Shown: positions 1 through 64,000 of the stretch, piece after piece
Numbering within the stretch: position 1 is the first letter of the stretch
Layout: each line of letters opens with the position of its first letter
Origin: Alphaproteobacteria bacterium
GTDB lineage: Bacteria; Pseudomonadota; Alphaproteobacteria; Puniceispirillales; Puniceispirillaceae
DNA length: 64,000 nucleotides
Assembly: GCA_016779005.1 (NCBI GenBank)
Contig: JADHOL010000005.1
Coordinates: 1 to 64,000, forward strand
Direction of reading: 5' to 3'
Translations under genes and position numbers: made by a program
The notes under the pieces: generated by a model
The model's database searches: none
What the model was told of the DNA's origin: nothing
What the model saw: only the letters and a program-made list of their open reading frames with translations

Positions 1-16
1 GCTGGCTTTTTTTTAT
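1..16 (+). terminator. Possible 3' half of a terminator cut by the window edge
   Basis: The window opens with GCTGGC followed by a run of nine T residues. This is what the right arm and U-tract of an intrinsic terminator look like, but the left arm would lie outside the window. Nothing coding was seen in the first 100 bases. Confidence 0.25.
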
Positions 17-82
17 TAGGGCTGTTTTTTGTTAATTCCTCGTTTTTTTTGAAAAACTTCTTCTAACTCTGCTGGTTGATGA

Positions 83-120
83 TTGATTTTTTTCACATAA
101 CCACCCTATATAATTAGGGT
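83..120 (+). promoter_or_regulatory. Putative glcDEF promoter with palindrome around the -10 box
   Basis: A perfect TATAAT lies at 109-114, about 60 bases before glcD. It is flanked exactly by ACCCTA (103-108) and TAGGGT (115-120), a perfect 6-bp inverted repeat. The only -35 candidate is TTGATT at 83-88, with a long 20-base spacer. The arrangement resembles an operator overlapping a promoter; the regulator is unknown and no regulator gene lies beside glcD in this window. Confidence 0.4.
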
Positions 121-172
121 AGGATCCATAATGCCAGATCCATAAAGCAGATCCGAATCGGGGGTTATAGAA

Positions 173-1660
173 ATGGGTGTTCCATCGCCAGATAGTGAGA
201 TTTTATCAAGACGAGATGATATTATTGCGGGTCTGAAATCAATGCTTCCAGATGAGTGTGTTTTAGACAGCCTTACTTCTATGCGTGCGTATGATGCGGA
301 TGGATTATCCTCCTATCGTCAAACACCGCTTGCTGTTGTGCTCCCCACAAATGTCGCGCAAATCGCCTCTGTTATGAGATGGTGTAAGCATAATGAAGTA
401 AAAATAGTGCCAAGAGGGGCTGGAACATCTCTTTCTGGGGGGGCAACACCTCTTGCAGACGGCATTTTACTTAGTCTTGCGAAGTTTAATAAAATATTAG
501 ACATAGATTATGAAAACCGATGTGTGGTAACGCAGCCCGGAGTTACTAACCTTGGAATTACCCATGCAGTTGAAGATGCGGGATTTTATTATGCACCAGA
601 TCCCTCTAGCCAAATTGCCTGTTCAATTGGCGGCAATATAGCTGAGAATTCTGGCGGCGTGCATTGCTTGAAGTATGGTCTGACCACAAATAATGTGCTT
701 GGCGTTGAGATAGTAACCATGGAAGGGGAGGTCATTCGGATAGGCGGCAGGCATCTTGATTCAGGCTCGCTTGATTTATTAGGTGTTTTAACAGGCTCTG
801 AGGGTTTGTTAGGTGTTGTAACAGAAGTTACGGTTCGAATTTTGCGCAAACCATCAACCCAGCGTGCAATGCTTGTTGGCTTTGAATCAGCTCTGGATGC
901 TGGCAAAGCGGTATCAGATGTGATTTCCGCTGGCATTATTCCAGCTGGAATGGAAATGATGGATAATCCTGCCATCAGGGCAGCTGAAGATTTTGTGAAT
1001 GTAGGATACCCAAGAGAAGCAGCAGCACTGTTAATCGTCGAGCTAGACGGGCCGAGCGTTGAAGTAGATGCGTTACTTGAATCGGTAGAGCGCATAATGC
1101 GCAAAGCAGGTGCAAATTCGGTGCGTCTATCTCAGTCAGAACAGGAAAGAATAGACTTCTGGTCTGGGCGAAAGGCAGCCTTTCCCGCTGTTGGCCGTAT
1201 TTCACCAGACTATTTATGCATGGATGGCACGATACCAAGAAAGGCACTCCCTGAAATGCTGGTTAAAATGTCGTCCTTGTCTCAACAATATGGATTGAGA
1301 GTTGCAAATGTGTTTCACGCGGGTGATGGAAATCTGCACCCCCTTATTCTATTTGATGCTAATATCGAGGGTGATCTTGAACGAGCGGAGGCATTCGGAG
1401 CAGACATATTGCGTCACTGTGTGGCGCTTGGCGGGGTTTTAACAGGAGAACATGGCGTTGGGATCGAGAAGCGAGATCTGATGGGTGAGATGTTTAATGA
1501 AACTGATCTCAAACAACAACAGCGTTTAAAATGTGCGTTTGATCCCCAACATTTATTGAATCCGGGTAAGGTATTCCCTCAACTCCATAGATGTGCTGAA
1601 CTTGGACGATTGCATGTGCATCATGGCACGCTTCCACATCCGGACCTGCCTAGGTTTTAA
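173..1660 (+). CDS. glcD: Glycolate oxidase FAD-binding subunit GlcD
   Basis: Catalytic FAD subunit of glycolate dehydrogenase, oxidising glycolate to glyoxylate and passing electrons to the GlcEF subunits and the quinone pool. At 495 residues it has the usual family length. The PCMH-type FAD-binding motif PRGAGTSLSGG is at about 80-90. The C-terminal oxidase domain carries HAGDGNLHP at about 382 and GEHGVGIEKRD near 425, and the protein ends with the typical FDPQHLLNPGKVF. It is the first gene of glcDEF. A D-lactate dehydrogenase of the same superfamily is the alternative, but the following glcE and glcF make GlcD the best call. Confidence 0.92.
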   Translation: MGVPSPDSEILSRRDDIIAGLKSMLPDECVLDSLTSMRAYDADGLSSYRQTPLAVVLPTNVAQIASVMRWCKHNEVKIVPRGAGTSLSGGATPLADGILLSLAKFNKILDIDYENRCVVTQPGVTNLGITHAVEDAGFYYAPDPSSQIACSIGGNIAENSGGVHCLKYGLTTNNVLGVEIVTMEGEVIRIGGRHLDSGSLDLLGVLTGSEGLLGVVTEVTVRILRKPSTQRAMLVGFESALDAGKAVSDVISAGIIPAGMEMMDNPAIRAAEDFVNVGYPREAAALLIVELDGPSVEVDALLESVERIMRKAGANSVRLSQSEQERIDFWSGRKAAFPAVGRISPDYLCMDGTIPRKALPEMLVKMSSLSQQYGLRVANVFHAGDGNLHPLILFDANIEGDLERAEAFGADILRHCVALGGVLTGEHGVGIEKRDLMGEMFNETDLKQQQRLKCAFDPQHLLNPGKVFPQLHRCAELGRLHVHHGTLPHPDLPRF

Positions 1661-1707
1661 GTTTACCTAAGTTTTATAGTTCATAATTCGGCTAGAGCAT
1701 TTGTTTG

Positions 1708-2928
1708 ATGAAGTTATTATATCCTGATACCTTGGAAAGTCTGCAAAACATGGTTGCAGAAGCTCTGGCAGAAGAAACAGCATTAAAAATCGAGGGTTGT
1801 GGAACGCTAGATGGGGTTGGACGCCCTGTTAATGCCCAGAAATGCATTAGCATGAAGAACTATACGGGGATTATTGATTATGATCCTGCAGAGCTTGTGC
1901 TGGTAGCTCGTGCCGGGACGCGTTTGCGAGAAGTGGAAGAATTGCTTGCCTCGGAAAATCAGCTTCTAGCCTTTGAGCCCCCCCATTTTAACAGCCTATA
2001 TGAAGATGCAAACGCACAGCCAACCAACCAGACGATAGGCGGCGTAATAGGCGCGGGTCTTGCAGGCTCAAGACGGATATCAGCAGGTAGTGCAAGAGAC
2101 TATCTTCTTGGTTTTACGGCTATTTCTGGCAGAGCCGAACTTTTTAAATCTGGTAGCCGTGTGATGAAAAATGTTACTGGATATGATTTGTCCAAGCTTA
2201 TGACAGGGTCATTTGGAACATTAGCAATTATGGATGAAATTACCTTGAAAGTTCTGCCAGCTCCTGAGGTAGCTTATAGCTGTATCGTGCCTACATCTGA
2301 TATGTTTGCGGCTCAGAAAATAGTAGGTCAGATTTTTGCAAGTCCAGTGGAAGCATCAGGCGGGGTTATAGTGCCTGTTGAAATCGCAAAAGCGCTGTCG
2401 TTAGATATTGGCGAGCAAGGCGCTGCTGCCATTATTCGAATTGAGGGTATTGAGATTTCTGTTCTAGATAGAATAAACCAAATCCGAGAATTGCTTTGCA
2501 AAACACAGGAATGCTTTTTGCTGGAAAATCAGGAAACTACTGAATTATGGCGCGCATTATGTAACGGCAAGCCGCTTTCAAAATCTGATCAAATTTGGCA
2601 GATATCAACACCTCCTGCCAGCGGGCCTTCTCTGTTTAAGGCCATAAGCGATAGAACTGACATATCTGGATTTCTGGATTGGGCTGGCGGACTTGTTTGG
2701 ATAGCTGGAAAGAGCGAAAATTTGCATGATATTATTCGCACCGAACTTGCGTCTCATGGAGGGGGGCATGCAACATTGTTGAAAGCCGACATTAATTTGC
2801 GCCAGCATATTTCTGTTTTTCAGCCATTACCCTCTGCCTTACATGCTCTTGAAATGAGAGTACGAGATGCATTTGACCCGCGCCATATCCTAAACCCAAA
2901 TCGCACATTACCTGCGATTGCATCATGA
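1708..2928 (+). CDS. glcE: Glycolate oxidase FAD-binding subunit GlcE
   Basis: Second FAD-binding subunit of the glycolate dehydrogenase complex. It has an N-terminal FAD-binding domain with a glycine-rich GAGLAGSRRISAGSARDY stretch and MKNVTGYDLSKLMTGSFG, both typical of GlcE, and ends FDPRHILNPNRTL. I place the start at the ATG at 1708 rather than the in-frame TTG just before it. It lies 47 bases after glcD and 14 before glcF, so the three are very probably one operon. About 406 residues, near the family norm. Confidence 0.9.
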   Translation: MKLLYPDTLESLQNMVAEALAEETALKIEGCGTLDGVGRPVNAQKCISMKNYTGIIDYDPAELVLVARAGTRLREVEELLASENQLLAFEPPHFNSLYEDANAQPTNQTIGGVIGAGLAGSRRISAGSARDYLLGFTAISGRAELFKSGSRVMKNVTGYDLSKLMTGSFGTLAIMDEITLKVLPAPEVAYSCIVPTSDMFAAQKIVGQIFASPVEASGGVIVPVEIAKALSLDIGEQGAAAIIRIEGIEISVLDRINQIRELLCKTQECFLLENQETTELWRALCNGKPLSKSDQIWQISTPPASGPSLFKAISDRTDISGFLDWAGGLVWIAGKSENLHDIIRTELASHGGGHATLLKADINLRQHISVFQPLPSALHALEMRVRDAFDPRHILNPNRTLPAIAS

Positions 2929-2942
2929 GCGAGATAGGATAA

Positions 2943-4256
2943 ATGCAAACACGCTTCACAGAAGAGCAATATAAAAGACCTGAAATCCGCGAAGCAGATG
3001 AGATTTTAAGAAAATGTGTTCATTGTGGTTTTTGCACCGCGACCTGTCCTACTTATGTTATAACAGGCGATGAGCGCGATAGTCCAAGAGGGCGCATCTG
3101 GATGATGCGAGATATGCTTGAATCAGATGCGCCAGCCAGCCAAGAAACCTCATTCCATCTTGATAGATGTCTTACCTGTCTTTCTTGCATGACAACCTGT
3201 CCTTCTGGTGTTGATTATATGCATCTAGCAGAAATTGGCAGGGATTACGTGCATAAAACCACGAGACGACCCTTGTCAGACAGATTATTGAGAATGATGC
3301 TTGTCAAGATTCTACCAAGGGTAGGACTGTTTTCACTAGCGTTGAGGGCCTCAAAGATAGCACAGCCTTTTGCTCGGTTATTTCCTACTTCTATAAGAGC
3401 AATGATACGTTCAGCGCCAAAAAAACTCAAGAAATTGGATCCTATTGGCTCAACAGATATGACTTACCCTGCTGAAGGTAAAACCCACAGCCGCGTGATT
3501 TTGCTCTCAGGGTGTGCGCAAAGAGCAATAGAGCCTGAGATTAATTCAGCCACAATTCGTATCCTTAATCGAATTGGGGTTGATGTTATTGTGCGAAAGC
3601 AAGCATCTTGTTGTGGCGCTTTAGCACATCATATTGACGAGCCAGAAGCGGCACAAAATGCAGTTAGAGAAGTAGTGCGCGCCTGGTCGCATGAGATATC
3701 TGATAAACAGATTGATGCCATTATTGTTAACACATCTGGTTGTGGCACAATGCTTAAAGATTATGGTCATTTATTGAAGGATGATGCTGAATTGGCAAAT
3801 GCAGCTGCCACCATCTCGAGCCTTGCCTGTGACATAACCGAATTTCTGGCAGATAGTAATGCCATTTCTTTTACGCGAAAACCAAATCTGATTGTAGGGT
3901 ATCATTCTGCCTGCTCACTTCAGCATGGTCAGCAAATCACACACGCCCCAAAACTACTTTTAGCAAAAGCTGGGGTTGAAATAGCAATCCCAAAAGACCC
4001 CCATCTTTGTTGTGGTTCTGCAGGTGTGTACTCTATTTTACAGCCAGAATTATCAAGTCAGCTTAAACACCGAAAGCTAGAGAATTTGAATAAATTAGAG
4101 GTTGATTTATTTGTTGCTGGTAACATTGGTTGTATTAACCAGCTGGCAGATGCAGATGCCCCTTTTTGTCATATCGTTCAATTATTAGATTATTTATCTG
4201 GTGGTCCCGTGCCGCCATCGATACAAGCGCTGCCTCAATTACTATCTGCAGAATAA
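2943..4256 (+). CDS. glcF: Glycolate oxidase iron-sulfur subunit GlcF
   Basis: Electron-transfer subunit with two [4Fe-4S] ferredoxin motifs: C25, C28, C31, C35 (CVHCGFCTATCP) and a second set near residue 77 (CLTCLSCMTTCP). Two cysteine-rich CCG domains follow, with CCGALAHH and CCGSAGVY. These domains typically bind an additional cofactor and contact the quinone pool. At 437 residues it is full length. It closes the glcDEF operon and faces fumarase convergently with only 28 bases between stops. Confidence 0.92.
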   Translation: MQTRFTEEQYKRPEIREADEILRKCVHCGFCTATCPTYVITGDERDSPRGRIWMMRDMLESDAPASQETSFHLDRCLTCLSCMTTCPSGVDYMHLAEIGRDYVHKTTRRPLSDRLLRMMLVKILPRVGLFSLALRASKIAQPFARLFPTSIRAMIRSAPKKLKKLDPIGSTDMTYPAEGKTHSRVILLSGCAQRAIEPEINSATIRILNRIGVDVIVRKQASCCGALAHHIDEPEAAQNAVREVVRAWSHEISDKQIDAIIVNTSGCGTMLKDYGHLLKDDAELANAAATISSLACDITEFLADSNAISFTRKPNLIVGYHSACSLQHGQQITHAPKLLLAKAGVEIAIPKDPHLCCGSAGVYSILQPELSSQLKHRKLENLNKLEVDLFVAGNIGCINQLADADAPFCHIVQLLDYLSGGPVPPSIQALPQLLSAE

Positions 4257-4284
4257 TGCGATTATCAACGCAATCTTGCTCGTA

Positions 4285-5892
4285 TTAATCACGTTTGAAA
4301 AAATCATTTCCTTTATCATCCATAACGATAAAAGCAGGGAAATTTTCAACCTCTATCTTCCAGATTGCCTCCATCCCTAGCTCTGGATATTCTAGCACTT
4401 CAATATGTTTGATAGAATCTAGTGCAAGCTTGGCGGCAACACCGCCAATAGAACCCAAATAAAAACCGCCATGTTTTGCACATGCTTGTCTGACCGCAGC
4501 GCTTCTGTTCCCCTTTGCAAGCATAACCATAGAGCCACCCGCGGCCTGAAACCTATCTACATATGAATCCATTCTGCCAGCAGTAGTAGGGCCAAACGAA
4601 CCAGATGCCATACCATCAGGTGTTTTGGCAGGGCCTGCATAATAAATTGGGTGGTTTTTTACATAATCTGGCAAGCTTCCTGTTTCTTCGAGTACTTCTA
4701 GTAGCTTTGCATGGGCAATATCACGCGCAACAATCATTGTACCTGTCAGATTGACCCTGGTTTTTATGGGATGCTTAGATAATTTTTTCAGGATATTTTC
4801 CATGGGTTGTTGTAAATCAACGGCCACTACTGGCGTATCGCTGGTTTCTTCTATGGTTGGAAGAAACCGTGATGGATCTGTTTCAAGTTTCTCAAGAAAC
4901 ATACCTTGTGCATTAATTTTTGCACGTATCTGGCGGTCTGCGGAGCAAGACACACCAATTCCGATGGGGCAGGACGCACCATGTCTTGGCAGGCGTATAA
5001 CTCTAACGTCATGGCAGAAATATTTGCCGCCAAATTGCGCACCAATTCCCATTTCGCGCGTCATCTCCAGAATAATCTGCTCCCACTCTAAATCACGCCA
5101 TCCATGGCCTGTTATGTCCCCTGTTGTGGGCAGATTATCTAAATCCTTAGTAGAAGCCGCTTTAACTGTTTTAAGCGTGGTTTCAGCAGAAGTGCCGCCA
5201 ATGACGACAGCTAAGTGATAGGGTGGGCAAGCAGCCGTCCCCAAATTTATAATAGCATCTGATAAAAACGCCCGTAACCCCTCCGGGTTAAGTACAGCCT
5301 TTGTTTGTTGATATAAATAAGATTTATTGGCAGATCCCCCGCCTTTTTGCACAAAGGTAAATTTATACTCATTTCCAGAACCGCTATAGATATCTATCTG
5401 GGCTGGAAGATTATTACCTGTGTTTTTTTCTTCAAACATTGAAAGCGGGGCAAGCTGGGAGTATCTAAGATTACTGCTTTGATAGGTGTCAAATATTCCT
5501 TTTGAGAGCGCTTTGGCATCACTGCCGCCCGTTATTACTCTCTCTCCTTTTACTGCCGAGATGATTGCTGTGCCTGTGTCCTGACACATAGGAAGCACTC
5601 TGTCTGCAGAAACAACCGCGTTTTTTAGCATTTCCAGCGCAACAAAATGATCATTTTCACTTGCGTGCTTATCATCCAGAATATCTCTGAGCTGTTGTAG
5701 ATGGGATGGTCTTAATAAATGACTGACATCTTCAAATGCTTTTTGAGCCAGAAAACTTAACCCTTCTGGGTCAATTTTAAGATATGTCTGCCCCTCCATT
5801 GTGAATGTATTCACATAGTCTGTGGTGATATTTCTATATTCAGTATTATCTTCACCGACTGGAAGTAACGGGGTATATGTAAATTCGGTCAT
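4285..5892 (-). CDS. fumA: Class I (iron-sulfur) fumarate hydratase
   Basis: Converts fumarate to L-malate in the TCA cycle using a [4Fe-4S] cluster. Counting from the upstream TTG, the cluster cysteines are C106 (MCQDTGT), C225 (TAACPPYH) and C319 ([12 protein letters not shown]), matching the spacing in E. coli FumA. The N-terminal lyase domain and C-terminal beta domain are both present at about 535 residues. A TTG at 5901 overlaps the sspB stop, but I favour the ATG at 5892. It follows sspB directly and is probably translationally coupled. The class I enzyme is oxygen-sensitive, unlike FumC. Confidence 0.92.
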
Positions 5893-5897
5893 TTTAC

Positions 5898-6416
5898 TCA
5901 AGATGGGTTAGAGGGCTGTTTTCGAAATGCATCAAGTGATACAACATCTGCTGTGTCACTTTCATCAGTATCGCTAGAATCTGTTTTATTTTTATCTTCT
6001 ATTGAAGTGATTAACTCAGATAATTCAGGAGAGGATGCCTCATCATTTGCGCTGAACTGAAGGCCAAAACCAACCGATGGATCTGTAAAATGGGTGACAG
6101 CTGCAAACGGGATAACAAGGCTTTGTTTCACGCCCGAAAATGATAGGGTTACGCCAAAAAGCGCATCAGTGACAACCAGATCCCAATATTGATGCTGCAA
6201 CACAATGGTCATTTCTTCTGGATTAATCTCTCTCAAGCTTGAATCCATTTCAACCCCTGAGAATTGTGTCTTAAAGCTGATATAAAAATGGGCTTCGTCT
6301 GGTAGACCCTCTCTCTCAGCTATTTTCAGTGCGCTCTTAACCACATCTCGCAATGCTTCTTCTACTAGAATTTCATAGTCAATGCCTGCTGGCACATTGC
6401 CTGAATCATCGCTCAT
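5898..6416 (-). CDS. sspB: ClpXP adaptor SspB, alphaproteobacterial type
   Basis: SspB binds the ssrA degradation tag and tethers tagged proteins to ClpXP. The sequence matches the alpha family: [18 protein letters not shown] near the start, [25 protein letters not shown] and [19 protein letters not shown]. It then has an acidic, Ser/Asp-rich linker and a conserved VVSLDAFRK tail, the ClpX-docking motif. A GTG at 6425 also opens the frame, but the AGGGGA Shine-Dalgarno sequence would abut it. With the ATG at 6416 the spacing is 9 bases, so that start is preferred. It lies just downstream of ssrA on the same strand. Confidence 0.9.
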
Positions 6417-6426
6417 TAATTTCACT

Positions 6427-6448
6427 CCCCTTGATGTAGTGTGAGGGG
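6427..6448 (-). promoter_or_regulatory. Hairpin covering the sspB ribosome binding site
   Basis: On the minus strand CCCCT (6448-6444) can pair with AGGGG (6431-6427) across a 12-base loop. AGGGG is the core of the sspB Shine-Dalgarno sequence. The same segment lies at or near the 3' boundary of the ssrA precursor, so it may be a processing element, an sspB translation control, or both. There is no T-run after it, so it is not a convincing terminator. Confidence 0.35.
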
Positions 6449-6815
6449 CTTTCTGTTGCCAGGTGCACCCTCGACCCCGCCTGCCAGAGCTCGATCCGAC
6501 AGGGCTTAATTTTGATCACTCAAACTGCATTACGCAGCCATTGCAACCGGAGCAGTGTTGTCATTTGCAACTACTACAATGACCCGATAACGGCGGATAT
6601 CATACCGAGCGAAAATACCATCTTTACTACATGCGTCGATCCTATTTCGCCCCCAAAAAAATGCGTCATACCGAAACAAACCTTGATATGATGAGCAATA
6701 ACGTTAGTATCATCAGTGCTCTTTTAGCTTAATGGTGGAGGCGCCGGGTACCGCCCCCGGGTCCGCTCTGCTTATTCCATAATACGTTTATCGCCATAGT
6801 CGACTTGCATCGACA
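6430..6815 (-). ncRNA. ssrA: Circularly permuted two-piece tmRNA (ssrA)
   Basis: tmRNA rescues stalled ribosomes and adds a degradation tag. Reading the minus strand, the acceptor piece comes first. It has a T-arm-like hairpin in CCCGGGGGCGGTACCCGG and ends GCCTCCACCA, with the encoded CCA at 6735-6733. After an intervening segment the coding piece begins at about 6654 with GGGGGCGAAATAGGATCGAC, the usual tmRNA 5' signature. GGGGGC pairs with GCCUCC of the acceptor, giving the G3-U pair that alanyl-tRNA synthetase recognises. The tag frame is at 6568-6530. The permuted order is typical of Alphaproteobacteria. Outer ends of the precursor and of the coding piece are approximate. Confidence 0.9.
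6530..6568 (-). other. tmRNA proteolysis tag reading frame
   Basis: The resume codon GCA (6568-6566) opens a frame encoding ANDNTAPVAMAA and ending in TAA (6532-6530). With the alanine carried by tmRNA the full tag would be AANDNTAPVAMAA. The AND(N) start and hydrophobic MAA end fit recognition by SspB and ClpX respectively. The bases before the resume codon (GTAGTT) resemble the usual upstream determinant. Confidence 0.92.
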
Positions 6816-6820
6816 CTTAA

Positions 6821-6849
6821 ATTATAGGATGAAATGAGACAGGTTGAAA
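6821..6849 (-). promoter_or_regulatory. Putative ssrA promoter
   Basis: A perfect minus-strand TATAAT lies at 6826-6821, which would start transcription near 6814, just ahead of the acceptor piece. A weak -35 candidate (TTCAAC or TTTCAA) lies 16-17 bases upstream. thyA begins at 6924 on the other strand, so this spacer holds the divergent control region for both. Confidence 0.45.
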
Positions 6850-6923
6850 GATTTATCTTAACTTTGTTTGCAACTAGGCAATAAAGTAGGAAGAATAGCG
6901 GTAATCAGGAGTTATTATTAATC

Positions 6924-7721
6924 ATGCAACAATATAAGGATTTACTCTCTCATGTTTTAGCGCATGGCACCCAGCGCGGAGATAGAACTGGAACAGGAAC
7001 CTTATCGGTTTTTGGTTGGCAAATGCGGTTTAACTTAGCAGATGGATTCCCGCTACTAACTACAAAAAAACTGCATACGCGCTCTATCATTCATGAGCTT
7101 ATCTGGTTTATCCGTGGTGAGACAAATATTGCCTATTTGCGTGATAACAAGGTTCGTATTTGGGATGAATGGGCAGATGAGAGTGGCGATCTTGGCCCTG
7201 TTTACGGAAAACAATGGCGCTCTTGGGTCTCCCCATATGAAGGCCAAACCATTGACCAGCTCAATGATGTTGTACAACAAATCAAAACCAATCCAGAATC
7301 AAGGCGCCTAATCGTAAGTGCCTGGAACCCAGCAGATATTCCGCAAATGGCCCTGCCACCATGTCACTGCTTGTTTCAGTTCTATGTTGCAGACGGCAAA
7401 CTATCCTGCCAGCTCTATCAGAGAAGCGCTGATATATTTTTAGGAGTGCCGTTTAATATCGCTTCTTACGCATTGCTAACGCACATGGTTGCACATGTTT
7501 GCGATTTGCAAGTAGGTGATTTTGTTCATTCTTTTGGCGATGCACATCTATATCTGAATCATATCGAGCAGGCAAAATTACAACTACAAAGAGTGCCAAC
7601 CAAGCTGCCAAATTTAGTGTTAAATGCGCCCCCAAATACGCTTGAGGCGTTTGAGTTCGAGCATATTCAGATAAATGATTACATCGCAGCACCCACCATT
7701 AAAGCACCAATTTCAGTTTGA
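6924..7721 (+). CDS. thyA: Thymidylate synthase ThyA
   Basis: Methylates dUMP to dTMP using methylene-tetrahydrofolate, producing dihydrofolate. The 265-residue length matches the E. coli enzyme (264). The nucleophile is C147 in ALPPCHC, and the folate/dUMP motif [19 protein letters not shown] follows. N-terminal [11 protein letters not shown] and [10 protein letters not shown] are typical. An AGGAG lies 12 bases before the ATG. The next gene, folA, regenerates the tetrahydrofolate ThyA consumes. Confidence 0.95.
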
Positions 7722-7763
7722 ATTTTTTGAGATTTGGTTTCTGCATGACCAGTTATAATTCAA

Positions 7764-7791
7764 GGGCTATAAGTTAAGGGCTATAAGTTAA
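7764..7791 (+). repeat. 14-bp perfect tandem duplication before folA
   Basis: The unit GGGCTATAAGTTAA occurs twice head to tail (7764-7777 and 7778-7791) in the thyA-folA spacer, ending 21 bases before the folA ATG. It could be a regulatory direct repeat, but similar short duplications occur elsewhere in the window, so a replication-slippage origin is more likely. Confidence 0.85.
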
Positions 7792-7812
7792 GTTTGTTTG
7801 GGGGAATGTTTG

Positions 7813-8367
7813 ATGACACATAGCGAAAATACCAATAACCGATTTCAGATGGTTTGTGTGGTTGCTATGGCAGATAATGGAGTTATCGGGGATGGGAAGG
7901 GTCTTATCTGGCATCTGCCTGGGGACTTGCCCCGTGTTAAAAAAATCACTATGGGATGCCCATTAATTATGGGAAGACGAACCTGGGCTTCTATTGGAAA
8001 AGCATTGCCAGGCCGCGCATCGATTGTGTTAACACGTGATACCAGCTGGACAGCAGATGGCGCTATTGTAGCACATAGCCTGAGTGATGCTATCATGCAT
8101 GGCAAGAGCTGGCTTGCAAAACAGGAGAGCCAAGAGACGAGATTGATATTATTTGGCGGCGGCGAAATTTATAGTCTTGGGATAGATTTATGCCAAGAAA
8201 TTGAATTAACACGAGTGAATGCAACTCCCTCAAGCGGGACTAAATTCCCTAATATAAATTGGCAAGAATGGGATGAATTAAATGCAACCAGTCACAAGGC
8301 TGGGGCAGATCATCCGAGTTTTAGTTACCATCACTACATTCATAAGACGCAAAACAGATATGTTTAA
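7813..8367 (+). CDS. folA: Dihydrofolate reductase
   Basis: Reduces dihydrofolate to tetrahydrofolate with NADPH. It shows the active-site region GDGKGLIWHLPGDLPRVK, the MGRRTWASIGKALPGR motif and the C-terminal FGGGEIY nucleotide-binding segment. I chose the ATG at 7813 because GGGGGA lies just before it; the frame also stays open from a TTG at 7798. About 184 residues, slightly longer than typical because of a short N-terminal extension. It follows thyA by about 90 bases. Confidence 0.92.
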   Translation: MTHSENTNNRFQMVCVVAMADNGVIGDGKGLIWHLPGDLPRVKKITMGCPLIMGRRTWASIGKALPGRASIVLTRDTSWTADGAIVAHSLSDAIMHGKSWLAKQESQETRLILFGGGEIYSLGIDLCQEIELTRVNATPSSGTKFPNINWQEWDELNATSHKAGADHPSFSYHHYIHKTQNRYV

Positions 8368-8422
8368 CGAACACGATATACAAGTTCGAAAAAAACCTAT
8401 TATTTGAAAAGGTAATATTTAT

Positions 8423-9553
8423 TTACTCAATAATAATAGCTGGAATGGTAGCTGAGCCTTCTGCATTTTGACCTTCAAGAGAATCCCAAATTTTCTGTGC
8501 GATTGACGAATAGGCTTTGGAATGCGGGTTTTCAGGCTGGGTCGCAACGATTGGCTCTCCTGCGTCTGATGTTTGCCTGATAGTCATATCAAGCGGTATT
8601 CCCCCAAGAAACGCAACGTCTAACTTGGCGGCCTCTTTTTCAGCGCCACCTGTGCTAAATACATCATGCCTACTGCCGCAATCAGGGCATATAAAATAAC
8701 TCATATTTTCGATAATACCAAGGATGGGAACATCTACTTTTCGGAACATATTAAGCCCTTTTCGGGCATCTATCAAAGCTAGATCCTGAGGTGTAGATAC
8801 GATTACAGCGCCAGAGAGCGAGGCACGCTGACAAAGCGTTAATTGCGCATCCCCTGTGCCGGGCGGTAAATCTATCACTAATACATCCAAATCAGTCCAA
8901 AGAACATCCCGTAGCATTTGCTCGATAGCGCTCATTACCATGGGTCCACGCCAAATCGTTGGCGATTCAGGCTCAACCAGAAATCCAATTGACATTGTCT
9001 GGAGTCCCCAAACATCTAACGGCACTAATTTTTTGTCATAATATTCTGGTTTTCGGCTTGTGCCTAACAATCGAGGAAGCGAAGGGCCATAAATATCAGC
9101 ATCTAGAATGCCGACTAAAAGCCCCATTTGTTTTAACGCAAGTGCAATATTTATGGCTGTTGTTGATTTGCCTACGCCTCCTTTGCCAGAGGCGACAGCA
9201 ATTACATGCTTAGCTGGCTTTAAAGGCGGGTTTCGGGGAGCCTCTGGTTTTGAGCGGGGGGATGGTTGCGACGTGCTGGCTGCTTTATGAGCTGTTAATA
9301 TGGCAGTAGCTGACAGAACGCCTGATAAGCTACTTACCACATCTTCTGCTTCTCGGCGCAACTCGTCAGACTGATTTGCAAGGGCAGGGTCTATCTCTAT
9401 TGAAAATCCGATATGCCCATCTTTGATAACTATCCCTGATATGTCCCCATCATCGACGATATTATCTTTGGAATGTGGAAATTTGACCTGTCTGAGTGCC
9501 GATTTCACTTTTTCTGAAGTTATTTCTGACTGCATTCTTGATTTTCCGATCAT
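8423..9553 (-). CDS. mrp: Mrp/NBP35-type iron-sulfur cluster carrier ATPase
   Basis: Cytosolic P-loop ATPase thought to carry and deliver Fe-S clusters. It has an N-terminal MIP18-like (DUF59) domain over the first 90 or so residues, a linker, then the deviant Walker A motif ASGKGGVGKSTTAIN. LVIDLPPGTGDAQLT and the CPDCGS pair, whose CxxC bridges the cluster in the dimer, follow. The start is uncertain: the ATG at 9553 or a second ATG at 9535. It is transcribed against folA and away from hflK. Confidence 0.92.
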   Translation of the reverse strand: MIGKSRMQSEITSEKVKSALRQVKFPHSKDNIVDDGDISGIVIKDGHIGFSIEIDPALANQSDELRREAEDVVSSLSGVLSATAILTAHKAASTSQPSPRSKPEAPRNPPLKPAKHVIAVASGKGGVGKSTTAINIALALKQMGLLVGILDADIYGPSLPRLLGTSRKPEYYDKKLVPLDVWGLQTMSIGFLVEPESPTIWRGPMVMSAIEQMLRDVLWTDLDVLVIDLPPGTGDAQLTLCQRASLSGAVIVSTPQDLALIDARKGLNMFRKVDVPILGIIENMSYFICPDCGSRHDVFSTGGAEKEAAKLDVAFLGGIPLDMTIRQTSDAGEPIVATQPENPHSKAYSSIAQKIWDSLEGQNAEGSATIPAIIIE

Positions 9554-9713
9554 AACGCCAAATATAAGGTTGATATAACGTTAGTTGAAATACTGGTTAT
9601 AGATTATTTATGCAAGTAGTGAAGAATATAGCTGTTTAAAGATAGCTGTATTAAAAAATATCACTGTTTAGCTATTTGGTTTGAAACATAACATTAATGG
9701 AACGGAGCAACGA

Positions 9714-10832
9714 ATGCCGTGGAATAATCAAGGTGGCGGAAACGAAGGTGGACCATGGGGGGGCGGCTCTGATGGCGGAAAACAATGGGGTAACGGCGGA
9801 AAACAGCCAGGCCAACCTACACCGCCTGATCTGGATAAGTTAATTAATGATGCAAAACGTCGGTTTGGCGGTCTTGGGGGTTTTTCAAAAGGCGGGGGTT
9901 CTGGCAGGTTATTTTTAATCTTCTTGTTGATAGCAGCTATATTATGGCTGGCAACTGGTTTTTACCGCGTTAACGCTCAGCAGCAAGGTGTGGTCCTCAG
10001 ATTTGGTGAGTGGGTAAGAACCTCGCCTCCTGGTCTGCATTATCATCTTCCCTATCCTATCGAAACGGTACTTACACCAGAAGTAACCAGAGATAACAGA
10101 TTAGAGGTTGGTTTTCGTGAGATAGCAGGGCGCTCTAATAGCAAGCGTGATATTGCAGATGAAAGCCAGATGATTACCGGCGATGAGAATATCGTTGATA
10201 TAGATTTTGTTGTGTTTTGGCGAATAGCAGATGCAGGTGAATATCTATTTAATCTGGCCGACCCTGATGATACTATTAAGGTTGCGGCTGAAGCCGTGAT
10301 GAGAGAGACAATTGGTCAGACCCCAATTCAGAAGGCGCTTACTGAAGGACGTCAGACAATTCAGATTGATGTTAAAAATAAATTACAAGAGCTCCTAGAT
10401 GATTATGTTGCGGGCATTAGGGTGCGAGAAGTTCAACTTCTTGCTGTTGATCCCCCTAGCGACGTTATTGATGCCTTTAACGATGTTCAGCGTGCCAGGC
10501 AAGATAGAGATAGGCTGAAAAACGAAGCAGAAGCGTTTCGAAATGACGTTGTCCCAAGGGCTCGAGGGGAAGGTGCAAGGCTGATTGCAGAATCAGAGGC
10601 GTATCAGGCAGAGGTTGTAAACCGGGCAAAGGGTGACGCATCCCGATTTGATCAGGTGTATAGCTCTTACTTGAAAAATAAAGATATCACGGTGGAGCGG
10701 ATTTACATTGAAACTATGGAAAGTGTTTTTACTAATGTCGAAAAAATACTGATAGACGGAGACAGCGGAAATGGGGTTGTTCCGTACCTGCCACTTAAGG
10801 AATTAAATCGGTCTACGAGCCAGGGGAACTAA
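9714..10832 (+). CDS. hflK: HflK, subunit of the HflKC membrane protease regulator
   Basis: SPFH/prohibitin-family membrane protein that with HflC forms a cage around FtsH and modulates it. The N-terminus MPWNNQGGGN and a glycine-rich tract (about residues 1-70) are followed by one membrane helix (LFLIFLLIAAILWLATG) and the periplasmic band-7 domain. I use the ATG at 9714, which has a GGAG six bases upstream and gives the conserved MPWN start; the frame is open from 9681. It runs directly into hflC. Confidence 0.93.
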   Translation: MPWNNQGGGNEGGPWGGGSDGGKQWGNGGKQPGQPTPPDLDKLINDAKRRFGGLGGFSKGGGSGRLFLIFLLIAAILWLATGFYRVNAQQQGVVLRFGEWVRTSPPGLHYHLPYPIETVLTPEVTRDNRLEVGFREIAGRSNSKRDIADESQMITGDENIVDIDFVVFWRIADAGEYLFNLADPDDTIKVAAEAVMRETIGQTPIQKALTEGRQTIQIDVKNKLQELLDDYVAGIRVREVQLLAVDPPSDVIDAFNDVQRARQDRDRLKNEAEAFRNDVVPRARGEGARLIAESEAYQAEVVNRAKGDASRFDQVYSSYLKNKDITVERIYIETMESVFTNVEKILIDGDSGNGVVPYLPLKELNRSTSQGN

Positions 10833-10836
10833 TACC

Positions 10837-11703
10837 ATGAATATCAAAAACATTTCTATAGGTGTCGCAGCGCTACTGATTTTTACGATGATGTCCGCAT
10901 TATTTACGGTTAACCAAACACAACAGGCACTTGTATTACAATTTGGGGAGCCAAAGCGTATTATTCAGGATCCCGGTCTTGCCATTAAAATGCCATTTAT
11001 ACAAGACGTCGAATATTATGAAAAACGAGTTTTATCTCTTATCCCGCAGGATGCAGAAGAGGTAATACTGGCCGATCAAAAACGAATTCTGGTTGATGCT
11101 TTTGCGCGATTTCGTATCGCCAACCCATTGCTGTTCTATCAAACAGTAAGAAATGAATTCGGTGCTAGAGCTCGATTGGAATCAATAATTGATTCGTCCG
11201 TAAGACGGGTTTTAGGTAGTGAGACACTTGCCTCCATCCTGACTGGAAAGCGAAATGATATCAATAATAATATCCGTGACGAAGTCGAGCAATCCGTTAC
11301 CTCATTGGGGATTGAAATTATCGATGTTCGACTTCGAAGAGCAGATTACCCTGAGTCGACTAGTCAAAATATTTTTAATCGAATGAAATCTGAGCGTGAG
11401 CGAGAAGCAAAGGAGTTTCGTGCGACAGGTGAAGAAGAAGCTCAGAAGATTAGAGCCGATGCAGAGAAAACCAGAACCGTTATTGTTGCGGAAGCGGCTC
11501 GTGAAGCGCAGGAAAATAGAGGTCGCGGAGATAGCGAAGCGATAGATATATACGCTGAAAGTTTTGGTCAGGATCCCGAGTTTTTCTCATTTTATCGCTC
11601 AATGGAAGCATATCGGAAATCGATAGGGGAATCTCAGACTTCGATGGTGCTAGCACCAGATTCGGAGTTCTTTAAATTCTTCAAAAATAAGCTCGGTGAA
11701 TAA
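10837..11703 (+). CDS. hflC: HflC, partner subunit of HflK
   Basis: Second SPFH protein of the HflKC complex. An N-terminal signal-anchor helix (about residues 6-25) precedes the band-7 domain, with QTQQALVLQFGEPKRIIQDPGL at its start and an alanine/glutamate-rich coiled-coil stretch (REREAKEFRATGEEEAQKIR). At 288 residues it is standard length. Only four bases separate it from hflK, so the two are co-translated. Confidence 0.93.
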   Translation: MNIKNISIGVAALLIFTMMSALFTVNQTQQALVLQFGEPKRIIQDPGLAIKMPFIQDVEYYEKRVLSLIPQDAEEVILADQKRILVDAFARFRIANPLLFYQTVRNEFGARARLESIIDSSVRRVLGSETLASILTGKRNDINNNIRDEVEQSVTSLGIEIIDVRLRRADYPESTSQNIFNRMKSEREREAKEFRATGEEEAQKIRADAEKTRTVIVAEAAREAQENRGRGDSEAIDIYAESFGQDPEFFSFYRSMEAYRKSIGESQTSMVLAPDSEFFKFFKNKLGE

Positions 11704-11758
11704 TGTAAAGCTATTAACACTCCAAATTTTCACCATCTTTGCACCATAAATCATTCAC

Positions 11759-11806
11759 TTTTTGCTGGCTTTATTAAACTTAGCCAGCAAAAAGCTGGTT
11801 GTCTTT
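11759..11806 (+). promoter_or_regulatory. Alternative hairpins in the degP leader
   Basis: TTTTTGCTGGCT (11759-11770) and AGCCAGCAAAAA (11782-11793) form a perfect 12-bp stem. The A/T polarity is the reverse of an intrinsic terminator on both strands. The same AGCCAGC (11782-11788) can instead pair with GCTGGTT (11794-11800) across a five-A loop, and a TCTTTT run follows. Three segments with two mutually exclusive pairings in front of degP look like an attenuator or structural switch; the function is inferred only. Confidence 0.4.
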
Positions 11807-11832
11807 TCTCGGATTGTTTTAAGGATACGATA

Positions 11833-13365
11833 ATGAAGTTAAGCATTTTAGAGACTGTACAGGAAGGTGGGCGCCGCCCTAACAGCCTGTATTCTGGTAA
11901 TAAAATATATTCTGGTAACAAAATATCGGTGGGTGACGCCTTGCGTTCATTTTCAACCGGTTTGCTATTTTGTGTTTGGATAGTGGTAGGTAGCACCACT
12001 GCTCATGCACAAGAAAGACCGGATAGTTTTGCTGATTTGGCAGAACGCTTGCTTCCGTCTGTTGTGAATATCTCAACTGCGACATTGGTGGAAGGCGGGG
12101 CTGACTTTGATTTGCCTCAGTTCCCGGAGGGTTCTCCCTTCGAGGAATTTTTCAAGGAATTCAATGAGCGTCCTGGCGCACAGCGCGCCCAATCCCTGGG
12201 ATCAGGTTTTATAACGGATTCAATCGGCATTGTTATCACAAATAATCATGTGATTGAAAACTCAGATGAGATTACGGTTATTCTATCAGATGAGACTGAG
12301 TTTAAAGCTGAGATAATTGGCAGAGATCCAAAAACCGATATTGCGGTACTTCGTATTGAGCCAGGAGATAAAGAGCTTTCAGCTGTATCGTTCGGTGACT
12401 CAGACAGTCTGCGAGTAGGGGACTGGGTGATGGCTATTGGAAACCCGTTCGGACTTGGCGGAACCGTTACCGCAGGTATTGTATCCGCACGGGGACGCGA
12501 TATCGGCTCTGGCCCTTATGATGATTTTATCCAGACAGATGCTTCCATCAACAGAGGAAATTCAGGTGGGCCATTATTTGATCTAGAAGGGAATGTTATC
12601 GGAATAAATACGGCTATTTTTTCCCAATCTGGCGGCTCTGTTGGTATAGGCTTTGCGATTGCCTCTAACCTTGCAGATGATACGGTCGACCAGCTTGTGG
12701 AGTTTGGCAGAACGCGCCGTGGATGGCTTGGTGTATTCATTCAAGAAATAACAGAGGATATTGCCGATAGTCTTGGACTAGACGAGGCTGCGGGCGCACT
12801 CGTATCTGCTGTTACACCGGGCGGCCCTGCCGAAGATGCTGGGTTGGAACCTGGTGATACCATTATTGCATTTGATGGCAAAAAGATTAAGAGCGTGAAA
12901 GATTTGCCGCGTATCGTGGCAGAAACACCAGTAGATAAACAGGTGTCGGTTGACATTGTTCGCTCCGGTAAGAAATTAGCTGTTGATGTGGTTTTAGGCG
13001 AGTTAGAACAGGCTGAACAAAGCGGTGTGTTAACAGGTAACATGCCATCTGATGAGCCTACTGCAATCGGCTCTCTTGGGATTGCGCTTGCTAATATCTC
13101 GGATGAAATTATTGAGAAATATAACCTAGATGAGGAAGAAACAGGGGTTATTATCACCGAAGTCCTAGAAGGAAGCCCTGCATCAAATATGAATATTCAG
13201 GAAGGTAATATTATCCGCCGTATTGGACAGCGCAAAGTTGATACAGTGGAGACAGTGTTATCTGAGGTTGAGCGTTTGCGTGATGCTGATAGAAGCGGGG
13301 TTCTTATGTTGATTGAATCGCAAGGACGTAATAGGTTCGTACAACTGCCATTCGTGGATAGATAA
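11833..13365 (+). CDS. degP: Periplasmic serine protease/chaperone DegP (HtrA/Do family)
   Basis: Secreted trypsin-like protease that degrades or refolds damaged envelope proteins. A hydrophobic segment at about 43-56 ending AHA, then QERPD, is a plausible signal peptide and cleavage site. The N-terminal region before it is unusually long (about 40 residues). The triad is visible in NNHVIE (His), KTDIAV (Asp) and GNSGGP (Ser). Two PDZ domains follow. An AAGGA lies eight bases before the ATG. The N-terminus contains a tandem duplication (YSGNKI twice). It sits after hflKC, the usual alphaproteobacterial order. Confidence 0.93.
   Translation: MKLSILETVQEGGRRPNSLYSGNKIYSGNKISVGDALRSFSTGLLFCVWIVVGSTTAHAQERPDSFADLAERLLPSVVNISTATLVEGGADFDLPQFPEGSPFEEFFKEFNERPGAQRAQSLGSGFITDSIGIVITNNHVIENSDEITVILSDETEFKAEIIGRDPKTDIAVLRIEPGDKELSAVSFGDSDSLRVGDWVMAIGNPFGLGGTVTAGIVSARGRDIGSGPYDDFIQTDASINRGNSGGPLFDLEGNVIGINTAIFSQSGGSVGIGFAIASNLADDTVDQLVEFGRTRRGWLGVFIQEITEDIADSLGLDEAAGALVSAVTPGGPAEDAGLEPGDTIIAFDGKKIKSVKDLPRIVAETPVDKQVSVDIVRSGKKLAVDVVLGELEQAEQSGVLTGNMPSDEPTAIGSLGIALANISDEIIEKYNLDEEETGVIITEVLEGSPASNMNIQEGNIIRRIGQRKVDTVETVLSEVERLRDADRSGVLMLIESQGRNRFVQLPFVDR
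11890..11925 (+). repeat. 18-bp tandem duplication inside degP
   Basis: Two 18-bp copies (11890-11907 and 11908-11925) differ at one base and encode YSGNKI twice, ahead of the signal peptide core. The duplication keeps frame and falls in a region not expected to be in the mature protein. Confidence 0.85.
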
Positions 13366-13384
13366 ATCATCATAAAAGAGACAT

Positions 13385-13417
13385 AAAAAAAAGCAGCCTG
13401 TTCAGGCTGCTTTTTTA
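13385..13417. terminator. Bidirectional terminator between degP and serB
   Basis: A perfect AAAAAAGCAGCCTG / CAGGCTGCTTTTTT stem with a very small loop gives an A-rich left arm and T-run right arm. It can therefore stop transcription from both convergent genes, and it overlaps the serB stop codon. Confidence 0.92.
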
Positions 13418-14323
13418 TGAGACCATATCACCGATTGTATATCCTTGCAAAAATAGTAAGCCTGTAAGGTCAGTATAATTAAGCTGGGTTGCTATTTTAT
13501 CTCTCAAAAGTTGTTTTCCCTCAAACGCAACGCCTAATCCAGCTGCTTCAAGCATTTCTAGATCATTTGCACCATCACCAATGGCAGCAACATCCGCGCT
13601 TTTTAAGTTATGCTGCTTGCTGAGTTGGGTGAGGGCTTCTTTTTTAGCATGCACGCCTAATATGGGCGGAATAACATTTCCTGTTAAGTGCGAGTTTGTT
13701 ATTTCAAGCTTGTTAGAGAATGAGCCGTCAAAGCCAATTTTCTGGGCAATAGGGATGGTCAGGAAGTCAAATCCGCCAGAGACAATATAGCACAATGCGC
13801 CGCTTTTTTTCATGGTTGGCGCAAGCAAAGATGCTCCATTATTAAGATGGGTTTCTTCTATTATCTCTAATAATATATCTTCTTTTATGCCTTTAAGCAT
13901 CGCCACACGCTTCATAATTGACTGGTTAAAATCAAGTTCTCCTCGCATTGATTGGCGGGTGATATTGGCAATCTCTTCCCCTATCCCGACTTTTGCGGCA
14001 ATCTCGTCAAGAGACTCCCCTTTGATTAAGGTGCTGTCCATATCAGCAAGAAGTATTTTTTTACGCCTGTTTTTTTCGCTGATCAAATTAATGTCTAATT
14101 GCATGGAATTTGCAATGTTACGAATGGATGAAACGGCACCCCCGTTAGTTTTCAAGAAGTGGTCAGTTTTTAAGAAGCATTCAACAGCCCATTGGCCATA
14201 TTCACCTTCTGCAAGCCATGAATGCATCTGCATATCAGCTGTTTTTATAAAGTGAGACAGTGTATTTTTTGTTTCAGGATTTTTAGATGATGTGGATATA
14301 AGGATAAGATCTTGCATGTCCAT
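13415..14323 (-). CDS. serB: Phosphoserine phosphatase SerB
   Basis: HAD-family phosphatase making L-serine from phosphoserine, the last step of serine synthesis. It has the DxDST nucleophile motif (LADMDSTLIKGES), the YIVSGGFDFLT motif and the GDGANDLEML metal-binding motif. The N-terminal 80 residues form a regulatory-type domain. ATGs at 14323 and 14317 are both possible starts. It diverges from miaA with only about 23 bases between the likely starts. Within the N-terminal domain, FLKT-DH-FLKT is a small internal repeat. Confidence 0.93.
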   Translation of the reverse strand: MDMQDLILISTSSKNPETKNTLSHFIKTADMQMHSWLAEGEYGQWAVECFLKTDHFLKTNGGAVSSIRNIANSMQLDINLISEKNRRKKILLADMDSTLIKGESLDEIAAKVGIGEEIANITRQSMRGELDFNQSIMKRVAMLKGIKEDILLEIIEETHLNNGASLLAPTMKKSGALCYIVSGGFDFLTIPIAQKIGFDGSFSNKLEITNSHLTGNVIPPILGVHAKKEALTQLSKQHNLKSADVAAIGDGANDLEMLEAAGLGVAFEGKQLLRDKIATQLNYTDLTGLLFLQGYTIGDMVS

Positions 14324-14346
14324 GTCTCGTGTTTTATGTCGACGGT

Positions 14347-15291
14347 ATGAGTGATATCAGTTCAATAGATGTAAGCCAAAATATCCTTGTAATAGCTGGG
14401 CCAACCGCAAGCGGTAAGTCCACAATTGCAATGGATATAGCTCAGAAATGTAACAGTGTCATCATTAACGCTGATTCAATGCAGGTTTATTCTGACTTGC
14501 AGATACTTACCGCACGTCCAACACACCAAGATATGGAAACAACGCCTCATGCATTATATGGTGTAATTGATGGTAGCAGGAGATGCAATGTTCGGCACTG
14601 GCTGGAGCTTGCTACTCGCGAAGTTGAAAAAGCAAGACTGCTTGGAAAATTGCCCATTTTAGTAGGTGGGACTGGTCTGTATCTGAATGCTGCAAGACAT
14701 GGGATCTCCCAAATTCCAGAAGTGTCTGAGGAAATACATAATAAAGCTGTAAGCGTGCATCAGGATATTGGAGCACGCTCATTTAAGGAACTAGTTGCGC
14801 AAAATGATAGTGAAACGGCCTCTAGGCTGGCAGAAGGAGATAGCCAGCGATTAATAAGGGCAATGGAAGTTTACTGGCAGACAAACAAGCCCCTATCCTA
14901 TTGGCAATCACAGCCACTAACAGGCGCGATTTCTAGAAATTTTATTCATGTAGCACATCTGCCGCCTCGTCAATTGGTCTATGATTCAATTAATCAAAGA
15001 GTGCATAACATGATTGAGGAAGGCGCCCTTGATGAGGTCGGCGCACTAGTTGCGCGCACATTAGACCCTGCTCTGCCCGTCATGAAAGCACTTGGTGTTC
15101 GGCAAATTGCTGCCTATCTTAAATCTGAATTAGCATTTGATTTGATGATTGAGAGTATTGCTCAAGATACAAGGCATTATGCAAAACGCCAGTTTACCTG
15201 GTTCAAGAATAATTTTATATCGGAATTCACTAATAATGAGAAATATTCAAAAAGAATTATTTCAGAAATCTTTGCATTAATTCCCAGATAG
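14347..15291 (+). CDS. miaA: tRNA dimethylallyltransferase MiaA
   Basis: Transfers the dimethylallyl group to A37 of tRNAs reading UNN codons. The P-loop is GPTASGKST, followed by INADSMQVYSDLQILTARP and LVGGTGLY. The C-terminus carries the DTRHYAKRQFTWF signature. The frame opens at 14329, but MSDISS from the ATG at 14347 puts the P-loop near residue 20, as expected. About 314 residues. It is conserved between serB and ilvB in many Alphaproteobacteria. Confidence 0.93.
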   Translation: MSDISSIDVSQNILVIAGPTASGKSTIAMDIAQKCNSVIINADSMQVYSDLQILTARPTHQDMETTPHALYGVIDGSRRCNVRHWLELATREVEKARLLGKLPILVGGTGLYLNAARHGISQIPEVSEEIHNKAVSVHQDIGARSFKELVAQNDSETASRLAEGDSQRLIRAMEVYWQTNKPLSYWQSQPLTGAISRNFIHVAHLPPRQLVYDSINQRVHNMIEEGALDEVGALVARTLDPALPVMKALGVRQIAAYLKSELAFDLMIESIAQDTRHYAKRQFTWFKNNFISEFTNNEKYSKRIISEIFALIPR

Positions 15292-15294
15292 GGG

Positions 15295-15326
15295 TTGACA
15301 AACATTCAGCCCGATCTTAGGAATAT
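15295..15326 (+). promoter_or_regulatory. Putative ilvB promoter
   Basis: A consensus TTGACA lies at 15295-15300, immediately after the miaA stop. Possible -10 boxes are TAGGAA (15318, 17-base spacer) or GAATAT (15321, 20-base spacer). About 95 bases of leader would separate the start site from ilvB. Confidence 0.4.
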
Positions 15327-15346
15327 GGCAGATTAACAGGTGTTTT

Positions 15347-15385
15347 ATGCTGATTACATTGGCTTATATGTCTGTTTGTAAATGA
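15347..15385 (+). other. Candidate 12-codon leader ORF before ilvB
   Basis: ATG at 15347 opens MLITLAYMSVCK, preceded at four bases by AGGTG, a good ribosome-binding site. Four of twelve residues are Leu, Ile or Val, which invites comparison with ilv leader peptides. However, there is no run of such codons and I find no terminator hairpin between it and ilvB, so attenuation is not supported beyond this. Confidence 0.25.
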
Positions 15386-15415
15386 AATCATGATAAGATA
15401 AAGCGTTGGTACCAG

Positions 15416-17203
15416 ATGGCATATAAACAACCAAAATATAAAATACAGCAAATTCCAGGCGCAGAATTATTGCTTAAATGTCTTGAAGATCAGAATGTAG
15501 AGGTGATTTTCGGTTATCCTGGTGGTGCTGTTTTACCTATTTATGATGCGTTATTTAAAAATAACAGAATTAAACATATTCTGGTGCGACATGAGCAGGC
15601 AGCAGTGCATGCAGCTGAGGGTTATGCACGCTCAACAGGAAAAGTCGGTGTGGTGCTTGTAACATCTGGTCCTGGTGCAACAAATGCCGTGACTGGATTA
15701 ACAGATGCGCTTATGGATTCTGTTCCTGTTGTGTGTTTAACAGGTCAGGTGCCAACCCACCTTGTGGGCACAGATGCGTTTCAGGAAGCAGATACAACTG
15801 GCATCACGCGCCAATGCACAAAACATAACTATCTTGTAACGAAATCAGCTGATCTACAGCTTGTCGTATCAGAGGCATTTCACGTAGCTAGGACAGGACG
15901 TCCAGGGCCTGTGCTTATTGATTTGCCAAAAGATATTCTAATGTTGGATGCGCCTTATTCTGATTCACCAGAAATACGCGAAGAAGCCACAAAGAGATAT
16001 TACCCACAGATAAACCCTGATCCAAAATCGATAAAAGAGGCTGTTCGGATTCTCAAAAAAGCAAAAAGACCTATTATCTATGGTGGTGGCGGTCTCATTA
16101 ATAGTGGGCCTGATGCATCTGAGAAGCTTGGAAAACTTGTTAAAATGACAGGCTGGCCTACAACCCTTACATTAATGGGTCTTGGGGCGCTACCTGCTGA
16201 AGATAGTCACTTTTTGGGTATGCTTGGAATGCATGGAACATATGAAGCTAACTTGGCAATGTATAATTGTGATGTGATGCTGAATATTGGCGCAAGGTTT
16301 GATGATAGGGTAACTGGAAAATTATCTGAATTTTCACCTCAGTCTCAGAAAATTCATATTGATATTGATGCCTCTTCTATTAATAAAAATATTCAGGTTG
16401 ATGTTGGTATCATTGGCGATGCTGGAATTGTACTTGATGCTCTAATCGCAGAAATGAAGGCACAATCTTTTGAGCCAAATGCGGCCCCACTTGCAAAATG
16501 GTGGCAGCAGATAACTGAATGGCGTTCAAAAAAATGCCTTGGATACAAGCAGATTAGTCAAGTGATAAAGCCACAATACGCGTTAGAGAGGCTGTATCAG
16601 ATGACCAAAGATAGGGATACTTACGTTACAACCGAAGTAGGGCAGCATCAGATGTGGGCCGCACAATATTTTGGCTTTAATAAGCCAAATAGGTGGATGA
16701 CATCTGGCGGACTTGGCACAATGGGATATGGCCTGCCAGCCGCTATGGGGGTTCAGGTTGCACATCCTGACTCGCTTGTAATTGATGTTTCAGGCGAGGG
16801 CTCATTCATGATGAACATGCAGGAGTTATCAACGATCGCACAGTATGATCTGCCTGTTAAGATATTTATATTGAATAACGAATGGTTAGGAATGGTTCGC
16901 CAATGGCAAGAGCTTATTCATGGCGGGAGATACTCTCAAAGCTATTCTTCTTCTCTGCCTGATTTTGTTAAATTAGCTGATACCTTTGGCATGACAGGGC
17001 TTGTGGCTGAGACAGCCTCTGGCTTAGATGATGTGATAACCCAAATGCTTGACACAAATGGGCCTGTTATTGCAGATATTCGGATTGAAAAAGAGGAAAA
17101 CTGCTTCCCAATGATACCATCAGGAGCGGCTCATAATGAGATGATATTAGGGCCTGATGACCAAGATGGTGCTATTTCAGAGTCTGGCAAGATTCTCGTT
17201 TAA
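15416..17203 (+). CDS. ilvB: Acetolactate synthase large subunit (AHAS, IlvB/IlvI type)
   Basis: ThDP/FAD enzyme that condenses two pyruvates, or pyruvate with 2-oxobutyrate, in the first common step of branched-chain amino acid synthesis. Visible motifs: [28 protein letters not shown] with the catalytic glutamate, and the ThDP/Mg motif [12 protein letters not shown] through [14 protein letters not shown]. At 595 residues it is standard length. The ribosome-binding site is weak. It is followed by its regulatory subunit. Confidence 0.95.
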
Positions 17204-17289
17204 AGAATAGCTGTCAGCGCATGAATTATTGTGAGTGCCTTATTAGCGTTGCGAGATGTACTGACAGCATGATAAAGGAATAACAACAG

Positions 17290-17811
17290 ATGTTAGATAC
17301 GCAAAAAATCGAAAGCCACACCTTATCCGTGCTTGTTGATGACGAACCAGGCGTGCTTGCTCGTGTCGTAGGGCTGTTTTCTGGTCGTGGCTACAATATT
17401 GAAAGTCTGACAGTTTCAGTTGTGGATAAAAAGAAAAAAACATCCAGAATTTCAGTTGTAACAACTGGAACACCTCAAGTCATAAACCTGATACAACAGC
17501 TATTATCAAGGCTAATCCCTGTCCATAAGGTAGAGGATCTCAGCAATGGGCCTGCGCATGTAGAACGTGAGCTAGCGTTGGTAAAAATCGTTAATAAGGG
17601 GGATAGCCGAATTGAGGCACTTCGTATTGCGGATAGTTTTAGAGCGCGTATTTTAGACAGCTCTCTTAATAGTTTTGTATTTGAAGTAACAGGCGCAACT
17701 GACAAAGTATCTGCCTTTGTTGACCTAATGGAATCTCTTGGTAAAGTAGAAGTTGCAAGAACTGGAATTTGTGGTATCACCCGTGGAAATAAAATTGATC
17801 TTGCGGACTGA
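17290..17811 (+). CDS. ilvH: Acetolactate synthase small (regulatory) subunit
   Basis: Activates the large subunit and confers valine feedback inhibition. An N-terminal ACT domain (LSVLVDDEPGVLARVVGLFSGRGYNIESL) is followed by the C-terminal domain with ERELALVKI and GKVEVARTGICGITRG. 173 residues, within the normal range. It lies 86 bases after ilvB and precedes ilvC. Confidence 0.95.
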   Translation: MLDTQKIESHTLSVLVDDEPGVLARVVGLFSGRGYNIESLTVSVVDKKKKTSRISVVTTGTPQVINLIQQLLSRLIPVHKVEDLSNGPAHVERELALVKIVNKGDSRIEALRIADSFRARILDSSLNSFVFEVTGATDKVSAFVDLMESLGKVEVARTGICGITRGNKIDLAD

Positions 17812-17901
17812 TAATTTCAAACTATAGTGCCCTAATTAAATCGTGGTTCTGCTATTAGGGATGGCCTTTAATTTGCCATTTTCTATCAGTATCGTTTTTA
17901 A

Positions 17902-18942
<1,041 letters not shown>

Positions 18943-18950
18943 TGACAGGC

Positions 18951-18977
18951 AGGGGTGTTATACTAGCACCCCTTTTT
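18951..18977 (+). terminator. Intrinsic terminator after ilvC
   Basis: AGGGGTG (18951-18957) pairs perfectly with CACCCCT (18967-18973) across a nine-base loop and is followed by a T-run. It closes the ilvBHC operon. Confidence 0.9.
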
Positions 18978-19156
18978 GGGTTGGGTTAATAGACGTTAAT
19001 TGTTCAACAATCAGATAGTGATTGTGATAAATAACAAGATAATTAAATAAGATAATGGCCGTAAATGTGGTAAAACACTTTTTTTTGTTAAATTGTCAAT
19101 GAACATGTCGTTGTAATATCGTTAGATGAAACTCTTTTTATAAAGGACATTGATAG

Positions 19157-20194
<1,038 letters not shown>

Positions 20195-20204
20195 TTGAGC
20201 AATC

Positions 20205-21128
20205 ATGGTCTGGTTAAGGCAGATTAGACGAAAACAACCTAATCACCGTCTTCCTCAAATAGTGATTATCTCTGTCGGATTTTTATTAATTTTAATTGGC
20301 AAAGCAGATGTAACAGCGGCGCGCTATATGCACGGCGGTATTGTCGAGGTTGTTGCACCCTTATACTCCATTATAACAGTCCCAATTGACAGCATAGAAA
20401 CCTTGTTTGAAGGTGTGCAGACGGTTGCGTCCTCAAGAACAGAGGCAAAAAGACTTGCCGTTGAGAATGAAAGATTACGTAAATGGCAACAATTAGCAGA
20501 ATCGCTAGAGGTTGAAAACAGACAGCTAAGATCTGTTCTTGGCGCGGTTGTGCCGCCAGATTGGAGCGCAATCACCGCAAGGGTCATTGTGGTACCCGCA
20601 GGTAACTTTACCCATAGCATGATACTGGAACATGGGCCTGGTTACAAGATTCCAAGCGGAAGCGCCGTTGTTACATCCGAAGGATTGGTTGGCTATATTA
20701 TCTCAAGCGGAAAGCACTTCTCACGTGTTCTATTAATAAGCGATGTAAATGCGCGTATTCCCGTTATTCTAAGTGATTCTTCTTGGCCTGGATTAGCGGT
20801 TGGAAAAAATGGCCTCACATTGGAGCTTGATTTTCTGCCAGCTGAATCCAAGCCATCTGATAATGAAGCGGTTGTAACCTCTGGACATGGCGGATTATTG
20901 CCAGCTGGTATTCTGGTTGGCAGGGTCTCCTCTATCTCAAAAGAGCAGGTTTTAGTTACACCGTCCGTTGAACTCAGAAAGCTATCATTTGTCACTATTC
21001 TCACCAGAAAAGAAGCTACCGATTTCATGCTTGATCCAGAGCAGAATAATTCCCTTTATTCCCCTTTGATTGAGAGAAAAAATGAGCGTCTGTTTGAGGG
21101 ATTAAATTCAAGAGAGATCCTTCAATAA
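20205..21128 (+). CDS. mreC: Cell shape protein MreC
   Basis: Periplasmic scaffold of the elongasome that activates PBP2. One N-terminal membrane helix (about 18-34) is followed by a coiled coil (AKRLAVENERLRKWQQLAESL) and the beta-barrel MreC domain (VVTSEGLVGYIISSGKHFSRVLLISD). 307 residues. It starts ten bases after mreB, and its stop overlaps the mreD start. Confidence 0.93.
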   Translation: MVWLRQIRRKQPNHRLPQIVIISVGFLLILIGKADVTAARYMHGGIVEVVAPLYSIITVPIDSIETLFEGVQTVASSRTEAKRLAVENERLRKWQQLAESLEVENRQLRSVLGAVVPPDWSAITARVIVVPAGNFTHSMILEHGPGYKIPSGSAVVTSEGLVGYIISSGKHFSRVLLISDVNARIPVILSDSSWPGLAVGKNGLTLELDFLPAESKPSDNEAVVTSGHGGLLPAGILVGRVSSISKEQVLVTPSVELRKLSFVTILTRKEATDFMLDPEQNNSLYSPLIERKNERLFEGLNSREILQ

Positions 21129-21667
21129 TGCTCACACAGACAAAGCCCAATACTCACAATAATTATGCTGACTTCTCAAAGCTATTTCTAGTATTTGGGG
21201 TTGGCGTTGTTATTGTATTCACTGAAATTGCGCTTGCTAAATGGCCGTTTTTTTTTAGTGCAGCCCCAATGCTAAGCCTATGCTATATATTTACCCTTGT
21301 ATTATTACGGCCCCAATTAATGCCTGTTATATCGATTGTGCTGATAGCGCTACTCTTTGAGCTGATGGGCGGGGATATGCTTGGGGTAAGAGTAACTGCT
21401 TTTTATATTGCTACCTTAATTATCCGCCGCAGGGTTGCTGTAAATGAACAAGCTGATTTTATAGCGCATTGGGCTAATTTCAGTTTAATCTGTTTTGCTG
21501 TGGTGTTATTCCGATTATTTGTGTTTTTATCCCTTTATTTTGCAATAACAAACCTGTCGATGCTCGCATTTCAAATCGGTGTATCCATTTTGGTGTTTCC
21601 GATTTTCTTTGTTACTATGAATCTTATATTTAGCATTCTTGGCTCTCCTATAAAACAAGATGATTAG
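21128..21667 (+). CDS. mreD: Rod-shape determining membrane protein MreD
   Basis: Small integral membrane protein of the elongasome. The sequence is mostly hydrophobic, with about five to six predicted membrane segments from residue 18 on, and little else conserved, as is usual for MreD. The call rests mainly on its length (179), hydrophobicity and position between mreC, whose stop it overlaps, and PBP2. Confidence 0.85.
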   Translation: MLTQTKPNTHNNYADFSKLFLVFGVGVVIVFTEIALAKWPFFFSAAPMLSLCYIFTLVLLRPQLMPVISIVLIALLFELMGGDMLGVRVTAFYIATLIIRRRVAVNEQADFIAHWANFSLICFAVVLFRLFVFLSLYFAITNLSMLAFQIGVSILVFPIFFVTMNLIFSILGSPIKQDD

Positions 21668-21682
21668 GGTCAAACACTAACA

Positions 21683-23635
21683 ATGGCAAAAAAACGAAAA
21701 GAAATACAAGAAGTCGCTAACCAAATTTCTAGACGAATGCTGTTTGTAGGTGGTTTGCAAATCAGTTTCGGGCTAATTCTTGTAGGCAGATTATATCAAT
21801 TACAAATTCTGCATAGTGATGCTTATCTTAAATTATCGGATAAGAATCAATTTGATCATCGCTTGGTAATGGCACCCCGAGGGAGAATACTTGATTCTAA
21901 AAACAGGCTTTTAGCCGGAAATTCAGAGGTTTTTGAGCTAATCGTAATTCCTGCGCGCGCACAGAATTTGCAAAAGCTTTTATCAAATATTGATATGATA
22001 ATTGGTTTATCACAAGAAGAAATTAAGGACATTATTGACATTGCTAAGAATCAGCCAGATTTCTTAGAAATTTCGATTAAATCAGATTTAACCCAGCGTG
22101 AGTTATCTCATCTTGCTATTCGCAGTGCTATATTAGAAGGGGTCTTATTTCAAAAGAATTTTAATCGAATATACCCTCAAGGCAAGTTACTCTCTCACGT
22201 GACTGGTTATGTTTCTGGAATTACCGCAAATGAGATAGAACAAAATAGGAATTTACGCCGATTAGTTGGATTAAAAACAGGCAAGGCGGGCCTTGAAAAA
22301 ACACTAGATGAATCTCTCAGAGGCATTGTGGGGGAGGAACGTATTGAGGTGAATTCACGCGGGAAGCCGGTTAGATTTATATCAGATAGAACTCCCAAAC
22401 AAGGAAGTGATAGTCAGCTTACAATAGATATTGATATTCAATCCTATGCAGTAGACAGGCTCAAGCAAGGAAACTCTGAACAGGTTGAATTATCTGATAG
22501 CGCCGTTCAGGAAGCAATCACTAAAAATGACGAGTTAAAGGCGCATATTAATATCGGCGAGACCATGATATTAAAAGATTCCAAATCAAGATATGTCCCA
22601 CCTGAAACAGGCGCGGTTGTATTAATGGATGTCGAAACAGGCGGGGTTGTTGCGATGGTTTCTTCACCTGCGTATGATCCAAATTTATTTGCGGGAAGAT
22701 TATCAAATAGAGCATGGCAGAATATAAATGACCATCCAAGGGTGCCCTTACTCAACCGCGTCGTTGCTGGGTTATATTCACCAGGTTCTACTTTCAAAAT
22801 GGCCGTCTATGCAGCCGCACTTGAGGCAGGTGTTATCTCATCTGATACATCTTATATATGTAACGGCTTTTTTGAATTTGGGGATCGCAATTTCTACTGT
22901 TGGCAGGAAAAAGGTCATGGAAAAGTAAATGGAAGACAGGCAATAGCGCAGTCATGTGATGTATATTTTTATCAAATTGCACTAAAGACTGGTATTGACC
23001 GCATTCAAAATATGGCTAATCGAATGGGTCTTGGCATTATCACAGATGTTGGTATCCCAGGCGAGAAATTGGGAATAATTCCAAATCGGCAATGGAAGAA
23101 GAATAATCGAGGAACTGTCTGGACACCAGGAGAGACAGTGATTGCTGGAATAGGTCAGGGGTTTGTCTTAACCACCCCAATCCAACTTGCTGTGATGGCG
23201 GCGCGAATAGGCAATGGCAGAAAGGCAGTTAAAGCAAAGCTTTTATCTGAACATGCGAAAAACTCAGATGAGTTTCAGTCCTTAAATATTAGCGGCACGG
23301 TACTAAAAGAAATTCAACGCTCAATGAGAAGTGTTGTTGCTGGGGGCAGAGGTACGGCGCGCAACTATGATTTAAAGGGCTATGGGATGGCCGGAAAAAC
23401 AGGTACTGTTCAAGTCAAAAGAATCTCTAAAGCAGAGAGAGATGAAGGTATTGTAGATAATACTGACAGGCGCTGGAAGGATAGGGACCATGCCTTATTT
23501 GTAGCATACGCGCCTTATGAAAAACCTAAATATGCGATAAGTGTTATTGTAGAACATGGTGGTAGCGGCTCTTCTATGGCCGCGCCAATTGCGCGTGATA
23601 TCCTCAAATTCGCACTGGATAGGCAATCTATATGA
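21683..23635 (+). CDS. mrdA: Penicillin-binding protein 2 (peptidoglycan transpeptidase)
   Basis: Cross-links peptidoglycan during elongation. An N-terminal membrane helix (about 20-40) leads into the PBP dimerisation domain, with APRGRILDSKNRLLA. The transpeptidase domain has the active serine S369 in SPGSTFKM, the SxD motif in AQSCDVYFY and KTGT near 575. 650 residues, typical for PBP2. Its last codons overlap the rodA start. Confidence 0.95.
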   Translation: MAKKRKEIQEVANQISRRMLFVGGLQISFGLILVGRLYQLQILHSDAYLKLSDKNQFDHRLVMAPRGRILDSKNRLLAGNSEVFELIVIPARAQNLQKLLSNIDMIIGLSQEEIKDIIDIAKNQPDFLEISIKSDLTQRELSHLAIRSAILEGVLFQKNFNRIYPQGKLLSHVTGYVSGITANEIEQNRNLRRLVGLKTGKAGLEKTLDESLRGIVGEERIEVNSRGKPVRFISDRTPKQGSDSQLTIDIDIQSYAVDRLKQGNSEQVELSDSAVQEAITKNDELKAHINIGETMILKDSKSRYVPPETGAVVLMDVETGGVVAMVSSPAYDPNLFAGRLSNRAWQNINDHPRVPLLNRVVAGLYSPGSTFKMAVYAAALEAGVISSDTSYICNGFFEFGDRNFYCWQEKGHGKVNGRQAIAQSCDVYFYQIALKTGIDRIQNMANRMGLGIITDVGIPGEKLGIIPNRQWKKNNRGTVWTPGETVIAGIGQGFVLTTPIQLAVMAARIGNGRKAVKAKLLSEHAKNSDEFQSLNISGTVLKEIQRSMRSVVAGGRGTARNYDLKGYGMAGKTGTVQVKRISKAERDEGIVDNTDRRWKDRDHALFVAYAPYEKPKYAISVIVEHGGSGSSMAAPIARDILKFALDRQSI

Positions 23636-24732
23636 GCGTGACTTCAAGATTATTTGCCATTCCATGGATCATGGTAGGGGGTATATTTATACTCGTAATC
23701 ATTGGCACAATGGCTTTATATTCTGCCTCTGACGGGGTGTGGACTGCCTCTGTGCAGCAACATTTAATACGTTCTGCTCTTGGGTTTCTGCTTGCTGTTT
23801 TTATCGCGTTTCTGCCCATAAACTGGCTGTTTAGAACTAGTTTTATCATCTGGCTTGGGTTTGTTGCTATTCTAATAGCGCTTCCATTTATTGGTGTGGG
23901 AGCAGGCGCTACTAGATGGATTGATTTAGGGTTTATGAATTTTCAACCATCAGAGCCTGCAAAAATTGCTGTTGTTCTTTTATTAGCACGATATTTATCC
24001 CTCAGAACCTTTGATCAGATAGATAAGTTTCTGATTTATATTCCAGCACTATTAATAGCTGCTATTCCATCTGGGCTGGTTTTGATGCAGCCAGATTTAG
24101 GGACTGGATTAATGATATTTGTCGCTGGTTTAGCGGTTATTTTTGTAAGTGGTTTGCCCAAACGATATGTGTTACTTGGGATCGCGGTGGTTGCTGCATG
24201 TATCCCAATAATCTGGAGCCAGCTTTATGATTATCAAAAATCGCGTCTATTGACATTCCTTAATCCTGAAAAAGATGTTTTAGGTGCAGGCTGGCAGATT
24301 ACCCAATCAAAAATTGCACTTGGATCTGGCGGGCTATTTGGGAAAGGATTTCTACAAGGCTCTCAATCCCAGCTTGACTATCTGCCTGAAAAACAAACAG
24401 ATTTTGTGTTCACACTGATTGGGGAAGAATTCGGATTTATTGGAAATAGTGCCATTATTTTTGTTTATTTCCTAATCATTATCTCAATCACAGGAATTGG
24501 TCTAAAAGCAAAGAATAGATTTAGCAGACTTGTTGCTAGCGGATTAGCGATGGTTATTTTTTTATATGTGTTTGTGAATATTGCGATGGTAACAGGGGTA
24601 TTGCCAGTAGTGGGTGCGCCTCTGCCATTGCTTTCATATGGAGGGACCGCATTGCTTACCGTATTCGTAATTTTAGGTATCTCAATGAACTTGTCGCAAA
24701 ACAGCCAGAAAGAAGATCTTGAAATTAGTTAA
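23632..24732 (+). CDS. rodA: Rod-shape determining glycosyltransferase RodA (SEDS family)
   Basis: Integral membrane SEDS-family peptidoglycan polymerase that works with PBP2. The sequence has about ten membrane helices and the SEDS signatures GAGATRWIDLGFMNFQPSEPAK, LMQPDLGTGLM, and PLLSYGGTALLT near the C-terminus. 366 residues, typical. It starts four bases inside the end of mrdA (ATGA overlap), indicating translational coupling. Confidence 0.95.
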   Translation: MSVTSRLFAIPWIMVGGIFILVIIGTMALYSASDGVWTASVQQHLIRSALGFLLAVFIAFLPINWLFRTSFIIWLGFVAILIALPFIGVGAGATRWIDLGFMNFQPSEPAKIAVVLLLARYLSLRTFDQIDKFLIYIPALLIAAIPSGLVLMQPDLGTGLMIFVAGLAVIFVSGLPKRYVLLGIAVVAACIPIIWSQLYDYQKSRLLTFLNPEKDVLGAGWQITQSKIALGSGGLFGKGFLQGSQSQLDYLPEKQTDFVFTLIGEEFGFIGNSAIIFVYFLIIISITGIGLKAKNRFSRLVASGLAMVIFLYVFVNIAMVTGVLPVVGAPLPLLSYGGTALLTVFVILGISMNLSQNSQKEDLEIS

Positions 24733-24806
24733 ATTGGTCATAGTTTTTATGACATAAACAAAACTAAATTATAAACTCGGTGAAATTACAGAAAGTGGTG
24801 ATTTAA

Positions 24807-26057
24807 ATGCTCGGTTCTTTTTTTCCAAGACCAGCACTCTTTTTTCTAAGTGCAATTATCTGGACGGCCTTATTAGTGGTTTTTTGGTATGGCTATGGAA
24901 CACAGCTTGGTCAAATATTCGGATTTGACATAATTGAAGATAGAGAAGCTGTTATTGGGCTTGGGTTTTTCGTAACTCCAGAATTTCAGTGGTTTTATAT
25001 ATTTTATTTCATAGCAAATGCATTATTTGCAGGTTTCTGGTTTATTTGGTCGCCGCATAGCTGGCAGCTTTGGTCAATTGTTGGCTCCCAGCTTATTTTA
25101 TTCTCAACTTATTTTTCTGTTCAGGTATCGGTTGCGTTAAACTATTGGCGCAGGCCATTTTTTGATAATATCATAGCAGCGCTGGATCCAGAAAAGAACG
25201 TTCCCGCGTCCGAGCTGATGGCCTTATTAGTCATATTTGCACAAATAGCGTTATTATGGATGGTGATATATGTAGCAACGCGGTTTTTTGTAAGCCATTA
25301 TATATTTCGCTGGCGCACCGCCATGAATAATTATTATTTTAGTCAATGGAGCCGCGTGCGACATATTGAGGGCGCTTCCCAGCGAATCCAAGAAGATACC
25401 ATGCGGTTTGCAGGTATCATGGAGAGTCTTGGTGTTTCCATAGTAGATTCCATTATGACGTTATTTGCGTTCCTTCCATTATTGCTAAGCCTGTCATCTT
25501 ATGTCTCTGAATTGCCGATTATTGGGGTAATTCCCTACCCATTAATGTTTGCCGCTATCTTCTGGTCGTTATTTGGAACTATTTTATTGGCAGTTGTCGG
25601 CATAAAATTACCAGGGCTAGAATTCCGTAATCAGCGTGTTGAAGCAGCCTTTCGAAAAGAGCTTGTATATGGAGAAGATGACGAAACAAGAGCCACTCCG
25701 CCAACAATTAAAGAATTATTTTCAAATGTAAGGCGTAATTATTTTAGGCTTTATTTTCACTATATGTATTTCAACGTCTTTCGCGGATTATATATTCAGG
25801 CAGATAATATATTTGCCTATTTCATATTAATACCTTCTATTGCGGTCGGAGCCTTTACCTATGGTGTGATGCAACAGATCTTAACTGCGTTTACACAAGT
25901 ATCTAGCTCATTCCAGTATTTGGTTAATAGCTGGACAACCATTATCGAATTGCTGTCTATCTTTAAGAGATTACAAGCATTTGAGAGGGCTATGTTAGGT
26001 CAGTCACTGCCAAATATTGATGAAGATTTTATTCAAACGGGCGGTTTGGAGAAGTAG
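24807..26057 (+). CDS. sbmA: SbmA/BacA-type peptide antibiotic transporter
   Basis: Inner-membrane protein of the SbmA/BacA family. These are proton-driven importers of peptides and related compounds that resemble the membrane half of an ABC transporter without an ATPase domain. The sequence has about seven to eight helices. Its family-like stretches are FYIFYFIANALFAGFW, HYIFRWRTAMNNYY, EGASQRIQEDTMRF and the C-terminal FTQVSSSFQYLVNSW. 416 residues, full length, with no nucleotide-binding domain. It starts MLGSFFPRPALFF and lies 74 bases after rodA; whether it shares that operon is unclear. Confidence 0.9.
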   Translation: MLGSFFPRPALFFLSAIIWTALLVVFWYGYGTQLGQIFGFDIIEDREAVIGLGFFVTPEFQWFYIFYFIANALFAGFWFIWSPHSWQLWSIVGSQLILFSTYFSVQVSVALNYWRRPFFDNIIAALDPEKNVPASELMALLVIFAQIALLWMVIYVATRFFVSHYIFRWRTAMNNYYFSQWSRVRHIEGASQRIQEDTMRFAGIMESLGVSIVDSIMTLFAFLPLLLSLSSYVSELPIIGVIPYPLMFAAIFWSLFGTILLAVVGIKLPGLEFRNQRVEAAFRKELVYGEDDETRATPPTIKELFSNVRRNYFRLYFHYMYFNVFRGLYIQADNIFAYFILIPSIAVGAFTYGVMQQILTAFTQVSSSFQYLVNSWTTIIELLSIFKRLQAFERAMLGQSLPNIDEDFIQTGGLEK

Positions 26058-26078
26058 CTGGAGCCGGAAAACCAGCTA
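26055..26078. repeat. Inverted repeat between convergent sbmA and glmU
   Basis: TAGCTGG (26055-26061) and CCAGCTA (26072-26078) form a perfect 7-bp stem with a ten-base loop over the sbmA stop codon. Neither side has a T-run, so it is at best a weak or Rho-assisted terminator. Confidence 0.4.
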
Positions 26079-26099
26079 TTGGCGGTGTAAAGTACGGCT

Positions 26100-27416
26100 T
26101 TATGTGCGTTTATTGCGAACCTTTTCAGCGCCTGATGGAATGATAGTTTGCTTGCTTCTGGAAAGGCTTAATCCATCATTTGGTACGTCTTGCGTGATGG
26201 TTGAACCCGCACCTATAATAGCGTTATCACCGATAGTTACAGGGGCGACCAGCGCTGTATTAGAGCCGATAAAAGCGCCGTTGCCTATTTTGGTTTTATA
26301 TTTGCGATATCCGTCATAATTACAGGTAATCGTGCCTGCACCGATATTCGCATTATCCCCAATTTGTGTATCCCCTATATAGCTGAGATGATTGACCTTA
26401 GCGCCGTCGCCAAGAGTTGATTTTTTAACTTCTACAAAATTTCCAATTTTTACATTCTGGCTGGTGATTGTATCAGGCCTTATGCGCGCAAATGGCCCGA
26501 TTATATTGCCCTCTCCAATAGAGCATTTCTCAAGATGGCAGAATGACTTAATATGACAATTGCTGGCTATTGAAACGCCGCCTGCGATTACAACATTAGG
26601 CTCGATAATAACGTCCTGCCCAAAAATTGTATCCTTTTGTAAAAATACTGTTTCAGGGGCAATCATGGTAACACCGGAAAGCATCGCTTTTCTGCGTAAA
26701 TTATTCTGTGCTACAGACTCAGCAATCGCTAATTGCGCCAGATTATTAATGCCAATTACATGTTCTTTATCTGTTAAAATATAATCCACGCTCAAATTAT
26801 TTTTAGAGCCAACAGAGACTATGTCGGTGAGAAAATATTCTTGCTTAGAATTCGAAGGCGTTATCTTCTGGATAGTCTCTTCGATTATAGAGCCATTAAA
26901 TGCCATAATGCCAGCATTCACATTTGTTATCATCTTTTGCGATGCGCTAGCTTCGCTATCTTCAATGATAGCATCAAGGCTTCCAGTGCTAGAAGTGACT
27001 AGTCTGCCATATCCAGATGGGTTCTCAGCATTAAATCCTAACACACAGATATCAGAGCCAGATTTAATGTTATCCAGTAATTCACACATAATATCCTTAT
27101 TGATAAAAGGAGTGTCAGCATATAAAACAAGGATTGGTTGATCTCTATTTTTAATATGGGGCAGGGCAGCCATTACCGCGTCTGCGGTGCCGTTCTGGTT
27201 TTTCTGAATGGCGATGCTGTAGCCTGACAGAAACGAGGCTAGGTCTGGCGTATCATCGCTAATAACCGGAATAATAGGCTCAGCACCCGCACTCCTTGCA
27301 GCATCTATGACCCAAGAAATCATCTCAAACCCTGCTACTTTATGAAGCGGCTTAGAAAGGGATGACTTCATCCGGCTACCCTTACCGGCAGCAAGTATTA
27401 TCGCAGTGAAACTCAT
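26100..27416 (-). CDS. glmU: Bifunctional UDP-GlcNAc pyrophosphorylase / GlcN-1-P acetyltransferase
   Basis: Makes UDP-GlcNAc for peptidoglycan and lipid A. The N-terminal uridyltransferase domain starts with LAAGKGSRMKSSLSKPLHKV. The C-terminal left-handed beta-helix acetyltransferase is visible in the hexapeptide repeats, with VEVKKSTLGDGAKVNHLSYI and GAGTITCNYDGYRKYKT. 438 residues, near the usual 450. It is divergent from glmS, which supplies glucosamine-6-phosphate; the mutase GlmM is not in this window. Confidence 0.95.
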   Translation of the reverse strand: MSFTAIILAAGKGSRMKSSLSKPLHKVAGFEMISWVIDAARSAGAEPIIPVISDDTPDLASFLSGYSIAIQKNQNGTADAVMAALPHIKNRDQPILVLYADTPFINKDIMCELLDNIKSGSDICVLGFNAENPSGYGRLVTSSTGSLDAIIEDSEASASQKMITNVNAGIMAFNGSIIEETIQKITPSNSKQEYFLTDIVSVGSKNNLSVDYILTDKEHVIGINNLAQLAIAESVAQNNLRRKAMLSGVTMIAPETVFLQKDTIFGQDVIIEPNVVIAGGVSIASNCHIKSFCHLEKCSIGEGNIIGPFARIRPDTITSQNVKIGNFVEVKKSTLGDGAKVNHLSYIGDTQIGDNANIGAGTITCNYDGYRKYKTKIGNGAFIGSNTALVAPVTIGDNAIIGAGSTITQDVPNDGLSLSRSKQTIIPSGAEKVRNKRT

Positions 27417-27532
27417 ATCCTAGTTATACCGAATAATTGGTTCAGCATCAAAGGAATATCACTGTGTTTAATTTATGATTTATGTGATAATAAGGTTTAG
27501 GGATCTAGGCGCACTTGATAGGATAAAATGAC

Positions 27533-29353
27533 ATGTGTGGTATTGTTGGATATGTTGGAAATGAAGCATGTCAGGAAATCATTTTAGGCTCTCTCGAACG
27601 CTTAGAATATCGTGGCTATGATAGCTCTGGCATTGCTTCAATTGAGCATGACCAATTGCAATTATGCCGTGCGGTTGGCAAGCTCTCTGAATTAAAAGTA
27701 AAAATTAAAGAAAAGCCTATATCAGGGTGTATGGGGATTGGACATATAAGGTGGGCAACTCATGGCGGGGTTACGCAGGAAAATGCGCACCCTCACCTTG
27801 CGAATAGCGAAGTTGCAATTGTTCATAACGGCATAATTGAGAATTATGCCGAACTCAAAAAAGAACTTATCGAAAAAGGGTGTGTATTTATAAGCGATAC
27901 TGACTCAGAAGTGCTTGCTCATTTATTTGTGCACGCGTTTAGGCAGGGGTGCGTGCCTGTTGAAGCGTTGCGCTTTGTTCTATCCAAAATTGAGGGTGCC
28001 TTTGCCTTTGCAGCAATAAGCAAATCAAATCCAGAAACTTTAATGGTTGCTCGAAATGCATCACCGCTTGCGATAGGGTTTGCAGATGAAATGGCAATTA
28101 TTGCTTCAGATGCAACCGCAATGGCTCATCTAACGCGCCAAGTAACCTACCTTAAAGATAATGATTATGCCGTCATAACAGCCAAGAGCTGTGATATATT
28201 TAATGGCAATGATGAGCCAGCAAACAGAGAAATTGTACAGGTAAAAGCAAGTCCGATTTTACTAGATAAAGCAGGTTTTAGGCATTATATGGAAAAAGAA
28301 ATCCATGAACAGCCAGATGCTATTAGTCATACGATTTCAGCAATGAGCGATGCTGATGGTAGCTTAACCGCCGGGCTTGATGTCCTCTCTCTCTCAAAGA
28401 TAAAGCGAATTGTATTGCTAGCAGCAGGCACCAGTTTTTATGCAGCTCAAATTGGTCGCTATTGGATTGAAAAGCTTTCTGGCATTCCAGTAGTGTGTGA
28501 GATTGCATCTGAATATCATTACCGTGACCCTGCTGCTACTGGGCAAACAACTGCTATTGCCATAAGTCAGTCTGGTGAAAGCATAGACACTCTTATGGCG
28601 ATGCGACATGCAAAAACCTTAGGCCTTGATACTTTTGGAATTGTAAATGTGGCTGATAGCACGATTGCCCGCGAAGCTGATAAAATCTTGCCGACAAGAG
28701 CAGGGCCGGAAATTGGTGTGGCAAGTACCAAGGCGTTCACCGCACAATTAATAGTTCTAATATGTCTTGCAATCGTGCTTGGTAGACAAAATGGTCACTT
28801 GGATGCATCAAGAGTGACTTATTTATATCAGAAATTGCTTAAGATACCAGGTGCTGTTGGCAAATCAATGAAACTATTTGACCCTATTCGCCCGATAGCA
28901 CATCAATTAAAAAATGCGCGTTCATGCTTGTTTTTGGGGCGTGATATGCTGTTTCCGCTGGCATGTGAAGGGGCTCTAAAACTAAAAGAGCTTAGTTATA
29001 TTCATGCAGAAGGGTTTGCCTCAGGTGAAATGAAGCATGGTCCTATTGCGCTGCTTGAGGATGGTCTTCCAATTGTTAGTTTTGTATCCGAAGATGAGAT
29101 GGCGCTTAAAGCAATAAGTAATCTCAAAGAAGCGGAGGCAAGAGGAGGGTATATTATCGTTATCGGAACGCAAGCTGCAGTTGATTTAATTGATTTTGCA
29201 GCAGCAAAGATAGTAATCCCAGATTGTGAGCCCATTTTTGCCCCAATCGTTGGTGCTATCCCTGCGCAAATTCTGGCCTACCTTACGGCACTCGAAAAAG
29301 GCACAGACATAGATCAGCCACGTAATTTAGCAAAATCAGTCACTGTAGAGTAG
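27533..29353 (+). CDS. glmS: Glutamine-fructose-6-phosphate aminotransferase (isomerizing)
   Basis: First step of the hexosamine pathway. The glutaminase nucleophile is Cys2 of MCGIVGYVG, revealed after removal of the initiator Met. The N-terminal Ntn domain includes GIGHIRWATHGGVT, and two SIS domains follow (LAAGTSFYAAQIG; SQSGESIDTLMAMRHAK). The C-terminus PRNLAKSVTVE is the classic GlmS tail that seals the active site. 606 residues, standard. It is divergent from glmU across 116 bases. Confidence 0.96.
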   Translation: MCGIVGYVGNEACQEIILGSLERLEYRGYDSSGIASIEHDQLQLCRAVGKLSELKVKIKEKPISGCMGIGHIRWATHGGVTQENAHPHLANSEVAIVHNGIIENYAELKKELIEKGCVFISDTDSEVLAHLFVHAFRQGCVPVEALRFVLSKIEGAFAFAAISKSNPETLMVARNASPLAIGFADEMAIIASDATAMAHLTRQVTYLKDNDYAVITAKSCDIFNGNDEPANREIVQVKASPILLDKAGFRHYMEKEIHEQPDAISHTISAMSDADGSLTAGLDVLSLSKIKRIVLLAAGTSFYAAQIGRYWIEKLSGIPVVCEIASEYHYRDPAATGQTTAIAISQSGESIDTLMAMRHAKTLGLDTFGIVNVADSTIAREADKILPTRAGPEIGVASTKAFTAQLIVLICLAIVLGRQNGHLDASRVTYLYQKLLKIPGAVGKSMKLFDPIRPIAHQLKNARSCLFLGRDMLFPLACEGALKLKELSYIHAEGFASGEMKHGPIALLEDGLPIVSFVSEDEMALKAISNLKEAEARGGYIIVIGTQAAVDLIDFAAAKIVIPDCEPIFAPIVGAIPAQILAYLTALEKGTDIDQPRNLAKSVTVE

Positions 29354-29569
29354 TATCCAAAGGACGCAATTGAGGCATTATTTGGATATAAAATACACGT
29401 GAAGATCATGAAGGAGTTGCTTGGGAATATAGGAACTTAGCTTATGGAATCCAACGACGAGTAAGATTAGTGGTAAAATATATGAGATAACACATCTCCC
29501 AAGAGTGAATGATTTAGTCCTCTTATTCTCCTCTAAAAACAGGTAACAAAACGGTTTGAGTTTTGAAGC

Positions 29570-29599
29570 GTTTATTGCCCAAGTGTTTATTGCCCAAGT
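29570..29599. repeat. 15-bp perfect tandem duplication
   Basis: GTTTATTGCCCAAGT occurs twice head to tail (29570-29584, 29585-29599), with a degenerate GTTTGTTG after it. It lies in the noncoding gap between glmS and lptD. Confidence 0.85.
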
Positions 29600-29686
29600 G
29601 TTTGTTGTTGGGGGGCTGTCTACCTCTCTTAATGTTGAGTGAATATTAAGAATTAAGAGTTTCTCGAGGTATATTTAGCTAGGGTG

Positions 29687-29945
29687 TTAGGTATGATTTA
29701 TATGTGTCTTACACGCCTTAAACTTAGAACTTTTAACGCCGTGCATGATGTCAGATCTATGACATCTCCCTATATGACGCAATGATTGTTCGAGGCGCCG
29801 CATAATATCTGGGTAAATCTTCTGGTCTTTGCCTATACCCTCGGAAGACGAAGAAAATAAGCACGGGCCATTTTAATCGGCGCCCCCTCAAAAACGGTCT
29901 TACAAAGAATATTTAGTTTTTCTTCAACTATCTTCTTTGTGATTA
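29687..29945 (-). pseudogene. Possible frameshifted gene remnant, unidentified
   Basis: Two minus-strand frames look protein-like and join end to end. The upstream frame (about 29945-29834) contains KKIVEEKLNILCKTVFEGAP and then MARAYFLRLPRV before a stop. The downstream frame, shifted by one, continues from SSEGIGKDQKIYPDIMRRLE to TAA at 29687. The rich charged and helical content of both suggests a decayed gene; I do not recognise the family. Chance open frames in an AT-rich spacer remain possible. Confidence 0.3.
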
Positions 29946-29958
29946 GATGGATGGAGTG

Positions 29959-32142
29959 CTAATTACTGTCATAGGGAACACCGCCTAGATATTTAAAGTT
30001 CAATAGCAGCTGATAGGTTTCTGTGGTTTTAATATCCCGGTCGATTTCAGGATCACGGTCATATCTAAGAGATATGGTCAAACAATCCTGAAGACCGTTA
30101 GACCAGGAAACAATAAAGGATGATTTATCCCTATTAACATCGCTATCTGATAAGTCCCAGTTTTGGGATGCGCGCAGATTCACCCCATTTTTTAATCGTT
30201 GGGAAATGGATATAGACGCCTCCTCTAAATCACTATCAGCAGATGTAAAATAATTCTGGGTTAGCTGGGTATGTGCCATAGTAAAGCGCGCATCTTGAAG
30301 TTTGGTGCTTAATTTAGTGCGTGACTCGTCCAGATTGGATGATGTTGAGTTAAGTCTGCCAGACCAGCTAAAGGCGTATAAATTGTCTTTTTCAGCAGAA
30401 ATAGTAGCTACATAATCAGACAGATCTGTATCCGTTCCTGTAGTTAGGCCAGAAGGCACATCACCCGAATGACGTCTTGATACCCCTGCAAATCCGTGCA
30501 AAGAGCCTAGAAGTTCAGAATTTGCAAAAGCAGATAGACCTATATCTGCTCTTGCCCCTGGAAGAACATAATCATAGCCCTGAAATCTATTTGTTAAGAA
30601 CATATTTGCTGAGTCAATACGGAAATCTGCTGAATCTCTATTCGGGATATCGTTATTTTTATCATCCCCCTCAATGAAAGTAAGCTTGATTTTAGGCTCT
30701 ATAATCAGCGATTTTTCATTGATTACATAATTATAATATTGCCGCCAGCCGACCGATGCATGAAGGTTGGCTCTTGCAACGTCCCCTGTCTTGGTAAATC
30801 CATCATCACGTTTATTGATTTGGTAAAAACTACCTAAATACCCAATTTCGCTGTCAATTATGCCTAAGTCAGTCTCATGAGACGTAACCGCAGTTTGCTG
30901 GATATTCCATCTGGAAATATCATGTCCTAAATCATTGCTTATATGGTTTGCGTGCATTTTTGTGGTTAGCTCTTGGTCTTTAATAAATCCCTTGCTTGTT
31001 TGCTCAAATGTGATGGAGGGCAGAATTCTAGGTGAATTCTTATTGGCAGATGTATCTGTTAGATTTTGAACTTCAGAAAATTCCACATTGTAAAAGCTGT
31101 TATTGGTGGTCTTACTACCGCTAAATTCCGATTTTGGAACTGTATCATTATTTAAGTCATATCTTCTAAGAAATGTGTCTTGCGAACTTCTTTTAAAATT
31201 TAGATTTACTTTCCAGTTATTACGAATTTCAGATTTCATTTTAACATCAGCGGCGGCAACAAATTCTCTGTTCTTTTCAAAAGTGGAGACATCACCAGTA
31301 TAAATAGAGGCATCTAGGTCTGTTTTGTCCCATAATTTGCGATATCTCGTCTCAAGCACATTTCCTCTATTGGTTGTCATGTTGGGAATAAATTCAACAT
31401 CGCTTGTTTCGTTTACCACTACAAAAACTGGGGTTTTTACAACTGTTCCCAAATCTTCTGAAAATTTGAATGCAGGCATAAATAAGCCACTGCGTCTATC
31501 CACAGAAGGGTCTGGATGAGCGATCCAAGGCATAAAAATAATTGGTAGTCCCAGAACATGCATTCGTACATTTTCATGACGAATAGTGTTGGTTTTATAA
31601 TCATGGTAGATCTGGCTAGAACGCAAATCCCAAATTGGCGTTTCTCCTGCTTCATAATCACAAATACACGGAGAAAACTGGCCGTTTTTATAAATGGCTT
31701 TTACGCCTTCTGTTCGCTCTCCACTAAGAGCTGTGAACCGGCTGCCATCTGCAAGCTCTGTTAATAATGGAGAGGCTACAATATGGCTAAAACTCTCATC
31801 TAGTTGAAGCTCATCTGCTTTAGATACCACCCCATCACGTGTTATTACCACAACATTGCCATAAGCATTGCCGACATCTGTTAGCTGATTATATATAACT
31901 TTATCTGCGGTAAGTTTGTATTGGCCTTGGTCGAATAGAACATCTCCCTCAGCGATGATAATACCTTCTTGCTGATTTACTTCTATCTCTCTTGCTTCAA
32001 ATACCACTTCACCTGAATCTAGCTTTGTATCCGAATTTTGGGTGTCCGAATTTTGGGAAAAAGAGGTGGTGCTAATAGCTGTGGATAAAAGCAAAAGCAA
32101 CAAATAACGTGCTTTATACATGGTTAAATTCAGTGAGGGCAT
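29959..32142 (-). CDS. lptD: LPS assembly outer-membrane protein LptD
   Basis: Beta-barrel translocon that with LptE inserts lipopolysaccharide into the outer leaflet. An N-terminal signal peptide (LLLLLLSTAISTTSFS) leads into the OstA/LptA-like periplasmic domain, with EVVFEAREIEVNQQEGIIIA and ADKVIYNQL. The large C-terminal barrel has many alternating beta stretches and HPDPSVDRRSGLFMPAF. 727 residues, typical. The start may be the ATG at 32121 instead of 32142. After the signal peptide, QNSDT is repeated, the product of a 15-bp tandem duplication. Confidence 0.92.
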   Translation of the reverse strand: MPSLNLTMYKARYLLLLLLSTAISTTSFSQNSDTQNSDTKLDSGEVVFEAREIEVNQQEGIIIAEGDVLFDQGQYKLTADKVIYNQLTDVGNAYGNVVVITRDGVVSKADELQLDESFSHIVASPLLTELADGSRFTALSGERTEGVKAIYKNGQFSPCICDYEAGETPIWDLRSSQIYHDYKTNTIRHENVRMHVLGLPIIFMPWIAHPDPSVDRRSGLFMPAFKFSEDLGTVVKTPVFVVVNETSDVEFIPNMTTNRGNVLETRYRKLWDKTDLDASIYTGDVSTFEKNREFVAAADVKMKSEIRNNWKVNLNFKRSSQDTFLRRYDLNNDTVPKSEFSGSKTTNNSFYNVEFSEVQNLTDTSANKNSPRILPSITFEQTSKGFIKDQELTTKMHANHISNDLGHDISRWNIQQTAVTSHETDLGIIDSEIGYLGSFYQINKRDDGFTKTGDVARANLHASVGWRQYYNYVINEKSLIIEPKIKLTFIEGDDKNNDIPNRDSADFRIDSANMFLTNRFQGYDYVLPGARADIGLSAFANSELLGSLHGFAGVSRRHSGDVPSGLTTGTDTDLSDYVATISAEKDNLYAFSWSGRLNSTSSNLDESRTKLSTKLQDARFTMAHTQLTQNYFTSADSDLEEASISISQRLKNGVNLRASQNWDLSDSDVNRDKSSFIVSWSNGLQDCLTISLRYDRDPEIDRDIKTTETYQLLLNFKYLGGVPYDSN
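32027..32056 (-). repeat. 15-bp tandem duplication inside lptD
   Basis: Two copies (32027-32041 and 32042-32056), differing at one base, encode the QNSDT-QNSDT repeat just after the LptD signal peptide. The frame is preserved. Confidence 0.85.
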
Positions 32143-32261
32143 ATGATTAGTTCAATTATCTCGTTATATTAAAATTAAAATGATACTTGATTATTATTGG
32201 TACCATTTTCTAAGCTCTGTTGTAAATTCACTTACATAGAAAAACCAGCTAAGTACGATTT

Positions 32262-33218
32262 ATGAATAAAGATAATATGGCACATTCTTACTTGATTATA
32301 AAACATGGCGCTCTTGGCGATGTGATTCAAGGATTAGATGCATTTGAGAGTCTTCGAGCGAGCTTTCCATCTGCCAAATTAACATTGCTCACAAGCCCTG
32401 CATTTGCCTCGCTGGCCAGGTTAATGCCCTATTTCGATAGTATTATTATTGACGAGCGGAAGCCATTTTACAATCTTACTAAAACGCGCCAAGTCCAAAA
32501 GCACTTTAGTGAAAACTGGAGTGCTGTCATAGATCTGCAATGCTCCAAGCGCACAAATGCGTACTTTAAGTGGTTTTATAAACCCACTGGCGGCAAATGG
32601 TTTGGAGCCGCAAAAGGGTGCTCTCATCCAATGCCAGACTTTACGAAATTGAATAATAGAGATCGTATGTTAGAGGCTGTAAAAATGGCAGGCGCAAAAC
32701 CCTTTAAAGCTAATTTATCTTGGCTTTCAGATAATCAGGCCGCATCAGCACTTCCTGTCCAACTTGCTACACCTTATTGTGTGATTATTCCTGGCTCTTC
32801 TCCAAATAAACCAAGTAAAAGATGGTCGCCGGCAAGATATGCAGAGCTGTCGAGCCGAATTCATAAGTTAGGCATGACACCCTATCTTGTCGGAACAAAG
32901 TCGGAAAACGCTGTTATTGAGGAGATTTGCACTTTAAGTCACGCAGCAGAAAGTCTGGTTGATAAAACAAATCTAGGACAACTCGCACAGCTTTGTGCCA
33001 ATGCTCAATTCGTTATTGGCAATGATACCGGGCCAACATTTCTGGCCGCTAAGACAGGGGTTGCAACCTTGATGCTGATGGGAGAAGATACCAACCCCCA
33101 AATGTCATCACCAACAGGAACGCTAGCAGGATACCTCTATAAAGGCGATATTCAGTCCATAACGGTTGAAGAAGTTATTACCAAAATGCAGGAACTGAAG
33201 GGCGGCCTATTACCTTAG
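32262..33218 (+). CDS. Glycosyltransferase family 9 (heptosyltransferase-like)
   Basis: GT-B fold transferase of the ADP-heptose:LPS heptosyltransferase family, adding sugars to the LPS core. Signatures: N-terminal IKHGALGDVIQGLDAFESLR, the central IIPGSSPNKPSKRWSP, and the donor-binding GNDTGPTFLAAKTG. 318 residues. It is divergent from lptD, consistent with an LPS role. Which core residue it transfers cannot be told from sequence. Its stop overlaps that of the convergent DUF924 gene. Confidence 0.85.
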   Translation: MNKDNMAHSYLIIKHGALGDVIQGLDAFESLRASFPSAKLTLLTSPAFASLARLMPYFDSIIIDERKPFYNLTKTRQVQKHFSENWSAVIDLQCSKRTNAYFKWFYKPTGGKWFGAAKGCSHPMPDFTKLNNRDRMLEAVKMAGAKPFKANLSWLSDNQAASALPVQLATPYCVIIPGSSPNKPSKRWSPARYAELSSRIHKLGMTPYLVGTKSENAVIEEICTLSHAAESLVDKTNLGQLAQLCANAQFVIGNDTGPTFLAAKTGVATLMLMGEDTNPQMSSPTGTLAGYLYKGDIQSITVEEVITKMQELKGGLLP

Positions 33219-33772
33219 AAAGAGGAGCCTGGTTGTTTTAAGAATTCTAGTTCTTCTGGCGTACTGGGTCTTCCAAGAATGGCGTTTCGATGCGGAAACC
33301 TATCAAATTTTGCTACAATATCTCTGTGCTTTACCGCATATTCATGGGTTATCTCATTGGTATGCATCTCAAATAAGGGAAGTGATTTTTCCTGAATTAA
33401 AATATCTTCACTATGCATCATGGGCATTAATAAAAAATGCTTATGCATATTAGGTAATTCAGTAAACCAGTTGCTATTAACTGATTTTAGGCTTACTACC
33501 AGTGCCATTTCATCGCCAGAAAAAGCTTGCGGCGTATCACGAAAAATATTTCTGGTGAATTGATCGAGCACTATAACCAAAGCGGTTGCCCCATCAGCCG
33601 TTTCTGCCCAGCTATCAATCTGGCCATTTAATGCTTTGCTTACAATCGCACCCGCTCTGTTAGTAAGCATGGCATCAAAATCCTCGTCCTTTTTAAACCA
33701 TTGTTCAGGAGAAATTTCATCAAACCAGAATGCTAAAACCTCTTCCTTTGTTGATATCTGATTAGCGCACAT
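33215..33772 (-). CDS. DUF924 family protein
   Basis: Matches the DUF924 family of about 180-residue, mostly helical proteins of unknown function. Visible family features are EEVLAFWFDEISPEQWFKKD near the N-terminus, ALVIVLDQFTRNIFRDTPQAF and the C-terminal FDRFPHRNAILGRPSTPEE. 185 residues, complete. It lies 14 bases downstream of the FAD-linked oxidase gene and is probably co-transcribed with it. No catalytic role is established. Confidence 0.88.
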   Translation of the reverse strand: MCANQISTKEEVLAFWFDEISPEQWFKKDEDFDAMLTNRAGAIVSKALNGQIDSWAETADGATALVIVLDQFTRNIFRDTPQAFSGDEMALVVSLKSVNSNWFTELPNMHKHFLLMPMMHSEDILIQEKSLPLFEMHTNEITHEYAVKHRDIVAKFDRFPHRNAILGRPSTPEELEFLKQPGSSF

Positions 33773-33786
33773 TTCTATCGCTCCTA

Positions 33787-35223
33787 TTATTTGATTATTC
33801 TATTTGGGTTAAGAAGATTCTTAGGATCAAAGGTGTTTTTAATCTGTGTCATAATTCGGTAATAATGCGCATCTTTTGTATCTTTAAGCTGGTCGGTTTT
33901 AAGCTGGCCAATGCCATGCTCTGCGCTAATGGAACCCGCAAATTCTGAAAGCGACGCATAAATAGCTGCCAGTAGAGGCGCTCTTTTTTGAGGCCAATCA
34001 GGATCGCCGCCTTCTGCCTCAACAACATTAAAATGCAGATTCCCATCTCCAACATGCCCATATCCACAGATTCTGCAATTCTTGCAAATCGTTCTTATCG
34101 CATTAGACGCATGGTGATAAAACGCAGCCAGCTTATCACGTCGAACTGAAATATCTGTATTTACAGGCCATGATTCCTGTTTTGTTGCTTGTGGTGCATT
34201 CTCACGTATTGCCCAGAATGCTTGTCTCTGAGCCTCATTTGTTGCAATCACTGCGTCTGTAATAAGTGTGTTTTCGAGCGCATTTTCCAAAAACCGTTCC
34301 ATTAAATTCTGCAAAGCTGGTTTTCCTGAATCATCGATTTCTAATTCATCTGATTTAGAAGAGCTTATTTCCATTAATAAAATAAAACCAGATGCTGGTT
34401 GTATAGGCTGGGCATAATCTGGAAATTGTTTATAGACAATATCCAATAGTGCTTTTGGCATGATTTCGAAAGATTCAACCTGATCGCCAGAGCGATGCTG
34501 TAAGCTATCGAGTAACTCTAATGCATGCTCAAATTTATCTATTACAGCGATTGTGGTGGCTCTTGCTATTGGCTTTGATACTAATTTCAAACAGGCAGCT
34601 GTTATGATGCCAAGAGTTCCCTCAGAGCCAATAAATAAATTTTTCAAATCATAACCGGTATTATCTTTGCGGAGCGGGGTAAGCTGATTGAGGATGGTAC
34701 CATCGCTTAATACTATCTGAAGCCCAAGGCACTGCTCTCTCATGGTGCCATATCGCAGCACATTCAGGCCTCCAGCATTGGTTGCAAGATTGCCGCCAAT
34801 TGTGCAGCTTCCTTTTGCAGCCAAGCTTAATGGAAAATATAAACCTTCTTGTTCTACCAACTCGTGAATATGTTGCAATATACATCCAGCTTGAACCGTA
34901 ATGGTTCTGTTCTCGCAGGAAAATTCAATTATTGAATTCATTTTCTGAAGGCTTAGAATAACAGTATTGCCAGATTGATCAGGAATACCGCCTCCAACAA
35001 GACCAGTATTACCGCCTTGTGGCACGATGACTTGGTTTTCCTCATCTGCAATTCGCATGATGGCTGATACCATTTCGGTATCTGTTGGCATTAATAACGC
35101 GCTCGCGCGCCCACTGAAATTTCCGCGCCAATCGGTGAGATGAGGTGCCATTATCTCATCATCAGTAATGATAATTGAGCTGCTAATCTGGGCACTAACT
35201 TTTTCTAAAAAATTGTTCGCCAT
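33787..35223 (-). CDS. FAD-linked D-2-hydroxyacid dehydrogenase (D-2-hydroxyglutarate/D-lactate type)
   Basis: PCMH-type flavoprotein, 478 residues, of the same superfamily as GlcD but more like the D-2-hydroxyglutarate dehydrogenase branch. The FAD-binding stretch is VPQGGNTGLVGGGIPDQSG (about 62-80). Later come NTGYDLKNLFIGSEGTLGII, the metal/substrate motif YGHVGDGNLHFNV and SAEHGIGQLKTDQL near the C-terminus, ending FDPKNLLNPNRII. Substrate is inferred from overall resemblance only. D-2-hydroxyglutarate oxidation would link to SerA side activity in serine synthesis, but no serA is in this window. Confidence 0.82.
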   Translation of the reverse strand: MANNFLEKVSAQISSSIIITDDEIMAPHLTDWRGNFSGRASALLMPTDTEMVSAIMRIADEENQVIVPQGGNTGLVGGGIPDQSGNTVILSLQKMNSIIEFSCENRTITVQAGCILQHIHELVEQEGLYFPLSLAAKGSCTIGGNLATNAGGLNVLRYGTMREQCLGLQIVLSDGTILNQLTPLRKDNTGYDLKNLFIGSEGTLGIITAACLKLVSKPIARATTIAVIDKFEHALELLDSLQHRSGDQVESFEIMPKALLDIVYKQFPDYAQPIQPASGFILLMEISSSKSDELEIDDSGKPALQNLMERFLENALENTLITDAVIATNEAQRQAFWAIRENAPQATKQESWPVNTDISVRRDKLAAFYHHASNAIRTICKNCRICGYGHVGDGNLHFNVVEAEGGDPDWPQKRAPLLAAIYASLSEFAGSISAEHGIGQLKTDQLKDTKDAHYYRIMTQIKNTFDPKNLLNPNRIIK

Positions 35224-35260
35224 TTATGTATTAAATCCGTTTTGGTACATTTCTAATCTA

Positions 35261-36235
35261 TTAATTTCTAGGTGCTGCTGCGCGTTCTAGCCTTTCATTA
35301 ATAGCCTCTCCAACCCCAATGTTAGGAATTGGCGCAACCGCGATAGCTAGCGGGTTTTGTTTATCTGCTAAATGAAGCATATCAAATAAATGTGCGGCTG
35401 CTTCTTCAAGATTTCCCGTTTTTGTTAAATGAAAATCGGCATGCGGAGTATTAAAACCGATAAATATCTCACCCTCTTGTTTGCGGGTCGCATTCATTCT
35501 AAGCGGCGCTATTGGCGCATAGTGGCTAGCAAGTTGGCCCGGAGCAATAGGAGCCATAGGAGCTATGGATGTAGGGGATGTAGGGGATGACACTGACGAA
35601 GCATAAACGCATTTTGTGCCTAAATAATCCTCAATTTGAGAGTGTGTTATTGGACCTGGACGAAGTATAACAGGTATCTTGTTACGAGCATCTATTATCG
35701 TAGATTCAATTCCTGCTTCGCATTTGCCAGCATCTATAACTTCTGCGCATTTTGCCATAAGTGCGCTATCAAGATGGGCGACATCTGTTGGGCTAAGCCT
35801 GCCGCTTGGATTGGCAGATGGGGCAACCACGGGCATACCGGCGCATTGCAATAATTCTTGGCAAATTGGATTAGCTGGCACCCGTAATGCGACACTATCA
35901 AGCCCAGCTCTAGCAAGAGAACAGATAGGACTATTCTTAATAGAAGTAAGTACAATACTCATAGGGCCAGGCCAGAAGGCATCGGCTAGCTGTTGTGCTA
36001 GTTTTGTTGTCTTAACCAAGCTAAAAGCGGCATCCTTAGACGCGCAATGCACAATTAATGGGTTAAACTGAGGCCTGTTTTTAGCGGCATATAGTTTTGC
36101 TACAGCCGCTGGGTTATGTGCAGCTGCGCCTATTCCGTACACTGTTTCAGTTGGGAAAATCACCAACTCGCCTTGTCTAATTGCATGACCAGCGCGCTCA
36201 ATCTTTTTGTGTTGGTTAGAAGATGCAAAAATCAT
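35261..36235 (-). CDS. tsaC: L-threonylcarbamoyladenylate synthase (Sua5/TsaC type)
   Basis: Makes threonylcarbamoyl-AMP from threonine, bicarbonate and ATP for t6A37 in ANN-decoding tRNAs. The YrdC domain (about 10-200) shows GELVIFPTETVYGIGAAA, KNRPQFNPLIVH and PSANPSGRLSPTDV. A C-terminal Sua5 extension (about 210-324), with PGQLASHYAP, makes it the long Sua5 form. The linker between domains has a short repeat-rich stretch (SPTSPT, IAPMAPIAP) made by in-frame tandem duplications. It is upstream of the FAD dehydrogenase on the same strand. Confidence 0.92.
   Translation of the reverse strand: MIFASSNQHKKIERAGHAIRQGELVIFPTETVYGIGAAAHNPAAVAKLYAAKNRPQFNPLIVHCASKDAAFSLVKTTKLAQQLADAFWPGPMSIVLTSIKNSPICSLARAGLDSVALRVPANPICQELLQCAGMPVVAPSANPSGRLSPTDVAHLDSALMAKCAEVIDAGKCEAGIESTIIDARNKIPVILRPGPITHSQIEDYLGTKCVYASSVSSPTSPTSIAPMAPIAPGQLASHYAPIAPLRMNATRKQEGEIFIGFNTPHADFHLTKTGNLEEAAAHLFDMLHLADKQNPLAIAVAPIPNIGVGEAINERLERAAAPRN
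35568..35585 (-). repeat. 9-bp tandem duplication in the tsaC linker
   Basis: GATGTAGGG occurs twice (35568-35576 and 35577-35585), followed by GATG. A neighbouring block (35541-35567) repeats an AGGAGC-type unit about every nine bases. Both encode the low-complexity linker of the Sua5-type protein. Confidence 0.75.
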
Positions 36236-36381
36236 ACTGAATTTTTTATTGTTTCAATGAGTAAGGCTTGAAAGTCATATTACTTACATATTGTTTTCAA
36301 GCTAGATATATGAGACTTCTTATTTATTTCAATATGTGCATTTTACACCCTAAAAGATGAATAAGGTAGGTTTAATTCAAA

Positions 36382-37030
36382 ATGTGTGGCCGAATTTACG
36401 CTAACTACCACAAATGAAGAGCTGATGCGTCGTTTTGCTGTTCAAACAGATTAGAACTATCCAAATCGATGGAACATTGCGCCATCTCAGACAAGCTTAA
36501 CGATTACTTGTGATAATGAAACAGAATTTCGGCTTAATACCCAAGATATATTTGGTGTGTGGCAATCTGGCCTTGGAAAACGGATTATCAATGCACGTTC
36601 AGAAACAATCGCTGAAAAACCTATGTTTAAGGAAGCGTTCAAGTATCAAAGATGTCTAATTCTTGCATCTGGCTGGTTTGAATGGGATGCACTCAAAACC
36701 CCTTATTTTATTAGTCTGAGAGATAATAGAGTAATGGCGTTTGCTGGTTTGCGGTTTACAGAAGGGCGCGATAATTCATTTGTTATTGTTACATCTGCTG
36801 CAAAAGGGGAATTGGTGCAATTGCATCACCGCACCCCCTTATTATTGCAGCGTAAATTCTGGCCAATATGGTTGGGCAGCTCGCATCAAATCCCTGATGA
36901 ATGTCTGATATCCCCAGAAAGCCATTTTTTTAACTGGCATAAAGTCTCATCCAAGGTTGGGAATGTTCCAAATGATAATGCGGATTTGATTCTACCTATA
37001 TATGAAGCGCAATCAAAACTTCTGATTTAA
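36382..37030 (+). pseudogene. SRAP/HMCES family gene (YedK-like), disrupted
   Basis: SRAP proteins cross-link to abasic sites in single-stranded DNA through Cys2. ATG at 36382 gives MCGR, but one extra A at 36393-36394 shifts the frame. The expected continuation FTLTTTNEELMRRFAVQTD is read one frame over, then hits TAG at 36452-36454. After that stop the same frame continues NYPNRWNIAPSQ, ARSETIAEKP, SGWFEWD (catalytic Glu region) and LHHRTPLLL (catalytic His region) to 37030. With two lesions the catalytic Cys2 is separated from the rest. An internal start at about 36557 would give only a C-terminal fragment. Confidence 0.88.
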
Positions 37031-37118
37031 GCTTTTTTAAAGAATAGTGTTCAGGGGGTATCATTTTAGAAGGATTAAAACCGAATTACTTATTAGACTG
37101 GCTGGCTAAACTAGCTGG

Positions 37119-37751
37119 CTAGATAGGCTGGCCATTGCGTTTGGTTTTTGCATATAGGTGCCATAGCATTAAGGCACCGGCGCCGCGATATGGCGACCAT
37201 GTTTGTGACAGATAACTCATTTCTGCATTAGTTGGTCTTGCTGGCAACTCCTTTAGGGTTTTCATGGCCTCCTGCAATGCAAGGTCGCCCCCAGGCCAAG
37301 CATCAAAATCCTGTAGCGCGAATAAACGAAAATTATCAGCAGTCCATATCCCAACCCCTCTGTAAGAGGTGAGATGCAGTTGAATTGTCTCGCCATCTTG
37401 TTGGCCTAGCCAGTTAAGGTCAAGGCTTGCATCAGTGATTGCCTGCGCAATGCCGATAATATATTCTGACTTTCTGCGGGATAGTCCAACTTGCATTAAT
37501 CTGTCTGGATCTAGCATGTGTATGTGCTGGGCACTAGTGAGCTGTTGCTCTTCAAGGCGTTTCCATAACGCTTCTGCTACCTGCCTTGATATTTGTTGTC
37601 CGATGATGATACGGGCGATTGTCTCAAAGGTAGGAGGCATCATTCTATCGCTCGGATACCCATAATCGGCAATCGCGCGTTTAATATCAGAATCCAGTTT
37701 CCCGAGCTCATCAATCGCTTGTAACATTGTTAACTTGAATAATTTTGACAT
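37119..37751 (-). CDS. alkA: DNA-3-methyladenine glycosylase II (AlkA-like, HhH-GPD)
   Basis: Base-excision glycosylase removing alkylated bases. The short 210-residue form lacks the N-terminal AlkA_N domain. The helix-hairpin-helix is YRGVGIWTADNFRLFAL, followed by the catalytic aspartate in AWPGGDLALQEA. The N-terminal part contains IIIGQQISRQVAEALWKR. It is convergent with the broken SRAP gene and divergent from the cytochrome b561 gene. The alkA symbol indicates family, not proven substrate range. Confidence 0.85.
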   Translation of the reverse strand: MSKLFKLTMLQAIDELGKLDSDIKRAIADYGYPSDRMMPPTFETIARIIIGQQISRQVAEALWKRLEEQQLTSAQHIHMLDPDRLMQVGLSRRKSEYIIGIAQAITDASLDLNWLGQQDGETIQLHLTSYRGVGIWTADNFRLFALQDFDAWPGGDLALQEAMKTLKELPARPTNAEMSYLSQTWSPYRGAGALMLWHLYAKTKRNGQPI

Positions 37752-37831
37752 TGTTATAATTGGTATAATAAATTAGGAGTGAAATCAATTTTCACAGTAA
37801 TATAACCTATCCGTATTTGAGGAGTATAGCA

Positions 37832-38485
37832 TTGGTAGTTTGGGATCTTCCGTTGCGAATTTATCATTGGTTGCTTGTGATATTCGTATTTGGGGCGTTT
37901 ATTACCTCTGAATGGAATGACCGTTCTGTTCATGAATTCTTCGGAATGGCGGTATTGGGATTATGCATCTTCAGAATCATTTGGGGATTTGTTGGAAGCC
38001 CATCGGCTAAGTTTAAAAACTTCATTAAACCGCCTTCTAAAATCATCGCCTATGTAACACACATGCTAAAACGAAAAAGCAAATCCATGGCAGGTCACTC
38101 CCCAGTAGGCGGGATTGCCACCATTATACTTATATCAATTACAAGTTGGTTTGCAGTAACAGGGTCAATTTCAAATGACGGGATTTTATTTGAAGGGCCA
38201 TTTGCTTATTTGGTTCCATCTGTAAGTCAGCTGGCAACAAAGCTCCACCAAAATGCAGAAATCTTATTGATACTTATTGTTGTGATGCATTTAAGTGCGA
38301 TTACCGTTTATCGATTATGGCTTGGCCAAAACCTTGTCCCAGCAATGATCAATGGCTCACGCGATGATAAAGAAGGGCCAGGGGGTAGAATATCAACGCC
38401 CCATACAATTGCAGGTTTAGGACTTTTATCGCTTTGTCTTGCGGCAGCTTTTCTTGCCATTATGTTAAAACCATCTGTGTTTTAG
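37832..38485 (+). CDS. Cytochrome b561-family membrane protein
   Basis: Di-haem b-type cytochrome of the inner membrane, about 217 residues. Conserved histidines appear in RIYHWLLV, VHEFFGMAV, LHQNAEIL and MHLSAITV, on four helices. The motif WDLPLRIYHW near the N-terminus is typical of the family. A fifth hydrophobic segment closes the protein (GLGLLSLCLAAAFLAIML). I chose TTG at 37832 because GAGGAG lies seven bases upstream; an earlier in-frame TTG (37817) overlaps that site. The electron-transfer partner is unknown. Confidence 0.85.
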   Translation: MVVWDLPLRIYHWLLVIFVFGAFITSEWNDRSVHEFFGMAVLGLCIFRIIWGFVGSPSAKFKNFIKPPSKIIAYVTHMLKRKSKSMAGHSPVGGIATIILISITSWFAVTGSISNDGILFEGPFAYLVPSVSQLATKLHQNAEILLILIVVMHLSAITVYRLWLGQNLVPAMINGSRDDKEGPGGRISTPHTIAGLGLLSLCLAAAFLAIMLKPSVF

Positions 38486-38603
38486 GGGACAAAGATTATC
38501 TTGTTTTAAATCTAACTATCTTGCCAAAATAAATTGTGATTTTCGCGGACACTACCTATAAAGGAGTGGACGATATTTGTTTTATAAAAAAAGGTGGGAC
38601 TTG

Positions 38604-39107
38604 ATGTCAGATAGCTTTATCTTATCTGTTATGGGCGAGAGCGAAATTGAAACATTTGATGTTCAGATAAGCCATAAACGCAGCCCATCAGAGCTGCCAA
38701 GCTTGGAAGAGGATCAGATAAACTGGCTTGGCTCGATGTTGGATAGTGTCGCAGAGGAAGAATTAACAGATACTCAAAAAGCAGATATAGCCTATGTTAG
38801 TGAATCCTATATTTTGAAGAATTTAAAGTCAGACTTTAAAGGGTATGTATTATTACTTGTTCTTCGTGAAAAATGGCCTGTTGGGCAAAAAGCTAAATTT
38901 AAAGTCAAAGCGGATAAGGTAGGAGCCAGTTATACTTATATCCCGCATATATGTGAGCCTCAACCCATTGAGCCATCCCCTGATGAGACCCAGATAAAAA
39001 CAGCTGAAGATAAAGCACTTGCCTCTCAGCTTGCCTTTCTTAAGAAGAATAAAAAGAGATTTGCTAACTCAAGTGCAGTCCATGCCTATATCGGCCAAAA
39101 TCGCTAA
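38604..39107 (+). CDS. Hypothetical protein, unrecognised
   Basis: About 167 residues from the ATG at 38604, which has AGGTGG six bases upstream; the frame opens earlier at 38577 from a TTG. No signal peptide or membrane segment. The middle is acidic (SLEEDQINWLGSMLDSVAEEE). A proline-rich stretch (CEPQPIEPSPDE) separates it from a basic C-terminal helix (FLKKNKKRFANSS). I do not recognise the family. It lies between the cytochrome b561 gene and the convergent acetoacetyl-CoA synthetase gene. Confidence 0.7.
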   Translation: MSDSFILSVMGESEIETFDVQISHKRSPSELPSLEEDQINWLGSMLDSVAEEELTDTQKADIAYVSESYILKNLKSDFKGYVLLLVLREKWPVGQKAKFKVKADKVGASYTYIPHICEPQPIEPSPDETQIKTAEDKALASQLAFLKKNKKRFANSSAVHAYIGQNR

Positions 39108-39135
39108 TCTCTCCTAAGTTTTTAAGTAAATTATA

Positions 39136-41088
39136 CTAGATTAATAGCTCTGGTATATTCTTGAATAATTCCAGTGCTTCTGGATTAGCAAGCGCTTCTG
39201 TGTTTTTAACAGGGCGCTGATGGATGATATCACGCACCGCAAGCTCGGTGATTTTTCCAGAACGTGTGCGCGGAATATCGCTCACCGCACATATGAGCGC
39301 AGGTACGTGCCGCGGTGTGGCTTTGGCTCTTATTTCCTGTTTAAGCCTGTCTTGTAATTCGTTGTTTAGAGTGAGCCCTTTTTTTAATCGCACGAATAAA
39401 ATAATCCTGACATCATCCTCAATATCCTGTCCAATAACAAGCGCCTCTGTTATCTCGTCAAAGGCCTCAACAGGTCTGTAAATCTCGGCTGTGCCAATTC
39501 TAACCCCCCCGGGATTCAAGGTTGCATCTGACCTGCCATGAATAATAATGCCGTCATTTTTTGTGAGTGTTGCCCAGTCTCCATGTCTCCAGATATTGTC
39601 AAACATATCAAAATAAGCAGCATGATATTTGCTACCATCAGCGTCATTCCAAAACCCTATTGGCATTGATGGGAAAGCAGATTTGCAGCAAAGTTCACCT
39701 TGCTTCTCGATAAGGTTTGTTCCATTTTCGGATAGAATAACCACATCCATTCCAAGGCCTCTACACTGGATTTCACCTGCATGTACTGGTCTTATAGGAC
39801 AACCAAGTACAAAACAGGACACGATGTCTGTTCCGCCAGATATGGATGCTAGTTGAAGGTTTTTGTTGACATGCTCATAGATAAAATCAAACCCTTCGGC
39901 ATTTAACGGCGACCCAGTTGAGCAAATCAGTTTAAGATTGGTTAAATCTGCTATTTCATTTGGCAGCACGCCTGACTTTCTGGAGGCATCGATAAATTTT
40001 GCAGAGGTGCCGAGCATATAAAGGTTTTCTGCTTCAGCCATTTTCCAGATTCTATCAGGCGCTGGATAAAAAGGATTTCCCTCAAACAAAACAATTTTTG
40101 CATTTACAGCAAGGGCGGAGACAAGCCAGTTCCACATCATCCATCCGCAGGTTGTAAAATAAAATACAGGCGCATTTTCTCTGACGTTTGAATGCAGCCT
40201 ATGCTCTTTAATATGTTGAAGCAGGGTGCCTCCAACGCTATGCAATATGCATTTAGGCGCTCCTGTGGTTCCAGACGAATATAAGATATATAACGGATCG
40301 TTAAAGCCTACTGGAACAAATTCCTGTATTGGCTCATACATAAGGGCATCTGAATATAATGAAATATCAGGGTCGCAGGTTAAATCAGGAGCATTGCCGT
40401 TATAATCATGCACCAGAATATGCACAAGGCTAGGTAATTTTTCTTTTAGCTGGCGTATGATATCCACTCTGCTGATTTTTTTACCCGCATAGCAATAGCC
40501 ATCAACTGTAATAAGCAGTTTTGGCTCAATCTGACTAAACCGGTCAAAAACACCGTTAAATCCAAAATCAGGGGAACAACTTGAATAAATAGCACCAAGT
40601 GAAGCAGTAGCAAGCATGGTTACCACCGCTTGTTGAATATTGGGAATATAAGCTGCTATTCTATCGCCCTTGCTCACACCTTGAGATCGCATCCAGCCTG
40701 CAAGTGCTAATACATTTTCTTTGAGGTTTTTTCGGGAAAGCTGCTCAATCCTGCCATCTTCATGATGGCTTGAGAGGGCGATATGGCTATCCGAATTTTG
40801 TAATAGATTTTCTGCAAAATTCAACGTTGCGTCGGGGAAAAATTGAGCCCCTGGCATTTTATCCTTGTTAATGAGCAATCGCTCACCAGCATTTCCAACA
40901 ACGCCATGCCACTCCCAAATGGATTTCCAGAATAAATCTGAATGCTCAACCGACCAACGCCACAAATCTTCATAGCGCTCTTGCCAGTCAAATCCATGAT
41001 TTTGCGCCACCCAATGAGCAAAATTAGTCAGCTCTGCATTATTAATTTCCGCGTTTGTTGGTTGCCATAAGATGGATGGGGTTGCCAT
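39136..41088 (-). CDS. Acetoacetyl-CoA synthetase
   Basis: ANL-superfamily ligase that activates acetoacetate with CoA and ATP, allowing ketone-body or PHB-derived carbon use. Motifs: the P-loop YSSGTTGAPKCILHS, CGWMMWNWLVSALA and GRSDATLNPGGVRIGTAEIY. The C-terminal lysine is in PRTRSGKITELAVRDI. At 650 residues it has the length of AacS enzymes; the N-terminal WRWSVEHSDLFWKSIWEW pattern is also typical. It stands alone, convergent with the hypothetical gene before it. Confidence 0.92.
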   Translation of the reverse strand: MATPSILWQPTNAEINNAELTNFAHWVAQNHGFDWQERYEDLWRWSVEHSDLFWKSIWEWHGVVGNAGERLLINKDKMPGAQFFPDATLNFAENLLQNSDSHIALSSHHEDGRIEQLSRKNLKENVLALAGWMRSQGVSKGDRIAAYIPNIQQAVVTMLATASLGAIYSSCSPDFGFNGVFDRFSQIEPKLLITVDGYCYAGKKISRVDIIRQLKEKLPSLVHILVHDYNGNAPDLTCDPDISLYSDALMYEPIQEFVPVGFNDPLYILYSSGTTGAPKCILHSVGGTLLQHIKEHRLHSNVRENAPVFYFTTCGWMMWNWLVSALAVNAKIVLFEGNPFYPAPDRIWKMAEAENLYMLGTSAKFIDASRKSGVLPNEIADLTNLKLICSTGSPLNAEGFDFIYEHVNKNLQLASISGGTDIVSCFVLGCPIRPVHAGEIQCRGLGMDVVILSENGTNLIEKQGELCCKSAFPSMPIGFWNDADGSKYHAAYFDMFDNIWRHGDWATLTKNDGIIIHGRSDATLNPGGVRIGTAEIYRPVEAFDEITEALVIGQDIEDDVRIILFVRLKKGLTLNNELQDRLKQEIRAKATPRHVPALICAVSDIPRTRSGKITELAVRDIIHQRPVKNTEALANPEALELFKNIPELLI

Positions 41089-41325
41089 TGTAATTCCCTG
41101 ATATATTTAACAATCATTATATAAAAATTATTCTGAACAGAACTTACGTATAAATAAGCATTGATTTTGGATTTTGCCAATCTGATATGTAAAAAAAACA
41201 TTATGCCTGCTTTGTATTATTATCTTAATGGCTGGTTTTAGTTATCCTTTATGTTTGTTCCTCAGAATAATTGATAAAGACGTTGCCTCTTATTAATTTT
41301 GTTATTTTAAATATCGGAGGATAGA

Positions 41326-41784
41326 ATGAATACAACGCTTGCTGGGATAATAAAAGCGTGCAGCGACTTAGAAAACCGGACTCATTTTCATGAATTAGAG
41401 GAAGGCCACTGGGTATTTATGGGTGAGCCATCAAATCCTATCATTCATTTGAAAGAAACCTGTGTTGATGACTATATCTTAATCCATTCATCCTTGTCTA
41501 AAACAGGCGAGGATGCGATGATAACCTCGTTCCTGACTGGGTTATTTGAGGAGGGTTCTCATGCAAGCTCTCCGGATGGAATTGGTGTTTGGTCAAACCG
41601 CAAAGCGGTTAATTATTTCATAAAACGCTCAATATGTCATCTAACCCCACGAGGGCTGATTCAACTTCTTGATAATTTTGCGTTGAACTTGTCTCTTAAA
41701 GGGTTTGCCATTCAACATATGCAAGACGAGGTTAAAGAGGATGACAGTATTGAGCGTTTTATATCAGTAGCTAAAGGAGTGTAA
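41326..41784 (+). CDS. Hypothetical protein, unrecognised
   Basis: 152 residues behind an excellent GGAGG Shine-Dalgarno sequence, so very probably real. It is a soluble alpha/beta-looking protein without signal peptide or membrane segment; stretches include HFHELEEGHWVFMGEPSN, DDYILIHSSLS and LLDNFALNLSLKGFAI. The pattern loosely recalls small chaperone-like or YbjN-type folds, but I cannot support a family. It precedes gor by about 107 bases on the same strand. Confidence 0.75.
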   Translation: MNTTLAGIIKACSDLENRTHFHELEEGHWVFMGEPSNPIIHLKETCVDDYILIHSSLSKTGEDAMITSFLTGLFEEGSHASSPDGIGVWSNRKAVNYFIKRSICHLTPRGLIQLLDNFALNLSLKGFAIQHMQDEVKEDDSIERFISVAKGV

Positions 41785-41891
41785 TTTAAGGGGCGTGTTA
41801 GGGTTACAATTATTTGGAAGCGTTCTCGACAATCACTATTTAAATGAGCTATGACACAGACATTAAATTGGAGCGTTAGCGGGAGCAGGGT

Positions 41892-43247
41892 ATGGCAAAC
41901 TATGATTATGACCTTATCGTAATAGGAGCAGGCTCTGGCGGTGTCAGAGCGAGCAGAATATCGGCGTCTCATGGGGCTAGAGTTGCTGTTATTGAAGAAG
42001 ACCGCCCTGGCGGTACCTGCGTAATCAGGGGATGCGTTCCAAAAAAGTTACTTGTCTATGGCGCAAGCTTTGCCCATGAAGCATCAGATGCACAAGGATT
42101 TGGCTGGCACATCGAGGGATTATCTCATAGCTGGTCATCCCTAATAGCAGCAAAAGATGCTGAAATTACCCGGCTTGAGGGCATTTATAGACAGCTTCTT
42201 GAAACTGCAGGGGTGGATTTAATTGCTGGATCAGCAACGCTTAGCGGACCTCATGAAGTATCTGTCGGCGGAAAAACGCTAACTGCAGAAACCATTCTTG
42301 TCGCTGTTGGCGGCACACCTACAATCCTTGATATACCAGGTATGATGGATTATGCCATTTCGTCAAACGAAGCGCTTGATCTAGAAGAGCGTCCAGAAAC
42401 CATAATCATCCATGGGGGCGGCTATATTGCGCTGGAATTTGCAGGTATTTTTGCAGCGCTTGGGTGTAAAACGCATCTCATTTATAGAAGTAATTACCCC
42501 CTTCGCGGATTTGATGAGAATGTAAGAGAACATATTGCAAAATGCCTTCCCGGCAGAGGGATAACCCTTCATCCAGAAACATCTATAACCAAGGTTGAGA
42601 AAACCCAAACCTTGCTCGAAATATCACTAGATAACGGCACAATGATTACCGCAAACCAGCTTTTATCCGCAACTGGCCGAAAGCCTAATACAGCATCGCT
42701 CGGTCTAGGTGAAATAGGTGTAGAGATGGGAGAGGCAGGGCAAATTAAAGTAACAGAGGATAGCCAAACAACTATGCCCTCTATTTATGCAATTGGGGAT
42801 GTTACAGACAGAGTAAATTTAACCCCAGTTGCTCTTGGCGAGGGGCATGCTTTTGCAGATAGCTTATATGGAAACAGGCCCAGAAAAATGTCTTATGACA
42901 TGATAGCCTCTGCCGTCTTTAGCCAGCCCCCCATATCATGTGTTGGCATGACTGAGAGTGAGGCAACAGACAAGGGCATAGATGTTGTGGTATTTGAATC
43001 TCGTTTTCGGGCCATGAAAAACACAATTTCTGGGCGCTCTGAGCAAAGCTACATGAAATTGGTAGTAGACCAAAAAACAGATAGGGTGCTTGGCGCTCAT
43101 ATGGTAGGGCCTGATTGTGCGGAGATAATGCAAGGCATTGCGATTGCAATGAAGATGGGTGCAACAAAGTCAGATTTTGATGCAACCGTCGGGATTCATC
43201 CAACGGCAGCTGAAGAGTTTGTTACAATGCGAACGCCCAGAAGCTAA
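41892..43247 (+). CDS. gor: Glutathione-disulfide reductase
   Basis: NADPH-dependent flavoenzyme keeping glutathione reduced. FAD-binding GAGSGGVRASRISA is at about 12-25. The redox-active cysteines are C43 and C48 in GGTCVIRGCVPKK. The central NAD(P) domain has IIHGGGYIALEFAGIFAALG. The C-terminal HPTAAEEFVTM supplies the catalytic His and Glu to the partner subunit. 451 residues, typical. A dihydrolipoamide dehydrogenase or mercuric reductase is excluded by the VIRGCVPKK active site. Confidence 0.93.
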   Translation: MANYDYDLIVIGAGSGGVRASRISASHGARVAVIEEDRPGGTCVIRGCVPKKLLVYGASFAHEASDAQGFGWHIEGLSHSWSSLIAAKDAEITRLEGIYRQLLETAGVDLIAGSATLSGPHEVSVGGKTLTAETILVAVGGTPTILDIPGMMDYAISSNEALDLEERPETIIIHGGGYIALEFAGIFAALGCKTHLIYRSNYPLRGFDENVREHIAKCLPGRGITLHPETSITKVEKTQTLLEISLDNGTMITANQLLSATGRKPNTASLGLGEIGVEMGEAGQIKVTEDSQTTMPSIYAIGDVTDRVNLTPVALGEGHAFADSLYGNRPRKMSYDMIASAVFSQPPISCVGMTESEATDKGIDVVVFESRFRAMKNTISGRSEQSYMKLVVDQKTDRVLGAHMVGPDCAEIMQGIAIAMKMGATKSDFDATVGIHPTAAEEFVTMRTPRS

Positions 43248-43441
43248 AAAAAGTCATAAATGAATTTTTTTTAATCTGCTTTTCATCTGTATGGTGAAAT
43301 AGCATTAACGCAATCCAAATAAAAAAATGGGATATGCCAAGTTTATTTGCATTTAACCAAGCTAGACAGTACATTCCCATTACAATAAATCCCATAAAGT
43401 TGGTCTGGGTAGATATAATATTAAAAAAAATAGGTGTTGAT

Positions 43442-44821
43442 ATGAAATGGCAACCAAATAGCTGGCGTGAATTTCCTATTAAGCAAGTGCCAGAATATCC
43501 TAATGCAACAATGCTAAAGGATGTTGAACAGATGCTTGAAAAACGTCCTCCTCTTGTCTTTGCAGGAGAGGTTCAGGATTTACGCCAAAAACTTGGGCAA
43601 GTCGCAGAAGGGAAGGCGTTTCTTCTTCAGGGCGGGGATTGTGCGGAAAGTTTTGCAGAATATAGCGCTAATAATATCAGAGATAGCTTTAAGGTAATTT
43701 TGCAAATGGCAGTTGCACTTACCTTTGGTGCCGGATTGCCAGTTGTAAAAGTTGGCAGAATGGCTGGCCAATTCGCTAAACCGCGCTCTGCAAATACTGA
43801 AGTGATTGATGGTGTTGAGCTGCCTTCTTATCGTGGCGATATGGTAAATGGCATTGAGTTTAATGAAGCCAGTAGAATACCTGACCCTCACAGATTGCTG
43901 AATGTGTATGACCATTCGGCGGCAACTCTTAATTTGCTGCGTGCCTTCTCACAAGGAGGAATGGCAAATCTTAATCAGGTGCATAGCTGGAATATTGATT
44001 ATGTTAAAGATACAGCTCAATCAAAGAAATTTGAACAGCTATCTGAGAAAATAGAAGAATGTCTTCAGTTTATGTCTGCTTGTGGCGTTCATTCAGACAA
44101 TACAAGAGCATTGATGGAAACAGATTTCTATACAAGCCATGAAGCGCTGCTTTTGAACTATGAAGAGGCTATGACGCGGAAAGATACCATAACAGATGAA
44201 AAAGAGTTATTTACGACATCAGCTCATATGGTTTGGATTGGCGATCGTACCCGTCAGCTAGATGGCGCACATGTTGAATATATGCGCGGTATTGCAAACC
44301 CGATTGGCCTTAAATGCGGCCCTTCTCTTGAAGCAGATGATTTATTGGCGTTAATTGACACCCTGAATCCAGATAATATTCCAGGCAGATTAACGCTGAT
44401 TGCCAGAATGGGCGCTGATCATGTAACCGCAAAACTACCCTCTTTATTGCGGGCAGTAGATAAATCAGGTGCCAATGTTGTTTGGTGCTGTGATCCCATG
44501 CATGGTAATACGGTGAAGGCAAGTTCTGGATATAAAACACGCCGGGTTGAAGATGTCATGAGAGAAGTTGAAGGATTTTTTGCGGCCCATGATGAGGTTG
44601 GCACCTATCCAGGCGGGGTTCATTTTGAAATGACAGGACAAAATGTTACTGAATGTGTTGGCGGAGTTGTATCCGTAACAGAAGAATCTCTGGGAGATAG
44701 GTATCATACTCATTGTGACCCAAGGCTGAATGCCAGCCAGTCACTTGAGCTTGCTTTTTTAATTGCTAATTTAATGAAAAAGCGTCGAGATCAATCTGCT
44801 GGAATAGCGCAGGCTGTATAG
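43442..44821 (+). CDS. aroG: 3-deoxy-7-phosphoheptulonate synthase, class II
   Basis: First step of the shikimate pathway, joining PEP and erythrose-4-phosphate. The class II (plant/AroG-II) type is shown by [43 protein letters not shown] and the metal/PEP-binding [25 protein letters not shown] lies near the C-terminus. The frame opens at 43334, but [12 protein letters not shown] from the ATG at 43442 has AGGTG five bases upstream and matches the family N-terminus, so I trim it to about 459 residues. Confidence 0.93.
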
Positions 44822-44866
44822 CTGTTTTCTCTAATAAAGGGTTAAAAAGTCAGGACAGTGACCAAA

Positions 44867-46015
44867 ATGTGGCCAGATATACAATCTCATCCGCGATATA
44901 CAGATAGTTATTTTAACTTAACGCGGCAAATTTTGCAGGAACACGGCGATGCCGAGGTAACCTATGCTGTGTTTATGCGAAGACCAGTAACACTTGCCCC
45001 GAAGCTTGCAATTGACTGGTTGCTCAAAATGACAGCTGAGCGCGGTGTGTCTGTTAAAATTGACTCTCTGTTTAAAGAGGGCGCATGGGTTGGCGCTGGA
45101 GAGCCTATGTTTTACATTTCTGGAAGCATGGTTGCTCTTGTAGATTTGGAAACTATATTTCTACAAAAATTGGGGGCTTCTTGCGTCGCCGCCTATAATG
45201 CCTATCATATGTCGATTGAGTTGCCAGAGGTTGGTTTTATTGCGATGGATGCCCGTCATTGCGCGGGAACAGAAATGGCAGAGTTAATGGCGTATGGAGC
45301 GTCTGTTGGCTCCAAAAAAGCCATATCCAAAAATGGTGCAAAAGGGTTTATAGGATGCGCAACAGACGCAACAGCTCATTATTTTGGAATGACGCATGGC
45401 ATGGGAACAATGCCGCATGCCTTAATCGGATATGCTGGTAGCACTGCAAGAGCAGCACAGCTATTCCATAAAACCTTTCCGAAGCGTGATTTGACGGTTC
45501 TTGTGGATTATTATGGAAATGAAATCGATGATGCAATTTCGGCTGCAAATGCATTTCCAGAACTGGCTAAATCTGGTCAGTTGGGCGTGAGAATAGATAC
45601 CCATGGCGGCAGATTTGTTCAAGGATTAGATACGCAAGAATCTTATGCTGTTTTAGACAGAAACGTGCCAGATGCAATTCGTGGTTATCGCACAGAGCAG
45701 GAACTTAAGCATTTAATGGGAACAGGTGTTTCTGCTGCCGCAATTTGGCATATGCATGAGCAGCTTAATAAGGCAGGTTTTAATAATGTAAAGATAGTTG
45801 CTTCTAGTGGGTTTAGCCCTGATAAATGCCGTGTCTTCTCATTAGCAAAGGCACCAGTTGATGTTATTGGCACAGGCTCCTACCTGCCCTCTAACTGGTC
45901 AGATACTTATGCCACTGCGGATATTATTTCTTATAATGGAGTTGAGCAGGTCAAGGTAGGGCGTGAATTTTTATTCTCAAAACATAAATCAAATAGGGAT
46001 GATAGTGGGCAGTGA
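44867..46015 (+). CDS. pncB: Nicotinate phosphoribosyltransferase
   Basis: Salvages nicotinate to nicotinate mononucleotide, feeding NAD synthesis. Family features: RPVTLAPKLAIDWLL, the MDARHCAGTEMAEL segment with the catalytic region, HGMGTMPHALIGYAGST and RIDTHGGRFVQGLD. An AGGA lies 11 bases before the ATG at 44867. A GTG at 44858 would leave only two bases, so the ATG is preferred. About 382 residues, a shorter form than E. coli PncB. Its stop overlaps the nadE start. Confidence 0.9.
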   Translation: MWPDIQSHPRYTDSYFNLTRQILQEHGDAEVTYAVFMRRPVTLAPKLAIDWLLKMTAERGVSVKIDSLFKEGAWVGAGEPMFYISGSMVALVDLETIFLQKLGASCVAAYNAYHMSIELPEVGFIAMDARHCAGTEMAELMAYGASVGSKKAISKNGAKGFIGCATDATAHYFGMTHGMGTMPHALIGYAGSTARAAQLFHKTFPKRDLTVLVDYYGNEIDDAISAANAFPELAKSGQLGVRIDTHGGRFVQGLDTQESYAVLDRNVPDAIRGYRTEQELKHLMGTGVSAAAIWHMHEQLNKAGFNNVKIVASSGFSPDKCRVFSLAKAPVDVIGTGSYLPSNWSDTYATADIISYNGVEQVKVGREFLFSKHKSNRDDSGQ

Positions 46016-47703
46016 TGACGTCATCTAATAATAAAGATCCAGCAAAGCTTGCTATTGCACTTGCCCAGCTTAACCCACATCTTGGTAATGTTAAATCAAA
46101 TACAGAAAAACTAATCACAGCCCATGCAAAAGCAGCAAATCTGGGTGCCGACATCCTTGTTACGCCTGAGATGTATCTTGCGGGCTATCCGTGTGATGAT
46201 TTGGTTTATCGCAGTGATTTTATGGCTGAAATAGAAGCTGCATTAACTGACATTGCAACATACACAACAAGCGATATGCCAGCTATCATCATAGGGGCAC
46301 CCCGGCGGCAAGATGGGGTTTTATATAATTCATTATTCGTCTTAGACGAAGGCAGAATATGTCACCATTATGATAAAATGAATTTGCCTAATTATGGTGT
46401 TTTTGATGATAAACGCAATTTTGAGGCAGGACACGGAACAGGTCCTATCTCTGTTCGTGGATGGCGTCTTGGTCTTGCTATTTGTGAGGATATTTGGACA
46501 TCTGATATTTGTGAGACATTGCAGGAAGCAGGCGCGCAACTCCTCATTTCGTTAAATGCAAGCCCATTTGAAATCGGCAAACAAGATAAAAGAATGGCAA
46601 CCGCTATTGCCAGAATGAGTGAGACGAACCTGCCTATTATCTATCTTAATATGGTTGGGGGTCAGGATGAAATCGTGTTTGATGGTAATTCCTTTGCACT
46701 GAATGTTGGCGGGGAGCTTGTCTCTCACCTTCCGAGTTTTTCAGAAACAGTCTCACTGGTAACGGTTTCATCACAATTATCTGAAATAAGGCTTATTGGA
46801 CAGATTCATAAACCTGAGGAGGGGCTTGCCTCTTGCTATAGTGCTTTGATGGTTGGGATACGCGATTATGTTGAGAAGAATAATTTTCCAGGGGTGGTGC
46901 TCGGCCTTTCAGGGGGAATAGATTCAGCACTTGTTGCGGTTTTAGCAGCAGATGCGCTAGGGGCTGACAAGGTTAGTGCGATTATGATGCCATCTGAATT
47001 TACAGCTGATATCAGCTTGAATGATGCAAAATTACTCGCTGATAATCTTGGCATTGATTATAAAATAATCCCTATTGGCGGCGCGATGTCACAAATGGAT
47101 GCGATGCTAGAGCCTTATTTTAAAGAAACCCAAACAGGTATTGCAGAAGAGAATATTCAGTCCAGACTTCGCGGTTTAACACTGATGGCATATTCCAATA
47201 AGTTTGGGTCAATGGTTCTGGCAACAGGCAATAAATCTGAATATGCGGCTGGATATGCAACGTTATATGGGGATATGTGCGGCGGCTATGCCCCTATTAA
47301 AGATGTCTGGAAGACAACGGTGTTTGAGCTTTGCAAATGGCGTAATAATCATATTCCCAGATTATCTTGTGTGCATAATGATAATGTTATACCAGAGCGT
47401 ATCATTACACGCCCGCCATCTGCAGAATTAAGAGCTGATCAGCAAGATACCGATAGTCTGCCAGAATATGACATACTTGATCCAATATTAATTGCTTTGA
47501 CAGAAGAAATGGCAGATATAGACACCATTACAAGCAGAGGGTTTAATAGAAGCGATGTTGAAACAGCAAGCCAGCTATTATTCAGAGCAGAATATAAACG
47601 GTTTCAGGCCGCACCAGGACCAAAAATCACCCCTCGCGCATTTGGCAGGGATAGACGGCTACCCCTAACTTCTGGTTTCAGGCCCGCATCTCATAATAGG
47701 TAG
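46015..47703 (+). CDS. nadE: NAD+ synthase, glutamine-dependent
   Basis: Amidates NaAD to NAD+ with glutamine as nitrogen donor. The N-terminal nitrilase-type glutaminase has the Glu/Lys/Cys triad in VTPEMYLAGYPCDD, HHYDKMNLPNYGVFDD and LAICEDIW. The C-terminal synthetase has the PP-loop LGLSGGIDSALVAVLAADAL. About 562 residues, normal for the two-domain bacterial form. ATG at 46015 overlaps the pncB stop (TGATG), tying the two NAD genes together. Confidence 0.94.
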   Translation: MTSSNNKDPAKLAIALAQLNPHLGNVKSNTEKLITAHAKAANLGADILVTPEMYLAGYPCDDLVYRSDFMAEIEAALTDIATYTTSDMPAIIIGAPRRQDGVLYNSLFVLDEGRICHHYDKMNLPNYGVFDDKRNFEAGHGTGPISVRGWRLGLAICEDIWTSDICETLQEAGAQLLISLNASPFEIGKQDKRMATAIARMSETNLPIIYLNMVGGQDEIVFDGNSFALNVGGELVSHLPSFSETVSLVTVSSQLSEIRLIGQIHKPEEGLASCYSALMVGIRDYVEKNNFPGVVLGLSGGIDSALVAVLAADALGADKVSAIMMPSEFTADISLNDAKLLADNLGIDYKIIPIGGAMSQMDAMLEPYFKETQTGIAEENIQSRLRGLTLMAYSNKFGSMVLATGNKSEYAAGYATLYGDMCGGYAPIKDVWKTTVFELCKWRNNHIPRLSCVHNDNVIPERIITRPPSAELRADQQDTDSLPEYDILDPILIALTEEMADIDTITSRGFNRSDVETASQLLFRAEYKRFQAAPGPKITPRAFGRDRRLPLTSGFRPASHNR

Positions 47704-47713
47704 GATTTCGTAA

Positions 47714-49057
47714 ATGACATCGCCAAAAGTTAGGTTCGCACCAAGTCCGACAGGACATCTGCATGTGGGTAATTTGAGAACTGCATTAGTTAATTTTCTA
47801 TATGCAAAAAAATCCGGTGGCCATTTTATGCTCAGGATAGATGATACAGATACACAGAGATCAACGCCAGAATATGAGGAATCTATTCGCACGGATTTAC
47901 AGTGGCTTGGGATTAATTGGGATAACGAAGACAGACAATCAGAAAGGCTAGATAGATATCAGAAGGCCTTGGATAATCTGCTTGAGAAGGGGCGTGCTTA
48001 TCCATGTTATGAAACACAAGAAGAATTGGGCTTAAAAAGAAAAGCGCAGCTTATGTCAGGTAAGCCGCCAGTGTATGACCGCGCTGCCTTGCGCTTAACA
48101 GATGCTCAGAAAAAAGCCTATGCAGAACAGAATATCACGCCGCATTACCGCTTTTTACTGCAAGACACAGAGGTTAAATGGACGGATCTGGTAAGAGGAG
48201 AATCAAGCATTCATATGTCAAGCTTGTCAGATCCTGTTCTACTTCGTGCGGATGGCAGGGTGATTTACACGCTTGCTTCAGTGGTTGATGATATTGATCA
48301 TGGTATCACAACCATATTAAGAGGCGAAGATCATGTGACGAATTCAGCTGCCCAAATCCAGCTTTTCGAAGCATTGGGCGCTAGCGCTCCTGAAATGGGG
48401 CATATGGCGTTACTGGCAGGCGCAGATGGGCAAGGGCTATCAAAAAGACTAGGCAGTTTATCCATTGGCCAATTGCGCGAAGAAGGGTTTGAGCCCTTAG
48501 CGATTACGGCTCTATTATCAAGAATTGGTACATCCGATCCAATAGAAGCATTTGGGCAGTTGAATGACATTATAGAACAATTCTCACTTGAAAAATTCGG
48601 GCGCTCTACTGCTAAATTTGATCCAGATGAGCTTCGTATTATTAACTCAAAAACACTTCAACTGCTTGAGTTTGATGAGGTCAGTGATAGATTTGAGCAA
48701 TTTGGATTATCAAAAATAGATGCTGAATTCTGGAATGCTATACGTGGTAATATCTCCTATTTTCAAGATATTAATTTCTGGTGGCAGCTTTGTCATTCTG
48801 AATTAACACCTGTTATGGAGGATGCTGAGATATGCAAAATTGCGGTTGAGACACTACCGCAAGGCGAATTGACAGCAGAAATTTGGCCGAGCTGGGTTGC
48901 CGCGATATCTGATAAATCAGGTAAAAAAGGTAAAGCCTTATTCCGCCCATTACGGCTAGCCCTGACAGGCAGAACAGAAGGGCCAGAGGTCAAGAATTTA
49001 CTTAAATATATGGAGCGCGAACGCGTTCAAAAACGGCTATCAGGGATAACGGCATGA
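47714..49057 (+). CDS. gltX: Glutamyl-tRNA synthetase
   Basis: Class I aminoacyl-tRNA synthetase. The HIGH motif is in PSPTGHLHVGNLRTAL and the KMSKS equivalent is LSKRLGSL. DDTDTQRSTPEYEESIRTDL is the conserved glutamate/ATP region. At 447 residues it is slightly short for GltX. Many Alphaproteobacteria carry two gltX genes, one of them charging tRNA-Gln for later amidation; which role this copy has cannot be told. It starts 10 bases after nadE and overlaps cysS. Confidence 0.93.
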   Translation: MTSPKVRFAPSPTGHLHVGNLRTALVNFLYAKKSGGHFMLRIDDTDTQRSTPEYEESIRTDLQWLGINWDNEDRQSERLDRYQKALDNLLEKGRAYPCYETQEELGLKRKAQLMSGKPPVYDRAALRLTDAQKKAYAEQNITPHYRFLLQDTEVKWTDLVRGESSIHMSSLSDPVLLRADGRVIYTLASVVDDIDHGITTILRGEDHVTNSAAQIQLFEALGASAPEMGHMALLAGADGQGLSKRLGSLSIGQLREEGFEPLAITALLSRIGTSDPIEAFGQLNDIIEQFSLEKFGRSTAKFDPDELRIINSKTLQLLEFDEVSDRFEQFGLSKIDAEFWNAIRGNISYFQDINFWWQLCHSELTPVMEDAEICKIAVETLPQGELTAEIWPSWVAAISDKSGKKGKALFRPLRLALTGRTEGPEVKNLLKYMERERVQKRLSGITA

Positions 49058-50406
49058 GCGGTTTGCGCCTTTTTAATACCCTTGCAAAAGAAAAACAAAA
49101 TTTCACGCCTTATGTATCTCATCATGTTGGTATTTACGCCTGCGGGCCTACTGTTTATGACAGAATACATGTGGGTAATGCCCGCCCGCTTGTGCTTTTT
49201 GATATACTCGTAAAGCTTCTGAGATATCATTATGATACGGTTATGTATGTGCGAAATATTACAGATGTTGATGATAAAATAAACCAGCGCGCGATGGAAA
49301 ATAGCACTACTATAAATAGCCTATGCGAGCAGACGATAGCTGATTTTCAGAATGATTGTATTGCGTTGAATGTTGCGGCTCCAGATGTGGAACCAAGAGC
49401 TACACAGCATATTGCTGAGATGTTGGAGATGATTTCAGAATTAGTAGCATCTGGGTATGCATATGAAGCATCAGGGCATGTACTTTTTTCGGTTGCTACA
49501 ATGCCTGAATATGGCACATTATCGGGAAGAAGCATGGATGAGATGATAGCTGGCGCCCGTGTTGAAGTAGCACCTTACAAAAAGGATCCAGGTGATTTTG
49601 TGTTATGGAAGCCCTCAGATACAACTCAGCCAGGATGGGATAGCCCGTATGGGCGCGGAAGGCCTGGCTGGCATATTGAATGTTCTGCAATGGCACGAAA
49701 ATATCTTGGAAAAGAATTTGACATTCATGCAGGTGGCCTCGATTTAATATTTCCCCATCATGAGAATGAAATTGCGCAATCCTGTTGCGCGAATAATACC
49801 AAGAATATGGCGCGATATTGGGTTCATAATGGATATGTGACTGTAAATGGAGAGAAAATGTCCAAATCTGCTGGTAATTTTACAACAGTTGCAGATGCGC
49901 TTACAAAGCATCGCGGTGAGGCTATTCGTTACGCTTTAATGGCGGCACATTACCGTGCACCGCTAGATTATTCCGATGGGCAGGTTTCTGAATCGAAACA
50001 GGCTTTAGACCGGTTATACAGGGCGGCAGGAGATGCAGTTGCCACAAACCCGCCCTCTGAATTTATAGATATATTAAATGATGATTTAAATACCCCGCAG
50101 GCGCTTGCCTTTTTGCATCAAAAAGCAAAAGACACAAATAAAGGTGATAAAAACGCGGCAGGTGAGATTAAAGCATGTGCTGAGCTGCTAGGTCTTCTTA
50201 ACTACTCATCTGAAGAATGGTTTCGCTCAGAAGCAGATATGAAAGATTTATCAGTTGCAGAAATAGAACAACTCATTGAAGAGCGCAGAATGGCGCGTCT
50301 AGGTAAGAATTTTTCGGTTGCAGATGAAATCAGACAAAGGCTTGCTTCCAATGGAATTGAATTGTTAGATAGTGCAGATGGAACCAACTGGCAAAAAAAT
50401 AACTGA
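49054..50406 (+). CDS. cysS: Cysteinyl-tRNA synthetase
   Basis: Class I synthetase charging tRNA-Cys. Motifs: GPTVYDRIHVGNARPL (HIGH equivalent, with the upstream zinc cysteine ACGP), RPGWHIECSAM and HHENEIAQSC, and the KMSKSAGNF loop. 450 residues, standard. It overlaps gltX by four bases (ATGA). Its stop codon lies within the first unit of a 10-bp repeat array. Confidence 0.95.
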   Translation: MSGLRLFNTLAKEKQNFTPYVSHHVGIYACGPTVYDRIHVGNARPLVLFDILVKLLRYHYDTVMYVRNITDVDDKINQRAMENSTTINSLCEQTIADFQNDCIALNVAAPDVEPRATQHIAEMLEMISELVASGYAYEASGHVLFSVATMPEYGTLSGRSMDEMIAGARVEVAPYKKDPGDFVLWKPSDTTQPGWDSPYGRGRPGWHIECSAMARKYLGKEFDIHAGGLDLIFPHHENEIAQSCCANNTKNMARYWVHNGYVTVNGEKMSKSAGNFTTVADALTKHRGEAIRYALMAAHYRAPLDYSDGQVSESKQALDRLYRAAGDAVATNPPSEFIDILNDDLNTPQALAFLHQKAKDTNKGDKNAAGEIKACAELLGLLNYSSEEWFRSEADMKDLSVAEIEQLIEERRMARLGKNFSVADEIRQRLASNGIELLDSADGTNWQKNN

Positions 50407-50460
50407 AAATAACTGAAAATAACTAACAATAATTGAAAATAGCCGAAAACAGTCGAGAAT
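50398..50460. repeat. 10-bp tandem repeat array after cysS
   Basis: Six consecutive 10-base units begin at 50398: AATAACTGAA twice exactly, then AATAACTAAC, AATAATTGAA, AATAGCCGAA and AACAGTCGAG. Divergence increases along the array. The first unit contains the cysS stop codon. A T-run follows at about 50480 but without a hairpin. Confidence 0.85.
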
Positions 50461-50546
50461 AGAAAAAATTATAAGGGCTTTTTTTTGATAGGTGTCGTAA
50501 TTTTTAGTATGACACTATCACAGGATAGATAAGAAAGATTAATGTG

Positions 50547-52169
50547 ATGAATGACACTTATATATGGCTTTTTGACACCACACTTCGAGATGGTGGTCAG
50601 ACACGTGGTGTTGATTTTAGTGTTTCTGATAAGATAGCCATTAGCCAAGCGTTAGATGAATTTGGCATTGATTATATAGAGGCAGGATGGCCTGGTGCCA
50701 ATCCAACAGATGATCAGTTTTTTGAGACGCCACCAGCCCTTAAAAAATCGTCACTAGTTGCATTTGGCATGACCAGAAGAGGTGGCAGGTCAACCGATAA
50801 TGACCCTGGATTTAATGCGATTATTAACGCACAGACAGATGCGACATGTCTGGTAGGTAAAACCTGGGATTTTCATGTAAAAACCGCATTGAATATATCG
50901 CACGAAGAAAATTTAAGAATGATTACAGAATCTCTAAAGGCAGCAGGCGCCAAGGGCAGGGAGCCTATGTTTGATTGTGAGCATTACTTTGATGGGTTTA
51001 AAGCAAATCGTGAATTTGCCTTGGCTTGTGTGAAGGCGGCTTTTGATGGCGGGGCTCGCTGGATAATCTTATGTGATACAAATGGTGGTACATTAACAGA
51101 TGAAATATTTGATATCGTAACCCAAACAAAAGCATATGTTCCTGATGCTAATATCGGAATTCATTGTCATAATGATATTGGATTGGCAGTTGCTAATTCA
51201 CTCGCTGCAATTAAAGCAGGGGCAAGGCAGGTGCAAGGGACTATAAATGGCCTTGGGGAGCGGTGCGGAAATGCTGATCTTATAACGCTTATTCCAACCT
51301 TGATGCTAAAACTTGGTTTTACCACTTCAATCCCCAAAGAAAAGCTGTCCAAATTAGTAAGCCTCTCTCGGATGGTTGATGATAGGTTGAATCTTGTGCC
51401 AGATTCGCACGCCCCTTATGTTGGCTCAGCTGCATTCGCTCATAAAGGGGGGCTTCATGCTTCTGCTGCACAAAAAGACCCTAGAACCTATGAGCATATC
51501 CCGCCTGAGATAGTGGGCAATGAGCGTTCATTCGTGATTTCTGACCAAATTGGCAGATCGAATGTAACGGCTCGTTTCTCAGAGGTTGGTATTGAAATAC
51601 CAGCAGATGATATCAGGATAGAGAAATTAATCAGAGATATTAAAGAAAAAGAATTTAATGGATGGTCCTTTGATTCTGCTGAAGCCAGTTTTGAATTACT
51701 TGCCAGAAGGGCATTAGGCGAGGTTCCTGATTATTTTACGATTGGCCGCTTTAGAGTAACAGATGAGAGACGATTTAACGCTAAAGGAGACTTGGTGGTT
51801 GAATCAGAGGCTACCGCCGCTATCACGATAGGCGCCCACTCACAGCATGAAGTTGCATTGGGGAATGGACCTGTAAATGCGATTGATAAGGCAATTCGGA
51901 AAGCATTAATCCGGATTTATCCATCTCTTGCTGAGGTGGAGTTGATTGATTTTAAGGTTAGAATATTAGAGCCACATGAGGGACAGAAAGGAACAGGCGC
52001 TGTCACCCGTGTATTAATAGAATTCAAAGATGAGAATGATCTAATCTGGCGAACAGTCGGTGTTTCTACCAATATCATTGATGCCTCAGTCATGGCTTTA
52101 TCAGACGGGATGGTCTGGAAATTAATGAATAATGGCACCGCAGATGCTTCTGTTAAAAATAGTCTCTAG
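50547..52169 (+). CDS. cimA: Citramalate synthase CimA
   Basis: Condenses pyruvate and acetyl-CoA to (R)-citramalate, the entry to isoleucine that bypasses threonine. The HMGL-like TIM barrel begins with LFDTTLRDGGQTRGVDFSV. The metal motif is GIHCHNDIGLAVANSLAA, and SRMVDDRLNLVPDSHAPYVG follows. The C-terminal LeuA-type regulatory domain carries EPHEGQKGTGAVTRVLIEF. About 540 residues, as in the citramalate synthase branch rather than LeuA or homocitrate synthase. ATG at 50547 directly follows a GTG. ilvBHC in the same window would complete the route. Confidence 0.9.
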   Translation: MNDTYIWLFDTTLRDGGQTRGVDFSVSDKIAISQALDEFGIDYIEAGWPGANPTDDQFFETPPALKKSSLVAFGMTRRGGRSTDNDPGFNAIINAQTDATCLVGKTWDFHVKTALNISHEENLRMITESLKAAGAKGREPMFDCEHYFDGFKANREFALACVKAAFDGGARWIILCDTNGGTLTDEIFDIVTQTKAYVPDANIGIHCHNDIGLAVANSLAAIKAGARQVQGTINGLGERCGNADLITLIPTLMLKLGFTTSIPKEKLSKLVSLSRMVDDRLNLVPDSHAPYVGSAAFAHKGGLHASAAQKDPRTYEHIPPEIVGNERSFVISDQIGRSNVTARFSEVGIEIPADDIRIEKLIRDIKEKEFNGWSFDSAEASFELLARRALGEVPDYFTIGRFRVTDERRFNAKGDLVVESEATAAITIGAHSQHEVALGNGPVNAIDKAIRKALIRIYPSLAEVELIDFKVRILEPHEGQKGTGAVTRVLIEFKDENDLIWRTVGVSTNIIDASVMALSDGMVWKLMNNGTADASVKNSL

Positions 52170-52220
52170 AACTGCAATTTATCTAGGCTGATATTTTATG
52201 TTCTAGATTGAAAGAATAAA

Positions 52221-53066
52221 ATGAATAATAAGCCTTTTCTGAATCTGATGCCGCCAGTTATTATTCTTTCTAATCCGCAATTGGGAGAGAATATTGGAGC
52301 TGCAGCCAGAGCCATGAAAAATTGTGGTTTTGCTGAATTAAGGCTTATAAATCCACGTGATGGATGGCCAAACCCAGATGCAGAGCCAATGGCAACACAT
52401 GCGTTGGATATATTACAGGCAATAACGGTATATCCAGACTTAGCGTCAGCCTGTTTTGACATCACAGATTTATTTGCGACTACGGCGCGGCCAAGAGAGC
52501 TTCAGAAAACGGTTTTGAACCCTCGAATGGCAGCTCAACATATTGTGGATAAATGCACACGCCAGATAAGCGAAGATAAAGACGCCACAGTGACACAAGA
52601 AACATCTGCACAGGATAGCTTTAAAGCAGCCTATTTATTTGGATCGGAAAGGGTTGGGCTGGTTAATGATGAAATCGTGTTTGCTGATTTTATCGTAGAG
52701 GCGCACTTAAATCCTGAAAGTAACTCTTTGAATCTTGCGCAGGCAGTAATGATAATGTGCTGGGAATTTGCAATGATAGCAGCTCTGCCCCCCGCTTCAA
52801 TAAATGCCAGTGAAGATACCGAAATGCTGCCTGAAACTTTAAAAGATAAACAGAAAATTTTAAAATCTGCAGCAACGGTTCAAGAACAGGCCTATTTTTT
52901 TGATAGGTTTGATACTCTTCTGGAAAATAAAGGTTTTTTTACAGCGCAGGAAAAAGCACCTACTGTAAAACGCAATATGAGAAATTTTTTTATCAAAGCT
53001 CGGTTTACAAAACAGGAGCTTCTAACTTGGCATGGAATATTAACCTTATTTGATAAGCAAAAATAG
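52221..53066 (+). CDS. trmJ: tRNA (cytidine/uridine-2'-O-)-methyltransferase TrmJ
   Basis: SPOUT methyltransferase modifying the 2'-OH at position 32 of tRNAs. The sequence has LSNPQLGENIGAAARAMKNC, RLINPRDGWPN and the knot motifs YLFGSERVGLVNDEI and SNSLNLAQAVMI. The C-terminal helical extension, to about 281 residues, is usual for TrmJ. It begins 51 bases after cimA and precedes rpsD. Confidence 0.92.
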   Translation: MNNKPFLNLMPPVIILSNPQLGENIGAAARAMKNCGFAELRLINPRDGWPNPDAEPMATHALDILQAITVYPDLASACFDITDLFATTARPRELQKTVLNPRMAAQHIVDKCTRQISEDKDATVTQETSAQDSFKAAYLFGSERVGLVNDEIVFADFIVEAHLNPESNSLNLAQAVMIMCWEFAMIAALPPASINASEDTEMLPETLKDKQKILKSAATVQEQAYFFDRFDTLLENKGFFTAQEKAPTVKRNMRNFFIKARFTKQELLTWHGILTLFDKQK

Positions 53067-53075
53067 CTTATTTCC

Positions 53076-53104
53076 TTGACGTAGCGAGCGGTTTTGGGTA
53101 TCAC
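53076..53104 (+). promoter_or_regulatory. Putative rpsD promoter
   Basis: TTGACG (53076-53081) and TATCAC (53099-53104) are separated by 17 bases, about 100 bases before the rpsD ATG. This suggests rpsD is transcribed from its own promoter despite following trmJ. Confidence 0.45.
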
Positions 53105-53150
53105 GAGCGCTATTCTTGGGAATGTTGGATGTGTGTGGTTAATGGCAGCA

Positions 53151-53181
53151 TCCCGGCCTGTAATATGAGGCACTACCGGGA
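53151..53181 (+). promoter_or_regulatory. Hairpin in the rpsD leader
   Basis: TCCCGG (53151-53156) pairs with CCGGGA (53176-53181) around a 19-base loop, ending 24 bases before the rpsD ATG. S4 represses translation through leader structures in some bacteria; whether this hairpin is such a site is inference. Confidence 0.3.
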
Positions 53182-53205
53182 CAAATAAATAAAAGGAAGA
53201 TAAAA

Positions 53206-53835
53206 ATGGCTCCAAAAGTCGAACATAAGCGTCGTAACTCCAAACATAAAATTGACCGCCGTATGGGTGTCAATCTTTGGGGACGCACAAAATCACCCCT
53301 AAATGCCCGCTCTTATGCGCCTGGCCAGCATGGACAGCGCCGCAAAAAGCCAACGGATTATGGTATTCAGCTTATGGCTAAGCAGAAGCTGAAAGGCTAT
53401 TATGGCAATATCGGTGAGAAACAATTTAAGAAATACTATATTGAAGCAGCAAGACGCAAAGGCGATACAGGTCAGAACCTAATTGGTATTTTAGAATCAC
53501 GATTTGATGCGGTATTATATCGCGCAAAACTTGTCCCAACTGTATTTGCAGCACGCCAGCTTATTAATCATGGCCATGTAACATTAAATGGAAAACGCTG
53601 TAATATCGGCTCTGTAATGCTTCGTGTAGGGGATGAAATTCAGGTCAAAGAAAAAGTAAAAGATATACCAGCTATTCTTGAAGCAATGGTATCAAATGAG
53701 CGCGATGTGCCTGAATATATTGAGGTTGATCATGATAAGCGCTCTGCTAAATATATTCGTGTTCCAGCCTTTGATGAAGTGCCATACCCGGTTATGATGG
53801 AGCCGAATTTGGTTGTGGAATATTACTCACGTTAA
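53206..53835 (+). CDS. rpsD: 30S ribosomal protein S4
   Basis: Primary 16S rRNA-binding protein of the 30S body. The N-terminal domain begins [20 protein letters not shown]. The S4 RNA-binding domain lies at about 96-160 ([32 protein letters not shown]). The C-terminal end is [10 protein letters not shown]. 209 residues, with a GGAAGAT ribosome-binding site. It stands alone rather than in the alpha operon, as is common in Alphaproteobacteria. Confidence 0.96.
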
Positions 53836-53852
53836 ATAAAACAAATGAGTTT

Positions 53853-53883
53853 AAAAAAGGCGCCAGATAAGGCGCCTTTTTTT
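53853..53883. terminator. Bidirectional terminator between rpsD and grxD
   Basis: AAAAAAGGCGCC (53853-53864) and GGCGCCTTTTTT (53871-53882) form a 12-bp stem with a six-base loop. The A-run on one arm and T-run on the other serve both converging operons. Confidence 0.93.
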
Positions 53884-53925
53884 GTGATACATATTTAACT
53901 AATAATCTGTTCTATATCGCCCTGC

Positions 53926-54282
53926 TTATTGAGGTGATACGTCAACACCGTGAGTGTTAAACATTTCCATTAACTCACCTGTTTCATACATTTCTCTTAT
54001 AATATCACAGCCGCCCATAAACTCACCCTTTACATAAAGCTGAGGGATTGTCGGCCAGTCAGAAAAGGTTTTGATGCCTTCTCTAATATCATTATCTTCA
54101 AGGACATTCACGCCTCTGAATTGAACTCCCAAATGGCTTAAAACGCCAACCACAGCGGCTGAAAAGCCACATTGCGGAAATACAGGGGTTCCTTTCATGA
54201 ACAGAACGACATCTTGGCTATTTATTTCAGACTGAATGCGTTCTGTGATAGCAGGTTCTAGGGTGCTCATTTTTATACTCAC
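53926..54282 (-). CDS. grxD: Monothiol glutaredoxin (CGFS type, Grx4)
   Basis: Binds a [2Fe-2S] cluster with glutathione and cooperates with BolA proteins in Fe-S trafficking. The single-cysteine active site is MKGTPVFPQCGFSAAVVG, with the family WPTIPQLYVKGEFMGGCDII later. 118 residues. It follows bolA by 18 bases and ends the purine operon, an association seen in many Alphaproteobacteria. Confidence 0.94.
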   Translation of the reverse strand: MSIKMSTLEPAITERIQSEINSQDVVLFMKGTPVFPQCGFSAAVVGVLSHLGVQFRGVNVLEDNDIREGIKTFSDWPTIPQLYVKGEFMGGCDIIREMYETGELMEMFNTHGVDVSPQ

Positions 54283-54300
54283 TTTCTTAAAACAGGTTCG

Positions 54301-54534
54301 TTATGACGGAATTTTAGTTTGCAGTGCGAGGGCGTGTAATATACCGCCCATTCTGCCATCAAGCGCTTGATATATCATTTGGTGTTGCTGAACTCTTGAT
54401 TTACCAGCGAATTCTTTTGTTTCAACATAGCATGAGTAATGATCGCCATCCCCCGCCATATCCTCAATCTTAACAATAGCATCTGGGAAAGCCTTGATAA
54501 TTAATTCTTCAATTTCATGTGCCTGCATTGCCAT
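54301..54534 (-). CDS. bolA: BolA family protein
   Basis: 77-residue BolA-like protein, partner of the CGFS glutaredoxin encoded just downstream. Family features are the class-type loop MAGDGDHYSCYVETKEFAGK and the helix SRVQQHQMIYQAL, which supplies the histidine cluster ligand. It is short, resembling the IbaG/YrbA branch. The symbol denotes family only. Confidence 0.9.
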   Translation of the reverse strand: MAMQAHEIEELIIKAFPDAIVKIEDMAGDGDHYSCYVETKEFAGKSRVQQHQMIYQALDGRMGGILHALALQTKIPS

Positions 54535-54556
54535 TATGGGTTATATATCCTCTTGC

Positions 54557-56761
54557 TTATTTCTCTAACCGGCTGCGAAGACCAGTCTCGTAGCTATTTC
54601 TTATCTCTTCTAATGATATAAGATCTCCATTTGAGATTTTCAATTCTTGATTTGAATTCGATTTACCAAGATGGAGTAAAGGGATGTGTGCGTGCTCTGC
54701 ATTCCGTATTAATTGGTCTGGATTGTTGGTTGCAATAATATAGCTAGATTGGTTTTCAGCGAAACACCAGCTATGGGTATCTAGCGTATCGGGAAGCGTT
54801 ATAGACGCTCCTTGATTTCCAGCTAGCATCATCTCAGCAAGCGCAACCAACATACCGCCATCAGAAATATCATGAGCTGCTTGAACTAATTTATTTTCAT
54901 AACAGCTCAGGATGAAGGAGCCTGTTCGCAACTCCGCCTCTAAGTCAATTGGTGGCGGAGCGCCACCCACATGCTGTGCCAGTGATTTTGCATAAATACT
55001 ATTGGATAACCAACCAGTATTCGTAGTTGCATCCTGCCCTATAATGAATAATGCCGCATCTGGGGGCAGGGCAATTGTGCCTGCATTTTGCCAATCGTCA
55101 ATGAGCCCAACCATTCCAATAACAGGGCATGGCTTAATCGCATTTCCATCAGTCTCATTATATAATGAGACATTTCCAGACACAACAGGGGTTGATAAGA
55201 ACGCACACGCATCCTTCATCCCTGTAACACTATGGACAAGTTGCGCCATAATTTCAGGCTTTTCTGGATTGCCAAAATTTAAGTTATTAGTGACTGCAAG
55301 AGGCGTTGCCCCTGCTGCGATGATGTTTCTATAAGCTTCTACCACAGCTTGCTTGCCGCCATTATAAGGGTCTGCTTCTACATATCTTGGGGTGCAATCA
55401 GTTGTTAATGCTAGCGCCTTATTCGTTCCATAAACACGTGTTAGGGCACAATCACCGCCAGGCCCGATAATCGTATCAGCCATAACATGGCTATCATATT
55501 GCTCATAAATCCATCTGCGTGAGCATAAATCTTCGCTTCCAATAAGGTTTTTTAAGGCAGCAGAAATGGATATGTCCTGTATTAGTGTATGGGCTGGAAC
55601 TTCTTCTGGAATTTCTGGTGTACTATGAGGCCTGTCATATTCAGGCGCATCATCTACCAAAGGGGCAAGAGGAATATCACACGCAACTTCCCCCTCTTTT
55701 AGAAGAATGAGCCTGTCAGTCTCTGTGACCTGACCAATTGGCATAAAATCGAGATCCCATTTATTAAAAATTTGCCGCGCTATTTCAGCTTGACTAGGAT
55801 CAATCACCATTAGCATCCGCTCTTGACTTTCAGACAGCATAATTTCGTAAGCAGACATCTTAGTCTCTCTAACCGGAACTAGATCAAGGTCTATTTCCAT
55901 GCCAAGACCGCCTTTTGCCGCCATTTCAACAGACGAGGAGGTAAGCCCAGCAGCGCCCATATCCTGAATTGCAACAACCGCATCTGCCGCCATTAATTCA
56001 AGACAAGCCTCCATTAGTAATTTGCCTGTAAACGGATCGCCTACCTGAACAGTAGGCCGTTTTGATTCTGTCTCATCACTAAATTCGGTAGAGGCCATCG
56101 TTGCCCCGTGAATCCCATCTCGCCCTGTTTTTGCGCCAACATAAATAACAGGATTTCCAGCACCAGATGCAGCAGAATAAAAAATCCGATCACTATGAGC
56201 AAGACCCACAGCCATCGCATTTACAAGAATATTACCATTATAAGAGGCATCAAATTCGACTTCCCCGCCGACGGTTGGTATGCCGATGCAATTTCCATAA
56301 CCGCCAATTCCAGCTGTTACGCCAGAAACAAGATGAGGTGTTTTCTCATGGTCTATCTCTCCAAAGCGAAGTGCATTCAACAATGCAATAGGCCGAGCGC
56401 CCATTGTAAACACATCACGCAAGATACCCCCCACCCCAGTGGCAGCCCCTTGATAAGGCTCGATAAAAGAGGGGTGGTTATGGCTTTCAATTTTAAATAC
56501 CACGGCAAGCCCGTCACCAATATCAACAACGCCTGCATTCTCGCCAGGCCCTTGAATAACGCGCTCTCCTTGTGTGGGTAGTGTTTTTAGCCATTTTTTG
56601 GATGATTTATAGGAGCAATGTTCAGACCACATGGCAGAGAAAATTCCAAGCTCACATAGATTTGGAAGCCGTCCTAAATGGGTGCATACACGCTCCCATT
56701 CCTCTTTTGACAGACCCATGGAAGCAGCGTTTTCAAACCCCATTTTAGTTGGCACACTCAT
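54557..56761 (-). CDS. purL: Phosphoribosylformylglycinamidine synthase subunit PurL
   Basis: ATP-dependent FGAM synthase subunit, the small 734-residue form that needs PurS and PurQ. Signatures: [51 protein letters not shown]-type (here [20 protein letters not shown]) and the second-half [14 protein letters not shown]. Its ATG overlaps the purQ stop. It is followed by bolA-grxD. Confidence 0.95.
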
Positions 56762-57447
56762 GTTACGATTGCCTCAAAGATTGATTGAAGTAATTTTTTT
56801 CCATCCGCGCTTTCATGCCCTGCGCCCATGGCTCGCTCTGGATGTGGCATCATGCCTAAAATTTTTCCATTAGAAGAGCATATTCCAGCTATATCATTTA
56901 ACGAGCCGTTTGGATTACCCGAATTCTGTTTATCTTCATTACCATATCTTAAAACGACTTGACCGTTTGACTCAATGGCATCCAAGGTTTCTGGATCTGC
57001 AAAAAAATTCCCTTCATTATGCGCAACAGGTATGTGCAGTTTTTCACTATTATCAAGGGATTTTATCAACTCACAAGAAGTATCAGAACTCACAGATAAA
57101 GTAGTTTGCTTGCAGACGAATTTCAGCTCTTTATTACGGGCAAGATACCCAGGGAGCATGCCTGCCTCACTTAAAATTTGAAATCCATTACATACGCCTA
57201 AAATAGCGCCTCCTCTTGCTGCATGGTCATGAAGCGCATTCATAATAGGCGCATGCGCCGCAAGAGCGCCACATCGCAAGTAATCACCAAACGAAAAACC
57301 ACCAGGAATAATGGCAAGATCAACCGGGTCAAGATTAGTCTGCTTATGCCAAATCAAGGCAGGTCTTCTGCCAGTAAGCGTTTCTACCGCAACCATCATA
57401 TCACGATCGCAATTAGAGCCTGGGAATACGATTATAGCAACTCTCAT
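56758..57447 (-). CDS. purQ: FGAM synthase glutaminase subunit PurQ
   Basis: Class I glutamine amidotransferase feeding ammonia to PurL. N-terminal [16 protein letters not shown], oxyanion region [16 protein letters not shown], nucleophile cysteine in [10 protein letters not shown] and the His/Glu pair in [10 protein letters not shown]. 229 residues. Overlaps both purS upstream and purL downstream by four bases. Confidence 0.95.
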
Positions 57448-57692
57448 GACGGCTCGTTAATTTCTATTGTGTAGGATTCGATTACGGTATTGGCGAGTAG
57501 AGATTCGCACATTTTGGCGGCTCTGTATCTAGCGCGCTCTTGATCATCTGTATCTATTGAAACAGTAATTTGCCTGCCCATAGTGACACCCTGCAGATCA
57601 TCAAAACCAAGAGAAGAGAGCGCCTGATTTACCGCTTGTGCCTCAGGGTCTAATACGCCTGGCTTTTTTTCGATTGTAATCGTTACCTGCAT
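57444..57692 (-). CDS. purS: FGAM synthase subunit PurS
   Basis: Small structural subunit (82 residues) bridging PurL and PurQ. Typical features are VTITIEKKPGVLDPEAQAV, the LGFDDLQGVTMGRQ segment and CESLLANTVIESYTI. Overlaps purQ by four bases, completing the three-part FGAM synthase found in Gram-positives and Alphaproteobacteria instead of the single large PurL. Confidence 0.94.
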   Translation of the reverse strand: MQVTITIEKKPGVLDPEAQAVNQALSSLGFDDLQGVTMGRQITVSIDTDDQERARYRAAKMCESLLANTVIESYTIEINEPS

Positions 57693-57737
57693 GATAACTC
57701 CTTTTCTACACCTAAATAGCTGTGTTTAACGAGAGGC

Positions 57738-58475
57738 TTAAAGCTCTGCTTTTAATTCAGGCAGTTTTAGGGACATTCGGTTTGCAATATCTGTATAGGA
57801 TTCAATTAACCCACCAAGGTCCCGCCTAAATCTGTCTTTATCAAGCTTCTCGTTCGTTTTCATGTCCCATAACCGGCAATTATCAGGGCTGATTTCATCT
57901 GCGAGAATTACCTCATGAAATCCCCCGACACTGTTTAATCTGCCAAACTCTATTTTAAAATCTATTAGCTGTATTTGCATCATAGAAAAGAGGCCTGTCA
58001 GAAAATCTGTTACGCGATATGCCATAGAGGTCATAGCATCCATCTCAAACTCATCGGCAAGCTGCATCACCTCTATATGTTCCCTTGATATTATCGGGTC
58101 GCCAAGAGAATCATCTTTAAGACAAAACTCAATCAATGTATTTGCTAATGGCTCACCTTCTTTAAGTCCAAGGCGCTTGCAAATAGAGCCTGCCGCAACC
58201 TTTCGTACAATCACTTCAATTGGAATTATCTGAACTTCTTTTACCAGCTGTTCTCTGTCAGATAATTGTCTGATGAAATGATGCGGAATATCAGTTTGAT
58301 TTAAGGCTTCAAAAATACAGCTGCTTATATAATTATTTAAAATGCCTTTTCCGATGAGGGTATCTTTTTTCTGGGCATTAAATGCAGTAGCATCATCTTT
58401 AAAATACTGAATAACAGTTCCTGTATCAGGTCCAGCAAACAGTTTTTTGGCTTTGCCCTCATAAAGTAATTTCAT
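57738..58475 (-). CDS. purC: SAICAR synthase PurC
   Basis: Joins aspartate to CAIR in purine synthesis. N-terminal [16 protein letters not shown]-binding [19 protein letters not shown], and SPDNCRLWD late in the protein. The frame opens at 58487, but the ATG at 58475 has GAGGA five bases upstream and gives the family start [10 protein letters not shown]. About 245 residues. It precedes purS in the purB-purC-purS-purQ-purL operon. Confidence 0.95.
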
Positions 58476-58539
58476 ATTTTTCCTCATAAAAGAACATCAA
58501 GAATTTAAGCTCTTTTTTTTAAAAAAGAATTAAACGCGC

Positions 58540-59835
58540 TCAACTCTCAAAAACTCTAGTGAAAATGGTATCCACATGTTGGTGATGTTGTTTTGTATCA
58601 AATAATTGTTCAAGTTCTGTATTGGTAAGATATTGTCCTACCTCGTCATCAGACTTCATCCTATCCAAATAACTACCGCCAGTTTTCCAAACATCCATCG
58701 CGTGTTTTTGAACCAGCCGGTAGGCATCTTCGCGGCTAACCCCTTTTTGGGTTAGGGCTAATAATATCTGCTGTGAATGTACAAGCCCTCCAAGTGCATC
58801 TAAATTTGCTTGCATTTGTTCTGGATATACAACCAGTTTTTCCACTACGCCTGCCAGTCTATTTAATGCAAAATCAAGCGTAATAGTTGCATCTGGTCCT
58901 ATCATGCGCTCTACCGAAGAGTGTGAGATATCACGTTCATGCCAAAGGGCAACATTTTCAAGCGCTGGTATAACAGCAGAGCGCACCATACGAGCAAGAC
59001 CAGTTAAATTTTCGGTTAATACAGGATTGCGTTTGTGAGGCATTGCAGAAGAGCCTTTTTGCCCTGCGGAGAAAAATTCTTCTGCTTCACGTACTTCGGT
59101 TCGTTGTAAATGACGAACTTCAATAGCTAAATTCTCAACCGAGCTTGCAATAACGCCTAGTACCGCAAAAAACATAGCATGCCTATCACGTGGGATTACC
59201 TGACTAGATATAGGTTCGATCTGAAGCTGCATTTTTTTGGCAACATAACGCTCAACCATAGGATCAATATGCGCAAAAGTACCAACAGCACCTGAAATTG
59301 CGCAGGTTGAAATTTCTAGTTTTGCAGCCTGCAATCTTGTTTTGTTTCTCTGAAATTCAGCATAGAAACGAGCCAGTTTTATTCCAAAGGTGGTGGGTTC
59401 TGCATGAATGGCGTGTGACCTGCCAATGGTTGGCGTGTATTTATGCTCATTCGCGCGTGTTTTCAACGCTGATAGAACCCTGTCCAAGCCAGCAAGGAGG
59501 ATATCTGCTGCACGTGCAAGCTGAACAGACAAAGTTGTATCTAATATATCAGAGGAGGTCATTCCTTGATGCACAAACCGAGCATCTGGGCCTACATATT
59601 CTGCAAGATTAGTTAGGAACGCAATTACATCATGCTTGGTTTCACGCTCGATTTCATTAATACGGTCAATATCAAACTTTCCTTTTTCCCAAATGGTTTG
59701 GGCAGCAGAATGCGGGATTACACCTAGCTCGGCCTGTGCATCACAAGCGTGCGCCTCAATTTCAAACCATATTTGAAACTTGGAATGTTCGGACCAGATC
59801 TGCGTCATTTCCGGTCTTGAATAACGGGGGATCAT
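58540..59835 (-). CDS. purB: Adenylosuccinate lyase PurB
   Basis: Releases fumarate from SAICAR and from adenylosuccinate. The superfamily signature is GSSAMPHKRNPVLTEN with the flexible catalytic loop. Other features are VHQGMTSSDILDTTLS and the early ETKHDVIAFLTNLAE. 431 residues, the short bacterial type. First gene of the purine operon on the minus strand, divergent from the small ORF at 59953. Confidence 0.95.
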   Translation of the reverse strand: MIPRYSRPEMTQIWSEHSKFQIWFEIEAHACDAQAELGVIPHSAAQTIWEKGKFDIDRINEIERETKHDVIAFLTNLAEYVGPDARFVHQGMTSSDILDTTLSVQLARAADILLAGLDRVLSALKTRANEHKYTPTIGRSHAIHAEPTTFGIKLARFYAEFQRNKTRLQAAKLEISTCAISGAVGTFAHIDPMVERYVAKKMQLQIEPISSQVIPRDRHAMFFAVLGVIASSVENLAIEVRHLQRTEVREAEEFFSAGQKGSSAMPHKRNPVLTENLTGLARMVRSAVIPALENVALWHERDISHSSVERMIGPDATITLDFALNRLAGVVEKLVVYPEQMQANLDALGGLVHSQQILLALTQKGVSREDAYRLVQKHAMDVWKTGGSYLDRMKSDDEVGQYLTNTELEQLFDTKQHHQHVDTIFTRVFES

Positions 59836-59952
59836 AACGTTGTTTTCCTGATTATTTTTGCTACTAGTAATATCATCTTGTGCGCTAAAATGCTATACTC
59901 ATGACTACAGAATAATTTGTTCATGAAACACAAATTCGCAAATAGATGAAAA

Positions 59953-60159
59953 ATGATTTTTAGAAAACTGGTCGTAACAGCCCTTGGGTATGCTGCTCGA
60001 AATCCTGCAATACAGAAACAGGCAAAAAAGATTGCTACCGAAGCAGCGCTTAAAGCCAAACCGGCACTTCTTAAAGGAAGCCGTGTTGCAGGCAAGAAGT
60101 ACCGAGATTTAAAACAAGAAGTTAAAAAAAACGTAGAAGAGTTTAAAAAAGAGAAATAA
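59953..60159 (+). CDS. Small basic helical protein, unrecognised
   Basis: 68 residues, very rich in Lys and Ala and predicted mostly helical: NPAIQKQAKKIATEAALKAK, then a C-terminal DLKQEVKKNVEEFKKEK coiled-coil-like helix. No signal peptide or clear membrane segment; the N-terminal MIFRKLVVTALGYAA is mildly hydrophobic. I do not recognise the family. It fills the space between divergent purB and the end of radC, and no better gene is visible there. Confidence 0.6.
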   Translation: MIFRKLVVTALGYAARNPAIQKQAKKIATEAALKAKPALLKGSRVAGKKYRDLKQEVKKNVEEFKKEK

Positions 60160-60203
60160 ATACTCAGATTTTAAAATGTTCAATTCCCCTCATTTTAAAG
60201 CAC

Positions 60204-60926
60204 TTATAAAAGTCCAATTGATTTAAAACTTTGACATTTATTCCCGGCAATAATGAGATGATCATGAAGCTCAATATCTACGCTAAGCAGGGCTTGTTTT
60301 ACCTTTCTGGTTAATAAAATGTCTGCTTGGCTGGGTCGGTCATCAAATGTGGGATGATTATGGGCAAGAATAATATTTTTTGCATGAAAATTGAGCCCAA
60401 GCTTTGCAATTTCACGTGGGTAAATCGCAGTTTGATTTATGGTTCCAGATGTCATGATTTTACTCTCAATTAATCGATTTTGTGCATCTAGTAAAAGAAC
60501 TAGTAAATGTTCTACTTTCTCAAAAGCAAGCTGACTGATACAAAAATCCTGCACTGCCGGCCAATTGGCAAGGATGGGCTTATCCTTGATAAGATCGCGC
60601 TTCATGCGTTGTTCTATCTCGCGAATTAGATGAAAGTGAATAATGGCCGCACTGCCAACCCCTTTCACAGAGCGTAATTCTGCTTTATCTGCTGTAATAA
60701 TATTGCTGATATTCTTAAACTTCGCCAGCAATGCCTTTACAACAGGTTTGGTATCCGCTCTGCTATTAATCCCATATAAAAACATCTCTAGAACTTCGGC
60801 ATCTGACAGAATAGAGGTGCTGTCGGCACTTACTTTTGCACGCATCCGCTCTCTATGGCCCTTATGATAGCTATTTAAGGTTTTAGAGTCTGTTATTGCA
60901 GGATCTGGTTTTGATGTATCGGCCAT
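60204..60926 (-). CDS. radC: RadC-like JAB/MPN domain protein
   Basis: RadC family (historically linked to DNA repair, function not firmly established). N-terminal helix-hairpin-helix region around KGVGSAAIIHFHLI and the C-terminal JAMM metal motif in LAHNHPTFDDRPSQAD, which satisfies H-x-H-x7-S-x2-D. 240 residues, full length. It lies 35 bases downstream of map, a common alphaproteobacterial pairing. Confidence 0.92.
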   Translation of the reverse strand: MADTSKPDPAITDSKTLNSYHKGHRERMRAKVSADSTSILSDAEVLEMFLYGINSRADTKPVVKALLAKFKNISNIITADKAELRSVKGVGSAAIIHFHLIREIEQRMKRDLIKDKPILANWPAVQDFCISQLAFEKVEHLLVLLLDAQNRLIESKIMTSGTINQTAIYPREIAKLGLNFHAKNIILAHNHPTFDDRPSQADILLTRKVKQALLSVDIELHDHLIIAGNKCQSFKSIGLL

Positions 60927-60961
60927 ATAATTGACTATAGGCAGATAACATTACCGCAAGG

Positions 60962-61756
60962 TTAAGTTTTAGAGTAAGGAGGAAAATTATAACCGCTAGC
61001 CGAAAGGGTAAAAATTTCTGCGCCCGTATCGGTGATACCAATTGTATGCTCAAATTGTGCCGAGGCGCTTTTGTCTCTGGTTACTGCTGTCCAACCATCA
61101 CTGAGAATTTTTGTTTCTGCTCTGCCTGCATTAATCATCGGCTCAATTGTAAAAAACATCCCAGGCTCTAATACCATCCCTGTACCAGGGGTTCCAAAAT
61201 GCAGCACTGTTGGCGCGCAATGAAACACCTTGCCAAGACCATGCCCTGTAAAGTCACGAACCACCGAATATCTGTTTTTTTCTGCATATGTTTGAATGGC
61301 ATGACCAATATCACCAAGCCTTTTTCCTGGCTTGGCGGCTTCGATACCATACATGAGGCAGTCATAAGTAACTTCTGTTAATCGCTGGGATTTAATTGGC
61401 GGAGTATCTACATAATACATTCTTGATGTATCCCCATACCAACCATCAAGAATAACAGTTACATCTATATTCAATATGTCCCCAGATAATAATTTTCGCT
61501 CACCAGGTATGCCATGGCAGACAACATGATTGAGAGAAATGCAGGTAGATTTTGGGAACCCTTTGTAATTCAGGGGCGCAGGGATAGCGCCATGTTCGAT
61601 AATATATTTATGGCATATATCATCTAATGCTTGTGTTGTAATGCCTGCCCTTACATGTTCTGTTATCATATCAAGTACGTCGGCAGCGAGCGCGCCAGCT
61701 TTGCGCATGGATGCGAAATCTGCCTCATCATGGATTAAAACATTGCTTTCTTGCAT
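60962..61756 (-). CDS. map: Methionine aminopeptidase, type I
   Basis: Removes the initiator methionine. The dinuclear metal ligands are visible: Asp in LNIDVTVILDGWYGDTSRMY, His in DFTGHGLGKVFH, Glu in FTIEPMIN and Glu in FEHTIGITDTG. CHGIPGERKL carries the substrate His region. 264 residues, standard. Upstream of radC on the same strand and divergent from the CinA-like gene. Confidence 0.95.
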   Translation of the reverse strand: MQESNVLIHDEADFASMRKAGALAADVLDMITEHVRAGITTQALDDICHKYIIEHGAIPAPLNYKGFPKSTCISLNHVVCHGIPGERKLLSGDILNIDVTVILDGWYGDTSRMYYVDTPPIKSQRLTEVTYDCLMYGIEAAKPGKRLGDIGHAIQTYAEKNRYSVVRDFTGHGLGKVFHCAPTVLHFGTPGTGMVLEPGMFFTIEPMINAGRAETKILSDGWTAVTRDKSASAQFEHTIGITDTGAEIFTLSASGYNFPPYSKT

Positions 61757-61881
61757 ACGGATTACCTAATAAACAATTCTAACAGCTATTTGCATTTAAC
61801 CAACAAAGTTATATAAGCCTTAGACGAATTTATATTTGAAACAAATAAATTTAGAGATGGTATAGCAGGAGATACAAGCAA

Positions 61882-62631
61882 ATGGCAAATCCAACTGCAG
61901 CGATATGTGTGATCGGTGATGAAATTCTCTCAGGAAGAACCAAAGATAAAAATATTGGCTGGATAGCCGAGCAGCTAAACGGGCTTGGTATTCAACTAAC
62001 ACAAGCACGTGTAATTGCGGATGTAAAAGAGACAATCATACGCCATATCACGGAATTGTCAGATGAAAATGATTATGTATTTACCTCTGGCGGCATTGGC
62101 CCAACGCATGACGATATTACAACAGAGTCTGTAGCAGCAGCATTTAATGTCACAGTCGAGCGCAATCAAGAAGCGATGCGACGGCTTGAGCAACATTATA
62201 AGGGAACCGAAATAGTTCTGAATGAAGTTAGAAAAAAAATGGCAGATATTCCAGTTGGCGCAACTTTGATTGATAATCCTGTAAGTGCGGCGCCTGGCTT
62301 CCAGCTAGAAAATGTCTATGTAATGGCTGGTGTGCCCTCTATCATGCAATCTATGTTTGAAAGCCTTTCTGCAAGCTTAAAAGGTGGTATAATTCCGACA
62401 AGACTGACTGTCCAATGTGCCACAGGGGAGGGTAATGTTGCCCATATATTAGAACAAATAAGCAATCAATATGAGACAGTATCAGTTGGCAGCTATCCTT
62501 GGTTTAAGCCAGGTCAGTTTGGCACAGCAGTCGTACTTACAGGGCTTGATGAGAGCCTTGTATCTAATGCCGCAAAAGAATTATGTCAGCTTGTAAAGCA
62601 TGCTGGCTTTGAAGCAGAGGACGCTGTTTAA
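61882..62631 (+). CDS. CinA-like molybdopterin-binding domain protein
   Basis: Matches the N-terminal MoCF-biosynthesis-like domain of CinA: AAICVIGDEILSGRTKDKN, the FTSGGIGPTHDDITTESV motif and GATLIDNPVSAAPGFQLENV. At 249 residues it lacks the C-terminal CinA deamidase domain, so it is the short form common in Alphaproteobacteria. Its substrate is not known; pyrophosphatase activity is reported for related domains. AGGAG lies ten bases before the ATG. Confidence 0.9.
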   Translation: MANPTAAICVIGDEILSGRTKDKNIGWIAEQLNGLGIQLTQARVIADVKETIIRHITELSDENDYVFTSGGIGPTHDDITTESVAAAFNVTVERNQEAMRRLEQHYKGTEIVLNEVRKKMADIPVGATLIDNPVSAAPGFQLENVYVMAGVPSIMQSMFESLSASLKGGIIPTRLTVQCATGEGNVAHILEQISNQYETVSVGSYPWFKPGQFGTAVVLTGLDESLVSNAAKELCQLVKHAGFEAEDAV

Positions 62632-62676
62632 ACCAAGGTTTGTTGAGGTTTGCTAGTACACTAAATTATTTGAAAG

Positions 62677-63531
62677 TTAGATATCCCACGGTCCTTTTCG
62701 GCGTTTTCTGAAACTAGGAAGGGATCCGTTTTTCTCGCCCTTAACCAGTGTTCGGTGGGCATATTTATGCCTGGCCTGTTCTTTAACTTCTCTAAAGGTA
62801 ATGGGCGTTGTTATATCAGATTGATGCATTGAAGGGTCATATTTTCCAAACAAGGGTAACTCGCGTCGCTTGAAGAAGGGGATTAGACATGCACCAGCAA
62901 TAAATCCCCCAATATGAGCAAAATAAGCAACACCCCCTTCGTCTGAAAATGCAACAGGAGCAGCCGCAAATTGGGTTCCAATCCATACCCCCAAAACCAC
63001 CCATGCTGGCAGACTTATAAAACGAATAAATATCAGAATAATCATTAAAACCTGAATAGGTGCTTTTGGATGCAGAACAATATACGCGCCCAAAATGCCA
63101 GCAATACCGCCAGACGCACCAATCATTGGGGTGATGGAGTAGGGGGCAATAATGCTTTGTGCAAAGGCTGCTGCAGCACCGCAAATAATATAAAATAATA
63201 TAAATTTAAAATGCCCCATAGATGCTTCAATATTATCGCCAAAGATCCATAAATACAGCATGTTAGAAGCTATATGAAGCCATCCTCCATGTAGAAACAT
63301 AGAGGTGATAATGGAAAAATAGGGGTGAATAGATTGTAATTCAGCAGGGAGCGATTGATGCCCAAATAACACAGACGGGATAACCCCATATTTGAGGGTG
63401 ACTAGGCGTAATGTGTAGCTATCTAGTGATAATTGCCAGAGAAAAACAATCACACATGCACCCAAAATTCCCCAAGAGACATAAGGGGTGCGGGTGGATA
63501 CAAGTCGGTCAAAAAGAGGTAAAAAAAACAT
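62677..63531 (-). CDS. Rhomboid family intramembrane serine protease
   Basis: Six-helix intramembrane protease. The catalytic serine is in GASGGIAGILGAY and the histidine in AHIGGFIAGACL. HGGWLHIASNMLYLWIFGDN carries the conserved loop and the His/Asn oxyanion residues. The C-terminal 60 residues are cytosolic and basic. A GTG at 63561 also opens the frame; the ATG at 63531 has a GGA nearby and is preferred. About 284 residues. Confidence 0.9.
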   Translation of the reverse strand: MFFLPLFDRLVSTRTPYVSWGILGACVIVFLWQLSLDSYTLRLVTLKYGVIPSVLFGHQSLPAELQSIHPYFSIITSMFLHGGWLHIASNMLYLWIFGDNIEASMGHFKFILFYIICGAAAAFAQSIIAPYSITPMIGASGGIAGILGAYIVLHPKAPIQVLMIILIFIRFISLPAWVVLGVWIGTQFAAAPVAFSDEGGVAYFAHIGGFIAGACLIPFFKRRELPLFGKYDPSMHQSDITTPITFREVKEQARHKYAHRTLVKGEKNGSLPSFRKRRKGPWDI

Positions 63532-63679
63532 ATTATTTTTAGTTCCGAATTTAATAGACACTATTTAAATGCCATGAGGGGGCGGACTCTCATGAGAAGG
63601 TTGAATGTTATAAGAAGGCATAAGAAGAAAATTTAAACAAGATACCCTAATTAACAAGAGCCTTGTTAATGATTTTTTA

Positions 63680-63699
63680 ACTTAATTGGACTTAATTGA
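63680..63699. repeat. 10-bp tandem duplication before the last gene
   Basis: ACTTAATTGG (63680-63689) is followed by ACTTAATTGA. A second near-duplicate, ATAAGAAGGC/ATAAGAAGAA, lies at 63610-63629. Both are in the spacer between the divergent rhomboid gene and the gene at 63748. Confidence 0.7.
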
Positions 63700-63747
63700 G
63701 TGTTATCAAAAACTAATTGCAGAACGAAAGAAGAATAAACTGTGGTT

Positions 63748-64000
63748 ATGTATCAATCTCATCATCCAATGATAAATGTCGTGTTCTCAACCCTATCGAA
63801 TTTAGTCAGGCTTGTAACCACGGCATCGATGTTGCTTGTTATCATTATTTTTGCAGGGGTGCCTTTTCGGGTTTTCCTGATGCAGCAAGAATTGATAGTT
63901 GGTATTTGGCTTGCCACTCTAACCATTGGTTTTTTTCTATTTGTTTATTTTCTATTTCATAAATCAAAGGGTTTATTCTATTCCTTTATTTTTATTATTC
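63748..64000 (+). CDS. Membrane protein, 5' part only (runs off the window)
   Basis: An open frame from ATG 63748 to the window end, 84 codons with no stop. It begins MYQSHHPMINVVFSTLS and has two strongly hydrophobic segments, at about 28-42 (ASMLLVIIIFAGV) and 52-70 (IVGIWLATLTIGFFLFVYF). AAGAAAGAAG lies 10-15 bases upstream as a weak ribosome-binding site. The family cannot be called from this fragment. Confidence 0.6.
   Translation, partial: MYQSHHPMINVVFSTLSNLVRLVTTASMLLVIIIFAGVPFRVFLMQQELIVGIWLATLTIGFFLFVYFLFHKSKGLFYSFIFII

Follow-up and report, generated by a model that had tools for sequence, protein, structure and literature searches.

The ssrA-sspB Locus

We analyzed a stretch of alphaproteobacterial DNA of 64,000 nucleotides (hereafter the window), on the minus strand of which the gene for tmRNA, ssrA, lies directly before sspB, the gene for a proteolysis adaptor. 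The tmRNA tags proteins stalled on the ribosome, and SspB binds the ANDN half of that tag and hands the tagged protein to ClpXP. The initial annotation had correctly recognized ssrA, although its upper limit of 6815 was wrong, as the match to the model RF01849 (alpha_tmRNA), which includes the promoter, extends from 6853 to 6442. This match is to a full-length permuted ssrA, covering model positions 1–355 with 285.5 bits against a gathering threshold of 50 (E = 3.6e-82); ARAGORN called no tmRNA at the locus. The permuted order is evident from the RF01849 alignment, in which the CCA of the acceptor (6733) is upstream of the tag reading frame (6568–6530) on the minus strand. The tRNA-like acceptor piece occupies 6733–6815, its 5′ end being approximate and placed by analogy with Sinorhizobium meliloti, and is followed by a segment (6655–6732) whose removal during maturation is presumed from the two-piece model (PMC3985003). 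The mRNA-like coding piece (6442–6654, 213 nt) was delimited by the RF01849 and RF04321 alignments, and contains the tag frame (6530–6568), which by translation encodes ANDNTAPVAMAA followed by a stop codon. Maturation of tmRNA into two RNA pieces is described for S. meliloti (PMC2873474), with a mapped acceptor piece of 82 nt and a coding piece of 214 nt, with which the 213 nt of the window agree. In having the acceptor before the coding piece, a tag that starts with ANDN and ends with AA, and a full-length model match, the window’s tmRNA resembles the Caulobacter-type two-piece tmRNA represented by RF01849. It differs in that the matches in the window’s genus span 406–413 nt versus 355 model positions, the excess being mostly in the intervening segment.

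The adjacent gene, sspB (5898–6416, minus strand), encodes an alphaproteobacterial SspB adaptor of 172 residues, which matched PF04386 with 141 bits against a curated cut-off of 27 (E = 4.1e-41). Its open reading frame spans 5898–6425 from a GTG, with an alternative ATG start at 6416, and the latter is the more likely start because it is preceded by the Shine-Dalgarno-like sequence AAGGGGAG at 6432–6425. Comparison of the folded domain to PDB structures with phmmer gave matches to 2QAS (5.7e-32) and 2QAZ (1.3e-31), which we take to be Caulobacter SspB, and to 2NYS (1.6e-29) from Agrobacterium. No defining difference was seen between these SspB-alpha proteins and that of the window, which is predicted to bind the tag. 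By eye, its C-terminal tail resembles the tails VVTLDAFRKK and VISLDSFRKK of two other alphaproteobacterial loci (L164 and L162, respectively), a type of tail that is presumably the ClpX-binding motif.

A class I fumarase gene (4285–5892, minus strand; PF05681 and PF05683), whose ATG is 5 nt past the sspB stop codon, is probably the third gene of the unit. On the other side of ssrA, thyA (6924–7721; PF00303) diverges on the plus strand and is followed by folA, encoding dihydrofolate reductase (7813–8367, plus strand; PF00186), both of which are conserved neighbors. The block thyA-ssrA-sspB-fumarase, with the fumarase gene downstream of sspB, recurs across the window’s order. The locus is the SAR116-type version of folA-thyA diverging from ssrA-sspB-fumarase, a gene order that is widespread in Alphaproteobacteria. 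The slot after sspB is filled by a class I or a class II fumarase, unrelated enzymes that catalyze the same reaction, varying by alphaproteobacterium (window, 4285–5892; L062, L066, L068, L074, L080, L085).

Conservation of the Gene Order

To compare positions, both families (tmRNA and SspB) were searched in 61 relatives and in 290 genomes of the class. Both genes were found in 46 of the 61 relatives, and in 45 of those ssrA was immediately upstream of sspB on the same strand; in the 46th the two matches were split between contigs and lay at the contig ends or close to them. The class sample comprised the best 150 matches per search, and 105 genomes were among the matches listed in both searches. 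Among these listed matches, ssrA was <400 bp upstream of sspB (tmRNA end to SspB domain start) in 81 of the 105 genomes, the same order and strand were retained at 400–6000 bp in 13, and the remainder had the genes far apart (5), on opposite strands (1) or on different contigs (5). Hence adjacency of ssrA and sspB is the usual alphaproteobacterial arrangement and mostly ordinary, and the conservation of the pair across order and class excludes chance adjacency. The genes that intervene in the 13 of 105 class genomes among the matches listed (L162, L163, L164 and ten others) include, as judged by eye, genes for an aminotransferase and a LysR-like regulator (both in L163) and an open reading frame resembling a protein kinase (L164); the region downstream of ssrA is possibly a hot spot for insertions.

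These results affirm the initial annotation in describing the genes as adjacent, co-directional and tightly spaced, as both are on the minus strand with a 25-nt gap. Its further statement that alphaproteobacterial sspB often lies near thyA/folA with no ssrA in between found no support, given that the two genes are adjacent in 45 of the 46 relatives that have both and, among the matches listed, in 81 of 105 class genomes. A survey of related genomes had been set beforehand as a test of whether the adjacency was unique to this assembly, and it is not, since the pair recurs in the order and the class. No printed statement of ssrA-sspB adjacency was found in the literature searched, whose reach excluded the most relevant older papers, and we claim no priority. 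The closest likeness is to smpB-ssrA neighborhoods, in which a gene for a trans-translation protein is beside ssrA and for some clusters of which operon structure is reported (PMC4131195). They differ from the window in the partner of ssrA, which here is the proteolysis adaptor gene sspB rather than smpB, and the word sspB has 0 occurrences in the text of PMC4131195.

The Junction between ssrA and sspB

In the window, the spacer from the 3′ end of the tmRNA model to the sspB ATG is 25 nt (6417–6441, minus strand) and includes the Shine-Dalgarno-like AAGGGGAG (6432–6425). The two genes share a strand, are separated by a short gap and are conserved as a pair. We analyzed 119 adjacent junctions, to which the order contributed 40 of its 45 and the remainder of the class sample all of its 79; start codons were set by a simple score, and single spacers may be in error, as with the internal TTG starts chosen for G045 and G057. 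The spacer was 22–25 nt in all eight genomes of the window’s genus versus a median of 88 nt in the 111 others, among which only G130 (24 nt), G074 (27 nt) and G243 (31 nt) were similarly short. Genus-specific compaction of the junction is thus the distinctive feature of the locus, with the qualification that the genus is one lineage whose eight genomes count as approximately one event.

A rival reading is a switch, in which the 3′ arm of the tmRNA (CCCCUC) would pair with the ribosome-binding site of sspB (AGGGG), thereby connecting tmRNA folding to sspB translation. CCCCT can indeed pair with AGGGG across the window’s junction. However, the pairing is not kept in the genus, as G003 has AAAGGAG and G007 AATGGGAG at this position, and the predicted fold favors the tmRNA stem with an unremarkable energy (z = −1.22). 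We consider a switch very improbable, and sequestration of the ribosome-binding site by the tmRNA 3′ arm was rejected on the grounds that the pairing is not conserved across the genus.

Promoter-like Sites

A promoter-like site for ssrA, TTTCAA (6849–6844) and TATAAT (6826–6821) separated by 17 nt, was located at 6821–6849 on the minus strand by a scan of the genus and is the putative ssrA promoter. The hexamer is at a fixed offset, being TATAAT in seven of the eight genus genomes and TATAGT in the eighth (G008), and the site lies inside RF01849, toward the 5′ end of the model, where the consensus is UAUAUU. On the ssrA-to-sspB strand, TATAAT at the ssrA start was the best or joint-best promoter-like site in seven of the eight genus genomes. 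In G007 an internal site matching 9 of 12 positions ties with the ssrA site, and in G008 an internal 9-of-12 site outscores TATAGT. An additional 8-of-12 site, CTGGCA, with its second hexamer in the spacer, occurs in five of the eight genus genomes, the window’s excluded, and a start from it would land at or beyond the ribosome-binding site. Since the gap is only 22–25 nt, a usable sspB promoter would need to sit inside ssrA. As there is no room for a promoter in that gap, sspB mRNA in the genus most likely arises by read-through from the ssrA promoter, a possibility raised in the initial annotation, and ssrA and sspB are likely to be co-transcribed there. A counterpoint is that ssrA may contain a weak promoter, for which G007 and G008 have internal candidate sites.

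Termination after ssrA

A scan of the minus strand from 5800 to 7000 gave no promoter-like or terminator-like site, a result of low sensitivity, as even the site at the ssrA start went undetected. The 7-bp CCCC/GGGG hairpin at 6427–6448 has a T-tail on the plus strand only. Among the 119 spacers, 12 had a terminator-like hairpin and T-run, versus a mean of 2.55 in shuffled sequences (maximum 5 in 20 rounds), and eight of the 12 belong to two sister families (f2 and f4). Members of these families have a 10–11 bp hairpin and T-run at the tmRNA 3′ end, followed by a promoter-like site of the TTGAAA-N18-TATAAT type before sspB, and their junctions appear to show ssrA and sspB uncoupled. In the eight genomes of the window’s genus, the spacer contains neither a hairpin of this type nor a separate sspB promoter-like site. 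A separate promoter for sspB, named in the initial annotation as a sign against read-through, is thus visible in the sequence of members of f2 and f4 but not in that of the window.

As a control, we examined 33 ssrA genes that are not directly before sspB: 13 are separated from it by an insert, 10 are distant from it or on other contigs, and 10 are in genomes that lack it. Three of these 33 have a separate terminator, versus 14 of the 119 adjacent ssrA genes (p = 1.0). Consequently, a missing terminator is uninformative, being equally usual after ssrA genes that have no sspB next to them. The initial annotation had noted the lack of a terminator between the genes; the observation is true for the window, yet it is weak evidence of coupling (3/33 versus 14/119) and we dropped it as such.

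The T-rich stretch that follows the terminal helix of the tmRNA, in the adjacent and non-adjacent groups alike, may itself stop the polymerase. Most alphaproteobacteria have such a U-tract, but it is weak in the window’s genus. The T-score after the helix was 2.62 there versus 3.49 in the order’s 22 other genomes that lack the f2/f4 hairpin, and the mean energy of the tmRNA 3′ helix was −14.4 versus −16.6 kcal/mol; the p values (0.006 and 0.002) overstate the support, as the genus is a single lineage. The weak U-tract supports read-through in the genus. A broader proposition is that the adjacency has been selected class-wide, with read-through from ssrA setting the level of SspB, and termination relaxed wherever sspB follows. 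In the first sample, T-runs of at least 3 were indeed less frequent in adjacent (38/79) than in non-adjacent genomes (19/23; p = 0.004), and the same held at the family level (0.50 versus 0.88; p = 0.002). However, a second sample of 93 further genomes from five families, drawn from up to 30 loci per search (a 94th, whose flank was short, was left out), did not replicate this difference (42/69 versus 17/24; p = 0.47). Class-wide selection is accordingly improbable, and we do not claim a weaker U-tract wherever sspB follows. Spacer length was also compared with T-score in the other 79 genomes with adjacency; the correlation (Spearman 0.23, p = 0.04), for which averaging by family gave p = 0.08, was left unused.

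One alternative is that the adjacency reflects nothing more than inherited gene order, with transcription stopping at the tmRNA 3′ helix and sspB expressed from a weak promoter in ssrA or the intervening segment. This would fit the helix and T-rich stretch being present after alphaproteobacterial ssrA regardless of whether sspB is next, the members of the sister families with a clear terminator and their own promoter-like site, and the internal sites at 9 of 12 in G007 and G008. Set against this are the weak U-tract in the window’s genus, the gap with no room for a promoter, and the fact that no internal site equal to the ssrA site is common to the genus. On balance, we regard inherited order alone as unlikely.

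Co-occurrence of Tag and Adaptor

The window’s tag, ANDNTAPVAMAA, was identical in seven of the 119 junction genomes, and 117 of the 119 genomes with adjacent sspB have a tag that begins with ANDN. In the second sample, ANDN was found in 69 of 69 adjacent and 23 of 24 non-adjacent genomes. The two exceptions among the 119 are the genomes of one family (f18; L099 = G074 and L131 = G243), which have sspB 27–31 nt after ssrA and long tags that start with ANSN, not ANDN; the specificity of their SspB may have changed.

A different pattern was found in ten genomes that have no detectable SspB and a tmRNA above the cut-off, which span four families and so represent approximately four events. Only one of the ten (G081) has ANDN, and the tags of the other nine start with AKSD, AKRD, ANDD (two), ANES (four) or ANQN. 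One genome without detectable SspB (L175, G160) has a long tag, ANQNNAFVVACNDNAPIAIAA, with an internal CNDN. In the order to which G316 belongs (L082, L301–L309), SspB was found in none of the ten genomes searched, four of which are shared with the SspB-less set, and none of their tags has ANDN (four ANDD, one ANND and five AKSD or AKRD). As some genomes are incomplete, one missing SspB match is weak evidence, but absence across the whole order is not. Within that order, thyA, ssrA and a class II fumarase gene keep their places and sspB is missing between ssrA and fumarase, from which we infer that the order lost sspB from this position and changed its tag. That ANDN is kept with SspB and mostly lost without it fits the role of the tag’s first half as the SspB site, and points to joint evolution of tag and adaptor as a single unit. 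Separately, a divergent tmRNA-like match of ~79–86 bits was observed in five genomes of family f40 (G317, G425, G429, G420, G411), in the first three of which it is a second copy.

Discussion

The genes at this locus, their order, spacing and conservation, and the co-occurrence of tag and adaptor are direct observations. The explanation that best accommodates them, to which we give a probability of roughly 0.6, is a conserved gene order with a junction of ~25 nt in the genus, across which transcription from the ssrA promoter reads through into sspB and the fumarase gene, followed by processing. Based on the established roles of the families, the permuted ssrA would give rise to a two-piece tmRNA, by which stalled proteins would be tagged with (A)ANDNTAPVAMAA, and SspB would bind the ANDN half of that tag for delivery of the protein to ClpXP. 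The polymerase that starts at the ssrA promoter most likely continues into sspB and fumarase, and from the resulting long transcript RNases would release the tmRNA pieces and an sspB message. The released message would have a short leader, starting at or just before the ribosome-binding site, from which it would be translated. A counterpoint to read-through is that the tmRNA 3′ helix or Rho could stop the polymerase.

A more far-reaching proposal joins the two lines of evidence, and we put it forward tentatively, as a possibility with the odds somewhat against it. In the window’s genus, sspB would have neither promoter nor leader of its own, and its sole message would be the one released in the maturation of pre-tmRNA; at the same time, tag and adaptor would constitute one evolutionary unit, such that loss of sspB from its place between ssrA and fumarase is accompanied by change in the half of the tag that SspB binds, the C-terminal protease end being kept. 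If this is correct, every tmRNA made would also yield adaptor message, and the supply of the tag would be tied to that of the adaptor at the level of RNA in a marine genus. The sister lineages with a terminator and promoter between the genes would provide a natural comparison, and the order that lacks SspB and retains the same neighbors would provide a natural experiment on the purpose of the ANDN part of the tag.
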